Positions 1 through 64,000 of a DNA stretch of 64,000 nt are shown here, in pieces. Numbering within the stretch: the stretch's first letter is position 1; the number at the start of each line of letters is the position of its first letter. A program made the translations under genes and the position numbers. Origin of the DNA: Streptosporangiaceae bacterium NEAU-GS5 (GTDB taxonomy: Bacteria > Actinomycetota > Actinomycetes > Streptosporangiales > Streptosporangiaceae); NCBI GenBank assembly GCA_017592665.1, contig JAGFNW010000031.1, positions 1 through 64,000 on the forward strand. Reading direction: 5' to 3'. The notes below the pieces were generated by a model that saw only the letters and a list, made by a program, of their open reading frames with translations, was not told the DNA's origin and did no database searches.

Positions 1-427
1 CGCACATCAACGCCGCCACCCGAAACCGGCACCACATACGCCACCAACCGCCGATCACCAGGACGATCCTCACGCACCACCACCGCCGCCTGCGCCACCG
101 ACCCATGCAGCACGAACGCCGACTCCACCTCACCAAGCTCGACCCGAAACCCCCGCACCTTCACCTGATCATCAACCCGGCCCACGAACTCCAGCACCCC
201 ATCACGGCGCCACCGCACCACATCCCCCGTCCGATACATCCGCGACCCCACCCCGAACGGATCAGCCACAAACCGCACCGCCGACAACCCCGGCCGCCCC
301 CAATACCCCCGCGCCAACCCCGAACCCGCCAAATACAACTCACCCGCCACACCAGCAGGCACCGGCCGCAAACCCTCATCCAGGACAAAAACCCGCTTAC
401 CCACAAGAGGCCGCCCGATCGGCACGG
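1..427. repeat. Copy 1 of a near-identical NRPS adenylation-domain segment
   Basis: Bases 1-427 match 3385-3811 at a constant offset of 3,384. I see only two mismatches, at 391 and 399. The match runs off the left edge, so the true length is larger. It encodes the C-terminal part of the adenylation domain, from just after the specificity-determining core. To the right of 427 the two copies diverge abruptly. Confidence 0.95.
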
Positions 428-3400
428 GGTTGACGTGGCGGCCGGGCTCGCACTCCCAGATGACGGCACCGATGGTGGCCTCGGTCGGGCCGTAGCCGTT
501 GAACAGCCGACGGCCCACGGACCACTCGGCGGCGAGGCCGGGCGGGCACGCCTCCCCGCTCACGGTGAGGACCATTCCTTCCGGCAGCGAGTTCGGAGGG
601 AGTTCCGCCACCACGGCGGGGGGCAGTGCCACATGGGTGGCGCCTTGCCGTACGACCAGGTCGATCAGCTCTTGGCCGAGCGGGCGCTCGGGCGGCGGAA
701 GGATCAGCGTGGCTCCGGTGAGCAACGCGCCGAACGTGTCCCAGAGCGCCGCGTCGAAGCTGGCGGAGACGAGTTGCAGAACGCGGCTCCCGGGTGCCAC
801 CCCCAGACGCTCCGCCTGTGTGGCGGCCACGTCTCCGACGCCGGCGTGCGGGATCACCACACCCTTGGGCCGCCCGCTGGAGCCGGAGGTGTAGATGACG
901 TAGGCCGGGGTCAGATCTGTCGGCGCGGCGATCCGGTCCTGGTCGCCTGGATCGTGGGCCGGCTGTGCGGAGAGCACGTCCGAGATGGTGTCCAACGCCA
1001 CGACTGGCGTGCCTTCCACCGGCGGGAGGCGGTCGGCCCATTCCGTCATCGTCAGGACCAGCGTCGGCCGGGCGTCGGCAAGCATGTGGCGGATGCGCTC
1101 GGCTGGATAGAGCGGATCGATCGGCAGGAAGGCGGCTCCGGACTTGAGCGTCGCCAGCATCGCCACCACCCACGGCACGGAGCCGGGCAGGGCGATCGCG
1201 ACCAGGTGTTCTGGACCTGCTCCCTGGCGAATGAGGTGATGCGCGAGCCTGTTGGCGCGCTCGTTGAGTTCGCCGTACGAGCATGTGCCGTCGTCGTCGG
1301 CCAGGGCGACGGCGGCTGGGGCGGCATGCGCCTGCCGTTCGAACAGCTCGTGAACGAGGCCCGCGTACGCAGGCGCCGACTCCGCGTGGTTCCACTCGCT
1401 CAGCAATCGCGCCCGCTCGGCCGCATCGAGCGTGTCCACCGCGTTGATGGGCAGGTCTGGATCCGCCAGAAGCCGATCGAGCAGCAGCATCAGCCGATTC
1501 GCGATGTCCGTCACGGTGTCGCGGTCGAAGAGGTCGTGGCTGTATTCAAGGTCGCCGGCCAGCCCGGCGGGCGCGCCGTCGTGGTCGTACTGCTCGCTCA
1601 GCGCCAGCGCGAGGTCGAACTTGGCCATGGTCAGGTCGATCTTGTACGGCTCGGCCTGCACGCCGGGCAGTGCCCAGGACTGCCGGGGGCTGCTGTCGAG
1701 GGTCAGCATCACCTGGAACAGCGGGTGATGGGCGGTGGTCCTGGCCGGATTGAGCGCCTCCACCAGACGCTCGAAAGGCAGATCCTGATGGGCATAGGCA
1801 TCCAGATCGTGGTGACGCACCCGGCCGATCAGCTCACGGAAACTGGGCCGGCCACCGGTGTCGGTGCGCAACACGAGCGTGTTGACGAAGAAACCGACCA
1901 GATCATCCAAAGCGTCATCGTCGCGGCCCGCGACCGGAGTGCCGATCGGGATGTCATTGCCCGCGCCGAGGCGCGTCAGCAGCGCCGCCAGCCCAGCCTG
2001 CACCACCATGAACAGCGTCGCGTCGCACTCGCGTGCCAGCTTCACCAACCGGCTGTGCAGACCGACGTCGAAGACCACCTGCACGCGATCACCGCGATAG
2101 CCGGCCTTGACCGGTCGAGGCCGATCGGTGGGCAGCTCCAACTGCTCGGGCAGACCGGCGAGGCGGTGCCGCCAGTAGGCCAACTGCCGGGCCAGCAGGC
2201 TGTCGGGGTCGTTGGCTAATCCCAGCAGGTCGCGCTGCCAGATCGCGTAGTCGGCGTACTGCACCGGCAGCGGCTCCCACTCCGGCGCACGGCCGGCGCG
2301 GCGGGCTGTGTAGGCCTCGCTGAGATCACGCCACAACGGGCCCATCGACCAGCCGTCAGCCGCGATGTGATGCATCACCAGCACCAGCACCGCCTCATCG
2401 GGGGCAATGCGTAGCAGCCACGCGTGCATCGGCACCTGCCCGGCCAGATCGAACACCTGCCCAGCCGCCCGCGCCACCGCCTCCGCCACCGCCTCCGCCA
2501 CCGCATCGGCCCGCCCATCCTGTGGGGTCGACTCCGCTAGCCCGGCCCGCGCCACCGCGTCGGTCTGCCCGGCCTGTGGGGTCGCCTCGGTCTGCCCGGC
2601 CTGTGGCATCGCCACGGCCAGCTCGGGCTGTGGCAGCGCTTCGGCCAGTCCGGGTTGCGGTGCCGCCTGGCCTAGTTCGTCGGTTCCTATCCAGCGGACG
2701 GTCAGGAGTGAGCCGAGGCTTTCGATCGGCCAGACCTTCTGCGCCGGTTCGCCGTCTCGGTCGACGAAGCTGGTGCGCAGGGCCTCATGCCGGCCGACCA
2801 CATCGGCCAACGCCAAGCCCAGCGCCTGCTCATCCACCACGCCCGACAGGCGTACCGCGACCGGCACGTTGTAGGTGGCGCTCGGGCCCTCCCACTGCGC
2901 CAGGAACCACAGCCGACGCTGCGCGAACGACACCGGCTCCAACCCCGACCGCGGCACTGCCACCACCGCCGGACGCAACGGACCCCGCCCATCCAGGCGC
3001 CCATCCAGCTGCCCGTCCAACCGGGCCACCAGACCCGCGACCGTCGAGGCCTGGAACAACTCTCGGATGCCCACCTCGACGCCCAGCACCGACCGCACCC
3101 GGGCGATCAACCGCATGGCCGACAGCGAGTGTCCGCCGAGGTCGAAGAAGTCGTCGTCGATCCCCACCCCGGACACGCCCAGGACCTCGGCGAACAGCCC
3201 GCACACCACTTCTTCGCGCGGCGACCGGGCGGCCCTGCCACCCGCGATCACGCCGGCCGACGGAGCCGGCAGCGCCTTGCGGTCGACTTTGCCGTTCGGG
3301 GTCAGCGGCAACCCATCCAAGGCCACCACAGCGGCCGGCACCATATAACCCGGCAACCGATCCCGCACGAACCCCGACAACTCACGCACATCAACGCCGC

Positions 3401-6110
3401 CACCCGAAACCGGCACCACATACGCCACCAACCGCCGATCACCAGGACGATCCTCACGCACCACCACCGCCGCCTGCGCCACCGACCCATGCAGCACGAA
3501 CGCCGACTCCACCTCACCAAGCTCGACCCGAAACCCCCGCACCTTCACCTGATCATCAACCCGGCCCACGAACTCCAGCACCCCATCACGGCGCCACCGC
3601 ACCACATCCCCCGTCCGATACATCCGCGACCCCACCCCGAACGGATCAGCCACAAACCGCACCGCCGACAACCCCGGCCGCCCCCAATACCCCCGCGCCA
3701 ACCCCGAACCCGCCAAATACAACTCACCCGCCACACCAGCAGGCACCGGCCGCAAACCCTCATCCAGGACAAAAGCCCGCTTGCCCACAAGAGGCCGCCC
3801 GATCGGCACGGTGAACTGCCTGACCGGCTCCAGAATGCGGTGGAACGTCGTGAAGCCCATGCTCTCCGCGGGGCCGTAACCGTTGAGGAGCACCAGGTGC
3901 GGGAACTTCTCCCGGGCGCGGTTGACGTGGTCGCGGGAGGCCGCGTCGCCGGCGGTCATGGCGATGCGCAGCCCGCCGAACACGTCGGGCCGCTCGTCCA
4001 GCAGGAGGTTGAACAGCCCGGCCGACAGCTGCAGCACCGTGACCTCGTGCCGGGTCACGAGCCGAGCCAGCTCATCCATGTCCACCCGCTGGCCGGGCAG
4101 CAGGACACATGTGCCGCCGTGCAGCAGCGCGCCGAACAGTTCGAGGCCGAAGGCGTCCCATGACACCGGCGACGACTGCAACCAGACATGCTCAGGACCG
4201 AAGTCGACGTAGTCCTGCGATAGATACGTGCTGGTCAGCGCCCGATGCGAGGCGGCAACGCCCTTGGGGACGCCGGTGGACCCGGAGGTGTACATGACGC
4301 ACGCCACGTCGTCCGGCGCCGGCCGGATGCCGAGGCCGTCGCGGGGAAGGGCCGCGATGGCGGCCGCGTCGGCGTCGAGGCGCAGCAGGTGGAACCTGCC
4401 GGGCAGATCCGCATCGAGCCGATCGGCCAGCGTGCTGTCGGACACCACGATCCGGGCGTCCAGCGCGGCGTGCCGCGCCGCCGGATAGGCCGGGTCGAGC
4501 AGGCTGTAGGCCGCGCCCGCCTTCAGCACTCCCAGCAGCGCCTCCACCATCGCCGTGCCACGCTCGAGGTGAACGCCGACGAGATCGCCCGGCTTGACGC
4601 CGGCGCCGCGCAGGTATCCGGCGATCTGGTTGGCCCTGGCGTCGAGCTCGGCGTAAGCGACCCGGCGATCTCCGTCGATCAGGGCCACGGCGTCCGGACG
4701 CGCCTGTGCTTGTCTCTCGAACACCTCGTTCACGGACGCCGCGACGCCCTCGCCGGCCGTACGGCCGCTCCATTCGGTCACGATGCGACGTCGCTGCTCC
4801 TCATCGAGCAGCGGGATGTCGCCGACACGAGCGCCGGCACCGGCGCTGAGGGCGCCGGACAGGAAGGTCAGCAGGTGATGCCGGTGCGCGGCGAGGTCGT
4901 CGCCGTCGAAGGCGCCTGGATTGACGTCGAAGTCGAGCCGCAGGCCCTCGCCCGTGGACCGGTGGTCGGCGACCACCTGGAGGTCCTCGACACGGCCGGT
5001 CATGAAGTGGCGGAGCTCGGCCGTACAGGGGCCGAACGTCACACGCTGGTCGAACCGCATGATGTTGAGCAGCGGGCCGAAGAACATCGAGTCGTCTCCT
5101 GGCAGGGCCAGGTTGCGGCGCAGTTCCTCGACCCGATAGCGCTGGTGGCGCAGGACGTCCGACACCTCCGCCGACACATGCGCGACGAGCTGGTCCAGGC
5201 TCATGTCCTGCCGCAGGCGCAGGCGCAGCGGCAGGACCTTGGACATCATTCCGGGCACCCGCCGAGCCGATCCGGCGTGCCGGCCGGTGACAGGCAGGCT
5301 CAGCACCACGTCGCGGCTGCCGGTCACGCGGTGCAGGTAGGCGGCGAACAGGGCGATCAGAAGGCGCGACCAGTCCACGCCGAGCTCGTCGGCGAGATCC
5401 TGAAGCCGCCGGAAGTCGGGTGCCGACAGCCGTGTGCTCTCCCGCAGGATGGCGACCGAGGGTTCGGCCGAGCGCGCCGTCAGCCGCAGCGGCGCGGGCC
5501 GGTCGGCGAAGCGGGCCCTCCAGTACGCCCGGTCGGCGTCGCCGTCGGCCGAGCCGAGATAGCGCCGCTCCTCCTCCACGAGCTCGGTGAGCGGCGGGAA
5601 CACCCCATCGGACGCGGGGATGCCCTGATACAGCTCGGCCACCCGCCGCACGAACAGCGCGTGCCCGAAACCGTCCATGACGATGTGGTGCATCCGCCAG
5701 TACCACAGGTGCCGCTGCTCGCCGACCCGGAAAAGAACCTCCCGGAACAATGGGTCGCCATCGATGTCCACCGGGCGCTCGACGTCCTCGCGCATGGCGG
5801 CCTCGGCCGCGCCCTCCGGGTCGTCCTCGCCGCACAGGTCGACGACGGTGAAGAGCGGCTCCAGGTCCGGCATGACCTCCTGGTACGGCTCGCCGGATCC
5901 GTCCACGCCGAACCGCACCCGGAGGGCGTCGGTCTCGGCCACCGCCCGCCGCAGGGCGGAGCCGAACGCGTGGACGTCCAGCGGGCCGTCGATCTGCAGA
6001 TATTCGCCCCAGTTCATGGTCTCGCCGGCCGATCCGAGGCGGATGGCGAGCCAGATCCCATACTGGGCGGACGTGAGCGGCAGACGGGTGATGTGCGGGT
6101 CGGTCGGCAT
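1..6110 (-). CDS. Nonribosomal peptide synthetase, modules C-A-T-C-A..., 3' end outside window
   Basis: The reading frame opens at an ATG at 6110 and runs unbroken off the left edge, so at least 2,036 residues are visible. Approximate domain order: condensation 10-440 (HHIVMDG near 138), adenylation 460-960 (core A3 [11 protein letters not shown] near 607), carrier protein 965-1035 (LGGHSL, phosphopantetheine serine near 993), condensation 1050-1530 (HHIAADG near 1245), adenylation from about 1545 ([11 protein letters not shown] near 1739). No epimerase, methyltransferase or thioesterase is visible. Aligned by eye to GrsA, the pocket residues read D-A-L-Q-M-A-G-G-F for module 1 and D-A-W-A-T-S-G-I-G for module 2; neither matches a code I can assign. 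The start lies 19 bp after the halogenase stop, with only a weak Shine-Dalgarno sequence. Because the protein begins with a C domain, the first building block is either an acyl starter or comes from another synthetase. Module 2 shares near-identical DNA with module 1 and carries a minisatellite. Confidence 0.95.
2499..2660. repeat. 27-bp in-frame minisatellite inside the second condensation domain
   Basis: Six consecutive 27-bp units can be read: 2499-2525, 2526-2552, 2553-2579, 2580-2606, 2607-2633 and 2634-2660. On the coding strand they give nine-residue repeats such as [45 protein letters not shown] and [10 protein letters not shown] degenerate AEAV-rich stretch continues to about 2472. 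The two central units are the most alike. The insert falls just before the conserved FDLA strand that leads to HHIAADG. Confidence 0.9.
3385..3811. repeat. Copy 2 of the adenylation-domain segment
   Basis: Partner of bases 1-427, in the same orientation. It lies in the module 1 adenylation domain, between the specificity core (residues upstream of 3812) and the carrier protein. Such identity in DNA with many free third positions implies recent duplication or gene conversion between modules. Confidence 0.95.
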
Positions 6111-6129
6111 GGGTGTAGGCACTTTCGCG

Positions 6130-8187
<2,058 letters not shown>

Positions 8188-8191
<4 letters not shown>

Positions 8192-9447
8192 GCCTTCTCC
8201 TGCTCCATGCGCGGTCGCGCCGCCCGTTCGCCGACCGTGTCACCCAGGTCGACAGGGTCGCCGCGTTCGGTCAGGGACAGCAGCGGGGCGGTGGCGGCCG
8301 TGCAGGTCACGGCCATGACCACGAACGCGGCGTACACCGGGCCGGTGAGGATCCCCGCCTCGTGTCCGGCCTGCAGGACGATGAGCTCGGTCAGGCCTCG
8401 GGTGTTGAGCAGCACGCCCAGGCGGAGCGCCACCCGCTTCGGGCGGCCTGCCAGCCGGGCGCCCACGTACCCGCCGCCCAGCTTGGCGGCCGCGGCCACG
8501 GCCGTGACCACCACCGCAAGCCACCACGTCTGGGGTGCGTGGCCGGAGAACACGGTCAGGCCCGTGGTGACGAAGAACGCCGGCACCAGCCGCGCTCCCA
8601 CCTTGCCGACGCCGCGGATCATGCCGGCCCACGCCGTTGTCCGCATCGGCGGCAGCGCCAGCCCGACCAGGACCGCGCCCAGCACGTGGGTCATCCCCCA
8701 GGCGGCGGTCAGCTCGGCGGCGCCGACCGCGGCCGCGCCGACGACCACCGCCGTCGCGATGGGCGACAGGGCGCACAGCGCGCCCAGCGGCCGGGCGAGC
8801 GGACGGCGCAGCACGAGCGCGACGAGCACGCCGGCTCCCGTCACCGTGATCGTGCCGAGAACGCCGCTCCGGCCGCCGGCCAGCCCGATCGCCAGGGCCA
8901 GCAACGGCCAGGACAGCACGTCGATGCAGAGCGCGGCGGCCATGGCGGTCGGACCTGCCGGGCCGGTGGCGCGGTCGTCCAGGATCCGGGCCAGCGCCGG
9001 AACCGCGGTGATCGCCAGGGCCACCGCGACCAGCAGCACGAAGGCCGCGACCGGCGTCCCGGCGGGCGCGCCCGCTCCCATGAGCGGCAGCGCCATGGCC
9101 AGCGCGGCGCCGGCGGCCAGCGGAATGATGTAGGCGCCCGCCACGATGCGGCCGATCCCGCTCACGGACATGTGCCGCGCCTCGCCGCGCAGATCCCAGG
9201 TCACCCGGACCAGGTAGATCGCCAGGCCGACGTTCCCCACCACGCTCAGAGTTGCGCGCACGGCCGGCGTGAGCAGTACCTCCGCCGCGGGCCCGCCGAA
9301 CGCCAGCACCAAAGGCCCCGCCACCAGGCCGGCCACGATCTCCCCGATGACCGGCGGCTGCCGCAGCGCCCGGGCGGCGATCGCGCCGCAGTAGGCAACG
9401 CCGAACACGGCGGCCAACGCCACCGCGACGCGCATCAGATCTGTCAT
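8188..9447 (-). CDS. Kef/CPA2-type cation:proton antiporter
   Basis: A 419-residue integral membrane protein with about a dozen hydrophobic helices, matching the Na+/H+ exchanger domain of the CPA2 family (opening LRQPPVIGEIVAGLVAGP, later LNTRGLTELIVL). These proteins exchange monovalent cations for protons. Both ends overlap neighbours by 4 bp, so it is locked into the biosynthetic operon. Its role here is unclear: product export, resistance or ion homeostasis during production are all possible. I see no ATP-binding cassette transporter in the visible part of the cluster. Confidence 0.85.
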
Positions 9448-10736
9448 GACGCGCCTCCGTCTTGTACGGGCCCCTCACCCGGATGCGGCCAGATGTCCTC
9501 GGCCGACAGCGCGCCGGGCCGATACCTGCCCAGGGCGCTGATCAGGAGCCGCATCTCCAGCTCCAGGCAGCGCACGAGGCGGACCAGGCCGTCGGCGTCG
9601 GATTCGTCCACGGCCAGCAGCGCCGCCCGGCCGAGGCCCACCGCGCGAGCGCCCAGGGCCATGCATTTCACCGCGCGGGCGCCCTCCCACATCCGGCCGG
9701 AGACCAGCAGGCAGCGGGAGCCGGGCCGCACGCGGCCGAGGCAGTCGGCCAAGGGCAGGCCCACATGCTGGAGGAAGGAGGTCGGGGCCCAGCCGGTGCC
9801 CGCCTCGGCCCCGTCCACGGTGACCGCGTCGGCGCCCTCGGCCCACGCCAGGCGTGCGGCCTCGCCGACGTCGCGGGTGGGCGGCAGCTTGATCCAGATC
9901 CGCGCCCTCGGGAAGTTGTTGCGCAGCAGCCGGATCTGGGCGCGCAGGATCTCCTGCGTGAAGGTGCCGGGCGTGGAGCTGCGCAGCAGGCCTGTGGCGG
10001 CGCCCCCATCGGCGCCCACATCGGGGTCCACGTCGAGGTCCACGTCGGAATCGACCAGATAGCGCCCGGCGAGCCGGGCCCCGTCCGTGCCGTTCACCAT
10101 GGTCATCCCGCCGAGCCCGGGCTTGGCGCCCTGGCCGAGCTTGAGCTCGAAGGCCAGGCGCCCGGAGTCGAGCAGGGGCCGCGTGGCCGGGTCGCTGTAG
10201 ATCCGGTTCCACAGCTCGGCGTCGGCGTCCTCGGTGCTCTGCTGCACCACGACGCCGCCCAGCCCGCGTTTTTCCGCGGCCAGGTATGTCTCGACGCGCT
10301 GTGCCAGTGAGCGGGCCCCGTCGCGGGTCCGGTAACCGTCCGCCGCGGCGACGTTCTCCCCGATGACCATCGGCACGCCGAGGCAGGCGGCCTGCCGGGC
10401 TACGGCGGCGCCGATGCGGGCCGCGGCGGTCGTGGAGCCGAGCGCGGAGACGTACAGCGGCAGGGTCGAGCGCAGCCCGCCGATGTCGGTCTCCAGCGCC
10501 ACGTCCTGATAGCTGGGCTCACGGCCGAGCTCGACGAGCTTGGCGAGCCGCTCGGGCGTGAAGATGGGAGGGACGAGACGCATGTGATCCAGCCGGTCAC
10601 CGGAGGCGGCCGCGGGAGGCTGGCCGTAAACGGCGCTCCCATAGTCGGCGACCGGGGGGAACACGGCGGCCGACCCTGTCCGGGCCCGGAGGCGTACCTC
10701 GTCCTGTGGAAACTCGGCGGCGGTCAGCAGTGTCAT
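9444..10736 (-). CDS. Stand-alone FMN glutamate-synthase-like protein
   Basis: A 430-residue protein equivalent to the FMN-binding synthase domain of GltB. Visible family signatures are PLYVSALGSTT, GENVAAADG, KLGQGAKPGLGG and GADAVTVDGAEAGTGW. The amidotransferase domain is absent. The cysteine cluster that binds the 3Fe-4S centre in true glutamate synthases is also missing; only an isolated cysteine remains near the C terminus. In streptolydigin biosynthesis SlgE3, a ferredoxin-dependent glutamate synthase, works with glutamate mutase SlgE1-SlgE2 to supply 3-methylaspartate, so the same role is likely here. Another possibility is an N-substituted glutamate synthase or other FMN amino-acid enzyme. 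Start and stop overlap the neighbours by 4 bp each. Confidence 0.8.
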   Translation of the reverse strand: MTLLTAAEFPQDEVRLRARTGSAAVFPPVADYGSAVYGQPPAAASGDRLDHMRLVPPIFTPERLAKLVELGREPSYQDVALETDIGGLRSTLPLYVSALGSTTAAARIGAAVARQAACLGVPMVIGENVAAADGYRTRDGARSLAQRVETYLAAEKRGLGGVVVQQSTEDADAELWNRIYSDPATRPLLDSGRLAFELKLGQGAKPGLGGMTMVNGTDGARLAGRYLVDSDVDLDVDPDVGADGGAATGLLRSSTPGTFTQEILRAQIRLLRNNFPRARIWIKLPPTRDVGEAARLAWAEGADAVTVDGAEAGTGWAPTSFLQHVGLPLADCLGRVRPGSRCLLVSGRMWEGARAVKCMALGARAVGLGRAALLAVDESDADGLVRLVRCLELEMRLLISALGRYRPGALSAEDIWPHPGEGPVQDGGAS

Positions 10737-11734
10737 CGCTCGACCTCTCCCGGCAGTTTCGGGAAGGCGCAGACCTGCCACACCTCGTCGGCGCCGGTGA
10801 TGTAACGGACGAGCCGCTCCAGGCCGATGCCGAAGCCGGCGCTCGGGCGGATGCCCTCGCGGATCAGGTCCAGATACCAGCCGTATTTGGCGGGGTTCTC
10901 GCCCGTCTCCCGCATGCGCGCGACGATCCTCGCCGGCTCGTGCTCGCGTTCGGCGCCGCTGGCCAGCTCGCCGAACCCGTCCGGGGCGATGAGGTCGAAG
11001 TTGCGCAGCATGCCGGGGGTACGCGGGTCCTCGCGGTCGTAGAACCCACGCGAGCCCTTTGGGTAGTCGGTGACGAAGAACGGGCGGCCGGCCTTGCCCG
11101 ACAGCACGCGCTCGCCCTCCCACGTGATCTCCGCGGTCGCGCTCTGCGCGACGCCCAGCCCGGTCAGCTCGGCGACGGCCGCGGCGTGCGTCATCCGCCC
11201 GAAGGGCTGCGCGAGCAGCTCGGTGAACGCGCCCGGGTCGCGGCCCAGCCGCTCCAGCTCCGCCGGCGCGTCTCGGACCACGGCCGCCACGGCGCCGGTC
11301 ACCAGGGCCTGGGCCAGCTCCATGGCCTCCTCGCGGGTGGCGTCGGCGATCTCCACGTCGATCTGGTGGAACTCGACAAGGTGCCGTCCCGTGGCGGCCG
11401 TCTCCGGCGGCTCAAGGCGCAGGTTCGGCGCGATGCAAAAGATCTTGTCGAAGGCCAGCAGGGCCGCCTGCTTGTACAGGATCGCGCTGGTCATGATCTT
11501 GTAGGTGGCGCCGTAGTAGTCGACGTCTGCCTGCTTGGCCCCCCGTACACCGGGATCGGTGACCGGCCCCACCAGCGGCGCCGGCAGTTCGACGAAGCCG
11601 CGGCCGGCCAGCGTGACCCGCACGCTCGCGAGGACGTGCTGCTGGACGATCAGTGCGGCGCGGGTGCGGTCCGAGGTCAGGTGGTCGCGATAGTTGCGCG
11701 GATCAAGCCGGGTGAAGGTGGGCACGTCGCTCAT
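10733..11734 (-). CDS. Class II aminoacyl-tRNA-synthetase-like asparagine synthetase (AsnRS/AspRS catalytic core)
   Basis: A 333-residue catalytic core of the AspRS/AsnRS group without the N-terminal OB-fold that binds the anticodon. Class II landmarks are present: VEFHQIDVEIAD (motif 2 region), GFYDREDPR, and GFGIGLERLVRYI (motif 3). Archaeal proteins of this build (AsnRS paralogues, asparagine synthetase A type) adenylate the beta-carboxylate of aspartate and amidate it. Because it sits between glutamate mutase and a glutamate-synthase-like gene, its natural substrate is probably 3-methylaspartate, giving 3-methylasparagine or an activated acyl adenylate. That is inference. It overlaps both neighbours by 4 bp. 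Confidence 0.8.
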   Translation of the reverse strand: MSDVPTFTRLDPRNYRDHLTSDRTRAALIVQQHVLASVRVTLAGRGFVELPAPLVGPVTDPGVRGAKQADVDYYGATYKIMTSAILYKQAALLAFDKIFCIAPNLRLEPPETAATGRHLVEFHQIDVEIADATREEAMELAQALVTGAVAAVVRDAPAELERLGRDPGAFTELLAQPFGRMTHAAAVAELTGLGVAQSATAEITWEGERVLSGKAGRPFFVTDYPKGSRGFYDREDPRTPGMLRNFDLIAPDGFGELASGAEREHEPARIVARMRETGENPAKYGWYLDLIREGIRPSAGFGIGLERLVRYITGADEVWQVCAFPKLPGEVER

Positions 11735-13029
11735 CGGTAGGTCCCATCGGGCGTCGGGATGGAGGCCGGGGCCGCGCCGGACGGAGCGGCGTCGGACCGG
11801 TCGCGGACATGGCGCAGGGCGGCCAGCAACTCGGCCGCGCTCACGCCGGCGGCGGCGCCGCGCACCGGCTCGGGCACGGGCAGGGATCCGGTGTCGGCCC
11901 ACACGAGACGGCCGTCGCCGTCGATCCGGCCCGCGGTGCGACCGGCGTTGTCGGGGTGAAGGCAGTAGGGGACGTCCAGGTAGCCCTTGCCGAACGCGGC
12001 CAGCAACGCGGCGCCGACGTCGTCGTGCAACGACAGTACGGCTTCCACCAGCGCCGTCGCCTCGGCCAGCAGACCGGTATCGGGCACGTCCGCCGGGCCT
12101 AGCCGGGGCGTCGCCGCGGCCGACGCGGCGGCGTGGCGCAGCGCGTCGGCGTTCTCCTCGATGGTGGGGATGCGGTCGGCCTCGGCCGCGGTCTTGACGA
12201 TGAGCCGCTCGCAGCCGCCCCGCACCGCGAGCCGCGCCGCCGCGGCGAGCAGGGCGTCCGCGCCACCGCGGCTGCGCGGATACAACCCCATGTACGCGTA
12301 CACGACGACGTGCCACGTCACGCCCGGCAAGAACCGGGCCGCGAGCGCCCGCAGCGCCGCCAGCGCCTCCAGGTCCTGCTCCGGGTGCACCTGCTGGGCG
12401 TAGCTGAGCGAGACGCAGCGCAGGCCGTGCTGGACGAAGAAGAGCGCCTCCAGCACGCTCACCGCCACCAGCAGACCGGGCGGGCAGAGCTGGCCGAGCA
12501 GACAGCCGCCGAAGGTCTCCAGGTGGGGTTCCACGCCCTTGCCCCGCAGCCTGCCGAGCAGCTCGCAGGCCCGTTTCCAGCTGCTCACCGACACCGTGAG
12601 CGGGGACCGCCCGTACGGCAGGCAGTAGGAGACCGGCCCGCCTTCGGAGGCGCCGATCCCCAGGCGTACGAGAGCGTCGAAGATGCGCTCCGGGGCGGGC
12701 GAGCCGTGCCGTACCTGGATCGGGAAGTGCGGGTCGACGACGCCGGCCAGCACCGCGCGGGTGAGGGCCGGCGGGTGGAGCAGGATCGGATAGCCGTTGA
12801 GCGCGACGCCGTCGTCGAGCGCGCGACGGCCGGCCGCCTGCTCGCCGAGCCTGGTGTAGCTGTCCAGCGTGATCGTGCCGACCGTCGCGGCGGGCACCCG
12901 CCGGGTGGCGAGGAGCCCGGCCCGCATCCGCGCAGGGTCGGAGAATCCCATCCTCGGCTGCACCACGAGCCGTCCTCTGGCGTGCGCGTCGGCCACGAAC
13001 CGCCCGAGCGCCGAGCGCGGCGGCGTCAT
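11731..13029 (-). CDS. Glutamate (methylaspartate) mutase large (epsilon) subunit
   Basis: A 432-residue protein of the MutE/GlmE family, the TIM-barrel subunit that binds glutamate and adenosylcobalamin and, with the small subunit, rearranges L-glutamate to (2S,3S)-3-methylaspartate. Conserved stretches include RLVVQPRMGFSDP at the N terminus, YPILLHPP, QVRHGSP, EGGPVSYCLPYGR and VKTAAEADRIPT. It is slightly shorter than catabolic clostridial enzymes (about 480), as is usual for antibiotic-cluster forms. Its ATG overlaps the small-subunit stop (TGATG) and its stop overlaps the next ATG. A very long open frame continues upstream over the small-subunit gene but is not family-like. Confidence 0.92.
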   Translation of the reverse strand: MTPPRSALGRFVADAHARGRLVVQPRMGFSDPARMRAGLLATRRVPAATVGTITLDSYTRLGEQAAGRRALDDGVALNGYPILLHPPALTRAVLAGVVDPHFPIQVRHGSPAPERIFDALVRLGIGASEGGPVSYCLPYGRSPLTVSVSSWKRACELLGRLRGKGVEPHLETFGGCLLGQLCPPGLLVAVSVLEALFFVQHGLRCVSLSYAQQVHPEQDLEALAALRALAARFLPGVTWHVVVYAYMGLYPRSRGGADALLAAAARLAVRGGCERLIVKTAAEADRIPTIEENADALRHAAASAAATPRLGPADVPDTGLLAEATALVEAVLSLHDDVGAALLAAFGKGYLDVPYCLHPDNAGRTAGRIDGDGRLVWADTGSLPVPEPVRGAAAGVSAAELLAALRHVRDRSDAAPSGAAPASIPTPDGTYR

Positions 13030-13497
13030 CACGCGCACGTCCTTGCCGGAAGCGACGCGACGAACCCGCAGAACCGCCGCACGTCCTCGTCGCCATCCCC
13101 GAACACGGCGGTGAAGCCGGCGTCGGCCAGACCAGCCCCCGCGCGGTTCTCCGGGCGGCCGAGGTCGAGCTTGCCGCCGATGACGACGGGGACAGTGGCC
13201 AGCCCGGGCGTGCGCCTCAGCAAGCGGACCGCGCGTGCGCCGTCGACGTGGCCGTGCCCGTTCACGCTGCTGAGCACGACCAGATCGGGCCGGACGCGCT
13301 CGCACTCGGAGACGATCAGCGGGTCGGGCGCGCACGGCCCGAGGTTGACGACGTGACACCCCTGCTCGGCGAGCAGGAGTTGCAGGAAGACCAGATTCCA
13401 CGTGTGAGAGTCCGACGAGGTGCCCGACAGAACGACGGTGAGCCGCGGGGAATCCGGTGCCAGGAAAGCGGGAATTTCGCACCTCCAGCCAGGCCAT
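13029..13497 (-). CDS. Glutamate mutase small (sigma, B12-binding) subunit, apparent 1-nt frameshift near its start
   Basis: The frame encodes a B12-binding Rossmann subunit: LTVVLSGTSSDSHTWN carries the D-x-H pair whose histidine ligates cobalt, followed by GCHVVNLGPCAPDPL and VVIGGKLDL. The conserved frame has no ATG, GTG or TTG upstream of this motif before an in-frame stop at 13499-13497. Dropping one A from the AAA run at 13475-13477 (coding strand) would join an ATG at 13497 to the conserved frame, reading MAWLEVR-IPAFLAPDSP, which looks natural. The alternatives are a rare ATT start at 13475, behind a strong GGAGGT, or CTG at 13463. The protein ends with a 1-bp overlap into the large subunit. 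First gene of the operon. Confidence 0.82.
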
Positions 13498-13610
13498 CAC
13501 AACGACCATTCGGACGCTATGCGGCGCGAACTCGGGCGGTCGGCACTTGGGCCGGTAGTATCGCGGCAGTTTCGCCGACGGACCGGCAGCTCGTTTCCGC
13601 GGCCCGGCTC

Positions 13611-13644
13611 TGGAATTCTCGGGAAATCAGTTCCATTGGAATTC
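13611..13644. promoter_or_regulatory. TGGAATTC direct repeat with internal GGAA/TTCC array
   Basis: The octamer TGGAATTC occurs at 13611-13618 and 13637-13644, 26 bp apart, with GGAAATCAGTTCC between them. It lies about 100 bp upstream of the glutamate-mutase operon and just before the short plus-strand ORF at 13652. It could be a regulator site for either, for example one of the nearby SARP proteins, although the 26-bp pitch is not the usual 11 or 22 bp of SARP heptamers. Confidence 0.35.
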
Positions 13645-13651
13645 AAGCGCG

Positions 13652-13846
13652 GTGGCCAAGGCTGACTCCGTGCAGATATTCAGAGGCAGGAAGCGTTTCG
13701 CGCGCAAATTGGGGTCGCTGTCGGCGCTCGCCGCGCTGGTGACGGCCGCACTCGTGTCGGCCACCGCGCTCGCGCCGCCGGATCACCCGCCGTCTCAGGC
13801 CGTGGCGCTGCCTCGGCCGTCGCCCTATCCGGTCCCCTGGCCGTGA
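13652..13846 (+). CDS. Possible small exported peptide
   Basis: A 64-codon ORF starting at GTG. The N terminus has a basic stretch (RGRKRFARK) followed by about 20 hydrophobic, alanine-rich residues ending in ATALA, a textbook Sec signal. The remainder is a proline-rich tail ending PYPVPWP. It is divergent from the glutamate-mutase operon, and its last 22 bp overlap the 3' end of the SARP gene on the other strand. No clear ribosome binding site was found; an internal GTG at 13670 is another possible start. No family recognised. Confidence 0.4.
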   Translation: MAKADSVQIFRGRKRFARKLGSLSALAALVTAALVSATALAPPDHPPSQAVALPRPSPYPVPWP

Positions 13847-16800
13847 TCGCCCGTCTCCTGGCGAGGATCCCGGAGTATGTTCAGGGCGATCTCGGCGCCC
13901 GCGGCGAGGAGATCGGCGGTGTCCTTCCCCGGGGGTGAGCAGGCGTCGATGCCGAGGCCCGTCTCCCAGCTCCGACACTCCGCTGCGGTGAAGGGCCACG
14001 AGCCGTATCCGGTGGATCCGCGGATCGCCGCGACCACCATCACCAGTTCGGCGGCGCGGGGGGCGCCGGCCTCGACGGCGAGCGCCGCGGCCAGGTGCAG
14101 CATCCGCAGCGCGACGGCCCGGTTGTTCCTGGTCAGGGCGTCGGGGATGGCGGCCGCCAGGTGACGTCCGGCGGCGACCCGGCGCCCGCGCCGCCAGTCG
14201 ATGTACGCCGCCAGCTCGGCGATCTCCTCGAGCAGGAGCTGGCGCTGCCCGCGCTCGCCCACCTCGCGGGCCTTGGCCAGCGGCTCGTCCGCCTCGTCCA
14301 GCGCGCCGGCGAGCACCCGCCCCCACGCCAGGCACAGCAGCGCGGAGGTGACCGCGTCGTGGGTCACCTCGGCGCGCAGCGTCAGGACGATTCCCGCCGA
14401 CCGGTCGGCCTCCACCAGGCGGCCGCCTCGGAGGGCGACGAGCGCCTGATACCAGTGGCAGAAGCCGAGCAGGCGCTGGTCGGATCCGGCCGCGGCGAAC
14501 GCCTGGCGCAGCGACTCCTGAGCCTCGGCGTCGTGATCGCGCCAGGCCAGGATGACCGCCGCCCCCGCGCAGGTGAAGGCGACGTGAGTGGGAATGCTGA
14601 GATCCTTCGCCACGGCGATCGCACGGCGGGCGGCGTCCGCGGCGTCCGCGTCGAGCAGCGCGTCACTGATCGAGGCCAGGCCCAGCATGATGTCGGCGTG
14701 GCGCGGCCGGTCGGCGGGAACCCGCATGTCGATCATGTCCAGCGCCCGGGTGAGGAGCGCGCGCGACTCCTCCAGCCGGGCGCCGACGTAGGCCAGGCGG
14801 CCCGCCCAATGCAGCAGTCGCAGCCACAGCGAGGGCGGCAGGCGATGCTCGTGGGCCAGGGCGAGCGAGGTCCAGCGGCGCAGCGACTCCATGAGGCCGG
14901 CCAGCCGATCCCATAACGGCCGGCCCGCGGTGAGCAGGCCGACGGCGTCGCAGAAGGCCTCCTGTGTCACGCCGGGCCGAAGGCCCCACTCCAGCGCGGC
15001 GCAGACGTCGGCCGACTCGGCGCGCAACCGGGCGAGCGCCGCCGCGCCCTCCTCGCCTGAATCCCCGGCGAGCAGCGCGTCGCTCAGCTCGCGGTAGAAC
15101 CGCAGGTGCCGGTCGCGTGCGGAATCCAGGTCGAGATCCTCGGCCAGCGACCGGCAGACGTCCCTGATCGGGACCAGCAGGCGGTAGCGGTACTCCTCGC
15201 TCCGGTCGACCTGCACCAGCGAGTGGTCGATCAGCACGCTCAGCATCCTGGTGACCTGATCGGGCGTCAGCGGCGCGAATCCGGCCACCCGCTCGGCGGC
15301 CGCGAGGTCGAAGCCGCCGGCGAAGACCGCGAGCCGGCACAGCAGCAGCGGCTCGTCGGTCTCCAGCAGGCTGATGCTCCACTGCACGGTGGAAGCCAGG
15401 CTGCGCTGGTGCGGCAGCCCGAGGCCGTCCGGCCGCCGCAGCACGCCGAGCCATCCGTCGATGCGTTGCAGCAGCGTGGCGGGTGAGATCGAGCGCAGCC
15501 GCCCGGTCGCCAATTCGATGCCGAGGGGCAGCCCGTCCAGGCGGCGGCACAGCTCGGCCACGACGGGCAGGCTGTCCGACAGGTCGAGTGACGGGAAGTG
15601 CTGCTCGGCCCGGCGCAGGTAGAGCTCGACGGCCGCGAATCCGGCGGGATCGGCGGCGTCCGCCGGAGGCACGGGCAGGGCCCGCAGCTCCCAGATCGCC
15701 TCGCCGGGGACGCCGACCGGGTGCCGGGAGGTGATGAGGATGCGGAGCCGGGCCGCGCTGCTGTGCAGCCGGTCGACCAGGGCGGCGACCGAGGCGGTCA
15801 CATGCTCGGCGTTGTCGAGGACCAGCAGCATGTCCTGATCGCGTACGGCCCGGGTCAGCGTCTCCATCGCGCCCGCCGAGCCGACCGGCGCGCCGAGCAG
15901 CGCGCACAGCACGCCCGCCATGACCTCAAGGTCTTCGGCGCCCCGGCCACCGGCCTGCTCGGCGGGCAGGGGGCCGAGCTCGGCCACCGCGACGCCGTCC
16001 GGGTGGCGCTCACCGAGCTGGTGGGCCACGGCCAGGGCGATCGAGGTCTTGCCCACACCACCGGGACCGGTGATCGTCACGACCCGCCCGTCGCCGACCA
16101 GCTCCGTCAGCCGCTTCAGGTCCTCGTCGCGGCCGACGAGCCCGCCGAGCATCGGATGCGGGCCGCGCCAGGTGACGGGCTCGATGGCGGTGACCGGCTG
16201 GTGCCGCCGTACGATGCGCCCGATCACCTCCTGATAGGAGTCGCGGAGCAGGGGCGAGGGATCGACGCCGAACTCGTCGGCGAGCCTGCGGCTGATCCCT
16301 TCATAGACCGAGACCGCTTCGGCCTCGGCGCCCGATTCCGCCAGGGCGAGCAGAAGCTGGGCGTGCAGGGGCTCGTTCAGAGGCTCGTCGGCGACCACCG
16401 CGCGCAGGCGGTCGATCACCTGGTCGACGGCGTGGCAGCGGCGCGCCGCCGCGACGGCGGCGATCGCCGCGAGCGTGCGTTCCTGGTTGGTGGCGCGCAC
16501 CCACGGATGCGTCTGCCAGGGGCCGGTCACCGCCCCCAAACAGGGGCCCCGCCACACGTCCAGCGCGTCCAGCCGCAGGCGTAGCTCGTCCTCTCCGGCG
16601 GAAGCCTTACCGGCCCGCTCTACCAGCGCGCGGAAGCGCAGCAGGTCGAGTTCGTCCTCACCGAGGCGCACGGAGTAGTAGCCGGGGCCGACGGTGTTGA
16701 GCCGCCCATTCCTCTCCCGGGTGGCCCTTCCCGGTTCGAGGACATCACGCAGGCGCCGTACGTACGTCTGGATGACGTTGACGCTGGAAGCCGGACCCTC

Positions 16801-16956
16801 GTCACCCCACACGAAATCCCTGATCTCATCGTGCGAGACCGGCCGACCGGCACGCAGCAGCAGCGCCGCAAGGACGCCCTGTTGCTTGTGCGGGCCCACG
16901 TCCAACTTCTCATCGCCTCGCCAGGCGCCCAGTGGACCGAGAACGCGGAGTTGCAC
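13825..16956 (-). CDS. AfsR/SARP-family transcriptional activator with NB-ARC and TPR regions
   Basis: A 1043-residue regulator. Residues about 5-100 form an OmpR-type winged helix, and 105-255 the bacterial transcriptional activation domain (ending DEFGVDPSPLLRD). An NB-ARC ATPase follows with Walker A GPGGVGKTS near 299 and LVLDNAEH as Walker B; the last 400 residues are TPR-like helices. Start is GTG at 16956 behind a GGGGG run. It lies between the biosynthetic operon and a second SARP gene on the same strand (50 bp apart), so it is probably the pathway-specific activator. Confidence 0.9.
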   Translation of the reverse strand: MQLRVLGPLGAWRGDEKLDVGPHKQQGVLAALLLRAGRPVSHDEIRDFVWGDEGPASSVNVIQTYVRRLRDVLEPGRATRERNGRLNTVGPGYYSVRLGEDELDLLRFRALVERAGKASAGEDELRLRLDALDVWRGPCLGAVTGPWQTHPWVRATNQERTLAAIAAVAAARRCHAVDQVIDRLRAVVADEPLNEPLHAQLLLALAESGAEAEAVSVYEGISRRLADEFGVDPSPLLRDSYQEVIGRIVRRHQPVTAIEPVTWRGPHPMLGGLVGRDEDLKRLTELVGDGRVVTITGPGGVGKTSIALAVAHQLGERHPDGVAVAELGPLPAEQAGGRGAEDLEVMAGVLCALLGAPVGSAGAMETLTRAVRDQDMLLVLDNAEHVTASVAALVDRLHSSAARLRILITSRHPVGVPGEAIWELRALPVPPADAADPAGFAAVELYLRRAEQHFPSLDLSDSLPVVAELCRRLDGLPLGIELATGRLRSISPATLLQRIDGWLGVLRRPDGLGLPHQRSLASTVQWSISLLETDEPLLLCRLAVFAGGFDLAAAERVAGFAPLTPDQVTRMLSVLIDHSLVQVDRSEEYRYRLLVPIRDVCRSLAEDLDLDSARDRHLRFYRELSDALLAGDSGEEGAAALARLRAESADVCAALEWGLRPGVTQEAFCDAVGLLTAGRPLWDRLAGLMESLRRWTSLALAHEHRLPPSLWLRLLHWAGRLAYVGARLEESRALLTRALDMIDMRVPADRPRHADIMLGLASISDALLDADAADAARRAIAVAKDLSIPTHVAFTCAGAAVILAWRDHDAEAQESLRQAFAAAGSDQRLLGFCHWYQALVALRGGRLVEADRSAGIVLTLRAEVTHDAVTSALLCLAWGRVLAGALDEADEPLAKAREVGERGQRQLLLEEIAELAAYIDWRRGRRVAAGRHLAAAIPDALTRNNRAVALRMLHLAAALAVEAGAPRAAELVMVVAAIRGSTGYGSWPFTAAECRSWETGLGIDACSPPGKDTADLLAAGAEIALNILRDPRQETGDHGQGTG

Positions 16957-17006
16957 GCCGATCTACCCCCGTCGGCTCGAACGTCGTGAGCAACACCTTT
17001 TCCACG

Positions 17007-18743
17007 TTAAACGGTCGCCGATCCCCCGTGCCACGGATCATCGACCGCGAAGTACAGGTCCGCCACCCGGCGGATGGGCGGCGAAATGCAGAAGCGATGC
17101 TCAGGGGAGGCGGCGCGCTGTACGAGCGAGTGATCGACGAGGTCTCCCAGGAGCATCGCGATGTCCCCGGCGTCGAGCCCGTGTCCGCCGGCGGACCGCT
17201 CGGCCTCTTCGAGCGTGAGCTCGTCGGGCAGCGCGACCAGCCGGGCGAACAGCCGCCGTTGCTCGGCCGTGAGCAGCTCCAGGCTCCGGCTGATGGGCCC
17301 GGCCAGGCCGGCGAGCGCCAGATCCACGGCACCGGACGGGCGAGCGGAGACGGGCCAGGACGCCGCCAGCCGCAACGCGAGCGGAAGCCCGTCGAGCCGG
17401 CGGCACACGTCCGCCACGGCGGGCAGATCCACATCGGCGGCCGAGCGTCCGGTGAACGCCAGGAACAGCGCCACCGCCGGGAAGGACGCGGCGCGTGCGA
17501 CCTCGCCCGGCGGCGGCACGGCCAGCGCGGAGATCTCGCGCACGTTCTCTCCCGGAAAGCCGAGGGGACGCCGTGATGTCACGACGATGCTCACTTCGGG
17601 GCAGCGATGCGCGAGCTCCGCGACGAGCCTGCCGCAGCCCAGCGGCACGTGCTCGGCGCCGTCGAGGACGAGCAGGAGCCGGTGCTCGCGCAGCTCGCGG
17701 ACGAGGGCCGTGACGGGCTGCCCGGACACTCCCGGCACGGACAGCACCGCCAGGACGGCTTCGGCCAGCGCCTCCAGTGTGACCATGCCACCGGCCTCGG
17801 GCGCGAAGGCCTCCAAGGCGACGAAGGCGCCGCCGCCCGGCTCCTCGTGGAGCAGGGCTCGGGCGATCGCCGTCTTCCCCACGCCGGGCGGGCCGACCAT
17901 GGTGATCGCCCGGTCTCGGGCGAGGGCCGGCCGGACGGCCGACAGCTCCGCGTCGCGCCCCACCAGCACGAGGGGCTCCACCCGGCCCTTGACCGAAGGC
18001 CGGAACCGCAGCGTTCGCTGGGCGAGCGTGGCCTGGTAGGCGGCCGCCAGCTCGGCGCCCGGGCCGACCCCGAGCTCGCTGCGCAGCCGGGCCCGGATGC
18101 GCTCGTAGGCGATCAGAGCCTCCGCCTGATGCCCGCCGCGCGCGTACATCCGGATCAGGCGGGAGTACACCCGCTCGTCCAGCGGCGCGATCAGCACGAC
18201 CCATTCGAGGAGGCGGGTCACCTCACCCGCCCCTTCGGCATGCTCGCAGTCGGCGTAGTCGATCGCGGCCTCGCACAGCTCGCGCTCCACCTCGACCAGC
18301 AGCGGGTGCGCGCGCAGCATCCCGCCAAGGTCTTCGCAGGGACGCCCCCTGACCTCGGCGAACGCCGCCGCGAGCAGGGCCCGGGGGCCCGCGCCGGCCT
18401 CTTCGGCCTCTTCGGCCCGAGCTCGCAGGCTCCGGAATCGCAGCAGGTCGACCTGCTCGGGGCCGACATCGAGGCGGTAGCCGGCCGCGTCGAGCACCAG
18501 CGTCGACCTACCGACCGCCCGGCGCAGCCGGCTCACGTAGGTCTGCACGAGGCCCGCCGCGTTGGCCGGAGGCTCGTCCCACAGGCAGTCGCGCAGGGTG
18601 CGGGCGAGCACCGGCTCCCCACCGGCGAGCAGGAGCACGGCCAGCACCGTGCGCTGCTTGACGGGACCGAGCGCGAGCTCCCGGTCGCCCTGCCAGGCCC
18701 TTACTGCGCCGAAAATCCTGAAATGCCGCTCACTGTCAGGCAC
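17007..18743 (-). CDS. Second SARP-family activator with NB-ARC domain, no TPR region
   Basis: A 578-residue protein from a GTG at 18743, chosen because AAGGG lies 7 nt upstream and the winged-helix domain begins at once (HFRIFGAVRAWQGDRELALGP). The order is DNA-binding domain, BTAD (ending SELGVGPGAELAAAY), then NB-ARC with Walker A GPPGVGKTA near 283 and LLLVLDGAEH. The sequence stops soon after the ATPase arm, so the TPR sensor found in the neighbouring protein is absent. Together they form a paired SARP locus next to the NRPS operon. A longer in-frame start at 18908 has no supporting signal. Confidence 0.88.
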   Translation of the reverse strand: MPDSERHFRIFGAVRAWQGDRELALGPVKQRTVLAVLLLAGGEPVLARTLRDCLWDEPPANAAGLVQTYVSRLRRAVGRSTLVLDAAGYRLDVGPEQVDLLRFRSLRARAEEAEEAGAGPRALLAAAFAEVRGRPCEDLGGMLRAHPLLVEVERELCEAAIDYADCEHAEGAGEVTRLLEWVVLIAPLDERVYSRLIRMYARGGHQAEALIAYERIRARLRSELGVGPGAELAAAYQATLAQRTLRFRPSVKGRVEPLVLVGRDAELSAVRPALARDRAITMVGPPGVGKTAIARALLHEEPGGGAFVALEAFAPEAGGMVTLEALAEAVLAVLSVPGVSGQPVTALVRELREHRLLLVLDGAEHVPLGCGRLVAELAHRCPEVSIVVTSRRPLGFPGENVREISALAVPPPGEVARAASFPAVALFLAFTGRSAADVDLPAVADVCRRLDGLPLALRLAASWPVSARPSGAVDLALAGLAGPISRSLELLTAEQRRLFARLVALPDELTLEEAERSAGGHGLDAGDIAMLLGDLVDHSLVQRAASPEHRFCISPPIRRVADLYFAVDDPWHGGSATV

Positions 18744-18949
18744 ACAGGCACCCTTCTCCGATCCGGTCGGCCGATGAATATGAGTCGACAAGTGCGCGGA
18801 TGCCTTGCGGAATAGGTCGCCCCAGCGCCAACAATAACCTCCGGAACTGGCCGCCAACAAGCGCCGAAGTCCTTTCTGTAGCGCCTCTGTATTCCATGCG
18901 CCGACCATTCCAGGAGTGTTTCAGTTTTATTCAAGGAGGCCCCACTTTG

Positions 18950-19000
18950 ATGATGGGTCAGGGCCAGGGGGCCTGGACGAGACGGTCGGAGGAGCATTGA
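18950..19000 (+). CDS. Possible 16-residue leader peptide of the XRE regulator
   Basis: A strong Shine-Dalgarno (AAGGAGG, 18933-18939) stands 10 nt before an ATG that opens MMGQGQGAWTRRSEEH. The stop TGA at 18998-19000 overlaps the TTG start of the XRE/NB-ARC gene (TTGA). This geometry is typical of translational coupling. The peptide contains two adjacent arginines and one tryptophan but no obvious attenuator hairpin was recognised. Confidence 0.35.
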   Translation: MMGQGQGAWTRRSEEH

Positions 19001-20391
19001 ATGCAGTCCACGGCAATAACCGATTCGGTGACCTTCTGAGGACGCAGCGGATCCGCAGGGGCATGACCCAGACCCAGCTCGCCGATCTGTCCACGATCAG
19101 CGTGCGGGCCATCCGCGACCTGGAGCTCGGCCGTACGGGCCGGCCGCGTTACGACACGACCCAGCTCATCGCCGAGGGCCTCGGCCTGATCGGGCGCGAC
19201 CGCACCGATTTCGACGCCGCGGCGGGGCACGCGGCCGCCGCCGACGCCTTCGAATTGATCCGCGACTCCGAATCCGCCCGCCCGCCCGCGTCGCTCGGCG
19301 CGATCGTCGGGCGCGAGGCCGAGACCGAGGCGCTGGCCGACATATTGACCTCGGCAGGCCGCCGGCTCGTGACCATCATCGGCCTGTCCGGGGTCGGCAA
19401 GTCGCGGCTCGCCCTCGAAGTGGCCGAGACCGTTTACCGCTCGCACGGGATCCCGGTGCTGTGGGCCGCGCCGCCGGGGACCGAGACGTCCTACCGGATC
19501 GCGCCCGCCCAGGATCAGCTGTCACATCTCATCCGCGACGCGCTGGACGGGCTGTTCGATCCTGACGGCGATGCCGCCGGCCGGCTCAGCACGCTGATCG
19601 GAGACCGGCGCATGGTGCTGGTGCTGGATGGATACGACGAGTCGCCGGGCCATGCCGACCAGGTGGTCTCGTTACTGCAGAAGTCGCATGAGCTGCGCAT
19701 TCTCCGTACCACGAGAACGTCGGGCGGCATTCCCGGCGAGCAGACGAGCCCGCTCGCGCCGCTGACCGTGCCGGAATCGGGCGACGGCCATTCCCCGACC
19801 GGGCTCGCGAAGATCGCGTCGGTGCAGATGCTGCTGAGCCACATCCGCATGGTGCGGCCGGAGTTCAGCCTGACCACGGCCAACTCGGAGGCGATCGCCG
19901 AGCTCTGCTGGCGCCTGGACGGCGTGCCGGCGGCCCTCGAGATGGCGGCCTCGTGGCTGCTGGTCTGCGAGCCGCAGGACCTGCTGGCGCAGGTGCGCGC
20001 CAACCCCTTCGAGGTGATCGGCCAGCCGGGTCACGACGGCGGGCCACAGCCCGGCTTGGGCGTCTCCCTGTCCGAGGCGATCGGCTCCCTGTCGGCGCCG
20101 GAGACGACGCTGATGGAGCACCTGACCAGCGCGGGGACGGGCATGTCGGTGGCGGAGATCGTTGAGGTGTCGGGCATCCCCGTCCCGACCTGCTGGGCGC
20201 TGGTCCGGCGGCTGCTCATGCACGGTGTGCTCAGGCAGGAGGGCAGCGGGACCATGCGGTTCCGCACGCTCAACCTCATCCAGTTCTTGCACGAACGCCG
20301 CCGCCGATTCACCGCGCCCTACCACGCCCTGTGCGGCGGATCCCTGAGCGAGGGGATCGAGCGGTACGCGGTCGCGACGTCCTTCGTATGA
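18997..20391 (+). CDS. XRE-family regulator fused to NB-ARC ATPase
   Basis: A 464-residue protein. An N-terminal helix-turn-helix (about residues 10-65, TQTQLADLSTISVRAIRDLE) is followed by a STAND/NB-ARC ATPase with Walker A GLSGVGKSR near 129 and VLVLDGYDES. It ends without a repeat sensor. I place the start at TTG 18997 behind GGAGGAG, because the helix-turn-helix begins about ten residues later. A GTG at 18916 in frame is possible but is not well placed behind a ribosome site. Transcribed divergently from the SARP genes and 25 bp upstream of the SDR gene, with which it probably forms an operon. Confidence 0.85.
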   Translation: MNAVHGNNRFGDLLRTQRIRRGMTQTQLADLSTISVRAIRDLELGRTGRPRYDTTQLIAEGLGLIGRDRTDFDAAAGHAAAADAFELIRDSESARPPASLGAIVGREAETEALADILTSAGRRLVTIIGLSGVGKSRLALEVAETVYRSHGIPVLWAAPPGTETSYRIAPAQDQLSHLIRDALDGLFDPDGDAAGRLSTLIGDRRMVLVLDGYDESPGHADQVVSLLQKSHELRILRTTRTSGGIPGEQTSPLAPLTVPESGDGHSPTGLAKIASVQMLLSHIRMVRPEFSLTTANSEAIAELCWRLDGVPAALEMAASWLLVCEPQDLLAQVRANPFEVIGQPGHDGGPQPGLGVSLSEAIGSLSAPETTLMEHLTSAGTGMSVAEIVEVSGIPVPTCWALVRRLLMHGVLRQEGSGTMRFRTLNLIQFLHERRRRFTAPYHALCGGSLSEGIERYAVATSFV

Positions 20392-20415
20392 CACCCTTCC
20401 TGGAAAGGACCCCCT

Positions 20416-21240
20416 ATGGGCACGCTGGACGGCAAGATCGCGCTCGTGTCAGGATCCGGGCGCGGCATCGGGCGCGCCATCGCGCTCAAGCTCGCCGGTC
20501 AGGGGGCTCAGGTCGTGGTCAACGGCCTCGACCCGGAGCGTGCCGAGGAGACGGTGCGCCTGATCAAGTCGGCGGGCGGCGACGCGGTCGCGGTGATCGG
20601 CAGCGTGACCGACGACGGTTTCGCCGAGCGGTTCGTGCAGACGGCCGTCGACACCTTCGGCGGGGTGGACATCGTGGTCAACAACGCCGGCCACACCTGG
20701 GACGGCGTGATCCAGAAGATGACCGACGAGCAGTGGGACGTGATTCTCGACGTTCATCTGAGAGCGCCCTTCCGCATCCTGCGGGCCGTGCAGCCCGTCA
20801 TGAGCAGCCGCGCCAAGCAGGAGCGCGCCCGTGGCGTCCGCGTCCACCGCAAGGTCGTGAACATCTCCTCCGTCACCGGCGTGGGCGGCAACGCCGGGCA
20901 GGTCAACTACGCCGCCGCCAAGGCCGGCCTCGGCGGGCTGACCAAGACCCTGGCCAAGGAATGGGCCAGATATCAGGTGAACGTCAACACGGTCGCATTC
21001 GGCTACATCCAGACGCGGCTCACGGCAGCCACGGCCGATGCCAACTCGACGATCAACGTCAACGGACGGGAGATCAGGGTCGGCGTCAACCCCGACTTCA
21101 TGGCCAGGCTCGAGCACCTGATCCCGCTCGGCCGGATGGGCACGCCGGAGGAGGCCGCCGGCGCCGTCTACCTGCTGTGCACCCCCGACTCCGACTACAT
21201 CACCGGCGAAGTCCTCGTCTGCGGCGGCGGCTACATCTGA
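20416..21240 (+). CDS. Short-chain dehydrogenase/reductase (FabG-like)
   Basis: A 274-residue classical SDR. It has the cofactor loop GSGRGIGRA (residues 13-21), the NNAG motif, the catalytic serine in NISSVTG, and the YAAAK catalytic pair. It resembles 3-oxoacyl-ACP reductases, with an unusual insertion before the active serine (SSRAKQERARGVRVHRK). GAAAGGA precedes the ATG. Its position directly after the cluster regulator suggests that it could modify a fatty acyl starter or an amino-acid side chain of the peptide, but it could equally mark the cluster edge. Confidence 0.9.
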   Translation: MGTLDGKIALVSGSGRGIGRAIALKLAGQGAQVVVNGLDPERAEETVRLIKSAGGDAVAVIGSVTDDGFAERFVQTAVDTFGGVDIVVNNAGHTWDGVIQKMTDEQWDVILDVHLRAPFRILRAVQPVMSSRAKQERARGVRVHRKVVNISSVTGVGGNAGQVNYAAAKAGLGGLTKTLAKEWARYQVNVNTVAFGYIQTRLTAATADANSTINVNGREIRVGVNPDFMARLEHLIPLGRMGTPEEAAGAVYLLCTPDSDYITGEVLVCGGGYI

Positions 21241-21308
21241 TCATCCGGTCGATGCAGGAATTCCGGGATGCGATTATCAAGGGATAACCGAACCGCCCGG
21301 GATATCGT

Positions 21309-24300
21309 GTGGCGGTGGGCTGGCGTGAAGAAATCGTCACAGCGCTCGATGAATGGATCGCCGCCGAAGGAGGTGCCGGCGGTCAGCCCCGATGGAGACG
21401 CATCGGCCGTGCCGTTCGCACGGGAAACGGCCTGTTCACCGTGGATGTTCGCGGCAACGAGCTCAATCCCGACCAGCTGGAGAATCTGCGGCTGGCGGGT
21501 CCCGACGCGAACGGCGCCGCCGAGGGATTCGCGGTGCTCGATGTTTCGCAAAGCGGTTCGACATTGACAGTCCGGGTCGCCGAATTCGCCGATCCGGCCG
21601 AGCCGTATTTATGGTTTCTCCGCCAGCCGACCGCCTTTCTGGTGGAAGCGCTGAAAGAAGGCCTGGCCTCTCTTGGTGAAAGTCCGCTGGGCGGCCTGCT
21701 GGCCGAGGGCCGGCCGCGCGGCAGGCTTTCGGACGCGTCGCCACCGCCCGGAATGTATCCCGAGCAGGAGCGGGCCTATCGCGCCTGCCTGGGGTCCGGC
21801 GTGTGGCTCGTGTGGGGACCTCCAGGCACCGGCAAGACCACGGTCTTGAGAAGGGCGATCGCCGCGCTGATCGACCGCAGCGAGCGAGTACTGCTGGTGT
21901 CGGCGACCAACATCGCCGTGGACAACGCGCTACTGGGCGTGCTCAGAGACGGTAGGCGCGCGCCCGGCGCCGTCGTTCGTGTGGGACCGCCCCAGCTGCG
22001 TGAGGTCGCTGAGAACGCCGACGTGTCGCTGCCCCTGCTGATCCGCGTCAGGCTCGGCGAAGTGGAGGGCAGACGCCGCGATCTGTCGACCCGGCTGCTG
22101 AACATTCAGGAACGGGCTCACCGGTCCGCGGAACTCGACGCGGCGCTCCAGGGGTTCGACTCGACCGCGTACGAGCGGGCACGCCGGCTGTTGGGGACAC
22201 CCGGCCACGACACACGAACGTGTGAGGCGGTCGTGGCCGAGAGCGCGGCGCGGTTGGAATCCCTCTCCGCGTCGTCGGCGACGGCGGACGACGAGCTGGG
22301 GCAGGCCCGTCAGGCGTTCGCGCTCACTGAGCCCGATCGGCGGCTCTGGGAGCGGATCGACGAGCTGTCGGCCGAGGCCGACCAGGTCGACCACGCCGTG
22401 ATGCAGGAGGAGGTGACCGCGCTGGTCGCCCGGGCCGAACTTGCGAGAGCGGTGGACGACGTGGCGGCCTTGGAGTCGCGCACGGGGCTCGCGAAGGTCC
22501 GCTCCCGGCGCGCTCTGACCGCCGCCAGGCAGATCGCCGAGGACGCGCGCGTGCGACAGGACGCACAGGACAGGCGCGCGGCGTCCGCACGTGTCCTGGC
22601 CGAGCGGAACCATCGCCGCATCGAGGCCAAGGTTAGGGCGCTCGCGGGGCGCGCCACCCATGGGCGTACCGAAATAGACGACGCCCGGCGCACGCTGGCG
22701 ACCGCCGACGAGCGGGCCAGGACGCTGGCCGCCCAGCGCGCGAGCGCGAAATGCGCCCTGGACCGCGCGGAAGAGCTGGCAGAAAGGGTGCGGCAGGCAA
22801 GCGCCCTGGTGGCCATGGCGGATCGGCTCGGGCACCCGGCGATCGCGGCCGAGGCCGCTCGCCTCCGCCCACTGATCGCCAAGGACGCCGCCGAGGCGAA
22901 ACGGCTGGAGCGGCTCTACAAGAAGGTCCACGAAGAGTACGAGCGACTGTCCCGCGATGCCCAGGGCGAGATCATCGACGGGGCCGCACTGGTGGCGACC
23001 ACGCTCGCGCGCTTCCGGACCAACAAGCGGGTCTTCGCCGGCCCCTACGACGTGGTCCTCGTCGACGAGGTCGGCGCCGCCACGCTTCCGGAGGTGCTGC
23101 TGGCCGTGGCGGGCGCTGGCACCACCGCCGTCATGTTCGGCGACTTCATGCAGCTGGGCGCGGTGATCAACCCGAGGCTCCGGGACAGCTCCAGATCGGA
23201 CGTCCGGCGTTGGCTGATCCCCGACGTCTTCCGGCACTGTGGCATCGACGATCCCACCAGCGCGCGTGACCATCCGGGTTGCGTCACGCTCGTCACGCAG
23301 AACCGGTTCGGCGCCGCCGTGATGGACCTCGCCAACGCGCTTGCGTACGACGGCACGCTGATGCCCGGCGAGTTGGTCCGGCCGCGCGACGGCGACGACC
23401 CGGAGATCGTGCTGATCGACACAGACAGCATGCACGAACTCGCCTATCCGCACCTCACGGGTCCGGCCCGAGGCTGGTGGCCGGTCGGCATACTGCTTGC
23501 CCGCGCCCTGGTCGAACTGCACGCGGGTTATGGCGAGAGCACGGGGATCGTCACGCCCTATCGGGACCAGGCGGAGGCCACGCTGGAAGCGCTGCGCGAC
23601 ATCGAGAAGGACGGATCGGCGCTGACGGAAGTGGGCACCGCGCACCGCTTCCAGGGCCGCGAGTTCCCCGTCGTGGTCTTCGACACAGTTGAAGGGCAGC
23701 AGGGACGCCCCCTGTGGATGGCGGCCGCCGGACGCGGCGCGGGCGCCTGGGCCTATGAGGGACTGCGGCTGTTCAACGTGGCGGTCACTCGCGTCAAAGC
23801 CCGTCTGTACATCATCGCCAGTGGCGAGCGGATCAGGAACGCCGCCCCGGGCACCGCCTTCGGGCATGTCCGGGCGCTGTACCGGGCGGGACGAGTGCGG
23901 CGAGTCGAGGCGGCGGCTCTGGTCACGCCACCGAGCGCCGCGGAGGCCGAGCTGCCCCTCGGCCCATTCGGCGCCGCTCTCAGGGAAGTGCTCGCCCGGC
24001 ACGTCGAGGTCACCGACGTCTACGACGAGAAGGACTTCTTCACCGCCTTCGCCGCCGCGGTGCGCCATGCCCGACATTCGCTCTGGATCTGGACGCCGTG
24101 GGTGGCCACGCGAGTTCTGGCCCTCCTGCCCGAACTGGCCGCGGCGGCGCGCCGGAACGTACGGATCACGGTTTTCATTCGAGACCCCACCGACCAGCTG
24201 CAGCAGAGGAACGCCGAGCTGATCGGGCGGCTGCGCCAGGTTGTGCAGACGGTCGTACCCATTCATGACATGCACCAGAAGATCGTGGTGGTCGACGACG

Positions 24301-24566
24301 GGCTCGTCATGATCGGCAGTCTGAACAGCCTGTCGCAGAGCAGGACGCGGGAGGTCATGCTGACCATGCGCGGCGGTCATTTCGCCCGGCGCATCCTGGA
24401 GCACGAGCACGCCAAAACCTTCGCGGCTCCCCCGCCCTGCCCGAAGTGCGGTCGGCGTGACATCGAAATCCGGCGCGGAAAGAACGGCTGGTATTGGCGC
24501 TGCTACAACGCCGCGTGCCCGGCACGCTCGGGGAGCAAGGCGTGGAAGCAGGACATCGCCCTATAG
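21309..24566 (+). CDS. SF1 helicase-PLD nuclease-zinc ribbon fusion, Mokosh type II-like anti-phage protein
   Basis: A 1085-residue protein from GTG 21309. Residues 169-177 hold Walker A (GPPGTGKTT). A long charged, coiled-coil insertion spans about 255-550. VVLVDEV near 582 is Walker B. Helicase motifs continue with TQNRFG, VTPYRDQ, GTAHRFQGRE near 776 and LFNVAVTR near 821 (DNA2/Upf1-like AAA_11/AAA_12). A phospholipase-D nuclease follows with HQKIVVVDDG and GSLN at about 988-1005, then a CPKC...C-x4-C zinc ribbon from 1043. Mokosh type II systems consist of one protein with such a helicase and a PLD domain. It stands alone after the NRPS cluster. Naming rests on domain order only. Confidence 0.75.
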   Translation: MAVGWREEIVTALDEWIAAEGGAGGQPRWRRIGRAVRTGNGLFTVDVRGNELNPDQLENLRLAGPDANGAAEGFAVLDVSQSGSTLTVRVAEFADPAEPYLWFLRQPTAFLVEALKEGLASLGESPLGGLLAEGRPRGRLSDASPPPGMYPEQERAYRACLGSGVWLVWGPPGTGKTTVLRRAIAALIDRSERVLLVSATNIAVDNALLGVLRDGRRAPGAVVRVGPPQLREVAENADVSLPLLIRVRLGEVEGRRRDLSTRLLNIQERAHRSAELDAALQGFDSTAYERARRLLGTPGHDTRTCEAVVAESAARLESLSASSATADDELGQARQAFALTEPDRRLWERIDELSAEADQVDHAVMQEEVTALVARAELARAVDDVAALESRTGLAKVRSRRALTAARQIAEDARVRQDAQDRRAASARVLAERNHRRIEAKVRALAGRATHGRTEIDDARRTLATADERARTLAAQRASAKCALDRAEELAERVRQASALVAMADRLGHPAIAAEAARLRPLIAKDAAEAKRLERLYKKVHEEYERLSRDAQGEIIDGAALVATTLARFRTNKRVFAGPYDVVLVDEVGAATLPEVLLAVAGAGTTAVMFGDFMQLGAVINPRLRDSSRSDVRRWLIPDVFRHCGIDDPTSARDHPGCVTLVTQNRFGAAVMDLANALAYDGTLMPGELVRPRDGDDPEIVLIDTDSMHELAYPHLTGPARGWWPVGILLARALVELHAGYGESTGIVTPYRDQAEATLEALRDIEKDGSALTEVGTAHRFQGREFPVVVFDTVEGQQGRPLWMAAAGRGAGAWAYEGLRLFNVAVTRVKARLYIIASGERIRNAAPGTAFGHVRALYRAGRVRRVEAAALVTPPSAAEAELPLGPFGAALREVLARHVEVTDVYDEKDFFTAFAAAVRHARHSLWIWTPWVATRVLALLPELAAAARRNVRITVFIRDPTDQLQQRNAELIGRLRQVVQTVVPIHDMHQKIVVVDDGLVMIGSLNSLSQSRTREVMLTMRGGHFARRILEHEHAKTFAAPPPCPKCGRRDIEIRRGKNGWYWRCYNAACPARSGSKAWKQDIAL

Positions 24567-24613
24567 GGATGGAAGGTGGAGCTGGGGCTCGGCTCAGTGT
24601 CGTACCGACTGTC

Positions 24614-24619
24614 TAGGAT
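24614..24619 (+). promoter_or_regulatory. -10 box (TAGGAT) of a leaderless transcript
   Basis: TAGGAT ends 7 nt before the GTG at 24627, so the expected transcription start coincides with the start codon. No Shine-Dalgarno is present. No convincing -35 element is visible. Confidence 0.6.
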
Positions 24620-24626
24620 CGCTGGC

Positions 24627-25760
24627 GTGGAGCTCGGGTGGAGGGACGTGTGCGGGCGGCGGCTGCGCCGGCATGGGCTGACGGCGCGGTGGATGCCGGC
24701 GAGCCCGGCTGAAGCCGCCGCGGCCATGTGCGGTGCGCATGCGCAGATCCTGTCGGCCGCCGAGCTGTCGATCGGGCTACGGGTGGGCGGCGTGGCGCGC
24801 ACCGGCGTGCGGGCGGCGATGTGGTCGGAGCACAGCCTGGTCAAGACGTTCGGCCCGCGCGGGACCATCCACCTCCTGCCCGCCTCCGAGCTGGCATTGT
24901 GGTGCGGCGCGCTGAGCGCGCTGCCGGCCCAGCCGCGTCCGCCGGAGATCCGGCTGACCCCGGAGCAGACCGATGAACTCGTCGCGGCCATCGGCGTGAT
25001 CTTGGCGGACGCCGAGCTCACGGTCGACGAGCTGACCGAGGCGCTGGCCGACCGGGTCGGCTCGTGGGCCGTGGACCCGGTCATGCCGGCCTTTCAGACC
25101 ATGTGGCCACGATGGCGGCAGATGACCGAGATCGCCGCTCACCGCGGTGTCCTGTGCTTCGGGCCGAACAAGGGCCGCAAGGTCACCTACACCAGCCCGG
25201 CCCGATGGCTGCCCGGCTTCACCCCCGCGCCCTCATCCGATGCGACCCGCTGGCTGGTGCGGCGTTACCTGCACTCCTACGGACCGTCCACCCCCCGGCA
25301 CTTCGCCCGCTGGCTTGCCACCACGCCCGCCTGGGCGCAGACCCGCTTCGATGCGCATGATCTTGCCGAGGTCTCCTTCGAAGGGACCCGTGCCTGGGTC
25401 AACGAGGGCGACACGGAGCCGGGAGATCCCGCCGAGGGCGTGGTGCTGCTGCCCCACTTCGACGCGTTCGCGGTGGGATCCCAGCCCCGCGAGTCACTGT
25501 TCCCCGGCGCGGCCTGGGATCGCGCGCTCGCCCGAGGCCAGGCCGGCAACTACCCCGTGGTGCTCGTCGACGGCGCGGTCGCGGGCGTCTGGCACCTGAA
25601 GACGACCAGCCGCAAGGTCGCCGTCACCGTCGAGCCGCTGCGGCCCCTGACGCCCCGGCACCGCGCGCAGCTGGATGAGCTTGTCGAACGAATCGGCGGC
25701 ATCGTGGAGGCCCAGCCATCCCTGACCATCGGCCCGATCACTGTGGGCGCCCACGCCTAG
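24627..25760 (+). CDS. AlkZ-like winged-helix DNA glycosylase (HTH_42 family)
   Basis: A 377-residue protein of the winged-helix HTH_42 superfamily that includes AlkZ and YcaQ, glycosylases which excise bulky alkyl adducts or interstrand crosslinks from DNA. The N-terminal region (AAAAMCGAHAQILSAAEL) aligns with the catalytic Q-x-Q segment of AlkZ. Here it reads H38-A39-Q40, a histidine variant. The C-terminal FDAFAVGSQPRESLFPG and TSRKVAVTVEPL are family-typical. I choose GTG 24627 over GTG 24576 because a TAGGAT box sits 7 nt upstream. Cluster-encoded members can confer self-resistance to genotoxins, but no alkylator pathway is visible here. Confidence 0.85.
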   Translation: MELGWRDVCGRRLRRHGLTARWMPASPAEAAAAMCGAHAQILSAAELSIGLRVGGVARTGVRAAMWSEHSLVKTFGPRGTIHLLPASELALWCGALSALPAQPRPPEIRLTPEQTDELVAAIGVILADAELTVDELTEALADRVGSWAVDPVMPAFQTMWPRWRQMTEIAAHRGVLCFGPNKGRKVTYTSPARWLPGFTPAPSSDATRWLVRRYLHSYGPSTPRHFARWLATTPAWAQTRFDAHDLAEVSFEGTRAWVNEGDTEPGDPAEGVVLLPHFDAFAVGSQPRESLFPGAAWDRALARGQAGNYPVVLVDGAVAGVWHLKTTSRKVAVTVEPLRPLTPRHRAQLDELVERIGGIVEAQPSLTIGPITVGAHA

Positions 25761-25784
25761 CCCCTGGGTGGCGCCACACGACGG

Positions 25785-28106
25785 CTACCGGCGGGCAGGG
25801 TCGCCGTAGATGACGCCACGGCCGTTCGTGCCCAGGTAGACGCGGCCGTAGATCCTCGGGTCGCCGGTCAGCGCCTCGCCCATGTTGGCGTACTGGTGCT
25901 TGTCGTCGTTGATCCTGGTCCACGAGCGGCCGGCGTTGTCCGAGCGGAACAGGCCGCGGATCCCGCCGATCTTCCCGACCACGTAGACGGCCTGGTAGGA
26001 GCATCCGGGGGCGGCCTTTCCGAAGCCGACGTTCTCAGCGGCGGCGACGTTGGACAGCCGCGTGAAGCTCGCGCCGCCGTTGGTGGAGTGCCACAGGCCG
26101 TAAGTGCCGTCGGGAGCGTACACACCGGTCGAGGGGGCCCCGCCGACCAGCCAGATGTCACCGGCCCTGCCCGGCACGGCCTTGAACCTCACCCTCGGCG
26201 CGTTCGCGCCCTCGACGCCCCAGTCGGAACCGCCGGACGGCAGGCCGGTCGCCGCCGCCATCGTGAAGGACGCGCCGCCGTCCGTGCTCACGTAGAACTT
26301 GCCCGCCGCGTACGCGTAGAACGTCCCGGCCGTCGCGCGGTCCGACTTCACCTGCGCCCCGCTGGGAACGCCGTTCGAGGCCGTCCACGTCGCGCCGCCG
26401 TCAGTGGAGCGGCTGACGGCGGACCCGGTCGGGGCCCAGACGATCGAGGCCGCGTCGGCGGAGATGGCGACGTTGCCGCCCGCCGTGAGGCCGGACGGCT
26501 CAGTGGCGGCCTGCGTCCAGGTGGCGCCGCCGTCGGTGGACAGTCCGAGGTGGGTGACGCCGGCCGTGCCGCTGTCGCCGACGCGGACGATCGTGGCGGG
26601 GCTGCGCTCGGCGTAGTCCATCGACCTGGTGGTGGTCAGGTTGGGAGTCTGGTACATCAGGGTGGCCTTGCCGAAGTCGTTGTGCACGAAGCCGCCGATG
26701 TCGCCGACCGCCGACAACAGGTGCGCGCCGCTCGGCGGGCTGATCAGGTCGAGTACGGCCGTCTCCTCGAGCCCACCAATGACCGGCTTGATACTGATAT
26801 TTGTGCCGCTGTCCCAGTTCGTCAGGTCGGACGATCCGAAGAGAGTCGCGCCGGTGCCGTAGAGGAGACGATCGGAGTCGAACGGGTCGATCTCCATGGC
26901 CTGGGTCATCCAGCCCAGCTTGGGAGCGATCTCCGGAAGCGCGGGGGTCGCGCCGAAGCTCAGCCACGGTGTCTCGCTGATGTCCTGGGTGTAGTGCAGG
27001 ACGCGGTTCGGGTAGTCGCCCCAGTCCCAGATCCGGCTCCACGTCGCGCCGCTGTCGGTGCTGCGGAAGATGATGATGTCCGGCCACCAGGCCACCTGGG
27101 ACGACACCATGATGGTCGTCGGGTGCCTGCGGTCGATGGTCAGGCCGCTGAAGCCGTAATACGGGTTGAGGTCAGGGCTGATGTTCGTCCACTCGCCGGT
27201 GGCCGTGGCGTAGCGCCACACCTGGCCGTTTCCGCCGGTGTATGGTCCGCCCGTGTCGCTGGTCGCGAGATACAGGTAGCCGTTGACGGCGTCGAGCACG
27301 CCCTTCTGCGGGACGAACCCGGTCGGCTGGCCCTCGACCCGCGACCACGTCGCCCCGGCGTCCGTCGACTTGTAGAGGATGTTGTCCTTGTCCGCGACGC
27401 CCGCGTAAATGGTCTGCGTGGCGTGCCCGCGCGAGCCCGTCCGTGGGTCGAACGTGATCCACGGGATGCCCTCGGTCATCAGGTTGTAGTTGAACGTGGT
27501 GTCGTTCGGGTCCTCGGCGAAGTTGCCGAGGTTCGGGAAGCTCGTCACCTTTGCCCAGGTGACGCCGTAGTCGGTGCTGCGCCACAGGCCGTTGGCGTTG
27601 GCCGTGCCGTAGAAGAGGACGCTGTCCTTGTTGGGGTCGATGACCAGGCGTTCGCCCATCCCCCGGCCCGGCATGTTGCCGCTGCCCTTGAAGGGCAGTT
27701 CGGTCGCCTTCCACGTCGCGCCGTAGTCGGTGGAGCGCAGGATCGCGCCGTTGTGCGGATCCCAGTCATTGGTGTACATGCCGGTCGCGACGTACACACG
27801 GTTGGGCTGGAGCGGGTCGGTGGCTACGCTGACGCCGCCCACCCAGGACCACTTGTCCCAGCCGATCGAGTCGAGCAGGGGCAGCCACTTCGTCCCGCTC
27901 CAGCGGTAGACGCCGCCGATGTCGGTGCGGGCGTAGACCAGGTTCCTCTTGGTCTGGTTGTAGACGATGCCGGTGATGAACCCGCCACCGCCGATCTTCA
28001 CGTTCTGGAACGCGTAGGGCTGGGACGGGGCCGCCATCGCCGGCGCCGCGGGAAGCACGGGAAGTAAGAGCACGAGCGCCACCGCGGGCAGCAGCCTTCT
28101 GATCAC
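25785..28106 (-). CDS. Secreted GH74 xyloglucanase
   Basis: A 773-residue secreted glycoside hydrolase of family 74, made of two seven-bladed propellers built from BNR/sialidase-like repeats (many STDxGATW and STDGGATW blades). GH74 enzymes cleave the beta-1,4-glucan backbone of plant xyloglucan. The two catalytic aspartates are recognisable in YARTDIGGVYRW near the N terminus and SAVGDIGGF near the middle. The signal peptide covers about residues 1-28 and ends APAMA. Start is GTG 28106, behind GGAGG at 7 nt. No carbohydrate-binding module or LPXTG motif is seen. Convergent with the AlkZ-like gene. Confidence 0.92.
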   Translation of the reverse strand: MIRRLLPAVALVLLLPVLPAAPAMAAPSQPYAFQNVKIGGGGFITGIVYNQTKRNLVYARTDIGGVYRWSGTKWLPLLDSIGWDKWSWVGGVSVATDPLQPNRVYVATGMYTNDWDPHNGAILRSTDYGATWKATELPFKGSGNMPGRGMGERLVIDPNKDSVLFYGTANANGLWRSTDYGVTWAKVTSFPNLGNFAEDPNDTTFNYNLMTEGIPWITFDPRTGSRGHATQTIYAGVADKDNILYKSTDAGATWSRVEGQPTGFVPQKGVLDAVNGYLYLATSDTGGPYTGGNGQVWRYATATGEWTNISPDLNPYYGFSGLTIDRRHPTTIMVSSQVAWWPDIIIFRSTDSGATWSRIWDWGDYPNRVLHYTQDISETPWLSFGATPALPEIAPKLGWMTQAMEIDPFDSDRLLYGTGATLFGSSDLTNWDSGTNISIKPVIGGLEETAVLDLISPPSGAHLLSAVGDIGGFVHNDFGKATLMYQTPNLTTTRSMDYAERSPATIVRVGDSGTAGVTHLGLSTDGGATWTQAATEPSGLTAGGNVAISADAASIVWAPTGSAVSRSTDGGATWTASNGVPSGAQVKSDRATAGTFYAYAAGKFYVSTDGGASFTMAAATGLPSGGSDWGVEGANAPRVRFKAVPGRAGDIWLVGGAPSTGVYAPDGTYGLWHSTNGGASFTRLSNVAAAENVGFGKAAPGCSYQAVYVVGKIGGIRGLFRSDNAGRSWTRINDDKHQYANMGEALTGDPRIYGRVYLGTNGRGVIYGDPARR

Positions 28107-28182
28107 GATTCGGTCCTCCGGGTCGGCAGAGGTGCGCAAGAAGATCAGTCCTGGGTCGCCGCAGACCCGCGACGGCATAGTT

Positions 28183-28211
28183 AGTTTGCTTACCATCCGA
28201 ACAAACGTCAA
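28183..28211 (-). promoter_or_regulatory. Promoter with overlapping inverted repeat upstream of the GH74 gene
   Basis: On the minus strand TTGACG (28211-28206) and CAAACT (28188-28183) are separated by 17 nt, a good housekeeping-type promoter about 80 nt before the GH74 start. An inverted repeat GTTTG-N13-CAAAC (28184-28206) covers the spacer and -10 region, which would suit a repressor responding to plant polysaccharide. Confidence 0.5.
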
Positions 28212-28247
28212 TGCCTCAGCCCGGGCAGCCGACCCGCGAGGTGCTGC

Positions 28248-31007
28248 TCAGGCGGTGCGGGTGGCCGCCATGCGGGTGGTTCTCAGCTGCTGGTAGGGGC
28301 AGCCGAGCTGGGCGAAGGTGGCGGCGAGGCGGACAAGCGCGGCGCGGTCGCCGGTGGTGATCGCGGCGGCGCGTTCGACCATGGCGCCCGCGATCGGGTT
28401 GTCGCGGGCGGCGTGCCGGCTGCGCCCGACACGGGCGGCGGCGTCGGGACTGCCGTCCAGCACGGCGGCCTCCGCCCACAGCGCGGCGTACCAGGTCCGC
28501 CAGGGTCCGGCGCTCATGTAGTGGAACAGTTCGGGCGCGTCGACGTCGGTCGCGAGCAGCCGTACGGCCCCGGCCGCGTCATCGCGATGCAGGGCGAGCA
28601 GACCGTCGAACACCGGAGCCCAGCCCAACCCGAATCCGCCGAACCGCTCGAGGTCGGCGCCGAGGTCGATGGTGAGGCGCACCCAGGCCGCCCGGCGAAC
28701 CTCGTCGCCGCGCATGCCGTGCACCATCGCGACGGCGTAGGCCCCTCGGGCCAGGTTACGGGCGACCGGGCGCCCAGCGCGCTCCCACCCGATGCGGAAG
28801 CGTTCTCCGATCCGCAACACGTCGTCGAAGTTGCCGGCCAAGGCGTCGACGAGCAGCCGCCGGCACATGGCCAGGTGGTCTTCGTCGCGGTAGAAGGGGA
28901 GCCGGGCGAGCGCCTCCGCGTGGGCGGCGGCTCCGGCCAGGTCGCCGGCGGCCAGGTCGGCCTCGGCCGCCATGAGACGGCCGTCGCCGAGCTCGAACGC
29001 GCTGATCGGGCCGACCGCGAGCGTGTCGAGCACCTCGAGCCGCCGGTGAGCGGTCCGCACCGCCTGGGCGATGTCGTTGGTGACGAGGTCGGCGAAGGTC
29101 GACATGTCGAGGGCGATGCTGTGCACGAGCGCGTCGCCCGCCCGCTCGGCGAGCTCGACGGCCCGCCGCGCATCCCTGGTGATGGCAGTGGGCGGGTCGG
29201 CCCATCCCTCGGCCACCGCGAACGCCGCCTGGGCGAGGGGCGAGCCGTCCGACAAGGATCGCGCTTCGGCGACCAGTGCATCGGCTTCCGCTCGCGTGTG
29301 GATTCCCGCCATGATCCCCGGCGCGCGGTTGACGTACATCGCCATGGTCGCCAGATCAAGCGCGGCGCCGGGTCCGTCGCCCGCCGACACCGCGGCGTCG
29401 GCCGCCATCCGCAGCAGGTGGAGGGCGTCGTCTCCCACGTAGCGGCTGGCCGCGGCCCCGGCGGCCAGCCGCAGGTAGGCGGCCCGGTCACCGGGCGCGG
29501 CGGCGAGGTCGGCGGCCTGCTCGTAACGTCGCTGCGCCTGCGCCTGCCAGCCGCGGACGAACAGCAGCCCGGCGAGGTCGGCGGCCAGCGCCGTAGCGCG
29601 CGCCCGCCGGGCCTCGTCACCCGCGGACCAGGCGAGCGCGGCGTCCGCGTCATCGGCTATCCGGTCGAACCGGGCGCACCACGTCTCGTCGAGATCCGCG
29701 ACGTCCGACCACTGAAGCGCGGCGAGCGTGCGGGCGCACCATCGCTCGTGAGCGTCCCGGATCCGGTCCAGCTCGCCCGCCGCGTCCAGTTGCTCGACGC
29801 CGTACTGACGGATCGTCTCCAACGCCCGATATCTGGTCGGCGCGCCGTGCTCCACGACGAGCAGGCTGTCTTCGGCCAGGCGGGCCAGCCCGTCGGCGAT
29901 GTCGGCCCGGCCGCGGCCGCCTCCCGCGACGGCGCAGGCCGCGTCGACGTCGAACCATGAGGCGAACACGGCGATGCCGCGCAGCAACGCGCGATCAACC
30001 GATGAGAGCAGGTCGTAGCTCCAGCCGATGGCCGCGCGCAGAGAGCCATGGCGGTCGGCCACCCGAGGGCCGGCGGTGAGCAGGCGCAGCCGCTGGTCGA
30101 GACCGGATTCCAGCCCGTCGAGGCCGAGCGCCGCGAACCGGGCCGCGGCCAGTTCGATGGCCAGCGCCATGCCGTCCAGCGCCCGGCAGAGCGCGGCCAC
30201 GCGCGCCGGATCCGGTGGTGCGGGGTCGCCCGTCGCCGCGGCCACCCGGGCCGCGAACAGGTCGACGGCGTCGCCGCCGTCGCCGTTGACCGACAGCCCC
30301 GGCACGACATACACCCGCTCGTACGGAAGAAGCAGCCGCGACCGGCTGGTCGCCAGCACGCTGATCTCCGGACAGCCGGTGATGATCCGGTCGACGCAGG
30401 CCCGGACTCCGTCGAGAAGGTGCTCGCAGTTGTCGAGGACGAGCAACGCGTCGCTGCCGGCGAGCGAGGCGACCAGGGCGCGGTCGACGGAAGCGGTCCG
30501 CTGCTCGGGAACGCCGACCGTCTCGGCGATGGCCGCGGCGACCATGGCCGGATCCGTCACGTGGATCAGATCCACGAACCACACGCCTTCGCGGCGGGCC
30601 GGGGCGGCCTCGGCGGCGACACTCAGCGCGAGCCGGGTCTTGCCGATGCCGCCTGGACCGGTCGCGGTCACCAGGCGGTGCATTCCGAGCGCCGCGGTCA
30701 GCGCCGCCCGCTCCCCCGTGCGGCCGACGAACGGCGTGACGGCCACCGGCAGATCACGCCGGCCGGACTTGACCAGCACGCCGGGCAGCGCCTCGGCGTA
30801 GCGGGCCAGGCTGCGGCGATCAGGGAGTTGCAGCTTGCGCAGCATGGCCGACACGTGGCTTTCGACCGTGCGCGTGGAGATGAACAGCGCTTCGGCGATC
30901 TGCGCGTTCGTCAGGTGCCGGGCGATCAGGGCGAGGATCTCGGCCTCTCGCGCCGTCACCTCCGCGCCTTTGGCCGGACCTGGCGTCGTCATGCCATCCA
31001 GTGTCAC
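28248..31007 (-). CDS. LuxR-type regulator with N-terminal HTH and NB-ARC ATPase
   Basis: A 919-residue protein. The LuxR helix-turn-helix is at the N terminus (about 18-75: TAREAEILALIARHLTNAQI, then STRTVESHVSAMLRKL). A signalling ATPase follows, with Walker A GPGGIGKTR near 117 and LLVLDNCEHL, then a long helical TPR-like region. In most large actinobacterial LuxR regulators the helix-turn-helix is C-terminal, so this order is reversed. Start is GTG 31007 or ATG 30992. It is divergent from the OsmC gene (about 106 bp apart) and 141 bp upstream of the GH74 gene on the same strand; either could be its target. Confidence 0.88.
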   Translation of the reverse strand: MTLDGMTTPGPAKGAEVTAREAEILALIARHLTNAQIAEALFISTRTVESHVSAMLRKLQLPDRRSLARYAEALPGVLVKSGRRDLPVAVTPFVGRTGERAALTAALGMHRLVTATGPGGIGKTRLALSVAAEAAPARREGVWFVDLIHVTDPAMVAAAIAETVGVPEQRTASVDRALVASLAGSDALLVLDNCEHLLDGVRACVDRIITGCPEISVLATSRSRLLLPYERVYVVPGLSVNGDGGDAVDLFAARVAAATGDPAPPDPARVAALCRALDGMALAIELAAARFAALGLDGLESGLDQRLRLLTAGPRVADRHGSLRAAIGWSYDLLSSVDRALLRGIAVFASWFDVDAACAVAGGGRGRADIADGLARLAEDSLLVVEHGAPTRYRALETIRQYGVEQLDAAGELDRIRDAHERWCARTLAALQWSDVADLDETWCARFDRIADDADAALAWSAGDEARRARATALAADLAGLLFVRGWQAQAQRRYEQAADLAAAPGDRAAYLRLAAGAAASRYVGDDALHLLRMAADAAVSAGDGPGAALDLATMAMYVNRAPGIMAGIHTRAEADALVAEARSLSDGSPLAQAAFAVAEGWADPPTAITRDARRAVELAERAGDALVHSIALDMSTFADLVTNDIAQAVRTAHRRLEVLDTLAVGPISAFELGDGRLMAAEADLAAGDLAGAAAHAEALARLPFYRDEDHLAMCRRLLVDALAGNFDDVLRIGERFRIGWERAGRPVARNLARGAYAVAMVHGMRGDEVRRAAWVRLTIDLGADLERFGGFGLGWAPVFDGLLALHRDDAAGAVRLLATDVDAPELFHYMSAGPWRTWYAALWAEAAVLDGSPDAAARVGRSRHAARDNPIAGAMVERAAAITTGDRAALVRLAATFAQLGCPYQQLRTTRMAATRTA

Positions 31008-31113
31008 CCCTTCGCCGTCCGTGCTGGACCCGGGTTTCCCTGATCCGTGGTGGACACGGATGTGCCACCAGGTCCCGTACGGCGAATCTCATCGGGAAGA
31101 GAGGAGCATTTCG

Positions 31114-31677
31114 ATGACCACTGTCGAAGACGCCGTACGCAACGGAGTCGACACCGCGACCCTGTTCGCCACGATCGACGCCGTGAGGGGCGACACCGAC
31201 CTCGCCAAGTTCCAGTTCCGGGCCACCAACCACTGGCTCAGCGGCACCCACAACCAGTCGACGATTCACGACTTCCACGGCGCCAAGCAGGAGATGACCC
31301 ATCAGCGGCCGTTCACCTTCGACGCCGACCACCCGCCGGTGCTCGTCGGGTCGGACAACGGCCCGACGCCGGTCGAATACCTGCTGCACGCTCTGGCCGC
31401 GTGCCTCACCGCGGGCATCGCCAACGTCGCCGCGGCCCGCGGCGTCACTCTCACCGAGGTCTCCTCGACCGTGGAGGGCGACATCGACCTGCTCGGCATC
31501 CTCGGGCTGTCGGACGAGGTCCGCAACGGCTACCAGCAGATCAAGGTCGGTTTCGTGATCCGGGGTGACGACCCGGAGAAGCTGCGCGCCGTCGTCGAAC
31601 AGTCGAGTCGGCGCTCGGCCGTGTTCGACGTCCTCACCAAGGGCGTGCCCGTGTCGATCGACGTCGACGCCGGATAG
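31114..31677 (+). CDS. OsmC family protein
   Basis: A 187-residue OsmC/Ohr-fold protein, a group that reduces organic hydroperoxides or acts in stress responses. The core helix TPVEYLLHALAACLTAGIAN carries the only cysteine; the second redox cysteine of classical OsmC is missing, so it resembles single-cysteine YhfA-type members. ATG 31114 follows GAGGAG. Two flavoprotein monooxygenases lie downstream on the same strand, the first 67 bp away. Confidence 0.88.
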   Translation: MTTVEDAVRNGVDTATLFATIDAVRGDTDLAKFQFRATNHWLSGTHNQSTIHDFHGAKQEMTHQRPFTFDADHPPVLVGSDNGPTPVEYLLHALAACLTAGIANVAAARGVTLTEVSSTVEGDIDLLGILGLSDEVRNGYQQIKVGFVIRGDDPEKLRAVVEQSSRRSAVFDVLTKGVPVSIDVDAG

Positions 31678-31744
31678 CCGGATCTCCCCTCCCGCCCGCC
31701 CCGCCGGTTCGTCCGGCGGACGCGGCGGCCCTACCGGAGCCCTC

Positions 31745-33019
31745 ATGCGGACCACGGATATCGTCATCATCGGCGCCGGCCAGGCGGGCCTTGCCGTCAG
31801 CCGCTGCCTCACCGAGCAGGGCCGCGACCACGTGGTGCTGGAGCGGGGCCGCGTCGGACAGCGCTGGCGCGGCAGCAGCTGGGATTCCCTGCACCTGCTG
31901 ACGCCGAACTGGCTGAACGCCCTGCCCGGCAGCCGATATCACGGGCCGGACCAGGACGGATTCTCCTCCGCCACCGCCTTCGCCGATCGTCTGGTGGACT
32001 ACGCCCGGTCGTACGGCGCACCCGTCGTGGAACACGCCGACGTGCGGTCGCTGCGTACGCGAAACGGCCGGTTCGAGACCGCCACCGACGACGAGGCCTG
32101 GCGGTCCGCGCACGTCGTCATCGCCACGGGCTGGTGCGACCGGCCCGCCATCCCGGCGATGGCGCGTGCGCTGGCCTCCGACGTCCATCAGGTCGCGCCC
32201 AGCGCGTACCGCAATCCGGACGCGCTGCCGCCGGGCGGCGTGCTCGTGGTCGGGGCGTCGGCGACCGGCGTGCAGCTGGCCGATGAGCTCGCCGCCGCCG
32301 GACGGGAGGTCACGATCGCCGTGGGCGGCCACACGCGGCTGCTGCGGACATACCGGGGCATGGACATCTACTGGTGGCTCGATCGGATCGGGCATCTCGA
32401 CAAGACGATCGACGAGATGCCCGACGGCGCCCGGGCGCGCCATGAGCCGTCCGCGCAGCTGATCGGGACGCCGGACCGCCGCCCGCTCGACCTGGCCACC
32501 CTCCGGGCCGCCGGCGTACGCCTGGCGGGGAGGGTGACCGCGGTCGACGGCCACCGGATACGCCTCGCCCCCGACCTGCCGGCCACGATGGCCGCCGCGG
32601 AGACGCGCCTGCGGCGGCTGCTGGACCGGATCGACACGCATATCGACCCGCATATCGACGCCCACGGACTCGGCCACGACGTGCGCGAACCACGGTGCGT
32701 CGAGCCGGTCGCCCCGGCCGACGCGGTCACCGACCTCGACCTGCGGGCCGCCGGCATCCGCACCGTCATCTGGGCCACCGGTCATCGGCGGTCCTATCCC
32801 TGGCTGCGGCTGCCGGTGCTCGACCGGCACAACGAGATCCGCCAGTACCGCGGCCAGACGCCGATGCCCGGCCTGCACGTGCTCGGCCAGCGCTTCCAGC
32901 ACCGCCGGAACTCGAACCACATCGGCGGGGTGGGCCGCGACGCGACCGCGCTCGCCGATCACATGGCCGGCCGGCGCCGCCCGCCGGCTCAGGAGAGAGC
33001 CGATGCGCCCTGCCTATGA
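31745..33019 (+). CDS. Flavin-dependent monooxygenase (CzcO/FMO-like)
   Basis: A 424-residue two-dinucleotide-binding flavoprotein. The FAD motif IIGAGQAGLAVS is at residues 7-18 and an NADPH motif (VVGASATGVQLADEL) lies mid-protein; IWATGHR near the C terminus is a typical ATG motif. Members oxidise heteroatoms or perform Baeyer-Villiger reactions; the substrate is unknown. ATG 31745 is chosen because the FAD motif starts six residues later. Its 3' end overlaps the next gene by 17 bp, so the two are probably co-expressed. Confidence 0.88.
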   Translation: MRTTDIVIIGAGQAGLAVSRCLTEQGRDHVVLERGRVGQRWRGSSWDSLHLLTPNWLNALPGSRYHGPDQDGFSSATAFADRLVDYARSYGAPVVEHADVRSLRTRNGRFETATDDEAWRSAHVVIATGWCDRPAIPAMARALASDVHQVAPSAYRNPDALPPGGVLVVGASATGVQLADELAAAGREVTIAVGGHTRLLRTYRGMDIYWWLDRIGHLDKTIDEMPDGARARHEPSAQLIGTPDRRPLDLATLRAAGVRLAGRVTAVDGHRIRLAPDLPATMAAAETRLRRLLDRIDTHIDPHIDAHGLGHDVREPRCVEPVAPADAVTDLDLRAAGIRTVIWATGHRRSYPWLRLPVLDRHNEIRQYRGQTPMPGLHVLGQRFQHRRNSNHIGGVGRDATALADHMAGRRRPPAQERADAPCL

Positions 33020-34232
33020 CAACGCCCACGACGACACCCACGACGACGCCTATTACACCGCCCACGACGACGCTTATGACGTCGTGGTCGTCGGCGCCCG
33101 CCTCGCCGGCGCCGGGACCGCCCTGCTGCTCGCCCGCTTCGGGCTGCGCGTGCTGCTCGTCGACCGCGGCCGCCCCGGCGCCGACACCCTCTCGACGCAT
33201 GCCCTGATGCGCGCGGGCGTGCTGCAGCTGTCGCGGTGGGGCCTGCTCGACGAGGTCATCGCGGCGGGCACGCCACCGGTGCGCCGGGCCGTTTTCCGAT
33301 ATGGCGACGGCGTCGTGCCGGTCGACGTCAAGGCGTCGTACGGCGTGCACGCCCTGTACGCGCCGCGTCGCACGGTCCTCGACTCGATCGTCGTCAACGC
33401 CGCCTCGACGGCCGGCGTGCACGTGCGGTTCGGCATCACCGTGACGGACGTCCAGCGAGGTCGCGGCGGCGAGGTCACCGGCGTCGTCGGCCGGACTCGC
33501 GACGGGAGTGACTTCGGGGCGCGGGCGCGCATCGTCGTCGGGGCCGACGGGATCCGCTCCACCATGGCGGAACGTGTCGGCGCGCCGGTCGAACGCGCCG
33601 GCGCTTCGGTCGCCGCCATCACGTACGGCTACTGGACCGGCTTGACGACCGACGGCTACGAATGGAACTTCCGAGCCGACGCCACGTCCGGCGCCATCCC
33701 GACCAATGACGGGCGGGTGTGCGTGTTCGCCGGCGCCTCACCCGGGCGCATCGGCAGAGGCGGCATGGAACCCCTCCGCCAGATCGTCGCGGCGTCGTCT
33801 CCGGATCTCGCCACCAGGCTGGCCGCGGCGACCCCACCGGCCGCGCTGCGGACGTTCACCGGCCGGCCCGGCCACCTTCGACGATCATGGGGTCCCGGCT
33901 GGGCTCTGGTGGGCGACGCCGGCTACTTCAAGGATCCGCTCACGACCCACGGCATGACAGACGCGCTGCGTGACGCGGAACTGCTGGCCCGCGCGATCGT
34001 CGACGTGGTGGCCGGCGGTGCGGACGAGTGTGCGGCGCTCGCCGCCTACCAGCGGACGCGGGACACGCTCTCCACCACGTTCTTCGAGCTCACCGACATC
34101 GTCGCCGGACATCGCTGGGGCGACGGCGAGATCCGCGACCTGCTCCTGCGGGTCAACGCCGCGATGGCCGACGAGGTGGCGACTCTCGCGGCGCTGCCTC
34201 CCCTGCCGGGGGCCGGCGCGGCGCATTCGTGA
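33003..34232 (+). CDS. FAD-dependent monooxygenase with His/Asp-rich N-terminal tail
   Basis: A 409-residue PHBH/geranylgeranyl-reductase-like flavoprotein. The dinucleotide motif YDVVVVGARLAGAGTA starts at residue 25, and GDAGYFKDPLTTHGM is the second FAD-binding motif. The 24 preceding residues are built from H-D-D/A-Y repeats, absent from typical relatives. The start overlaps the upstream monooxygenase gene by 17 bp; no later ATG exists in frame before the FAD motif. The two enzymes and OsmC form a small redox operon. Confidence 0.85.
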   Translation: MRPAYDNAHDDTHDDAYYTAHDDAYDVVVVGARLAGAGTALLLARFGLRVLLVDRGRPGADTLSTHALMRAGVLQLSRWGLLDEVIAAGTPPVRRAVFRYGDGVVPVDVKASYGVHALYAPRRTVLDSIVVNAASTAGVHVRFGITVTDVQRGRGGEVTGVVGRTRDGSDFGARARIVVGADGIRSTMAERVGAPVERAGASVAAITYGYWTGLTTDGYEWNFRADATSGAIPTNDGRVCVFAGASPGRIGRGGMEPLRQIVAASSPDLATRLAAATPPAALRTFTGRPGHLRRSWGPGWALVGDAGYFKDPLTTHGMTDALRDAELLARAIVDVVAGGADECAALAAYQRTRDTLSTTFFELTDIVAGHRWGDGEIRDLLLRVNAAMADEVATLAALPPLPGAGAAHS

Positions 34233-34308
34233 TCCACCGCGGAATGTCGACCGCGTCGTGTCAGACTTGGTGCTGCTTCGTGTCATGCCCCCACATGAGG
34301 AGCGAATC

Positions 34309-34659
34309 GTGCACACAAGGCATACGACGGTTGCCATCGGCGCGTTGACCCTGCTGATGACCACGGCCGCGGTTCCGGCGCTGGCGACGACATCGGCCAC
34401 GAAGACCTTCTACGGCACCTACCAGCGCAGAGACCACTGCCCCTACCTACAGTCACCTCGCGGTTACCACTACCTTCTGGTCGGCTACCGCATCGGAGGC
34501 AACGGCGGCCTGTACAAGCCGAGCGGCGGCTTCGTCGCCTACCCCGGTTGGCGGATCAAGGCCCGCGGGTCCGTGCACACCTATTCCCACGTCACCACCC
34601 TGTGCACGACGTGGGGTGCGAACCGGCAGATCAAGGCCAAGTCCATCTACGCCTACTGA
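34309..34659 (+). CDS. Small secreted protein, unknown function
   Basis: A 116-residue product from GTG 34309 behind GAGGAG. A Sec signal (about residues 1-26, ending AVPALA) precedes a tyrosine- and glycine-rich mature part of about 90 residues with two cysteines (DHCPYLQ and TTLCTTWG) that could form a disulfide. No family recognised. It lies 76 bp after the monooxygenase and 96 bp before msrA. Confidence 0.7.
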   Translation: MHTRHTTVAIGALTLLMTTAAVPALATTSATKTFYGTYQRRDHCPYLQSPRGYHYLLVGYRIGGNGGLYKPSGGFVAYPGWRIKARGSVHTYSHVTTLCTTWGANRQIKAKSIYAY

Positions 34660-34755
34660 TCTCCGCACGACAGGGAGCGGATGGAACAGCGAACGGCCTC
34701 GTCATGTTGCTACCAACGAGTGTCCAGCGACACGCCGGAAGAAGGGGATCACACG

Positions 34756-35268
34756 ATGTCGACAGAGAAGGCGATTCTGGCCGGGGGCTGTTTCTGGGGG
34801 GTGCAGGACCTCATCCGCAAGCGCCCTGGCGTCATATCGACGCGAGTCGGCTACTCCGGCGGTGACACGCCCAACGCCACCTATCGCAACCACGGATCGC
34901 ATGCCGAGGCCATCGAGATCATCTTCGACCCCGAGCAGATCACCTACCGCGACCTGCTCGAGTTCTTCTTCCAGATCCACGACCCGACGACCAAGAACCG
35001 TCAGGGCAACGACGTGGGCACGAGCTACCGCTCGGCGATCTTCTACACCAACGACGAGCAGCGGCGCGTGGCCGAGGACACGATCGCCGATGTCGACGCC
35101 TCGGGCCTGTGGCCCGGCAAGGTCGTCACGGAGGTCACCGAGGCCGGCCCGTTCTGGGAGGCCGAGCCTGAGCACCAGGACTATCTGGAGCACTATCCGA
35201 ACGGCTACACCTGCCACTTCGTCCGGCCTGACTGGAAGCTCCCGCGGAGGCAGCAGGCAGCGCATTGA
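34756..35268 (+). CDS. msrA: Peptide methionine (S)-S-oxide reductase MsrA
   Basis: A 170-residue enzyme that reduces methionine-S-sulfoxide in proteins. The catalytic motif GGCFWG holds Cys12; GYSGG, THRNQ-like [18 protein letters not shown] and a C-terminal NGYTCHF, whose cysteine can act as resolving thiol, are all present. Start ATG 34756. It sits downstream of OsmC and flavoproteins, consistent with an oxidative-stress theme. Confidence 0.96.
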
Positions 35269-35397
35269 GCTAGTGCTCGGTTGCGAGAAAGCCGAAGAGG
35301 TCGGGCACACCGGCGTCCACCCGAGGCCGGCCAGTGCCGGCGCGTGGGCGCCGGTGCCCGGCCTTGTTCGCTGAAGGCTCGTGCGGACCACCACGAA

Positions 35398-35427
35398 ATG
35401 GCACGTGATGGCACGCGATGGCACGTC
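35398..35427. repeat. Three 10-bp tandem repeats (ATGGCACGTG type)
   Basis: ATGGCACGTG, ATGGCACGCG and ATGGCACGTC follow each other directly at 35398, 35408 and 35418. They end nine bases before the ATG of the flavoprotein at 35436, so they lie on its promoter or leader and could bind a regulator on one face of the helix. Confidence 0.6.
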
Positions 35428-35435
35428 CCTCAGGT

Positions 35436-36839
35436 ATGACCTCAACCGAATCTTCTTCCGTTGCGAACCACGCCGTCGTCATCGGAGGCAGCATCGCGGG
35501 CCTGCTCGCGGCCCGCGTGCTCAGCGAGACGTTTCCGCACGTCACGATCCTTGATCGGGACGAGTTACCGACCCGGCCAGAGCACCGCAAGGGCGTGCCA
35601 CACGGCCGCCACACCCATGGCCTGCTGGCCATGGGCTACCAGATCTTCGAGGACCTGCTGCCCGGCATCGGCGCGGATCTGATCGCCGACGGCGCCGTGC
35701 CCGCCGACCTGCAGAACGACGTCATCTGGTACAACGAGGGCCACCTGCTGCGCCGGACCACCTCCGACGTGGGCGGGCTGCTGGCGAGCCGGCCCCTCAT
35801 CGAGGCCGCCATCCGGAGCCGGGTGGCCGCGCTACCCGGGGTGGAGATCCGCACGGGCGTCCAGGTGACGGGCCTCACCGCCGAAAGGGGCCACATCACG
35901 GGAGTGCGGCTGGCCGGGGCGGAGACGCTCCCGGCCCGGCTTGTCGTCGACTGCACCGGTCGCGGCAACCGCGGCCCTGCCTGGCTGGCCGAGCTGGGCT
36001 ATGCCGCCCCGCCGGAGGACGTGGTGAAGGCCGGGCTCATCTACAGCACGCGCGAGTATGAGCGGGTTCCCGGCGCGCAGGACTTCCTGGGCGTCATCGT
36101 CGGCCACCGTCCCGGCAACCCGTACGGTGCGGGGTGCCTGGCGAGGGAGGGTGGCCGGTGGCTGGTCACGCTGGTCGGGCTGGACGATGATCCGCCGCCG
36201 ATCGAGCCGGGCGCCTTCGAGGCGTACGCGGCGCGGCTGGACGGGCACGAGCTGCACCGCATGATCAACGAGGCCGAGCCGGTCACCGATCCCATCCGGT
36301 TCCGGATCGGGCCGAGCGTGCGCCGCCGCTACGAGCGCTGCGCGCGGCTGCCCGAGGGCTTCATCGCGCTCGGCGATTCGCTGTGCTGCTTCAATCCCGC
36401 CTACGGCCAGGGCATGACGACCGCGGCGATGTCGGCGCGCTGGCTCGCCACCTGCCTGAAGGCGGGCTCTGTCTCCGAAGGCAGCGACCTGACCAGGCGC
36501 TACTTCAAGGGCGTGGCCCGGGTCGTCGACGTGGCGTGGAACATCACGGTCGGCAACGACCTGCGCTTCCCGCAGGTGGAGGGGCCGCGGACGGCCAAGG
36601 TGAAGGTCCTGAACCGCTACCTGTCGCGGCTCCACCGGGTGGCGGCCGAGGACACGGCGGTCGGCGCCGCCTTCCTCACCGTCGCCAACTTCCTGGCCGG
36701 CCCCGAGCGCCTCGTCTCGCCCGGCGTCATGTGGCGCGTACTGCGTGGCACGGACGGCCGCCGGACGCGCGCGTCGGGCGCGCGTCAGGCGGCGCCCGTC
36801 CAGCACGCCGCCCAGGTCGACGACAGGCAGCGGGCGTGA
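35436..36839 (+). CDS. FAD-dependent oxidoreductase / hydroxylase-like protein
   Basis: A 467-residue flavoprotein. The FAD-binding motif VVIGGSIAGLLAARV lies at about residues 14-28, and GDSLCCFNPAYGQGMT is the second FAD motif. It resembles actinobacterial 2-polyprenyl-6-methoxyphenol-hydroxylase-like proteins; substrate unknown. ATG 35436 is preferred to GTG/ATG at 35418, which lies inside a 10-bp tandem repeat. It ends just before a strong bidirectional terminator. Confidence 0.85.
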   Translation: MTSTESSSVANHAVVIGGSIAGLLAARVLSETFPHVTILDRDELPTRPEHRKGVPHGRHTHGLLAMGYQIFEDLLPGIGADLIADGAVPADLQNDVIWYNEGHLLRRTTSDVGGLLASRPLIEAAIRSRVAALPGVEIRTGVQVTGLTAERGHITGVRLAGAETLPARLVVDCTGRGNRGPAWLAELGYAAPPEDVVKAGLIYSTREYERVPGAQDFLGVIVGHRPGNPYGAGCLAREGGRWLVTLVGLDDDPPPIEPGAFEAYAARLDGHELHRMINEAEPVTDPIRFRIGPSVRRRYERCARLPEGFIALGDSLCCFNPAYGQGMTTAAMSARWLATCLKAGSVSEGSDLTRRYFKGVARVVDVAWNITVGNDLRFPQVEGPRTAKVKVLNRYLSRLHRVAAEDTAVGAAFLTVANFLAGPERLVSPGVMWRVLRGTDGRRTRASGARQAAPVQHAAQVDDRQRA

Positions 36840-36876
36840 CGCCGAACCCGGAAGCGCCCCTTTGAACGCGACGTGC

Positions 36877-36908
36877 CTGTGGGGTGCCCGACTTCGGGCA
36901 CCCCACAG
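36877..36908. terminator. Bidirectional intrinsic terminator hairpin
   Basis: A perfect 15-bp inverted repeat (CTGTGGGGTGCCCGA and its complement) with a tiny loop lies between the convergent flavoprotein (stop 36839) and the secreted propeller (stop 36918). It lacks a T tract on either side, as is common in actinobacteria. Confidence 0.85.
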
Positions 36909-36917
36909 GGCCATGGG

Positions 36918-38561
36918 TCACAGGTGCAGGACGATGTAATGCTCGGCGTTGGCCGCGGTCGTGTTGGGCACGAGCGCCGAGTTGCTGGGCGATGTCACGC
37001 CCTTGCCGCTCTGGTTGGAGATGAGGCTCACCGTACTGTCGGTGTTGAACCGCAGGCTGAAGCTCTCCCAGGGCCCGGCCGCCGTGCGGTTGGCCACGAG
37101 GTTGGCCGTGCCGGCGTTCTCCGCGCTGACGAACAGGCCGTTGACGTTGGCGGTGATGTTGACGTTCTGGGTGGTCGTGGTGGTGTTGGGGTTGAGTTGC
37201 GCGTGGTTGAGGGTGAAAACGCCGAACTTCTCCCACGGCCCGACCGAGGCCCGGGTCGCCGTCAGCACCTTGTTGTTGTTCTGATCCGCGGAGACGACCG
37301 TGGTGTTCGGCACGCTCTTACGGAAGGCCCAGGTGTTGGCGTCGGCGCCGGCCATGCAGTCCTGGAAGCCGGTCGTGGTACGGGTCGCCATGGCGAACGT
37401 GCCGCCGCCGTACCAGAGGCACTCGGCGTGGATCTTGCGCATCGGGTTGCCGTTGACGGGCGTTCCGTCGTGGTAGTACAGCGCGATCCGCTTCTTGCCG
37501 GTCGAGGTCGTGACCTCGGCCAGGTAGGCCTGGTTGGTCCACTCGGTCGAGCTGCCGCACATCAGGATCCGCTGATAGGTGTACGGACCCCGGAGGTTGG
37601 GCGCGGTGGCGTACGCGATGACCGAGAGGTTGCCGCCGGGCTGGCCGAAGACCTGGCATTCGGGCGGGTTGCCGCTCGGCTTCATCGGGATCAGCATGAT
37701 GAACGGCCCGGGGAGGCCGGTCAGGTCGGGCGCGAGGTCGGCGGTCTTGAACACCGACGGGCCCTCCATGTACGGGTAGTCCGCGGCGTAGGGGAACGCC
37801 GTGTTGGCACGGTGGCAGCTGCCGTAGAAAGACGGGATGCCGTCGATCTGGACGGCGAAGGTGTCGCGGCCCGAGATGCTGAATCCGTCGTCCGCCAGCG
37901 GCGCGGACATGAACTCGCCGCACGACTGCAGGTCGCCGTTGACCCAGAACATGGCCTTGGACGCGCCGTCGGCGGCCACTTCGGGATCGCTCGCGTACTG
38001 CGCGGCCCCTTCGGCGAAGGTGACCACGTGCTGGGTGGTGAACGGGCCGAAGGGACTGTTCGACGTGGACATCATGATCCGCGAGGAGACGTGTGAGCCG
38101 GCCTCGCTGTTGTCGGCGATGTCGGGCTCGTACAGCCGCCACGTGCCGTTCGGGCCGGGGACGAGGTCCGGCGCCCAGAGGTGGTTGGTGCCGGCGGGCA
38201 CGAAGCCGTTCGGCTGACTGGTGAAGAGCTTCTCCTCTTCGAAGATCGACCTGTTGGTGTGCGGGGCCACCACCCGGCCCTCGTCCACCCAGTTCAAACC
38301 GTCCGTGGAGAAGTATCCCTTGGTGATGTTCATGGGGTACGGCACGGCGGGCGTGGAGCCGGAGCCGATGTCCTGCGAGGTGACCATGCAGAACCCGCTC
38401 TGGCCGTTGAACGTGCACTTGGTGACCATCGGGTCCGAGCCGTTCTCGGTGATGCCCGGCAGCCCGCCACCGATGTCGGCGACGGCGGGTGGCGCCTGTA
38501 AAGCGGCCGTGACGATCAGGATGGCGGCGGTGCCGAGCCTGATCGAAGTGCGTTTCCTCAT
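36918..38561 (-). CDS. Secreted GH43-like propeller with C-terminal beta-trefoil
   Basis: A 547-residue exported protein. After a signal peptide (about 1-29, ending PPAVA) come five-bladed-propeller features of GH43-type arabinan/xylan-active enzymes: GSDPMVTK, LWAPDLVPGPNGTWRLYEP, ASDPEVAADG and YMEGPSVFKT. The last ~130 residues repeat a fascin-like trefoil unit (VSADQNNNKVLTATRASVGP...VSAENAGTANLVANRTAAGP), likely a carbohydrate-binding module. Substrate unknown. Start ATG 38561 with AGGAG at 7 nt. Confidence 0.75.
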   Translation of the reverse strand: MRKRTSIRLGTAAILIVTAALQAPPAVADIGGGLPGITENGSDPMVTKCTFNGQSGFCMVTSQDIGSGSTPAVPYPMNITKGYFSTDGLNWVDEGRVVAPHTNRSIFEEEKLFTSQPNGFVPAGTNHLWAPDLVPGPNGTWRLYEPDIADNSEAGSHVSSRIMMSTSNSPFGPFTTQHVVTFAEGAAQYASDPEVAADGASKAMFWVNGDLQSCGEFMSAPLADDGFSISGRDTFAVQIDGIPSFYGSCHRANTAFPYAADYPYMEGPSVFKTADLAPDLTGLPGPFIMLIPMKPSGNPPECQVFGQPGGNLSVIAYATAPNLRGPYTYQRILMCGSSTEWTNQAYLAEVTTSTGKKRIALYYHDGTPVNGNPMRKIHAECLWYGGGTFAMATRTTTGFQDCMAGADANTWAFRKSVPNTTVVSADQNNNKVLTATRASVGPWEKFGVFTLNHAQLNPNTTTTTQNVNITANVNGLFVSAENAGTANLVANRTAAGPWESFSLRFNTDSTVSLISNQSGKGVTSPSNSALVPNTTAANAEHYIVLHL

Positions 38562-38563
38562 CT

Positions 38564-38579
38564 GTTGACTCCTGTCAAC
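38564..38579 (-). promoter_or_regulatory. Inverted repeat enclosing the ribosome binding site
   Basis: GTTGAC and GTCAAC flank AGGA (coding-strand reading), directly upstream of the ATG at 38561. The six-base arms could pair in mRNA, with the Shine-Dalgarno in the loop, or form a DNA operator. Confidence 0.45.
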
Positions 38580-38918
38580 GGGCCTTGAGGCCGGCATCAG
38601 AGCCGGGAAACGCGCGTGGGGCGCAGCCGATGCCGGATGGGGGTGTGTGGACTGGGCGGCCCGGCCCAGCCTTGAGATGGCGCTGGCTGCCGGCGAAGAC
38701 CGCCACGCGAACGGCGGGCCAGAGGCCCCTCGCGTGCTCGTGTGACGCCGGCCGATCAGACGGATCGCGCGCGCACCGGCCGACCAGCCCGGCGGGCACG
38801 CCCCCCGGCGCGCTCACACATCTGAATGTTTTCAGAGACAACATATCCGAGGTCCGCACGGGCGGCAATGCGTCAATTTGTTGTCTGGGGTAACAATGCA
38901 CTCACCGGCTCTCCCCCG
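38580..38918. other. Intergenic region without recognised gene
   Basis: About 340 bp between the GH43-like gene and the SDR gene, both on the minus strand. A 102-codon plus-strand frame exists but is arginine-, proline- and glycine-rich without domain or ribosome site. The stretch near 38820-38890 is less GC-rich than its surroundings and may hold the promoter of the GH43-like gene. Confidence 0.5.
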
Positions 38919-39701
38919 TCAGGCGCCGGCGCCGCCGTCCACCGGCACGATGGCGCCGGTCACCATCGAGGCCCGGTCGCTGAGCAGCCACGCGGCCACC
39001 TCGGCGACCTCGCGAGGCTCGGCCATCCGGCCGAGCGGGATGCGCGCGATGATGCGTTCGACGATGCCCGGGGACGCCGTCTCCCACATGTCGATCATTG
39101 CCGTCGCGGTGCCGCCGGGGGTGATGCCGTTCACCCGGATCCCTTGTGGCCCCCAGGTCACGGCGGCGGACTCGGTGATGCTGTTGAGCGCGCGCTTCAT
39201 CGCGGCGTACGCGGGGAGTTCGGGGTTCGCGCGGCGGCTGCCGATGCTCGAGGTGTTGACGATCGCCCCGCCGCCGCCCCGGCGCATGAGCGCGGCCTCG
39301 GCCGTCATCGCGGTCCAGTGCGCCCGGAAGTTCACCGCGAACTGCTCCTCGACATCCTCGTCGCTCGTCGCGTCGAGCGGGCCGGGCCGCTGGATCGCCG
39401 CGCCGTTGTTGAACGCGCCGTCGAGCCGGCCGTGCAGCTCCTCGACGCGGCCGACCGCCGCGTGGATGCTCGCACGATCCGCGAGATCCACCGTCACGAA
39501 ATCCGCGACGCCGCCGCCGTCGCGGATCTCGGTGACGATCTGGTCGAGGGCCTTGCCGCTGCGCGCGGCGAGCACGACGGCGGCGCCCTCGGAGGCGAAC
39601 AGCCGGGCCGCGGCGGCCCCGATGCCGCGGCTGGCGCCGGTGACGAACACGACCTTGCCGGTGAGCAGGCCGATGGGTGCGCTGTCGGTGGATTGGGTCA
39701 T
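38919..39701 (-). CDS. Short-chain dehydrogenase/reductase
   Basis: A 260-residue SDR with the cofactor motif TGASRGIGAA (about residues 21-30), the catalytic serine in NTSSIGS, YAAMK, and a C-terminal VTGAIVPVDGG. The usual NNAG reads NNGA. Start ATG 39701. Divergent from an XRE/MmyB-type regulator across 85 bp; such regulator-SDR pairs are common in actinomycetes and suggest that the regulator controls this gene. Confidence 0.9.
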   Translation of the reverse strand: MTQSTDSAPIGLLTGKVVFVTGASRGIGAAAARLFASEGAAVVLAARSGKALDQIVTEIRDGGGVADFVTVDLADRASIHAAVGRVEELHGRLDGAFNNGAAIQRPGPLDATSDEDVEEQFAVNFRAHWTAMTAEAALMRRGGGGAIVNTSSIGSRRANPELPAYAAMKRALNSITESAAVTWGPQGIRVNGITPGGTATAMIDMWETASPGIVERIIARIPLGRMAEPREVAEVAAWLLSDRASMVTGAIVPVDGGAGA

Positions 39702-39786
39702 GACCACAGTGTCAGCCGGTCTCCGGACCTGATGCAGGCACAGGCCGTACCAGGCTCCGCCGCCGCCCGGCGTGCAGACTTGGGGT

Positions 39787-40638
39787 ATGGACAGACAGGA
39801 ACTGGGGGCGTTCCTTCGCAGCCGTCGCGAGCGGCTCCGGCCGGAGGACGTCGGCCTCCCCTCGGGCTCGCGACGCCGGACGCCGGGTCTTCGCCGCGAA
39901 GAGGTGGCCGTCCTCGCGCACATCTCCACGGAGTACTACGTCCGGCTCGAGCAGGGCCGGGCGCCGCGGCCGTCGGGCGAGGTCCTCGCCGGGATCGCGG
40001 GCGCGCTGCGCCTCACGGACGCCGAGTCCGATCACCTTCACATTCTCGCGGGCACCGCGCCGACCCGTAGCGGAACGCACCGGCGCGACGTCCGCCCGAG
40101 CATCCTCGCGCTCCTCGAGCGGCTGCCGCAGACGGCCGCTTTCGTGACGTCCGCCGTGTTCGAGGTGCTCGCCTGGAACGACCTCGCGGCCGCGCTCATG
40201 GAGGACTTCGCCCAACTCGAGCCGCAGGACCGCAATCTCGCGCGCCGGGCGTTCCTCGGGTCGGTGCGCGCCGACCCGCCCCTCTACGGGGTCTCCGACG
40301 CCGCGGAGTTCCGGCACCACGTCGTCATGGATCTGCGATCCGCCCTCGCCCGCTATCCCGCCGACCCCGCGGTGATCAACCTGGTCGGCGAGCTCCGCGA
40401 CGCCAGCTCCGACTTCGCCCGGCTCTGGGAGCGGCACGACGTCCAGGCCGCGCCGACGCTGACCAAAACCTTCCACCACCCGGTCGTCGGGAAGATCACC
40501 GTCGACTGCGACTCGCTCACGCTTACGGACCGCGACCAGCGCCTGGTGCTCTACAGCGCGCCGCCGGGATCTCCCGGCGCCGAGGCGCTGGCCCTGCTGA
40601 ACGTCCTCGGGACCGAGCACGTCAACGCGCACAGGTGA
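39787..40638 (+). CDS. XRE regulator with MmyB-like ligand-binding domain
   Basis: A 283-residue protein. The helix-turn-helix occupies about residues 5-75 (RTPGLRREEVAVLAHISTEY, then LEQGRAPRPS). The MmyB-like PAS domain follows (VTSAVFEVLAWNDLAAALM, then LYSAPPGSPGAEALALL), which binds small acyl-type ligands in relatives. ATG 39787 has no Shine-Dalgarno; CAGACT lies 6 nt upstream, so the transcript may be leaderless. Divergent from the SDR gene. Confidence 0.92.
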   Translation: MDRQELGAFLRSRRERLRPEDVGLPSGSRRRTPGLRREEVAVLAHISTEYYVRLEQGRAPRPSGEVLAGIAGALRLTDAESDHLHILAGTAPTRSGTHRRDVRPSILALLERLPQTAAFVTSAVFEVLAWNDLAAALMEDFAQLEPQDRNLARRAFLGSVRADPPLYGVSDAAEFRHHVVMDLRSALARYPADPAVINLVGELRDASSDFARLWERHDVQAAPTLTKTFHHPVVGKITVDCDSLTLTDRDQRLVLYSAPPGSPGAEALALLNVLGTEHVNAHR

Positions 40639-40696
40639 TCATCGTCATGGCATCGTTTGACGTGTCCGATCGTGTCCGTCATGGGAAAGGGAGCCG

Positions 40697-41029
40697 ATGA
40701 TCTTCATCACCGCGAAGTTCCGAGTTCTGCCGGAGCACGCCGACCAGTGGCCCGAGATCACGGCCGCGTTCACCGCGGCGACGCGCGCCGAGCCGGGTTG
40801 CCTGTGGTTCGAGTGGTCCCGCAATGTGGCCGACCCGGCCGAGTACGTCCTGGTGGAGGCGTTTCGCGATGACGACGCGGGCGGCGCCCACGTCCAGTCC
40901 GAGCACTTCCGCGAGGCGCAGCGCACGCTGCCCGCCCACCTCGCCGAGACACCCCGGATCATCAACGTCACGATCCCGCAGGACGACTGGTCCCGTCTCG
41001 GTGAAATGGCCGTGCCCGGCCGAGACTGA
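40697..41029 (+). CDS. Antibiotic-biosynthesis-monooxygenase (ABM) domain protein
   Basis: A 110-residue dimeric alpha/beta ferredoxin-like protein. ITAKFRVLPEHADQWPE and EPGCLWFEWSRN with VEAFRD are typical of ABM/YgiN proteins, cofactor-free quinol monooxygenases or related. ATG 40697 follows AAAGGGAG. It lies 58 bp downstream of the MmyB-like regulator on the same strand. Confidence 0.85.
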   Translation: MIFITAKFRVLPEHADQWPEITAAFTAATRAEPGCLWFEWSRNVADPAEYVLVEAFRDDDAGGAHVQSEHFREAQRTLPAHLAETPRIINVTIPQDDWSRLGEMAVPGRD

Positions 41030-41046
41030 GACCTGCCCCCCGTACG

Positions 41047-42063
41047 TCAGCGGCGGCGCAGCCGCTTGTCGGTGATGGGCGGAGTGGGGTCGATGTAGAA
41101 GTCGTCTGGGTTGACGTCGACGCCGGGCGGGACGATGGCGTCGACGCGATCCAGGATGTCGTCGCCGAGTTCCACCTCGGCGCCGGCCAGGAGATCGGCG
41201 AGTTGCTCGGGCCGCCGGGGGCCGATCAGCACGGCGCTGACCGCGGGGTGGGCGCGGACGAAGGCGATGGCGAGGTGGGGGACCGGCAGGCCGGCCTCGG
41301 CGGCCAGGTCCGTGAGCTTCCGCACGGCGTCGGCCTTGGCCCGTACGCCGGGTTGGGACAGATCGAACATCTTCCTGCCGAGCCCGGCGTTACGGTGCCC
41401 TGACGTGGGGTCGGTGCGGCCGGACAGCCAGCCCGAGTTGAGCGGGCCGAAGGTGAGCACGCCCATGCCATACCGCTGGGCCGTGGGGAACACGCGGCTC
41501 TCCACGCCGCGAGTGAGGATGGAGTACGGCGACTGCTCGGTCCGGAAGCGGTGGTGGCCGCGGCGCTGCGCCGTCCACTGGGCCTCCACGGCCTCCTCGG
41601 GGGCGAAGAACGAGCCGCCGATGGCGCGGATCTTCCCGGCCCGAATCAGGTCAGACAGAGCGCCGAGGGTTTCGTCGATGTCGGTGTCCGGGTCAGGGCG
41701 GTGCATCTGATAGAGGTCGATGTGGCCGGTGTCCAGGCGGCGCAGGCTGTCGTCGACCGCGCGACGGATCCAGCGGGCCGAGCCGCCACGCTGGTTGGGG
41801 TCCTCCCCCATCGACAGCCCGAATTTGGTGGCCAGCACCACCTCGTCGCGGCGGCCCTTGAGCGCCTTGCCCACGATCACCTCCGACTCCCCGCCGGAGT
41901 AGACGTCAGCGGTGTCGACGAGGTTGATGCCGGCGTCGAGCGCGGTATGGATCATGCGGATGCTCTCGTCGTGGTCGGCATTTCCCATCGCGCCGAACAT
42001 CATCGCGCCGAGCGCGTACTCGCTCACCGATATGCCGGTGCCACCGAGAATCCTGTGCTTCAT
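41047..42063 (-). CDS. Aldo/keto reductase
   Basis: A 338-residue (alpha/beta)8 oxidoreductase using NADPH. The catalytic tetrad is visible: D and Y in NLVDTADVYSGGESE, K in VLATKFGLSM and H in YQMHRPDPDTD. Similar to YhdN/Gcy-type general stress reductases acting on aldehydes. Start ATG 42063; the stop lies 17 bp from the convergent ABM gene. Confidence 0.93.
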   Translation of the reverse strand: MKHRILGGTGISVSEYALGAMMFGAMGNADHDESIRMIHTALDAGINLVDTADVYSGGESEVIVGKALKGRRDEVVLATKFGLSMGEDPNQRGGSARWIRRAVDDSLRRLDTGHIDLYQMHRPDPDTDIDETLGALSDLIRAGKIRAIGGSFFAPEEAVEAQWTAQRRGHHRFRTEQSPYSILTRGVESRVFPTAQRYGMGVLTFGPLNSGWLSGRTDPTSGHRNAGLGRKMFDLSQPGVRAKADAVRKLTDLAAEAGLPVPHLAIAFVRAHPAVSAVLIGPRRPEQLADLLAGAEVELGDDILDRVDAIVPPGVDVNPDDFYIDPTPPITDKRLRRR

Positions 42064-42238
42064 CGCGGACTGCGCCCCCTGTGCGTTGTGTCCTGGTGCT
42101 TGCGCTTATCAGCCAAGCATGCCGGGGTCGGCCGCGTTCACGCTGGTAGAACGGGTCAGGGGCGCGAAGATCACTGCGCCGCGGGTGCGGGTGAGACGAG
42201 GAGCGCCGGGACGAAACGGCGCTCCCCGTCCCCTGGTC

Positions 42239-44119
42239 TCACATGGTGAGCTTGCTGATCCTGGTGGTCCAGTTCGCCAGGGCCGTCCGGGTCGAGCCGC
42301 AGCTCAGGAACGGCGCCTGCGCGTACTGCGCCAGGGTGCAGCTGTTCTCGATGTACTCCGACGCGATCCACATGGTGTTGCCGACCGCGACGGCCGCGCC
42401 GTAGTCACCCCAGCGCGGGCGCGGCGGGTCGCCGAACGCCTTGTAACCGCTGAAGCCGTCCTGCGGCCACTTGCCCTCCGACGCGATCTGCACCGCGCCG
42501 GCTCCGGAGACCGCGTCCAGGGACGCGTAACCGGCGCTCGGGAAGTGGTCGGCGCCCGCGACCGTGAACGCGATCACACCCTTGCTCGCCGCGGTCACGC
42601 CGACCGCCGGGTAGGTCAGGTTGTTGTTGGCCAGGGCGAGGTAGTTGCTCTTGGCGGATCCGAAGAACGGGTTCACGACGAACCATTCGATGCCCGCCTT
42701 GGTCTGCCCGCCCACCTGGACGGCCGTGTCGAGGGCGGCCCACAGTTGCCCGGCGGCGTAGTAGACCTGCTGCATGCGGGTGTCGTTGGCGTCGAGCGTG
42801 GACTCGACCTCGTTGTGGGCGGGCTCCTCATCGAACAGGAACCGCCAGCAGCCCGGCCCCAGCGGAGTCGCGGTGGTGGTGTCGTTGATGCACTGGCCGA
42901 GCGGGAAGTCACCCGCCTTCTGATCGGCCCGTGGTGGCAGCGAATAGGGCTTGACCGGGAGCACCCGCGTCGTGAGCTTGGGCGACTTACCCAGGTTCAG
43001 CAGGAAGGTGCCGGTGAGCGTCCACTGGATGATGTGGTTGCTCGTGCCGGTGCCGTTCGCCTCCTCGGCCGCGTCACTGGACAGGAAGAACTCCAGGCCG
43101 GGCGCGTACTGCGAGTTCGGCGACTGGGCCGGCCAGATGGTGAAGCCGGGGTTGCCGCCCGCGCCCAGCGTGCTCGTGTCGTACTGGGTGACCGAGACGT
43201 TGCCCGGGCTCGTCACGAAGCGGGACTTGGGGAAGGCGTAGATCTGCGCGCCGATGAACCCGTCGTCGAAGAACGGGTATTCGTTCGTGGTCACGTAGAA
43301 CCCGAACAGGTCGGCGCCGATGTGCGGGTAGTCACCGATGCACGGGCACAGCGGGCCGTGGTTCGGCGTCCCCTGCGTTCCGTCGTCCTGCACCGGCATG
43401 TGGTAGATCGTCCAGTCGCCGAGTGGGCTGGGCGTCTTGCTGACCGCGATGTCGATCGTGTTGTTCCCGGTGAAGGCGCCCGAATCGGGCTCGACCTCGA
43501 GGGTCAGCACCACCTGGAACCACCGCTTGATGTCGGGGTCGTAGTAGCAGGAGGGGTCGGTGACGAACGGTCCCTGCTCGCCGGTCGTCCGGTTGATCGC
43601 GGGGGCGTAGCCGTAGAACGTGTTGAGATCCTGCACTCCGGTCAGCGGGGCGCCGTTGTTGTCGTAGACGCGCAGGGCGTCGTTGACGGACTCGATCACG
43701 AACCCGTTGCCCGCGCACAGCCCCTGGTCGGGGGGCTCGAGCGAGAACTGGTTGCCGCCGTTTGCCAGCCGCTGGTCCCGGTGGCTGATGCCCTGGAAGC
43801 TGAGCGCCAGCTTGGGATTGGACTTGAAGGGATTGAACCCGAACTTCTCGCCGCGGCCCACACCATGCGAGAGGCTGCGGTCAGGGCCTTGCGGTTTCCG
43901 GATGAGCGACTTTCCGGCGGCTTCCTCCTCAGGCTCGCCGCGAAGCTCGGGGTCCTGGATGCCGGTGTCCACGCCGGCCGCGGCCGGACGGATCGCCGTC
44001 GAGCCTGCCGCGGGGATGTCCCGCGTGGTCTCGGCTGCAGCGGAACCAGCGCCGGCAACGGCCGGTAGACCGGCGACCACCAGGACAATTGCCATCTTGA
44101 TTGCGAGGGGCTTACTCAC
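42239..44119 (-). CDS. Large secreted protein, propeller-like, function unknown
   Basis: A 626-residue exported protein from GTG 44119 behind a perfect GGAGGTGAT. The signal peptide spans about 1-29 (ending GSAAAE). The mature part begins with a proline/glutamate-rich linker, then repeated aromatic strands (DLNTFYGYAPAIN, YYDPDIKRWFQVVL, WGDYGAAVAVGNTMWIASEY) that suggest a beta-propeller. Several cysteines (GLCAGN, PSCYYD, LCPCIGDYPH) may form disulfides. No catalytic family recognised. It diverges from the DUF1996 gene. Confidence 0.75.
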   Translation of the reverse strand: MSKPLAIKMAIVLVVAGLPAVAGAGSAAAETTRDIPAAGSTAIRPAAAGVDTGIQDPELRGEPEEEAAGKSLIRKPQGPDRSLSHGVGRGEKFGFNPFKSNPKLALSFQGISHRDQRLANGGNQFSLEPPDQGLCAGNGFVIESVNDALRVYDNNGAPLTGVQDLNTFYGYAPAINRTTGEQGPFVTDPSCYYDPDIKRWFQVVLTLEVEPDSGAFTGNNTIDIAVSKTPSPLGDWTIYHMPVQDDGTQGTPNHGPLCPCIGDYPHIGADLFGFYVTTNEYPFFDDGFIGAQIYAFPKSRFVTSPGNVSVTQYDTSTLGAGGNPGFTIWPAQSPNSQYAPGLEFFLSSDAAEEANGTGTSNHIIQWTLTGTFLLNLGKSPKLTTRVLPVKPYSLPPRADQKAGDFPLGQCINDTTTATPLGPGCWRFLFDEEPAHNEVESTLDANDTRMQQVYYAAGQLWAALDTAVQVGGQTKAGIEWFVVNPFFGSAKSNYLALANNNLTYPAVGVTAASKGVIAFTVAGADHFPSAGYASLDAVSGAGAVQIASEGKWPQDGFSGYKAFGDPPRPRWGDYGAAVAVGNTMWIASEYIENSCTLAQYAQAPFLSCGSTRTALANWTTRISKLTM

Positions 44120-44459
44120 ATATCACCTCCGGGGGGGATTTCCCGCCTGATCCCGCTCTATTCCGATATGACCGCCATTGCAATAGCTCCCGGAAAAGCG
44201 TCACAAACCGGCTGTTCGTGCGACGCCCACCGGGGCGTCTCTCGCCGGTGCGGGCCGGGCAGCGGGCACGCTCGCGGGCCGCTGAAACGCGGATCCGGAA
44301 CAGAGGGCGCTGAGGCCGTCGTGACCAGCGCATTCTTAGGTCAGGAGGCCATCGTGGACACCCTGGCCGAACTGTCGGAGTGAACTGCTCCCCCTGAACC
44401 CCCGTACCTCCCGGAGACCGGGCTTTCCGCTCAGGTCAGGAAATCGGAAGGAGCGACGG
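44120..44459. other. Divergent intergenic region between two exported-protein genes
   Basis: 340 bp separating the starts of the secreted propeller (minus) and the DUF1996 protein (plus). Small frames here lack coding features. It presumably holds both promoters. I looked for a c-di-AMP (ydaO) riboswitch because such leaders occur before actinobacterial exoproteins, but could not identify one. Confidence 0.5.
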
Positions 44460-46151
44460 ATGCGAAACCCGCTCGGGGGAGATCGATTGAAACCGTGGCT
44501 AAGAGCCATTTCCGTAGGCGGAAGCATGGCCCTCGTGGTGGCGGGTTCGCAGATGACCGCCTATGCGGCCACGCCTACCCCCACGCCGTCAGCCTCGGCC
44601 TCGGCCTCGCCCACGGCGGCGCCGCAGACCATTGTCTGCCCGAGCGTGGCTGACAAGCTCCCGGAGATTCCGGCCGCCGCCAAGGCCGAGGTCGACCGAA
44701 ACCTGGCCCTCCTCGACACGCAGATCAAGGAGGCCGGCGACCGCCTCGCCAAGTCCGAAGGCGAAGGCGGCGCCAACTTCGTCAAGAACGCCATCCTCGG
44801 TCCTCTGGCCGACAAACGCGCCGCGACCATCGAGCGCATCGCCATCGCCATCGGACGCGTGGCCGAGCGCCCCACCGGCCTGGAGGACCTGGCCACCTGC
44901 ACGGTCTCCGACGCCGCCGCCTCCCCGTCCGCCTCGCCGTCCGCCGCCTCTCCGGCGGCCATCGGGCCGACGGCCGACGATTTCATCGACATCCAGGACG
45001 TCCCGACAGTCGAGCAGCCAGAGACGTCGCGGCACGGGTCGTGGGGAACCTTCGTGTCCCAATGCGGCACGAACGCCGAGGGACACTCGAACACCGACAA
45101 CGTGATCGGCGCACCCGGCGTGCCCGGTGGGGCCCAGCTCACGAACGACTACGTCGGCAACGTGTCCACTGACGCGCTGTCGACAAACGAGAGCCTGGTC
45201 GCGGCCGACACCACCTGCCGTCTCTACGCCGACAAGTCGACGTACTTCTGGCCGACCCTGCGGATACGCGGGCCCGACGACGCGGTCGTCGCCGCCGAGA
45301 CCAGCGCTCCCGAGGCCAGCCCTTCGGCGACCGGCAGTTCTACGGCAACGGCCACCGAGACCGGCAGTCCCACCGCCGCCGCCGACTCCGGCGCTTCCTC
45401 GACCGACGCTCTCGGAGGGACGGACGACACCGTCGACATCGACGCGGTCGGGACCGACCCCCTCGATCTGGGCCCAGGCGCCGACGCCGGCACCGACGCG
45501 AACGCCAGTCCGAGCACCAGCTCGAGCGCCGACCCGAATGCCAGCCCGAGCAGCAGCCCGAGCGCTGAGCCGAGCGCCGGTCCGGATGTCGTCGCGGACG
45601 CCGCGGAGACCAACATCGGCACGTCCGTGCAGCCATCGCTGGTGCGGCTGCAGTACCGCGGCAACCCGAGGTCGCTGGTAAGGGCGGCGCCGCGATTCCT
45701 CAGGATGCTCACCGGGGACGCCCTGGCGGCGCGCAACGCCGGGGACAACGCCCGCCCGACGTGGACCTGCACCGGCTTCACCGACCGCCTCACGGCCAAG
45801 TATCCGCTCTGCCCGGACGACAGCCACCTGGTCCGCATCCTCGATATGCCCAGCTGCTGGGACGGCCAGAACCTCGACAGCCCCGACCACCGCGCGCACC
45901 TGGTCTTCCCCGACACCAGCGGCGCCTGCCCGCGAGGCACCCACGCCGTGCCGCAGCTGCGCATCACGCTGGTCTACGCCGACGTGCCGAACACGCAACC
46001 GGACGGGGCCAACGTGCCCTTCGCGCTGGACAGCGCTCCAAGCGAAAGCCACAACCCGAGCACGGATCACGCCGGCGCCATCGGCGTGATGTCCAGGCAG
46101 CTCATGCGCATCGTCGTCCGCTGCATCAACAGCGGCAGCCGATGCCACTGA
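44460..46151 (+). CDS. Secreted DUF1996 protein with two low-complexity linkers
   Basis: A 563-residue exported protein from ATG 44460 behind GGAAGGAG. Signal peptide about 1-37. The DUF1996 domain is split: its first half (WGTFVSQCGTNAEGHSNTDN, then TDALSTNESL and YFWPTLRIRG) and second half (CTGFTDRLTAKYPLCP, then ILDMPSCWDGQNLDSPDHRA) are separated by about 130 residues rich in Ala, Ser, Thr, Asp and Pro. A P-T-P/A-S linker also follows the signal. DUF1996 proteins occur in actinomycetes and fungi; function is not established, though an extracellular role is clear. Confidence 0.88.
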   Translation: MRNPLGGDRLKPWLRAISVGGSMALVVAGSQMTAYAATPTPTPSASASASPTAAPQTIVCPSVADKLPEIPAAAKAEVDRNLALLDTQIKEAGDRLAKSEGEGGANFVKNAILGPLADKRAATIERIAIAIGRVAERPTGLEDLATCTVSDAAASPSASPSAASPAAIGPTADDFIDIQDVPTVEQPETSRHGSWGTFVSQCGTNAEGHSNTDNVIGAPGVPGGAQLTNDYVGNVSTDALSTNESLVAADTTCRLYADKSTYFWPTLRIRGPDDAVVAAETSAPEASPSATGSSTATATETGSPTAAADSGASSTDALGGTDDTVDIDAVGTDPLDLGPGADAGTDANASPSTSSSADPNASPSSSPSAEPSAGPDVVADAAETNIGTSVQPSLVRLQYRGNPRSLVRAAPRFLRMLTGDALAARNAGDNARPTWTCTGFTDRLTAKYPLCPDDSHLVRILDMPSCWDGQNLDSPDHRAHLVFPDTSGACPRGTHAVPQLRITLVYADVPNTQPDGANVPFALDSAPSESHNPSTDHAGAIGVMSRQLMRIVVRCINSGSRCH

Positions 46152-46218
46152 AGACACGCCTACACGCCGGCCGGACGGACCTTCGCAGTGTCCGTCCGGT
46201 CGGCTTGACGCGTGCTCG

Positions 46219-47274
46219 TCATGGCCGCAGTTCGAGGACGACGTTGACCGGGGTCTGGGCGACCTGCCGGAACCGGCTGAAGCCGGCGTCGGCCGCCAGT
46301 TCCCGTACGGCCCCGGGCCCCGCCTGCGCGCCGAGCGCGACCCCGCCGGGCTGGGCCAGAGCGGCCGGGGTGCACTGGAAGGTGGACGCGGCGTAGCTGA
46401 GCGCGGCCAGCGGATTGCCCAGGTTCGCCGTGTAGTCGTCGGCCGCGTTCGGTTCCACGACCAGGACGGCGCCGTCGGAGGCGAGGGCCTTGCGGGCGTG
46501 GGCCAGCGCTGCGGCCGGATCGCCGAGGTCGTGAAGGGTGTCCAGCAGGCAGATCAGATCGAAGCCGTCGGCCGGGTAGCCGGTCGCGTCGAGCCGCTCG
46601 AACCGGATGCGGTCACCGAGGCCGGCCTGGCCGGCCCGCTCCCTGGCGATCTGAATCGAGCGGTCGTGGAAGTCGTAGCCGTACACCCTCGCCTGCGGAT
46701 AGGCGCGAGCCAGCAGGATGGCGGCCACGCCGTGCCCGCAGCCGACGTCGGCGACGCGGCCACCGGCGGCGAGTCTGTCGGCCACCCCGGGCAGGGCGGG
46801 GATCCATTCGGTGGTGAGGCTGGCGGTGTAGCCGGGGCGGAAGAACCGCTCGGTGCCGTCGAAGACGGCCGGGTCCTGCTCGTGCCAGGGGATGCCGGCG
46901 CCGGTCCGGAACGCCTCGGCGAGACGGTCGATGCCCGCGAACCAGCCGCGGGTGATGGTGGCGCCGCCGGCGAGGAAGGCCGGCGACGCCTCGTCGGCCA
47001 GCACGGCGGCGGCTTCGGCCGGCAGCTCATACCGTCCGTCGTCCGCCTGGTAGACGAGGAATCCGGCGGCCGCCTGCTGGGACAGCCACTCCCTCAGGTA
47101 GCGCGGCGCCAGGCCCGTGCGGGCGGCCAGTTCCTCCTCGGTGGCCGGGCCGCCGGCGGCGAGTGCCCGGTAGAGCCCGAGCCGGTCGCCGAGCGCCACC
47201 ATGGCCGTGGTCGCCGCCCCGGTCATCGCGCCGAGCAGCCCGTGTACGTGCTGCTCGATCAAATCTATGTTCAT
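46219..47274 (-). CDS. SAM-dependent methyltransferase with N-terminal winged helix
   Basis: A 351-residue class I methyltransferase. Residues about 25-90 form a winged-helix dimerisation domain (LAARTGLAPRYLREWLSQQA). The SAM-binding motif VADVGCGHG is near residue 176, with GYDFHD and LDTLHDLGDP further on. Start ATG 47274 behind GAGG. Convergent with the DUF1996 gene. Substrate unknown. Confidence 0.9.
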   Translation of the reverse strand: MNIDLIEQHVHGLLGAMTGAATTAMVALGDRLGLYRALAAGGPATEEELAARTGLAPRYLREWLSQQAAAGFLVYQADDGRYELPAEAAAVLADEASPAFLAGGATITRGWFAGIDRLAEAFRTGAGIPWHEQDPAVFDGTERFFRPGYTASLTTEWIPALPGVADRLAAGGRVADVGCGHGVAAILLARAYPQARVYGYDFHDRSIQIARERAGQAGLGDRIRFERLDATGYPADGFDLICLLDTLHDLGDPAAALAHARKALASDGAVLVVEPNAADDYTANLGNPLAALSYAASTFQCTPAALAQPGGVALGAQAGPGAVRELAADAGFSRFRQVAQTPVNVVLELRP

Positions 47275-47484
47275 CGGAACCTCGCAACGTGGATGAATCG
47301 TGCTTTGCCGAAGACGCTAAGCAGCGGGCGGCAGCGAGGATGAGCCGAACATGAGGCGAACCTGAGCCGCCCGGCTCACCTTCGCTTCAGCCGCGGCTCA
47401 CCGCGGAGACCTCCGCCGGCCCGACAGTGATCACGTCACCCGTGAACCGGGGCGCCGGTCACCACGTACCAGAGGGAGCACGAC

Positions 47485-47802
47485 ATGCACGTACAGATCA
47501 TCACGTTCAAGCTCGACGGCATCGACGATGCGGCGTATCAGGCGCACGCCGAGCAGAGCGCGCCCGCGTTCGCCGCGCTGCCAGGTCTGCGTACGAAGAT
47601 CTGGCTGGCCAACCGGGAAACCAACACCTACGGTGGCATTTACGTGTGGGACGACGTCGCCGCGGCGAGGGTCTACCAGGATGGGGAGATCTTCCGCGGG
47701 TTGCAGTCGAACCCGCACATGATCGACGTGACCGTCAGGGATTTCCCGGTCCTGGCCGGGCCCACGACGGTGACCGGGGGGCGGATCCTGACAGATGACT
47801 GA
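47485..47802 (+). CDS. YdhR-like putative monooxygenase
   Basis: A 105-residue dimeric ferredoxin-like protein (HVQIITFKLDGIDDAAYQAH, then NTYGGIYVWDD). YdhR-type proteins are putative cofactor-independent monooxygenases of small aromatics. ATG 47485 behind GAGGGAG. It precedes, by 18 bp, the ATPase gene at 47821, whose product may regulate it. Confidence 0.82.
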   Translation: MHVQIITFKLDGIDDAAYQAHAEQSAPAFAALPGLRTKIWLANRETNTYGGIYVWDDVAAARVYQDGEIFRGLQSNPHMIDVTVRDFPVLAGPTTVTGGRILTDD

Positions 47803-47820
47803 GGCACCACCGGGCCGGCG

Positions 47821-49017
47821 ATGAGCGGCACCCTGCGGACGTTATTGGGTGCCCGCGCGGCCGCCATGGTCGGCCGGCAGGCGGAGCGGGCCGTGCTGCT
47901 CGACCTGGCCGAGCGCGACCGCCCTTTGGTCGTGGCCGTGCACGGCATCGCGGGGATCGGGAAGTCCGCGCTGCTCGCCGCGTTCGCCGACGACGCGCGA
48001 GCGACCGGCGCCGCCGTGGTCGGCCTGGATTGCGGTGGCATCGAGCCGACCGAGCGCGGTTTCCTCGCCGCTCTCGACCGCGCCATCGGGGCGCTGCGGG
48101 CCGAACTATCCGGCGAGTCCCGATCGATCGCGACAGTGGCCGAGGCCGCCGCCGCGCTCAGCCGTCTCGGCGACCGCGTGGTGCTGGCCTTGGACACCTA
48201 TGAGCAGCTCCGATTACTGGACACCTGGCTACGCCAGGAGCTCGTGCCGAGCCTCCATGACAACACCAGGCTGGCGCTGGCCGGCCGCGAGCCGCCGGTC
48301 GCCGCGTGGATCAGTGATTTCGGCGACCTGCTGACCGTGCTGCCGCTGGCCAATCTGGCGGCCGCGGACGCCGTGGCGCTGCTGCGCCGCGAAGGGCTCG
48401 GCGACGCCGACGCCGCCAAGGTCACGCGCTTCACTCACGGCCACCCGCTGGCGCTGCGACTGGCCGCCTCGGCGCGCGGCGCCCGCCCGGATCTCACGGT
48501 CCCCGACGCCGCGGTCGCCACCGTCGTCACCGAACTCGCCCGCGTCTATCTTTCCGCCCTCGACCAGCCGGCCCGTGCCGTGATCGACGCCGCCAGCACG
48601 CTGCGCCGGCCGACCCTGTCGCTCCTCGGCGCCCTGCTGCCGGATGTGCCGCCGCACGAGGCCTATGACCTGCTGCGCCCGCTGCCGTTCGTGGAGTTCG
48701 GGCCGGACGGCCTCGTCCTGCACGACACCGTACGCGAAGTCGTCGCGGCGCTGCTGCGGGTCAACGATCCGCCGACCTACCGCGCCCACAGGATCGCGGC
48801 GTGGCGGCAGCTGCGGCACGAGCTGCGTACGGCCCCGCCGGCCGACCTGTGGCGCTACACGGCCGATCTGCTTTACCTCATCGAGAATCCGGAGGTGCGG
48901 GAGGCGTTCTTCCCCACATCCAGCCACCGCTATGCGGTAGAACCGGCACGGCCGGCCGATGAGGCCCAGATCACCGCCATCGCCCGCGCGCACCAGCCGG
49001 CCGCGGCGGCGCCGTGA
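47821..49017 (+). CDS. STAND-type ATPase, probable N-terminal part of a frame-split regulator
   Basis: A 398-residue product with an AAA/STAND ATPase: FVGR-like MVGRQAERAVL, Walker A HGIAGIGKSAL near residue 43, VLALDTYEQ as Walker B and FTHGHPLALRLAA as sensor region. The last residues (VEPARPADEAQITAIARAH) look like the opening of a GNAT-type domain and then stop abruptly. The continuing frame is the ORF at 49014. Such ATPase-GNAT-winged-helix regulators are usually one polypeptide. Confidence 0.75.
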   Translation: MSGTLRTLLGARAAAMVGRQAERAVLLDLAERDRPLVVAVHGIAGIGKSALLAAFADDARATGAAVVGLDCGGIEPTERGFLAALDRAIGALRAELSGESRSIATVAEAAAALSRLGDRVVLALDTYEQLRLLDTWLRQELVPSLHDNTRLALAGREPPVAAWISDFGDLLTVLPLANLAAADAVALLRREGLGDADAAKVTRFTHGHPLALRLAASARGARPDLTVPDAAVATVVTELARVYLSALDQPARAVIDAASTLRRPTLSLLGALLPDVPPHEAYDLLRPLPFVEFGPDGLVLHDTVREVVAALLRVNDPPTYRAHRIAAWRQLRHELRTAPPADLWRYTADLLYLIENPEVREAFFPTSSHRYAVEPARPADEAQITAIARAHQPAAAAP

Positions 49018-49799
49018 TGCGGTCCTGGTGGGAGGCGATGCCGACCGCGTTCCGCGTCGCGCGCGATCCCGACGGCACTCCCGCCGCGTTCCAGTGCTTG
49101 TGCGAGGCGACGTCCGTGCCGGCCCGGCTCCTCGCCGCCGACCCGGTGGCGGCCACGTGGCGCGAGCACCTGCGCGCCAACCCGGTGCCGCGCGGCCAGC
49201 AGGTCCTGTTTCTCCGCCACATGCTGGCCGCCGACGGCGGCGAGGCCACGACGCCGGCCCAGGCCGCCCTGATCCTCGACCTCAAGCGGCGCTACCTGGA
49301 AATGCGGCCGAGGCTCCGCCGCATCTATTCGCTGACCACCGATCCCGCCGCGGCGCTGCCCCAGCTCGCGCCCCTCGGCTTCGCCCTGATCCCGGACGGC
49401 TCGGCCGAGATCGGGGGAACCACCTTCCACGTCCTCTACAACGACTTCGGGCCGTCCTCCATCGACGGCTGGCTGACCGACCTCGCCGCGCGGGAAATGC
49501 TCATCGACAACCGCTCCCTGCTCGACCCCGACCGCCGTCAGCTCATCCTCCACGGCGACCGCGTCGATCTCACCAAGCTCGAGTTCGACGTCCTGCAATA
49601 CCTGTACGAGCACGAGGGCCGGGTCGTCAGCCGGGCGGCGCTGCTGCGCGACGTATGGAGCTACAACTGGAGCGGCGGCAGCAACGTCGTCGAGGTCGTG
49701 ATCAGCGCCCTCCGCCGCAAACTCGGCGACAGCGCCGGAAGCCTGCGAACCGTTCGCGGCGCCGGCTACCGCTTCACCGCCCCCTCCACCGGACCCTGA
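49014..49799 (+). CDS. GNAT-like/winged-helix (OmpR-type) protein, probable C-terminal part of the split regulator
   Basis: A 261-residue ORF in a different frame that overlaps the preceding stop by four bases (GTGATG). Residues 1-150 continue an acetyltransferase-like fold (WWEAMPTAFRVARDPDGTPA, FHVLYNDFGP). Residues 165-258 are an OmpR/PhoB-type winged helix (LTKLEFDVLQYLYEHEGRVV, then VVEVVISALRRKLG and LRTVRGAGYRF). One extra nucleotide near 49010 would fuse both ORFs into a roughly 660-residue regulator. Either the gene is broken, or the bases are miscalled, or the two parts are made by coupled translation. Confidence 0.75.
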   Translation: MMRSWWEAMPTAFRVARDPDGTPAAFQCLCEATSVPARLLAADPVAATWREHLRANPVPRGQQVLFLRHMLAADGGEATTPAQAALILDLKRRYLEMRPRLRRIYSLTTDPAAALPQLAPLGFALIPDGSAEIGGTTFHVLYNDFGPSSIDGWLTDLAAREMLIDNRSLLDPDRRQLILHGDRVDLTKLEFDVLQYLYEHEGRVVSRAALLRDVWSYNWSGGSNVVEVVISALRRKLGDSAGSLRTVRGAGYRFTAPSTGP

Positions 49800-49853
49800 C
49801 CGGCCAGAGCTCCAGATCGTCGGTAAACCAGAGATATGTGACGGGGGTGGCCA

Positions 49854-50894
49854 GTGAAGGTGCTCTACATCGGTGGCACCGGCACCATCAGCTCGGCGTG
49901 CGTCACCGAGTCGGTGCGGCAGGGCATGGACGTCCACATCGTGAACCGGGGGCAGACCTCGGCGCGGCGGCCCGTGCCTGACGGCGTGACCACGATCGTC
50001 GGAGACGTCCAGGACGGGGAGTCGGTGAGCCGGGCCGTCGGCGCCACCGCGTACGACTGCGTCATCGACTTCCTGAGCTACACGGCCGAGGACGCCATGA
50101 GGTCGGTCAAGGTGCTGGCCGGGCGGACGGCTCAGTACATCCACATCAGCAGCGCCTCGATCTACCACAAGCCGATCCGGACGGCGCCCATCGTGGAGTC
50201 GACCGCCCGGCACAATCCCTATCTCCCGTACGCGCAGGACAAGATCGCCGCGGAGGACGTGCTGCTGCGCGCCTACGCCGAGCGCGACTTCCCGGTCACC
50301 ATCGTGCGCCCGTCGCACACCTACGACGACGCGCAGCCGCCGCTGCCCGGCGACTGGACGACCTGGGATCGCGTCGCGCGCGGCGCCGCGATGGTGGTCC
50401 CGGGCGACGGCACCAACCTGTGGACGCTCACCCACGCCGCGGATTTCGCGGTCGGCCTGGTCGGCCTGATCGGCAACGGGCCGGCCGTGGGCGAGGACTT
50501 CCACATCACCTCCGACGAGGCGCTCCCCTGGAACGAGATCTACGGCGCCGTCGCCCGGGCGTCCGGGACCTCGGCCCTTCTGCTGCACCTGCCGTCGGAA
50601 TTCCTGCCGGTCATCGCGCCCGACTGGTCGTGGACCAACGGGATCATCGGCGATCTCCAGCACACCGCACTGTTCGACAACACCAAGATCAGGCGGTACG
50701 TCCCGGCGTTCCGCCCGGTCATCACCTTCGCCGAGGGGGCCCGGCGGCTCGCGGCCTGGCGCACCCGCCACCCCGAGTGGACGCGGCCCGATCCCGGCAC
50801 CGACTCGATCCTCGACCGTCTTGTCGAAGGCCACCGGCTGGCTCGGGCGGCCCTCGCGCCGCTTACGTCACAGAGCTCCGAGGAGCACGCATGA
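49854..50894 (+). CDS. NAD-dependent epimerase/dehydratase family protein
   Basis: A 346-residue extended-SDR protein. The Rossmann motif YIGGTGTIS is at residues 5-13, a conserved SSASIYHK stretch and YAQDK (in place of the usual YxxxK) follow, then VRPSHTYDD. It resembles RNA-binding/isoflavone-reductase-type nucleotide-sugar-like SDRs; substrate unknown. GTG 49854 lies behind a GGGGGTGG run. Its stop overlaps an ATG (ATGA) that opens an eight-codon ORF only. Confidence 0.85.
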   Translation: MKVLYIGGTGTISSACVTESVRQGMDVHIVNRGQTSARRPVPDGVTTIVGDVQDGESVSRAVGATAYDCVIDFLSYTAEDAMRSVKVLAGRTAQYIHISSASIYHKPIRTAPIVESTARHNPYLPYAQDKIAAEDVLLRAYAERDFPVTIVRPSHTYDDAQPPLPGDWTTWDRVARGAAMVVPGDGTNLWTLTHAADFAVGLVGLIGNGPAVGEDFHITSDEALPWNEIYGAVARASGTSALLLHLPSEFLPVIAPDWSWTNGIIGDLQHTALFDNTKIRRYVPAFRPVITFAEGARRLAAWRTRHPEWTRPDPGTDSILDRLVEGHRLARAALAPLTSQSSEEHA

Positions 50895-50913
50895 CCTTCG
50901 ATGCGGGCACCTT

Positions 50914-52098
50914 CTAGCGCGCCGAGAGAGGCAGGCTCGATTGGACATTTTCCCGCGTTAGCCGCTTGGCCAGCCGTTGCGCGGGCGCCTCCACAAAACG
51001 CCAGGTCAACGCGCTGAGCCCGAGCAGGATGGCCACCGCGTAGACGAAAATGGCCAATCGCAGAGTGAACGGCTGGGCGAACGGCTCCGGCCAGAGCCAT
51101 TGCGCGACCTCCAGCAGCAGGAGGTGAAGGAGATAAACGGAGTAGCTGATCAATCCAAGCCGGCGAAGGACGTCCGGCATGACCTGACGCCGTAACGCCA
51201 TGCCGGCGGCGAAAGTGACCCAGGCGGCCGCGATGGCCGTTTGCGAACCCAGCGCCGGGCGGGCCAGCCACATTCCCACGAGCGGAACCAGCGCCACCCA
51301 GCCGACCCACCGCCAGGGAATCTCCCCACGCTCGGCGCGATAGAGGGCGGTGCCGGCGAACATCGTCGCCAAAATGAGCAGCCCTTGTCGTGGGCCGGGA
51401 TAACTCTGATTGACCGCCAGCAACACCAGGACCGTGAGCCCGACGACGATCGCGCCGGCCTGCCGTACCCTCGCCGAACCCCTGAGCACCGCGGCGATGC
51501 CGCCCGCCACCAGGGCGGTCACGCCCAGCGCGACGCCCAGCATCCGGCCGGGCCCGCCGGTGGAAAGAAGAGCGGCGGGGCCGCCCACCAACGCGGCCAG
51601 GGCGAAGACGAACGCGCCCGCGACGCTTTTCCGGTGGATGCCGAGCACGAACATCGTGGTGAGCAGCAAATAGAACGCCATCTCATACGACAGCGTCCAC
51701 ATCGTGTTGATCAGGTTGGGCATGTGGAGCAGGTTCTGCAACATCGTCAGATGGCCGAGCGCGAGAGCGACCGGCCGGGTGCTCCACCAGACATGAAATT
51801 CCCGGCCGCCCAATGCCACCAGCAGTGCCATGGCCGCCGCGGCGAGGCCGAACAGCGGATACAACCGGAAGACACGCGAAATCCAGAACGCCCGCACGCT
51901 CCCGGTCCGCTCCAGCGACGCGGGCACGATATAGCCGCTGACGAGGAAGAACACCATCACGCCATACCACCCGGGGTCGAACACGGCCTTGACCGGCGCC
52001 CGAACCTCGGGAAGCAACGGCGTGAGCGCATGCTCGAACACCACGGCCATCGCGGCGATCCCCCGCAGCGCGTCAATCCACGCTAATCGCGTCCGCAC
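50914..52098 (-). CDS. Membrane acyltransferase, AT3 family
   Basis: A 394-residue integral membrane protein of acyltransferase family 3 (OafA/NodX type) with about ten helices. The N-terminal WIDALRGIAAMAVVFEHA carries the conserved R and H, and VFFLVSGYI and WTLSYEMAFYLL are also typical. These enzymes O-acylate sugars, lipids or antibiotics. I choose GTG 52098 since TAGCAT sits 7 nt upstream on this strand; an ORF start at 52152 would add an implausible basic tail. Convergent with the epimerase gene. Confidence 0.9.
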   Translation of the reverse strand: MRTRLAWIDALRGIAAMAVVFEHALTPLLPEVRAPVKAVFDPGWYGVMVFFLVSGYIVPASLERTGSVRAFWISRVFRLYPLFGLAAAAMALLVALGGREFHVWWSTRPVALALGHLTMLQNLLHMPNLINTMWTLSYEMAFYLLLTTMFVLGIHRKSVAGAFVFALAALVGGPAALLSTGGPGRMLGVALGVTALVAGGIAAVLRGSARVRQAGAIVVGLTVLVLLAVNQSYPGPRQGLLILATMFAGTALYRAERGEIPWRWVGWVALVPLVGMWLARPALGSQTAIAAAWVTFAAGMALRRQVMPDVLRRLGLISYSVYLLHLLLLEVAQWLWPEPFAQPFTLRLAIFVYAVAILLGLSALTWRFVEAPAQRLAKRLTRENVQSSLPLSAR

Positions 52099-52105
52099 GT
52101 GGCGA

Positions 52106-52111
52106 ATGCTA
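52106..52111 (-). promoter_or_regulatory. -10 box (TAGCAT) of a leaderless transcript
   Basis: Lies 7 nt before the GTG at 52098 of the acyltransferase gene. No Shine-Dalgarno is present. Confidence 0.55.
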
Positions 52112-52173
52112 CTTCGGCGACGCCGGGCGGGAGCGCTGCTGGACCCGCGCACGGCTCGATGTGCCCAAGGGGA

Positions 52174-52572
52174 TCAGACGTCGGCCTCGAGGGCGAAGGT
52201 GTTGCCGTCTGGGTCTTGGAACCAGGCGATACGTCCGCCGCCGGCCCGCGCCGTGATCCCCTTGGCGTCGTGCTCGAACTGGTCGTAGCGGGCGAACTCG
52301 ACGCCGGACGAGGTGAGCTCGTCAACGATCTGGTCGAGGTCATCGACGTACCACGTCGCCAGCGTGGCCGAAGTCTTCCCAGCGGTGACCGACTGGTAGA
52401 CGTTCAGCGCAGGGCCGCCACCAGAAGCGTAGATGCGGCTGCCGTCAACGATTCTGGCGCTGGGCCCGGACTGCAGCAACGGCAGCCCCAGCTTGCCTTC
52501 GTAGAACGCGACCGCCTCCTGTATGTCGGACACGGCGATCGAAGTTCTGAGGTGATACGTACTCAAGGGCAT
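52174..52572 (-). CDS. VOC-family (glyoxalase/bleomycin-resistance fold) protein
   Basis: A 132-residue single-domain vicinal-oxygen-chelate protein (TSIAVSDIQEAVAFYEGKLG near the start, AWFQDPDGNTFALE at the end). The C-terminal glutamate is a likely metal ligand. Substrate unknown. Start ATG 52572, only 26 bp from the divergent ankyrin gene; a longer ORF beginning at 52701 would run through that gene. Confidence 0.88.
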   Translation of the reverse strand: MPLSTYHLRTSIAVSDIQEAVAFYEGKLGLPLLQSGPSARIVDGSRIYASGGGPALNVYQSVTAGKTSATLATWYVDDLDQIVDELTSSGVEFARYDQFEHDAKGITARAGGGRIAWFQDPDGNTFALEADV

Positions 52573-52598
52573 GAACCACCGGCTACCCAGGAACCGAG

Positions 52599-52988
52599 AT
52601 GACACCCGCTCACCGCGCGGTCGAGAACAAAGATTTGCCCCGACTGCGCCGGCTGCTTGACGACGGCGTCGATGTCGAGGAGGTCGACGGCGGCCTGACA
52701 CTCCTCCAGCATGCGATCGACGTCGAACTCGACGAGCACATTCAGACGGGCGAGCCGCTGCACGTCGATGTCACGGCCTACCTGCTCGCGCGAGGAGCCG
52801 ATCCGCTCGCCTCACCGGGCGGCGGCGCCCCACCTGCCGGCGCGGCCTCACCTGCCGGCGGCGGCTCATCTTGCGGGGGCGGCTCACCTGGCGGCGGTGG
52901 CACGGCGTCGGCACTTCACATGGCGCGGGTCGGAGGACACTGGCTCGCGGTGTCGCTGATGGAGTCGTGGGCGGAGCGTGGTCGGTAG
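52599..52988 (+). CDS. Ankyrin-repeat protein with glycine-rich insertion
   Basis: A 129-residue protein with ankyrin-type helices (TPAHRAVENKDLPRLRRLLD, LTLLQHAIDVE, TAYLLARGADPL and LHMARVGGHWLAVSLMES). Between the third and fourth helices about 30 residues of Gly/Ala/Pro/Ser repeats (52814-52906) are inserted where ankyrin repeats normally have a short loop. ATG 52599 with AGGA nearby. Function unknown. Confidence 0.75.
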   Translation: MTPAHRAVENKDLPRLRRLLDDGVDVEEVDGGLTLLQHAIDVELDEHIQTGEPLHVDVTAYLLARGADPLASPGGGAPPAGAASPAGGGSSCGGGSPGGGGTASALHMARVGGHWLAVSLMESWAERGR

Positions 52989-53063
52989 GCGAAGCCCGGC
53001 CACCAGGATCACCCATGCTTCGCGGCCGGTAGGCGAAGCCCGGACGCCAGAATCAGCCGTGCT

Positions 53064-53435
53064 TCAAGCGATGAGCGTTTTCTTCGGGCGCAGAACGCAG
53101 AACTCGTTTCCCTCGGGGTCGGCGAGCACGGTCCATGACTCCGTGCCGCTCTGCCCGATGTCGACCCGGCGCGCGCCGAGCGCGAGAATCCGCTCGACCT
53201 CGGCGTCGCGGCCGTCAGGGCCGGGGGCGAGGTCAAGGTGCAGGCGGTTCTTCACCATTTTGCGGTCGGTCACCGGCATGAAGCAGATTCCCACCGATGC
53301 GTTCTCGTCGGCGCCGATGACGACTTCTCGCTCACGCTCGGACAGGATCGTCCAGTCCAGCACTTGGGCCCAGAACCGGGCCTGAGCTGATAAATCGTAG
53401 GCATCGATGACGATGTGATGCAGGGACACGGTCAC
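53064..53435 (-). CDS. VOC-family protein
   Basis: A 123-residue glyoxalase-fold protein (LHHIVIDAYDLSAQARFWAQ at the start, WTVLADPEGNEFCVL at the end). The histidines and final glutamate fit metal binding. Start GTG 53435; an ATG-less extension to 53507 has no support. Function unknown. Confidence 0.85.
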   Translation of the reverse strand: MTVSLHHIVIDAYDLSAQARFWAQVLDWTILSEREREVVIGADENASVGICFMPVTDRKMVKNRLHLDLAPGPDGRDAEVERILALGARRVDIGQSGTESWTVLADPEGNEFCVLRPKKTLIA

Positions 53436-53517
53436 CCTGGCAGTGTGCCAGGGCGCGGATGACCATGCCGCCACACACCGACGCGATGGTCGGAGCTGCG
53501 GTGGCACCGAGGGAGTG

Positions 53518-54003
53518 TCAGCGGGGCCCGAGCCCGGTCTTGCCGTCGATCAGCTCGCGGACGATGTCGAGGTGCCCGGCGTGCCGCGCCGTCTCCTCGA
53601 TCATGTGCAGCACGATCCGGCGCAGGTCGGTGACCTCGTCGTCCAGCCAGTCGCCGTGGCGGCCGACGGGCGCCGCCGACAACGGGGTGGCCGCCAGGAA
53701 CGCATCAGAGCGCGCGCACTGCTCGCGATAGAAGGCGAAGACCGCTTGCGGCGATCGCGAGGTGGTGAGCGGCGGATCGGTGCCGTCACTCCACGGCGGC
53801 GGATCGGCCGAGCCCGTGGCCACCTGATGGAACCAGTGCCACTCGGCGTGGCCGAGGTGCTCGATGAGACCAAGCGGCGTCCACCCCGAGGGCAGGATCG
53901 CCGTGTTCAACGCCGTCTCGTCGAGACCCTCGACGATTGCCAGCACACTGTCACGCTGAGCCTGCAGGAACCACTGCAGGGCCGCCTTCTCGCTGTCGTC
54001 CAC
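53518..54003 (-). CDS. DinB family (DUF664) protein
   Basis: A 161-residue four-helix-bundle protein. Candidate metal-binding histidines are in LIEHLGHAEWHWF and ETARHAGHLDIVREL. Relatives include bacillithiol- and mycothiol-dependent transferases, but most are uncharacterised. GTG 54003 is chosen because TAGCCT lies 7 nt upstream; a start at 54231 would run into the Nudix gene. Confidence 0.85.
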   Translation of the reverse strand: MDDSEKAALQWFLQAQRDSVLAIVEGLDETALNTAILPSGWTPLGLIEHLGHAEWHWFHQVATGSADPPPWSDGTDPPLTTSRSPQAVFAFYREQCARSDAFLAATPLSAAPVGRHGDWLDDEVTDLRRIVLHMIEETARHAGHLDIVRELIDGKTGLGPR

Positions 54004-54010
54004 GCCCGGC

Positions 54011-54016
54011 AGGCTA
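54011..54016 (-). promoter_or_regulatory. -10 box (TAGCCT) of a leaderless transcript
   Basis: Seven nucleotides separate it from the GTG start of the DinB-family gene at 54003. No ribosome site is present. Confidence 0.5.
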
Positions 54017-54077
54017 ACAACACCGACCGACAATCTCGGATCGCCCGCCGAGCGGACCATCACCCCGCCCCGGCGGA

Positions 54078-54524
54078 TCACCAGCCGCGCAATGCCAGTG
54101 AGTCTCCTCGCGCGATGGCCGTCAAGGCCTCCGCCACATAGTCGGCCACGTCGGAGGGCAGAGCCGAGACATCCCCCCACCAAAGTTCGCTGCACTTGTC
54201 CGGCTCGGCGATGAACGGCTCGCCACGCCAACGATCCACCACGAAGAACAGATGGAAGTACTCGCGATCCTCGGAGTCCTCCGGCGCGGTGTGCATCAAC
54301 AGCGCCAGCCGGCAGCTCTGCGGGTCGGCCTCGACCCCGATCTCCTCCCGCAACTCCCGCACGAGGCCCGCGACGACGTCCTCACCGCCGTCGAGGTGCC
54401 CGGCCGGCAGACTGAACTGGCCGTCGCGATAGCCGCTCCCCGCCCGGCGCATGAGCAGTAGCCGATCCCCGTCGCGGAGAATGCCGTAGACGGCGGCGAC
54501 GACGCGAAACGGTTCAGCGGGCAT
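54078..54524 (-). CDS. Nudix hydrolase
   Basis: A 148-residue hydrolase of nucleoside-diphosphate-linked compounds. The complete Nudix box is present (G-x5-E-x7-REL-x-EE-x-G, beginning GHLDGGED). It lies at about residues 42-64, following LLLMRRAGSGYRDGQFSLPA. ATG 54524 has TAGGGT 6 nt upstream and no Shine-Dalgarno. Substrate unknown. Confidence 0.95.
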   Translation of the reverse strand: MPAEPFRVVAAVYGILRDGDRLLLMRRAGSGYRDGQFSLPAGHLDGGEDVVAGLVRELREEIGVEADPQSCRLALLMHTAPEDSEDREYFHLFFVVDRWRGEPFIAEPDKCSELWWGDVSALPSDVADYVAEALTAIARGDSLALRGW

Positions 54525-54530
54525 TGCCGC

Positions 54531-54536
54531 ACCCTA
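54531..54536 (-). promoter_or_regulatory. -10 box (TAGGGT) of a leaderless transcript
   Basis: Six nucleotides before the ATG at 54524 of the Nudix gene; no Shine-Dalgarno. Confidence 0.55.
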
Positions 54537-54630
54537 CGCCCAGGCCCACAGGCGACCACACGGCTCCCCGGGAAAGCTCGTCCCGCACAAGGCCGACGCA
54601 TCGAACGCACACCCACCAGAGGGACGTACG

Positions 54631-54660
54631 TTGCCTGGAGGTGCGGTGACGCCATACGTT
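54631..54660 (+). promoter_or_regulatory. Promoter TTGCCT-18-TACGTT of a leaderless gene
   Basis: TTGCCT (54631-54636) and TACGTT (54655-54660) are 18 nt apart. The ATG at 54668 follows the -10 box by 7 nt, so translation should begin at the transcript end. Confidence 0.6.
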
Positions 54661-54667
54661 CGAATCC

Positions 54668-55054
54668 ATGCGTTCGCGTACCAAGGGCATGTGGTGGGGC
54701 ACGGCGATCGAGGCACCCGACCCGGGCGCCCTCGCAGAGTTCTATTCCCGGCTGCTCGATTGGCCGATCGGCCATCAAGAGCCGGGCACGGCCATCATCG
54801 CGCCGCCTCAAGGGTCGGTCTTTCTTGTCTTCCAGCAGGCCGAGGGGTACGTGCCGCCCGTGTGGCCACCTGGCGAGGGCCTGCAGCGCACCATGATGCA
54901 CTTCGATTTCCAGGTAGAAGACCTCGACGCCGCGGTAGCCGACGCCATCGCGCTCGGGGCCAAGCTCGCCGACCACCAGCCACAAGACCATGTCCGCGTC
55001 CTCCTGGATCCGGCCGGGCACCCGTTCTGCCTCTGCCGCGACGACGAAGAGTAA
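54668..55054 (+). CDS. VOC-family protein
   Basis: A 128-residue glyoxalase-fold protein (WWGTAIEAPDPGALAEFYSR, HFDFQVEDLDAAVADAIALG, then LLDPAGHPFCL). Similar to actinobacterial uncharacterised VOC proteins of the PhnB/glyoxalase-like group. Leaderless by its promoter position. Convergent with the nuclease-like gene (19 bp between stops). Confidence 0.88.
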   Translation: MRSRTKGMWWGTAIEAPDPGALAEFYSRLLDWPIGHQEPGTAIIAPPQGSVFLVFQQAEGYVPPVWPPGEGLQRTMMHFDFQVEDLDAAVADAIALGAKLADHQPQDHVRVLLDPAGHPFCLCRDDEE

Positions 55055-55073
55055 GGCGCCGAATCCCTGTCTT

Positions 55074-56174
55074 TCAGTGCGCCAAGGCCTCGAGGTAGGC
55101 GTCCCGGAATACGGAGAGCAGTTCGTCGGTGATGGGGGATCTGACGTATCCGCCCATCTTCACCTCGCCGGGGATCAACTCGTCGAGACGGGCAAGCGCT
55201 TTGGGGGCAACGGCGTCGATCACCGAGCGAAACGACGTAAGGAACGGGCCGTTATCGTTCCAGACCGTCACCATGCCACGTTGCTGGCCCGGGATCCTGA
55301 GGTTCAACGCCCATCGGCCGGTGACGCCGACCGTGGTGTAGAGGGTGACGAGCCCTTCCTCCTCCAGACGGCAGGCCCATTCATACAGCCGCCGCAAACC
55401 CGGCACGTCCTTGGCATTTGCGGTGGCGATACCTGACTCGAAGGGCTCCGCACCACGTACGGGCTTGGCCTCTCGCGATCGAGACACAGCGGGCTCGACC
55501 GCAAGGCGCTCCAGCTCCACCGCTGTGGGTGCGACGCTTACGGGAGGCAACCGCACCGGCTCCACCAGTTGCGGCACGAGCACCCGAACGCCGCCCACCT
55601 CGTACGCCGTGACCGTGACCAGGTCAATGTCCAGCCGGTCGTTGCTGACGTCCTGCAAGTAGCCAGCCATCGCGACCAGATGATCAGGGGCTTCGTCGAC
55701 TACCACGACACAGCGAACGCGCCCCTCGCCCAGGCACCGGGTCAGCTTCGCCTGGAAGACGTCAGAGGTCACCGACCCGTCCTGGACTCCGGTCTCCACC
55801 ATTTCGAGCAGCGAGGTGAAACCGCGCCTGACAATGTGCGGGCGGAGAAGGTCCTCAAAAGCGGCGGGAGTGAGTCGATAGATGATGCGGGCGTAGTCGA
55901 GGACCTGGGTGAACACGTGACGCCGGTCGGCGTTCTTCCTGAGCTTGATCTCTATGATCACCGGCTGCCCCGTGTCGGCGTCCACCGCCACCAGATCCGC
56001 GCGCCCGGTGCCGCAGAGCACCTCGCGGCCGACGACGATCAGCCGCGGCCGTCCCGGAATCGGCAGCATCTCCGGCGCCTTCTCCACGTTGTCGTGCAGC
56101 AAATGCTCGCCGGGAAATCCTTGCGGTGCCAACGGCTTCCAGCCCGTGCTGTCCTCGTGCCAGATTCCGGTCAC
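55074..56174 (-). CDS. PD-(D/E)XK nuclease-like (NucS/DUF91-type) protein
   Basis: A 366-residue protein. Residues about 55-95 hold GTGRADLVAVDADTG and VIIEIKLRKN, fitting the D...E-x-K active site of restriction-like endonucleases of the NucS/DUF91 type. The C-terminal half (LRRLYEWACRLEEEGLVTLY, then LNLRIPGQQRGMVTVWND) has no family I recognise. It is not the housekeeping NucS, which is shorter. Start GTG 56174 behind GGAG. Role may be DNA repair or defence. Confidence 0.65.
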   Translation of the reverse strand: MTGIWHEDSTGWKPLAPQGFPGEHLLHDNVEKAPEMLPIPGRPRLIVVGREVLCGTGRADLVAVDADTGQPVIIEIKLRKNADRRHVFTQVLDYARIIYRLTPAAFEDLLRPHIVRRGFTSLLEMVETGVQDGSVTSDVFQAKLTRCLGEGRVRCVVVVDEAPDHLVAMAGYLQDVSNDRLDIDLVTVTAYEVGGVRVLVPQLVEPVRLPPVSVAPTAVELERLAVEPAVSRSREAKPVRGAEPFESGIATANAKDVPGLRRLYEWACRLEEEGLVTLYTTVGVTGRWALNLRIPGQQRGMVTVWNDNGPFLTSFRSVIDAVAPKALARLDELIPGEVKMGGYVRSPITDELLSVFRDAYLEALAH

Positions 56175-56229
56175 ATCGCACTCCGTCGTACACGGTCGAA
56201 TGAAGGCTCGGCGAGCGTACCGCCCTGTG

Positions 56230-57003
56230 CTATGACCTGTATCCCCAGCACGCGATGGTCGCGGTCGCGAAGTCGAAGAAGGCCAGGTCGCCGAGCAGAT
56301 CCAGCGCGCGATCCAGGCTGTCCGCACTGGCCAAACCCAATTCGAGTATGCGCGGCCGCATCTGGGTCAGGGTCAACGTCCAGCATTGTGCGGACGCATT
56401 GGCGCCGCCGGTTATCGGGATGTTGGCGGCGGCGCCGATGCCGGTGAGGCCGCGCTCATGCAACGGGGCGGGGAATGTCCACGGCCAGTCGGTGTCCGTG
56501 CCGATCGTAAGATTGAGCGTTTTGATCAACGCGTCCATGATGTCGCGGAACCCAGGGTGCGGCGTGCTGACGGCCGGGAGCCGGGCGAACGCCTCGACGA
56601 CCAGCAGGCCGCCCGGCGCGAGCCACGAAACCATGCGGTCCAGCACGTTCTCGCGCTCACGGAGGTGTTCCAGGACGAACCTGGCATGCACAAGGTCGAA
56701 CGACTGCTCAGGCAACGGGTCCGACGTCACGTCATGCCGCAGGATCGCCAGATTCGGCGCATTGAGTCCATCCAGATACCGCGTGTCGATGTCCGTCGCC
56801 GTCACGTGAGCGACGCGCTCGGCCAGCCACGCCGCGACCGACCCGCCACCCGCCCCGACCTCCAGGCAGCGCCATGAGGCGTCGAGGCCGAGACGTTCCA
56901 GCAATGAGATGGTCTCCGGATCACATACCGCGGCCATCGTTGCCAGCCGTGCGCCCTCCGCGCCCCACTCCGGGCTGAGCAACCGCTGTCCATACCGCTC
57001 CAT
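56230..57003 (-). CDS. SAM-dependent methyltransferase
   Basis: A 257-residue class I methyltransferase (SAM motif LEVGAGGGSV near residue 47, TDIDTRYLDG, and FDLVHARFVLEHLRE). Similar to actinobacterial uncharacterised Methyltransf_11/25 proteins. ATG 57003; TACTTT lies 14 nt upstream, which would give a very short leader. Substrate unknown. Confidence 0.88.
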   Translation of the reverse strand: MERYGQRLLSPEWGAEGARLATMAAVCDPETISLLERLGLDASWRCLEVGAGGGSVAAWLAERVAHVTATDIDTRYLDGLNAPNLAILRHDVTSDPLPEQSFDLVHARFVLEHLRERENVLDRMVSWLAPGGLLVVEAFARLPAVSTPHPGFRDIMDALIKTLNLTIGTDTDWPWTFPAPLHERGLTGIGAAANIPITGGANASAQCWTLTLTQMRPRILELGLASADSLDRALDLLGDLAFFDFATATIACWGYRS

Positions 57004-57062
57004 GCCCGCATGATCGCAAAGTAGCCCGAGCGCCGGAGACCTTTGGACAGGACGAGGAGAAA

Positions 57063-57560
57063 TCAGTGGTCGAGGTGGCGGTCGTCACAGGCGATGGCAC
57101 GCATGATGCGTTGGCTGATGTCGCGGAGTTGTCGTTGCTGGGCCTTGGTCAGGGGGTCGAAGACCAGCCGCCGAACCTCGGCGACGTGGCCGGGCGCGGC
57201 GGCGACGACGGTGTCCCAGCCGGTGTCGGTCAGAATGGCCAGGGTGTAGCGGCCGTCGGCGGGGTCGGGAATCCGCCGGATCCAGCCACGCTTCTCCAAC
57301 CGGGCGACGACCTGCGACAGCCGCGACAGTGATCCTTCGGTGACGGCGGCCAGCCGGCTCATCCGCATGGTGCGTCCGGGAGCCATGGACAGTCCGGACA
57401 GCGCCTGGTACTCGAAGGAGCTGATCCCAGTGTCGCGCTGTAGCTGCCTGTCGAGCGCGGCGGGAAGCCGCAACATCATCCCGACCAGGCTTATCCACGC
57501 CTGCTGCTGATCCTCGTCCAGCCAGCGCGGCTCCTCCGTGTTCTCCACGCCACCGAGCAT
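57063..57560 (-). CDS. MarR-family transcriptional regulator
   Basis: A 165-residue winged-helix repressor (SSFEYQALSGLSMAPGRTMR, then LSRLSQVVARLEKRGWIRR and DPADGRYTLAILTDTG, the wing). ATG 57560 is preferred because a palindrome and the likely +1 lie immediately upstream; TTG 57584 would place the operator inside the gene. It diverges from a metallo-hydrolase and azoreductase-like locus, which it probably controls together with itself. Confidence 0.9.
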   Translation of the reverse strand: MLGGVENTEEPRWLDEDQQQAWISLVGMMLRLPAALDRQLQRDTGISSFEYQALSGLSMAPGRTMRMSRLAAVTEGSLSRLSQVVARLEKRGWIRRIPDPADGRYTLAILTDTGWDTVVAAAPGHVAEVRRLVFDPLTKAQQRQLRDISQRIMRAIACDDRHLDH

Positions 57561-57561
57561 A

Positions 57562-57590
57562 ACTTCACATCTGAAGTGATCCAAATCGTA
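57562..57590 (-). promoter_or_regulatory. MarR promoter with overlapping operator palindrome
   Basis: TACGAT (57590-57585 on the minus strand) is a likely -10 box. A perfect palindrome ACTTCA-N4-TGAAGT (57562-57577) begins at the expected +1 and ends one base before the ATG. This is the usual geometry of MarR autorepression. Confidence 0.65.
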
Positions 57591-57602
57591 TTCACTTGCA
57601 CA

Positions 57603-57646
57603 TTGAAGTCATGAGGGCGTACGTTTGACTTAACGGTTGAAGTCAT
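57603..57646 (+). repeat. Direct repeat TTGAAGTCAT, candidate secondary operators
   Basis: TTGAAGTCAT occurs at 57603-57612 and 57637-57646, 34 bp apart. Each contains the TGAAGT half-site of the MarR palindrome at 57562, and partial ACTT half-sites lie to their left, so they may be weaker operators facing the plus-strand genes. Confidence 0.5.
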
Positions 57647-57989
57647 CGAGCGGTCGGGGTGCCTCATTGAACGTGGTCTTGTGGGTCGTCGCGGGGAAGC
57701 CGGCCCATCGAAGGAGGGGCTCGGTGTACGACCGCGCCGTCGCGCGCACCGTGGTGACCGTACGAGCCGGCTACCAGCGCCTTCTACCAAGGCGGCAGGA
57801 CCGGTAGACCGTCACGGGCACGGCATCACCCTGATGAAGGGCATCGCCGCACATCACGTCGACGGGCGCATCGCCGTCGCCGCAGCACCCGCCTGAGGCA
57901 CGTACGCCTGGCCGGTGAACGTTCTCGCCCGCGTCCGCAGCGACGGGGGGAGGCACGTCGTTCCCGCACGCAATCATCTAGAGGATCCC
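57647..57989. other. Long leader region upstream of the metallo-hydrolase gene
   Basis: About 340 bp between the operator cluster and the ATG at 57990. It contains only very short ORFs (27 and 20 codons) without recognised features. One of them, opening at a GTG near 57723, has a good AAGGAGG upstream, so it could be a decayed gene or an upstream ORF. Confidence 0.4.
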
Positions 57990-59084
57990 ATGACGTCTTC
58001 TCACAAATCCGACCGGCGTACCTTCTTGCGCCACGCCTCCGCCGCGGCGGCCGTTCCGGCCGCGGCCACGTTGCTGGCCCTGAATGTGCCTGGCACCGCC
58101 AACGCCGCCCCGTCCGCAGCCGACCCCACAGACGACCTGCCCGACTACGCGCCGGTGCCGGCCGGCGCCCTCGGTCCGGCGGTGAACGCGTCCGGATATT
58201 TCGTCGGGCGCATCGGCGGGAATCTGTACTGGGTCACCGACGGCTTCCTCCAGGCGATGTTCCTGACCACCACCGAAGGCGTGGTCATGGTCGACGCGCC
58301 ACCCACCATCGGCCGGAATCTGCTGCGGGCCATCGAAGATGTCACCCGAGCCAGCCGCCTGCCTTCCCGCGTGACACACCTGGTCTACTCGCACTATCAC
58401 GCCGACCACATCGGCGCCGCGTCGATCTTCGACGGCGCCGTCACGCGGATCGCACACTCGGAAACCAGGCGGCTCCTCAAGGTCGCCCGGGACTCCAACC
58501 GTCCCCTTCCGACCGTCACGTTCGACGAACGCTACGAGCTACGAGTCGGCGGCGAGCGGCTGGAACTCTCCTACCACGGGCCCAACCACGCCCCCGGCAA
58601 CATCTTCATCCACGTTCCATCCGCGGCCACGCTGATGGTCGTGGACGTGATCTTCCCGGGCTGGGTGCCGTTCAAAAACCTCGCCCAATCCCAGGACATC
58701 CCGGGTTGGATCGCCGCGCACGACTTTGTTCTGGCAACCCCGTGGCACACACTGGTCGGCGGGCACCTCGGGCGGCTCGGCACCCGCGCCGACGTAGCCC
58801 TGCAACGCGACTACGTTCAAGACCTCGCCGCCAGCACTCGCGCGACCATCGGCACGCTGGACCCAACGCCGTTCTTCACCAAGTACGGCCCCACCGGCAA
58901 CGTCTGGGCCATCGGCAAGTCCTACCTCGATGCCGCCGCCGAACAGGCCGCCGCCCCCGTCATCGCCAAGTACACCGGACGGCTCGCCGCAGCCGACGTC
59001 TTCACCACGGCAAACGCGGCAGCATTAGTCAACTCCACACGGATCGACGCCGGCATCCTCGGCCCGTTCGGCATCCACCCGTAG
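57990..59084 (+). CDS. Tat-exported metallo-beta-lactamase-fold hydrolase
   Basis: A 364-residue protein. The N terminus has a twin-arginine motif (DRRTFLRH) followed by an alanine-rich hydrophobic stretch ending NAAPS, a Tat signal typical of folded metalloproteins. The MBL metal motif HYHADHIGA is near residue 131; GPNHAPGNIFIHVP and LVGGHLG hold later metal ligands. Relatives include beta-lactamase-like lactonases and hydrolases; substrate unknown. ATG 57990 follows AGAGGA. Probably regulated by the MarR protein. Confidence 0.88.
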   Translation: MTSSHKSDRRTFLRHASAAAAVPAAATLLALNVPGTANAAPSAADPTDDLPDYAPVPAGALGPAVNASGYFVGRIGGNLYWVTDGFLQAMFLTTTEGVVMVDAPPTIGRNLLRAIEDVTRASRLPSRVTHLVYSHYHADHIGAASIFDGAVTRIAHSETRRLLKVARDSNRPLPTVTFDERYELRVGGERLELSYHGPNHAPGNIFIHVPSAATLMVVDVIFPGWVPFKNLAQSQDIPGWIAAHDFVLATPWHTLVGGHLGRLGTRADVALQRDYVQDLAASTRATIGTLDPTPFFTKYGPTGNVWAIGKSYLDAAAEQAAAPVIAKYTGRLAAADVFTTANAAALVNSTRIDAGILGPFGIHP

Positions 59085-59265
59085 CCCCTCCCGATGTTCA
59101 ACCAACACGAACCGTCACCGTCGAGCCCGCGAGCGAGGCCGTGGATCGGTTGCCCAAGTGCTCGTTTCCGCCGCCGATCACGTGCGGCTTGCGGTCGCGT
59201 CGACAGGGCGGCGTTCCGTCCGCCCCTTCCCGAGGGGCCGCAGTCGTGCTCGCTCGCCGCTGCTC
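59085..59265. other. Spacer before DoxX remnant
   Basis: Frames in this stretch are short and arginine-rich. A frame ending near 59269 may contain degraded upstream parts of the DoxX-like gene, but I cannot trace them reliably. Confidence 0.35.
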
Positions 59266-59364
59266 ATGATCGGCGCGATGGTGACGTACGCCTGACGCAC
59301 CGACTACCAGAGCATCGGCCGGAACGTGATCCTCCTGCTGCTCGCCGCCGTGGCGTGGGCCGAT
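59266..59364 (+). pseudogene. Remnant of a DoxX-family membrane protein
   Basis: Read in one frame the DNA gives MIGAMVTYA, a TGA stop, then RTDYQSIGRNVILLLLAAV. This resembles the C-terminal membrane segment of DoxX proteins, interrupted by a nonsense codon. Upstream parts are not recognisable. DoxX genes commonly accompany MarR-regulated azoreductase or thiol-stress genes, which fits the neighbours. Confidence 0.45.
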
Positions 59365-59527
59365 TCAGCTCCTCGTCCCTCTGACACATACCAACCGTCC
59401 TGCCGCGGCAGGTCCTCTCACACACATATCCAGCGCGTTTGCAAAGCCATGGGCAGCCCGCACGCCACGCTGAGCCTGCCGGCATGACGCGTCACATCCT
59501 CTAGTTCGCACAAGGAGACAACCAACC

Positions 59528-60160
59528 ATGATCCTGCTCCGCGTCGACGCCAGCATCCAGGGCCCCCGGTCCGCCAGCAGCGAGCTGGCCGACCTCGTCC
59601 TCGCCGAGTGGACGGCCGTCCACCCCGAGCGGTCCGTGCTGCGCCGCCACCTCGCCGCCGACCCGCTGCCCGCCGACGCCTGGTCTGCCGCGATCGGCGC
59701 CAAATTCACCCCCGAGGAGCAGCACACCGACGTACAACGTGAGGCGTTCGCCCTGGCCGAGGATCTGGCCGCCGAGTTGCGCGACGCCGACGCCGCCGTG
59801 CTCGCCTTGCCGCTGTACAACTTCGGCGTCTCCCAGCACGTCAAGACGTGGATCGACCTGGCTGTCGCCGGCGGCGGGCCCGACGAGAAGCTGCTCGACG
59901 GCAAGCCGGTCGTCCTGCTGACCACCCGAGGCGGCGCCTACCATCCGGGTACGCCGCGCGAGGGCTGGGACCACAACACCGGCTACCTGCGGCGCATCCT
60001 CGCCGACGTCTGGGGCGCCGACCTCACCGTTGTGGAGCGCGAGTTCACCCTGGTCGGCGTCAACCCGGCGCTCGATCAGTTCGCCGACCTTGCCGCCGCG
60101 ATGAAGGCCACTGCCCACGACGCGGCCGCCGCGGCCGGCAAGGCCCTCGCCACCCGCTGA
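59528..60160 (+). CDS. FMN-dependent NADH-azoreductase-like flavodoxin-fold oxidoreductase
   Basis: A 210-residue AzoR/NQO-type flavodoxin-fold protein (RVDASIQGPRSASSELAD, then LALPLYNFGVSQHVKTWID, the FMN-contacting PxYNFG segment, and TTRGGAYHPG). Such enzymes reduce quinones and azo compounds with NAD(P)H. ATG 59528 follows AAGGAG. It is the last gene of the MarR-linked group and is followed by a hairpin terminator. Confidence 0.92.
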   Translation: MILLRVDASIQGPRSASSELADLVLAEWTAVHPERSVLRRHLAADPLPADAWSAAIGAKFTPEEQHTDVQREAFALAEDLAAELRDADAAVLALPLYNFGVSQHVKTWIDLAVAGGGPDEKLLDGKPVVLLTTRGGAYHPGTPREGWDHNTGYLRRILADVWGADLTVVEREFTLVGVNPALDQFADLAAAMKATAHDAAAAAGKALATR

Positions 60161-60219
60161 CCCAGCTACCGGTCACGAGTCGTCGACCCGGCCGCCACAT
60201 CCGCATGGTCGCCAGCGAT

Positions 60220-60246
60220 GTGGTCGAGGGAACCGCCCTCGACCAC
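60220..60246 (+). terminator. Intrinsic terminator hairpin
   Basis: An 11-bp perfect inverted repeat (GTGGTCGAGGG, loop AACCG, complement) lies 59 bp after the azoreductase stop. Confidence 0.75.
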
Positions 60247-60734
60247 GTCGCTTACTCGTATGCCACGATCCCGTGGCCAAGTGCCCGGCCTTAAAGGATG
60301 ACTGCCACCCGGCGATGGTGAAGGCGATGTCGCGAGCCTGATCAATGGTCATCCTGAGCTTGAGGTTGCCGTGGCCGACGAGAAGCTATGCGAGCAAAAC
60401 GCACCCGTTACGGGTACGGCGCTGGTTGATTTCCCCTGCGCAGCCAGTTCAGCTTCGGTGCCGTTGACTCCAGCATCATCCGCAAAGCGGAGCCAGTCGG
60501 CATCCACTCATCGGCAGATCCGGATGGCAAGGGCGCATGCCACATCGTTGGATTCGTGACCGGCACGACCTCGGAACGGTCGTCGTCGCGATCGGCATTC
60601 CGGTACGGGGAATTTGCGGCTGCCGCACTGGTATTACAGGGCGGTGCCGGCGTCCGTGATGGCTACCCTTCGTATCTCGTCCGGTGTGACGCCAGTCACG
60701 TTCGTCAGCCCTGCCCCGTTTAAGATCGTCCCCT
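60247..60734. other. Gene-poor region, possible decayed sequence
   Basis: Nearly 500 bp with no convincing gene. Base composition is lower in G+C than its neighbours. A minus-strand fragment near 60380-60510 reads VDADWLRFADDAGVNGTEAE and then ends in poor sequence, which may be the relic of a small regulator or toxin-antitoxin-type protein. Not identified. Confidence 0.4.
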
Positions 60735-61457
60735 TCAGGGAGGCCCTGCCAAGCGGCAATAGGTCAGGTCGGAACCCGTCAAATCCGTGCCACTAAGGTC
60801 CGCTCCTGTGAGGTCGACCCCATGCAGGTAAGCGTTCGCCAGATTCGCTCTTGCCCAGTCGGCATTGGAGAGGTCGACGCCGGTGAGGTTCCCATACAGC
60901 TCATAGTCGGAGGCGATGCCCCCGAGGACGCGTAGGGCCGCCGCGAGGTCAGGCCCCGGACGCCATCGGCCGGAGACGCCCAAAGGACCTGTTGATGAGA
61001 GGGCGACGGCATGCTTGTCATGTCCCAGGACATAGGCGGTCACGACGTCCATGACGGTCGAGGCGTCCGCACGAGAGTCCTTGGCGATGCGTCCCAGTGC
61101 ATATAGGCCACCCACACGCACTTCAGCCGATTTATCCGCACCGATCTGCTCGACTGCACGGGTATAGCGGTCACTTATCTGCTGTTCCTGAGCGGTCGCC
61201 CACGTACGAGCGGTATAGATGACACTGACAGCGGTGACGAGCAGGCCGACCAGGACGCCGATCGAGGCGAGCCGCTGCCAGGGCCGGTCACGTTCGAGGA
61301 AATACAATTCCACTCGTCGGTCAGGCGGGATCTTCGAAAGCTCCTCGGGGGTGGCCGGACGTAATAATCTCCTGCCTCTGCGACCCGCATTCGATGAGAC
61401 CACATCGGAGTCGGACTTCGGCACGCCATGCGACTTCGGCTGCTCAGAATCGCCCAC
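60735..61457 (-). CDS. Pentapeptide-repeat membrane protein
   Basis: A 240-residue protein. A cytoplasmic N terminus of about 65 residues is followed by one transmembrane helix (IGVLVGLLVTAVSVIYTA), then a linker with ISDRYTRAVEQIGADKSAEV. The C terminus holds pentapeptide repeats (LSNADWARANLANAYLHGVD and LTGADLSGTDLTGSDL). The type is widespread in Streptomyces and relatives; function is unknown. GTG 61457 is chosen because TACCCT lies 7 nt upstream; the longer ORF from 61628 starts with unsupported sequence. Confidence 0.82.
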   Translation of the reverse strand: MGDSEQPKSHGVPKSDSDVVSSNAGRRGRRLLRPATPEELSKIPPDRRVELYFLERDRPWQRLASIGVLVGLLVTAVSVIYTARTWATAQEQQISDRYTRAVEQIGADKSAEVRVGGLYALGRIAKDSRADASTVMDVVTAYVLGHDKHAVALSSTGPLGVSGRWRPGPDLAAALRVLGGIASDYELYGNLTGVDLSNADWARANLANAYLHGVDLTGADLSGTDLTGSDLTYCRLAGPP

Positions 61458-61464
61458 AGACTGG

Positions 61465-61470
61465 AGGGTA
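61465..61470 (-). promoter_or_regulatory. -10 box (TACCCT) of a leaderless transcript
   Basis: Seven nucleotides before the GTG at 61457 of the pentapeptide-repeat gene. Confidence 0.5.
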
Positions 61471-61736
61471 AACCATCCAGTCCAGGTGCGACATGAAAGA
61501 CCACGATAAGCATCCCGTAATCGGCAGTGGGTGCCTCGACAGCGTGTCCGTCGCAGCGTTCCTTCAGTGCCGGCAGACTTGGATACGCTTTGGCGTGAGG
61601 GGCGACCAAGGCTCTGAAGACCAAACACCCGACCGACTCACCACGCATGCGGCTGAATTTCGGTCAACGAAACTGCCTGAGTTCTCCGGCTAGACCCGTG
61701 TCATCGCCGGTCGCCTTATGGCGCGTCGAAAGTTCC

Positions 61737-62258
61737 CTACAGTTTCCCGGTCGACCAATCGGGAAACGGCGTCCGGGTGCCTAGCGCGGGAGCCGCGTGT
61801 TGAAGAGCTACGGCAAACTGAGCTGCGAGCTTGGTGAGCATGTCCCAGAACGCGGACCTCTCCATGAGCTCGCATTCAGGGTGGGGATTCCAGGCGGTGC
61901 CCGACCGGCATCTGATCTCGAAGCGGTCGTTTTGGGGCGCGATTTCCAGCATTCGTTGGATTCCTTGGGCATAGAAATCCAACACCGCGGGCTTGTCCGC
62001 CCTAAGCTCGGCGACCATCGCGGGCAGCTGCTCCATCACCGCGGAAAGATCATAATCCACCGTGACCGGCCATTCGTCCTGCCCGAACCCACTGACAAGG
62101 AAGCGGCAGTCTGTTCGCCCCAGTAGCCCACAGGCGTGCATGACGAGTGACTGGAAGTCGTCGATCTCTTCGGAGGAGTCGACGTTGAATTCTGCGCCGA
62201 GATGCTCCGGCGTTAACAGCCGCATGGAAAATCCCATGGCCTCATCCGACGTGATCAC
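61737..62258 (-). CDS. Hypothetical protein
   Basis: A 173-residue acidic cytoplasmic protein without signal or membrane segment (sample: EEIDDFQSLVMHACGLLGRT, then VSGFGQDEWPVTVDYDLSAV). No family recognised; the length and single-gene context would suit a small immunity- or SUKH-like protein, but no motif supports this. Start may be GTG 62258, ATG 62237 or a later ATG. Confidence 0.6.
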   Translation of the reverse strand: MITSDEAMGFSMRLLTPEHLGAEFNVDSSEEIDDFQSLVMHACGLLGRTDCRFLVSGFGQDEWPVTVDYDLSAVMEQLPAMVAELRADKPAVLDFYAQGIQRMLEIAPQNDRFEIRCRSGTAWNPHPECELMERSAFWDMLTKLAAQFAVALQHAAPALGTRTPFPDWSTGKL

Positions 62259-62432
62259 CTGACCCAGACCGGAGAAGCTTAGTGCCGGTGGTCCGCCACC
62301 TCAATCGCGCGTGGCGGGGCGGAGGCGGGTGTGGTCCGCGGCCGGGCAGGTGACGGGCGGCGAGCGTGCCCTGCGGCAGGGGGCCCCATGCCTGGGCCAG
62401 CGGCAGACCACGTGGCTGGGCCTGGGGCGCTG

Positions 62433-63284
62433 TTAGAGCTCGGTCAGGGAGAGGAGGCGATCGCGAGGTGTGCGCAGCTTCAGTGGGCCGTCGGGGGTGG
62501 AAGGGTCGAGTTGCTCGTGGGTGGCGTAGACGCTGTTGCGATGCAGGCGGCGGATGATCGCGGAGACGAGCGCCGGGCGCGCGCCGCCGCGGGCGCGTTC
62601 GTAGCCGAACAGCTGGCCGGTGTGGCTGGGCGCGATGATGTAGCCCGCGACGCGCAGGGCCTGGGTGGCCTCGCCCAGCAGCGGCCCGTCCTGGACCAGC
62701 CGTACGTCGGCCACCTGACCGGCCACCTCACCGGAGGGATCGATGACGACGCGGTCCAGCAGGTGGCTCATGCGCAGTTCGTCGGGGATGTCGGCCAGGC
62801 GGGTGGGCCCCGCGTGGGTGGGGCGCGCCTTGCCGGGACGCTCGCCGGGGTGCCCCGCGGGGTGCTCGTCGAAACGCTCGCCGGAGTGCTTGCCGGGACG
62901 CTCGCCGGACGATCCGGGGATGGGGCCGATGATGTGGTCGCGGACCCAGCGCTCCAGGGCGAGCGGTTCAGGGTCTCCGCCGACCGTGATGGCGCTGCCG
63001 ATGTTGCTGACCAGATGCATCCTGATCCGGTACGGCCCTGGGTCCTCCTCCGGACGCAGGAGCTCGGTGGCGCCGACCATGAGGCGTCCAAGCCAGCCGC
63101 CGATACGCGGCCCGAGGGCGAGCGGACCGGCCAGAATGGACTTCACATAAGGGTTGGCGCGGTCGGCCAGCTCGAGGTCGTCGACCTTGCACAGCAGCCG
63201 GCCGTCGACCTCCCGCACGACCTGGCGGTCCATGAGGTGCAGGTGCGCGTGAAGCACCCGCGCGGATTCGGGCAGGGCGCTCAT
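62433..63284 (-). CDS. PRC-barrel-type protein, partner of the Nramp transporter
   Basis: A 283-residue soluble protein. It has two PRC-barrel-like modules: about residues 18-70 (MDRQVVREVDGRLLCKVDDL) and 175-245 (DRVVIDPSGEVAGQVADVRL). Between them lies a flexible linker rich in G-E-R-P-G-K/H repeats (62826-62920). The ATG overlaps the transporter stop by 4 bp, so the two are translationally coupled; it probably senses or gates metal transport. Confidence 0.75.
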   Translation of the reverse strand: MSALPESARVLHAHLHLMDRQVVREVDGRLLCKVDDLELADRANPYVKSILAGPLALGPRIGGWLGRLMVGATELLRPEEDPGPYRIRMHLVSNIGSAITVGGDPEPLALERWVRDHIIGPIPGSSGERPGKHSGERFDEHPAGHPGERPGKARPTHAGPTRLADIPDELRMSHLLDRVVIDPSGEVAGQVADVRLVQDGPLLGEATQALRVAGYIIAPSHTGQLFGYERARGGARPALVSAIIRRLHRNSVYATHEQLDPSTPDGPLKLRTPRDRLLSLTEL

Positions 63285-64000
63285 TGGCCGGCCTTCGTGG
63301 CGAGCATCAGCGGGATCGCGGCGATCGACACCACGATGAGCAGGATCATGTAGAACGTCCCCAAGGTGTTGGACATGCGGCCGTTGACCTTGTCCCCCAT
63401 GTAGTCGGGGTCATTGGCGATCATCAGGACCGGCAGGTACGTCAGAGGCAGCGCCGCGGCCGAGAACACCAGCGAATACTCCGTCACCATGACCGGATCG
63501 ATGGTGGTGAGGATCAGCGCGGTCGCCAGGATCATCGACACGAGCACGGTCGCGTGGAAGCGCGCCGCTTCGAGCGGCCGCACGAATTTGCCCCACTGCC
63601 AGCCGAAATACTGGCTCAGCGAGTATCCGGCCGACAGCGCGGTCTCCAGCGTCGCCCCGAACGTCGCGGCGAACACCCCGATGATCACGACGATCAGGCC
63701 GATCGTGCCGAGGCCGAGCCCGACCGGCAGCACCACCTGGGCCAGGGATTCGGGCACGGCCTTAACCGGCAGGAACACGGTCGCCGCGCAGGCCGCGATC
63801 GCCAGCGACAGGAACCCGCCGAGCGGGAATCCCACGAACACGTTGGCCCGCGACGTCGCCAGATCCTTGCGCGTCCAGCGCTCCTCGACCCCGCCCGAGG
63901 AGAAGAAGAACACCTCGTACGGGGTCATCGCGGCGCCGAGCAGCGCGATCGCGTAGTACAGGTACGTCGGCACGCCCTCGTCGGATGGAGGATGGACGAC
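63281..64000 (-). CDS. Nramp-family divalent metal transporter, 5' part outside window
   Basis: The C-terminal part, about 240 residues, of an Nramp (NRAMP/MntH) proton-coupled transporter for Mn2+, Fe2+ or Mg2+. Hydrophobic helices with AAMTPYEVFFFSSGG (the helix-6 region) and YLPVLMIANDPDYMG are characteristic. The frame enters from the right edge, so the start is not visible; the ATG-like codon at 63973 is internal. It overlaps the downstream PRC-barrel gene by 4 bp. Confidence 0.85.
   Translation of the reverse strand, partial: VVHPPSDEGVPTYLYYAIALLGAAMTPYEVFFFSSGGVEERWTRKDLATSRANVFVGFPLGGFLSLAIAACAATVFLPVKAVPESLAQVVLPVGLGLGTIGLIVVIIGVFAATFGATLETALSAGYSLSQYFGWQWGKFVRPLEAARFHATVLVSMILATALILTTIDPVMVTEYSLVFSAAALPLTYLPVLMIANDPDYMGDKVNGRMSNTLGTFYMILLIVVSIAAIPLMLATKAGQ

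Follow-up and report, generated by a model that had tools for sequence, protein, structure and literature searches.

Several described systems share part of the gene set analysed here. In the streptolydigin producer S. lydicus, according to a genome paper, slgE1-E3 supply 3-methylaspartate and the AsnRS-like SlgZ takes part in forming the tetramic acid (PMC5357945). From gene content (deoxysugar genes, a P450 and an MbtH-A protein) and species, we infer that locus L112 of S. lydicus, in which a mutase cassette lies beside an A domain with code DALQIGGGF, is the streptolydigin cluster. Its slgE1, slgE2, slgE3 and SlgZ match our locus in mutase subunits, GltS-like protein, AsnRS-like ligase and DALQ-type A code, but streptolydigin, a tetramic acid, is assembled with a polyketide and a sugar, and L112 showed no halogenase, TDO or capreomycidine genes. 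Chlorotryptophan and methylasparagine in one NRPS product are already known from omnipeptin, a metagenomic depsipeptide with beta-methylasparagine and 6-chlorotryptophan (PMC6710260). Omnipeptin differs from our predicted product in having 11 residues, among them hydroxytyrosine and hydroxymethylproline; the paper leaves kynurenine unmentioned and capreomycidine is not among the residues. With five modules here against 11 residues, identity of the two clusters is unlikely. The accessible part of the lipopeptin paper (PMC10172682) describes methylasparagine and beta-hydroxyglutamine, as predicted here, in an eight-residue antifungal lipopeptide, and reports neither chlorine nor capreomycidine. 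Capreomycidine pathways (VioC/VioD, CmnC) resemble ours in a VioC-like hydroxylase and a VioD that scores above its equivalog cut-off, but go with other residues; the module set found here is also unlike that of cyclofaulknamycin. Finally, the chlorokynurenine pathway of taromycin has a tryptophan halogenase and a reductase, as here, and a tryptophan dioxygenase and kynurenine-type A domain to which our TDO-like gene and Kyn-like A code may correspond. Taromycin itself belongs to the daptomycin-type lipopeptides and contains 3-methylglutamate and a Ca-binding motif.

The window, 64,000 nucleotides of Streptosporangiaceae bacterium NEAU-GS5, starts at base 1 of contig C53, within the second A domain of an NRPS. 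A first-pass annotation had described an eight-gene NRPS operon at this end, and all eight genes were found, on the minus strand, read right to left and mostly overlapping their neighbours by 4 bases. They are transcribed in the order GlmS, MutE, AsnRS-like asparagine synthetase, GltS-like FMN protein, CPA2 antiporter, flavin reductase, tryptophan halogenase and NRPS. Identities were assigned by Pfam, NCBIfam and PDB comparison, which bore out the claim that one NRPS operon combines a tryptophan halogenase and its reductase with a glutamate mutase and an aaRS-like enzyme that forms asparagine. The proposed extent, 1-13509, was nearly right: position 13509 coincides with an over-long ORF in the frame of MutE, whose start lies near 13029, and the operon runs past the window edge onto contig C57. 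GlmS is in a different frame from MutE. Its start is most likely a rare ATT codon six bases past a GGAGG, which gives an N-terminal length equal to that of the Nonomuraea thailandensis orthologue. The antiporter may serve export or self-protection.

Table 1. Features of the cluster within the window.
Feature	Position	Strand	Remarks
Contig end	1..242	.	241/242 identical to C57:78514-78755; NRPS continues through this join
NRPS modules 1-2: C1-A1(DALQMAGGF)-T1-C2-A2(DAWATSGIG, cut by contig end)	3..6110	-	open at contig end
FAD-dependent free-tryptophan halogenase	6130..7671	-	PF04820, 495 bits
Flavin reductase, halogenase partner	7694..8191	-	PF01613
CPA2-type Na+/H+ antiporter	8188..9447	-	orthologue 69% in N. 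thailandensis
FMN/glutamate-synthase-like protein (GltS-like, SlgE3-like)	9444..10736	-	putative glutamate supply
AsnRS-like asparagine synthetase A (SlgZ-like)	10733..11734	-	NF005052, 436.5 bits, cut-off 368
Glutamate mutase E (epsilon) subunit, MutE	11731..13029	-	PF06368, 270 bits
Glutamate mutase S (sigma) subunit, GlmS, B12-binding	13029..13475	-	PF02310, 38.4 bits, cut-off 32.1
SARP/AfsR-type regulator	13825..16956	-	kept beside cassette in N. thailandensis (70%)
Second SARP-type regulator	17007..18908	-	63% in N. thailandensis
Helix-turn-helix-like regulator	19063..20391	+	called by N-terminal sequence; 73% orthologue in N. thailandensis cluster
FabG-like 3-oxoacyl reductase	20416..21240	+	similar SDR in clusters of both relatives

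The first-pass annotation had advised extending the locus to the left. There, C57 completes the NRPS and adds genes assigned to capreomycidine, hydroxyglutamine and a dioxygenase. A1 and A2 are identical over 427 bases at the contig break, which accounts for the assembly having broken there. The joined NRPS reads C-A-T / C-A-T / C-T / C-A-T / C-A-T-TE, and no E domain was recognised in it. In N. thailandensis and Sphaerisporangium corydalis, too, the NRPS has two complete modules followed by one whose A domain is reduced to a remnant, and this agreement in module order makes the join structurally sensible; since the overlap is only 242 bases of a repeated region with one mismatch, some room is left for a missing module. 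On C57, 3' of the NRPS, lie genes for VioC-like, VioD-like and TDO-like proteins, MbtH, a type II thioesterase (TEII), TauD and a free A-T didomain, followed by a luciferase-like oxidoreductase, a KAS III and an MFS exporter and, beyond the exporter on the opposite strand, a crotonyl-CoA carboxylase/reductase-like gene (CCR). A cluster of ~42 kb spanning C57 and C53, with the window holding its right half, is the best explanation of these data.

In N. thailandensis an orthologous cluster has the complete set of genes, with the operon order unchanged (biosynthetic genes 69-85% identical). That of S. corydalis is related, with no antiporter in the operon and a larger NRPS; it lies on two contigs, the second half being on another contig than the operon. 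A codes of modules 1, 2 and 4 are conserved or nearly so in all three clusters, whereas both relatives have more modules than are found here, and their last residues differ: Thr-Thr type in N. thailandensis (DFWSVGMVH twice) and a non-standard VIWQVTADD type in S. corydalis. The identical last two codes of N. thailandensis suggest a recent module duplication. Its NRPS (L178-L180, G299:C1) is split: the operon holds a 780-residue A-T-TE remnant, and an NRPS of 6089 residues lies ~17 kb away. In the terminal modules of S. corydalis (L077-L078, L182) the codes VIWQVTADD and VIWQVTSDD lack Asp235, which suggests a non-alpha-amino acid substrate.

We propose, with a probability of about two in three, that the product of the cluster is a short nonribosomal peptide, chlorinated and probably N-acylated, assembled by the following steps. 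GlmS and MutE would turn glutamate, supplied by the GltS-like enzyme, into 3-methylaspartate, which the AsnRS-like ligase would amidate to 3-methylasparagine for loading by module 1. The halogenase and reductase would chlorinate free tryptophan at C5 or C6, and the TDO-like enzyme would open the ring of the chlorotryptophan to give chlorokynurenine for module 2. The free A-T protein would carry glutamine for hydroxylation by the TauD oxygenase while bound to the carrier, and the hydroxyglutamine would then pass to module 3, which lacks an A domain; the type II thioesterase may be what transfers it. The VioC-like and VioD-like enzymes would convert arginine to capreomycidine for module 4, module 5 would add a fifth residue, and the TE would release the chain; C1 may receive a short acyl starter made with the KAS III, CCR and FabG-like genes. 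Genes, motifs, domain order and synteny are observed here, and the substrates and product are predicted from them. The cluster is real, conserved and undescribed; each building-block pathway is known, and the four-way combination is apparently new. We put at even odds that it represents a new small family, acyl-MeAsn-ClKyn-OHGln-Cap-X..., in the Streptosporangiaceae, with four non-proteinogenic residues at positions 1-4, the third hydroxylated on a free carrier and passed to an A-less module. In the open-access literature, where a failure to find is weak evidence of absence, we found no compound joining chlorokynurenine or methylasparagine to capreomycidine, nothing on the pairing of mutase and halogenase, and no described product with all of methylasparagine, chlorokynurenine, hydroxyglutamine and capreomycidine. 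If our reading is correct, four rare amino-acid pathways are joined in one cluster, whose peptide is absent from the searchable literature.

Module 3 is a bare C-T module. The free A-T didomain has the code DAQDYGLVD, which we take to be of Gln type, and TauD and TEII genes are constant neighbours of this A-Gln protein. Further clusters with the A-Gln/TauD/TEII cassette, in genomes G031, G239 and G263, also have A-less modules; such a module was present in 6/6 of the cassette-bearing clusters that had enough NRPS sequence. This co-occurrence is support, though not proof, for hydroxyglutamine being delivered in trans, and module 3 is probably fed in this way. The free A-T, TauD and TEII proteins might instead provide a starter unit, passing hydroxyglutamine to C1, with module 3 loaded by another A domain or skipped. 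C1 does resemble the first condensation domains of EntF/MxcG type that accept from a free carrier, and in capreomycin an A-less module is known to be loaded by the A domain of another module; but in G031 and G239, which carry the cassette as well, an A-less module likewise lies inside the NRPS, and we consider a starter role improbable, at something like one chance in five. If our reading is right, the present cluster offers a clean system for studying the transfer of hydroxyglutamine onto A-less modules, which occur in six clusters. The G031 (L081-L082) and G239 (L088-L089) clusters also encode a three-module NRPS, C-A(DALQMAGGF)-T / C-T / C-A-T-TE, together with methylasparagine and Gln/TauD/TEII cassettes and a VioC-like gene, and appear to represent a related family of smaller peptides.

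For module 2, the first-pass annotation had expected halotryptophan as the final residue. The halogenase is closest in the PDB to PyrH and then SttH, and keeps GGGTAGW, WxWxIP and the catalytic Lys and Glu; Trp-5 and Trp-6 halogenases score alike against it, so that PDB comparison does not separate C5 from C6. The TDO-like protein reaches the Pfam TDO cut-off (170 bits) and falls below that of NCBIfam (277 vs 391 bits), and its gene is kept in all three clusters. TDO homologues are common in the class, and a homologue screen did not set NRPS-linked ones apart. No kynurenine formamidase was present among the cluster genes examined. The A2 code, DAWATSGIG, is identical at 6/9 positions to the Kyn code DAWTTTGVG (published in full as DAWTTTGVGK) and more distant from the CDA Trp code DGWAVASVC. 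Because of the TDO-like gene and the Kyn-like code, we favour chlorokynurenine over halotryptophan, and chlorotryptophan is probably converted before it reaches module 2. Chlorotryptophan could also be the module 2 residue itself, the TDO-like gene acting later on the peptide or elsewhere. The TDO-like protein is divergent, with a Thr (shared with a group of TDO-like proteins) at what we take to be the position of the classical TDO His, and omnipeptin pairs 6-chlorotryptophan with methylasparagine; the retention of the gene in the three clusters and the similarity of A2 to the Kyn code nonetheless make this unlikely, slightly more so than a starter role for hydroxyglutamine. Sampled members of the TDO-like group (L050:7573-8394, L185-L195) have Thr, Ser or Gly at the presumed distal-His position; since Thr is found in most sampled TDO-like proteins, we no longer regard it as specially adapted to chlorotryptophan.

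The evidence for methylasparagine at module 1 starts with the mutase. In the alignment to the Clostridium cochlearium structure (PDB), the Arg, Glu, Tyr and Lys lining the active site, residues whose roles we assume here, are conserved in MutE, and the B12 motif of GlmS retains its DxH (SDSHTWN). Both subunits pass the Pfam cut-offs and miss the NCBIfam equivalog cut-offs. The AsnRS-like ligase adjoins the mutase and GltS-like genes, and we scanned 84,980 species genomes with this protein, obtaining 212 loci, of which the best 80 were examined. Exactly GlmS-MutE-AsnRS-like-GltS-like, among the genes tested, was found at 67 of these 80. This is thus a common cassette among the best 80 of 212 loci, usually without a halogenase; for the mutase, GltS-like and AsnRS-like genes, which S. 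lydicus has too, the earlier statement that no cluster holds the whole set is not supported. A search of plasmid records returned only matches to the mutase genes, at about 72-74% identity. The A1 code DALQMAGGF is identical in our cluster, N. thailandensis and S. corydalis, and the DALQ code was absent from all other A domains read in this genome. Most likely, then, the cassette makes 3-methylasparagine for module 1, and a peptide containing it, one of the products first suggested, is the likely one. The DALQ-type code proposed for 3-methylasparagine would be directly testable.

The prevalence of the mutase cassette without a halogenase (in the best 80 of 212 loci) could mean that the two sets of genes serve separate products and merely adjoin. 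Against this, halogenase and mutase share one overlapping operon and the module 1 and 2 codes match both precursors. Moreover, among the best 80 loci, halogenase and reductase lie near the cassette only in N. thailandensis and S. corydalis, where the arrangement is kept with a halogenase of 84% and 72% identity, respectively. We regard separate products as very improbable. Least probable of all, if only just, is the chlorinated, calcium-binding acidic lipopeptide with free 3-methylaspartate that had also been suggested: friulimicin does obtain its 3-MeAsp through GlmA/GlmB, and the group has a chlorinated member in taromycin, but none of A1, A2, A4, A5 and the free A domain has an Asp or Gly code, no FAAL and ACP pair occurs among the cluster genes scanned, and the AsnRS-like enzyme points to the amide.

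Module 4 fits capreomycidine. The VioD-like protein scores above the cut-off for capreomycidine synthase (TIGR03947, 487.3 vs 390.9 bits). The VioC-like protein is below that of TIGR03946 (367.7 vs 418.6 bits) and just over that of GntD, a model for a related cyclic-arginine hydroxylase (355 vs 345), and is closest in the PDB to the CmnC/VioC structures. Two positions of the A4 code, DVEELGVVT, are acidic, as a guanidine substrate would require, but the code differs from DLAESGAVD, the Arg-type code in cyclofaulknamycin. The cluster genes examined include no carrier protein for an acyl starter. The A5 code, DVYSIAMVH, partly resembles that for Thr, DFWSVGMVH, and module 5 differs between the relatives. 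Another NRPS cluster of the source genome (L008, L011, L016; G000 contig C117) has repeated DVFSVAAFY-type codes, which we presume may specify piperazate.
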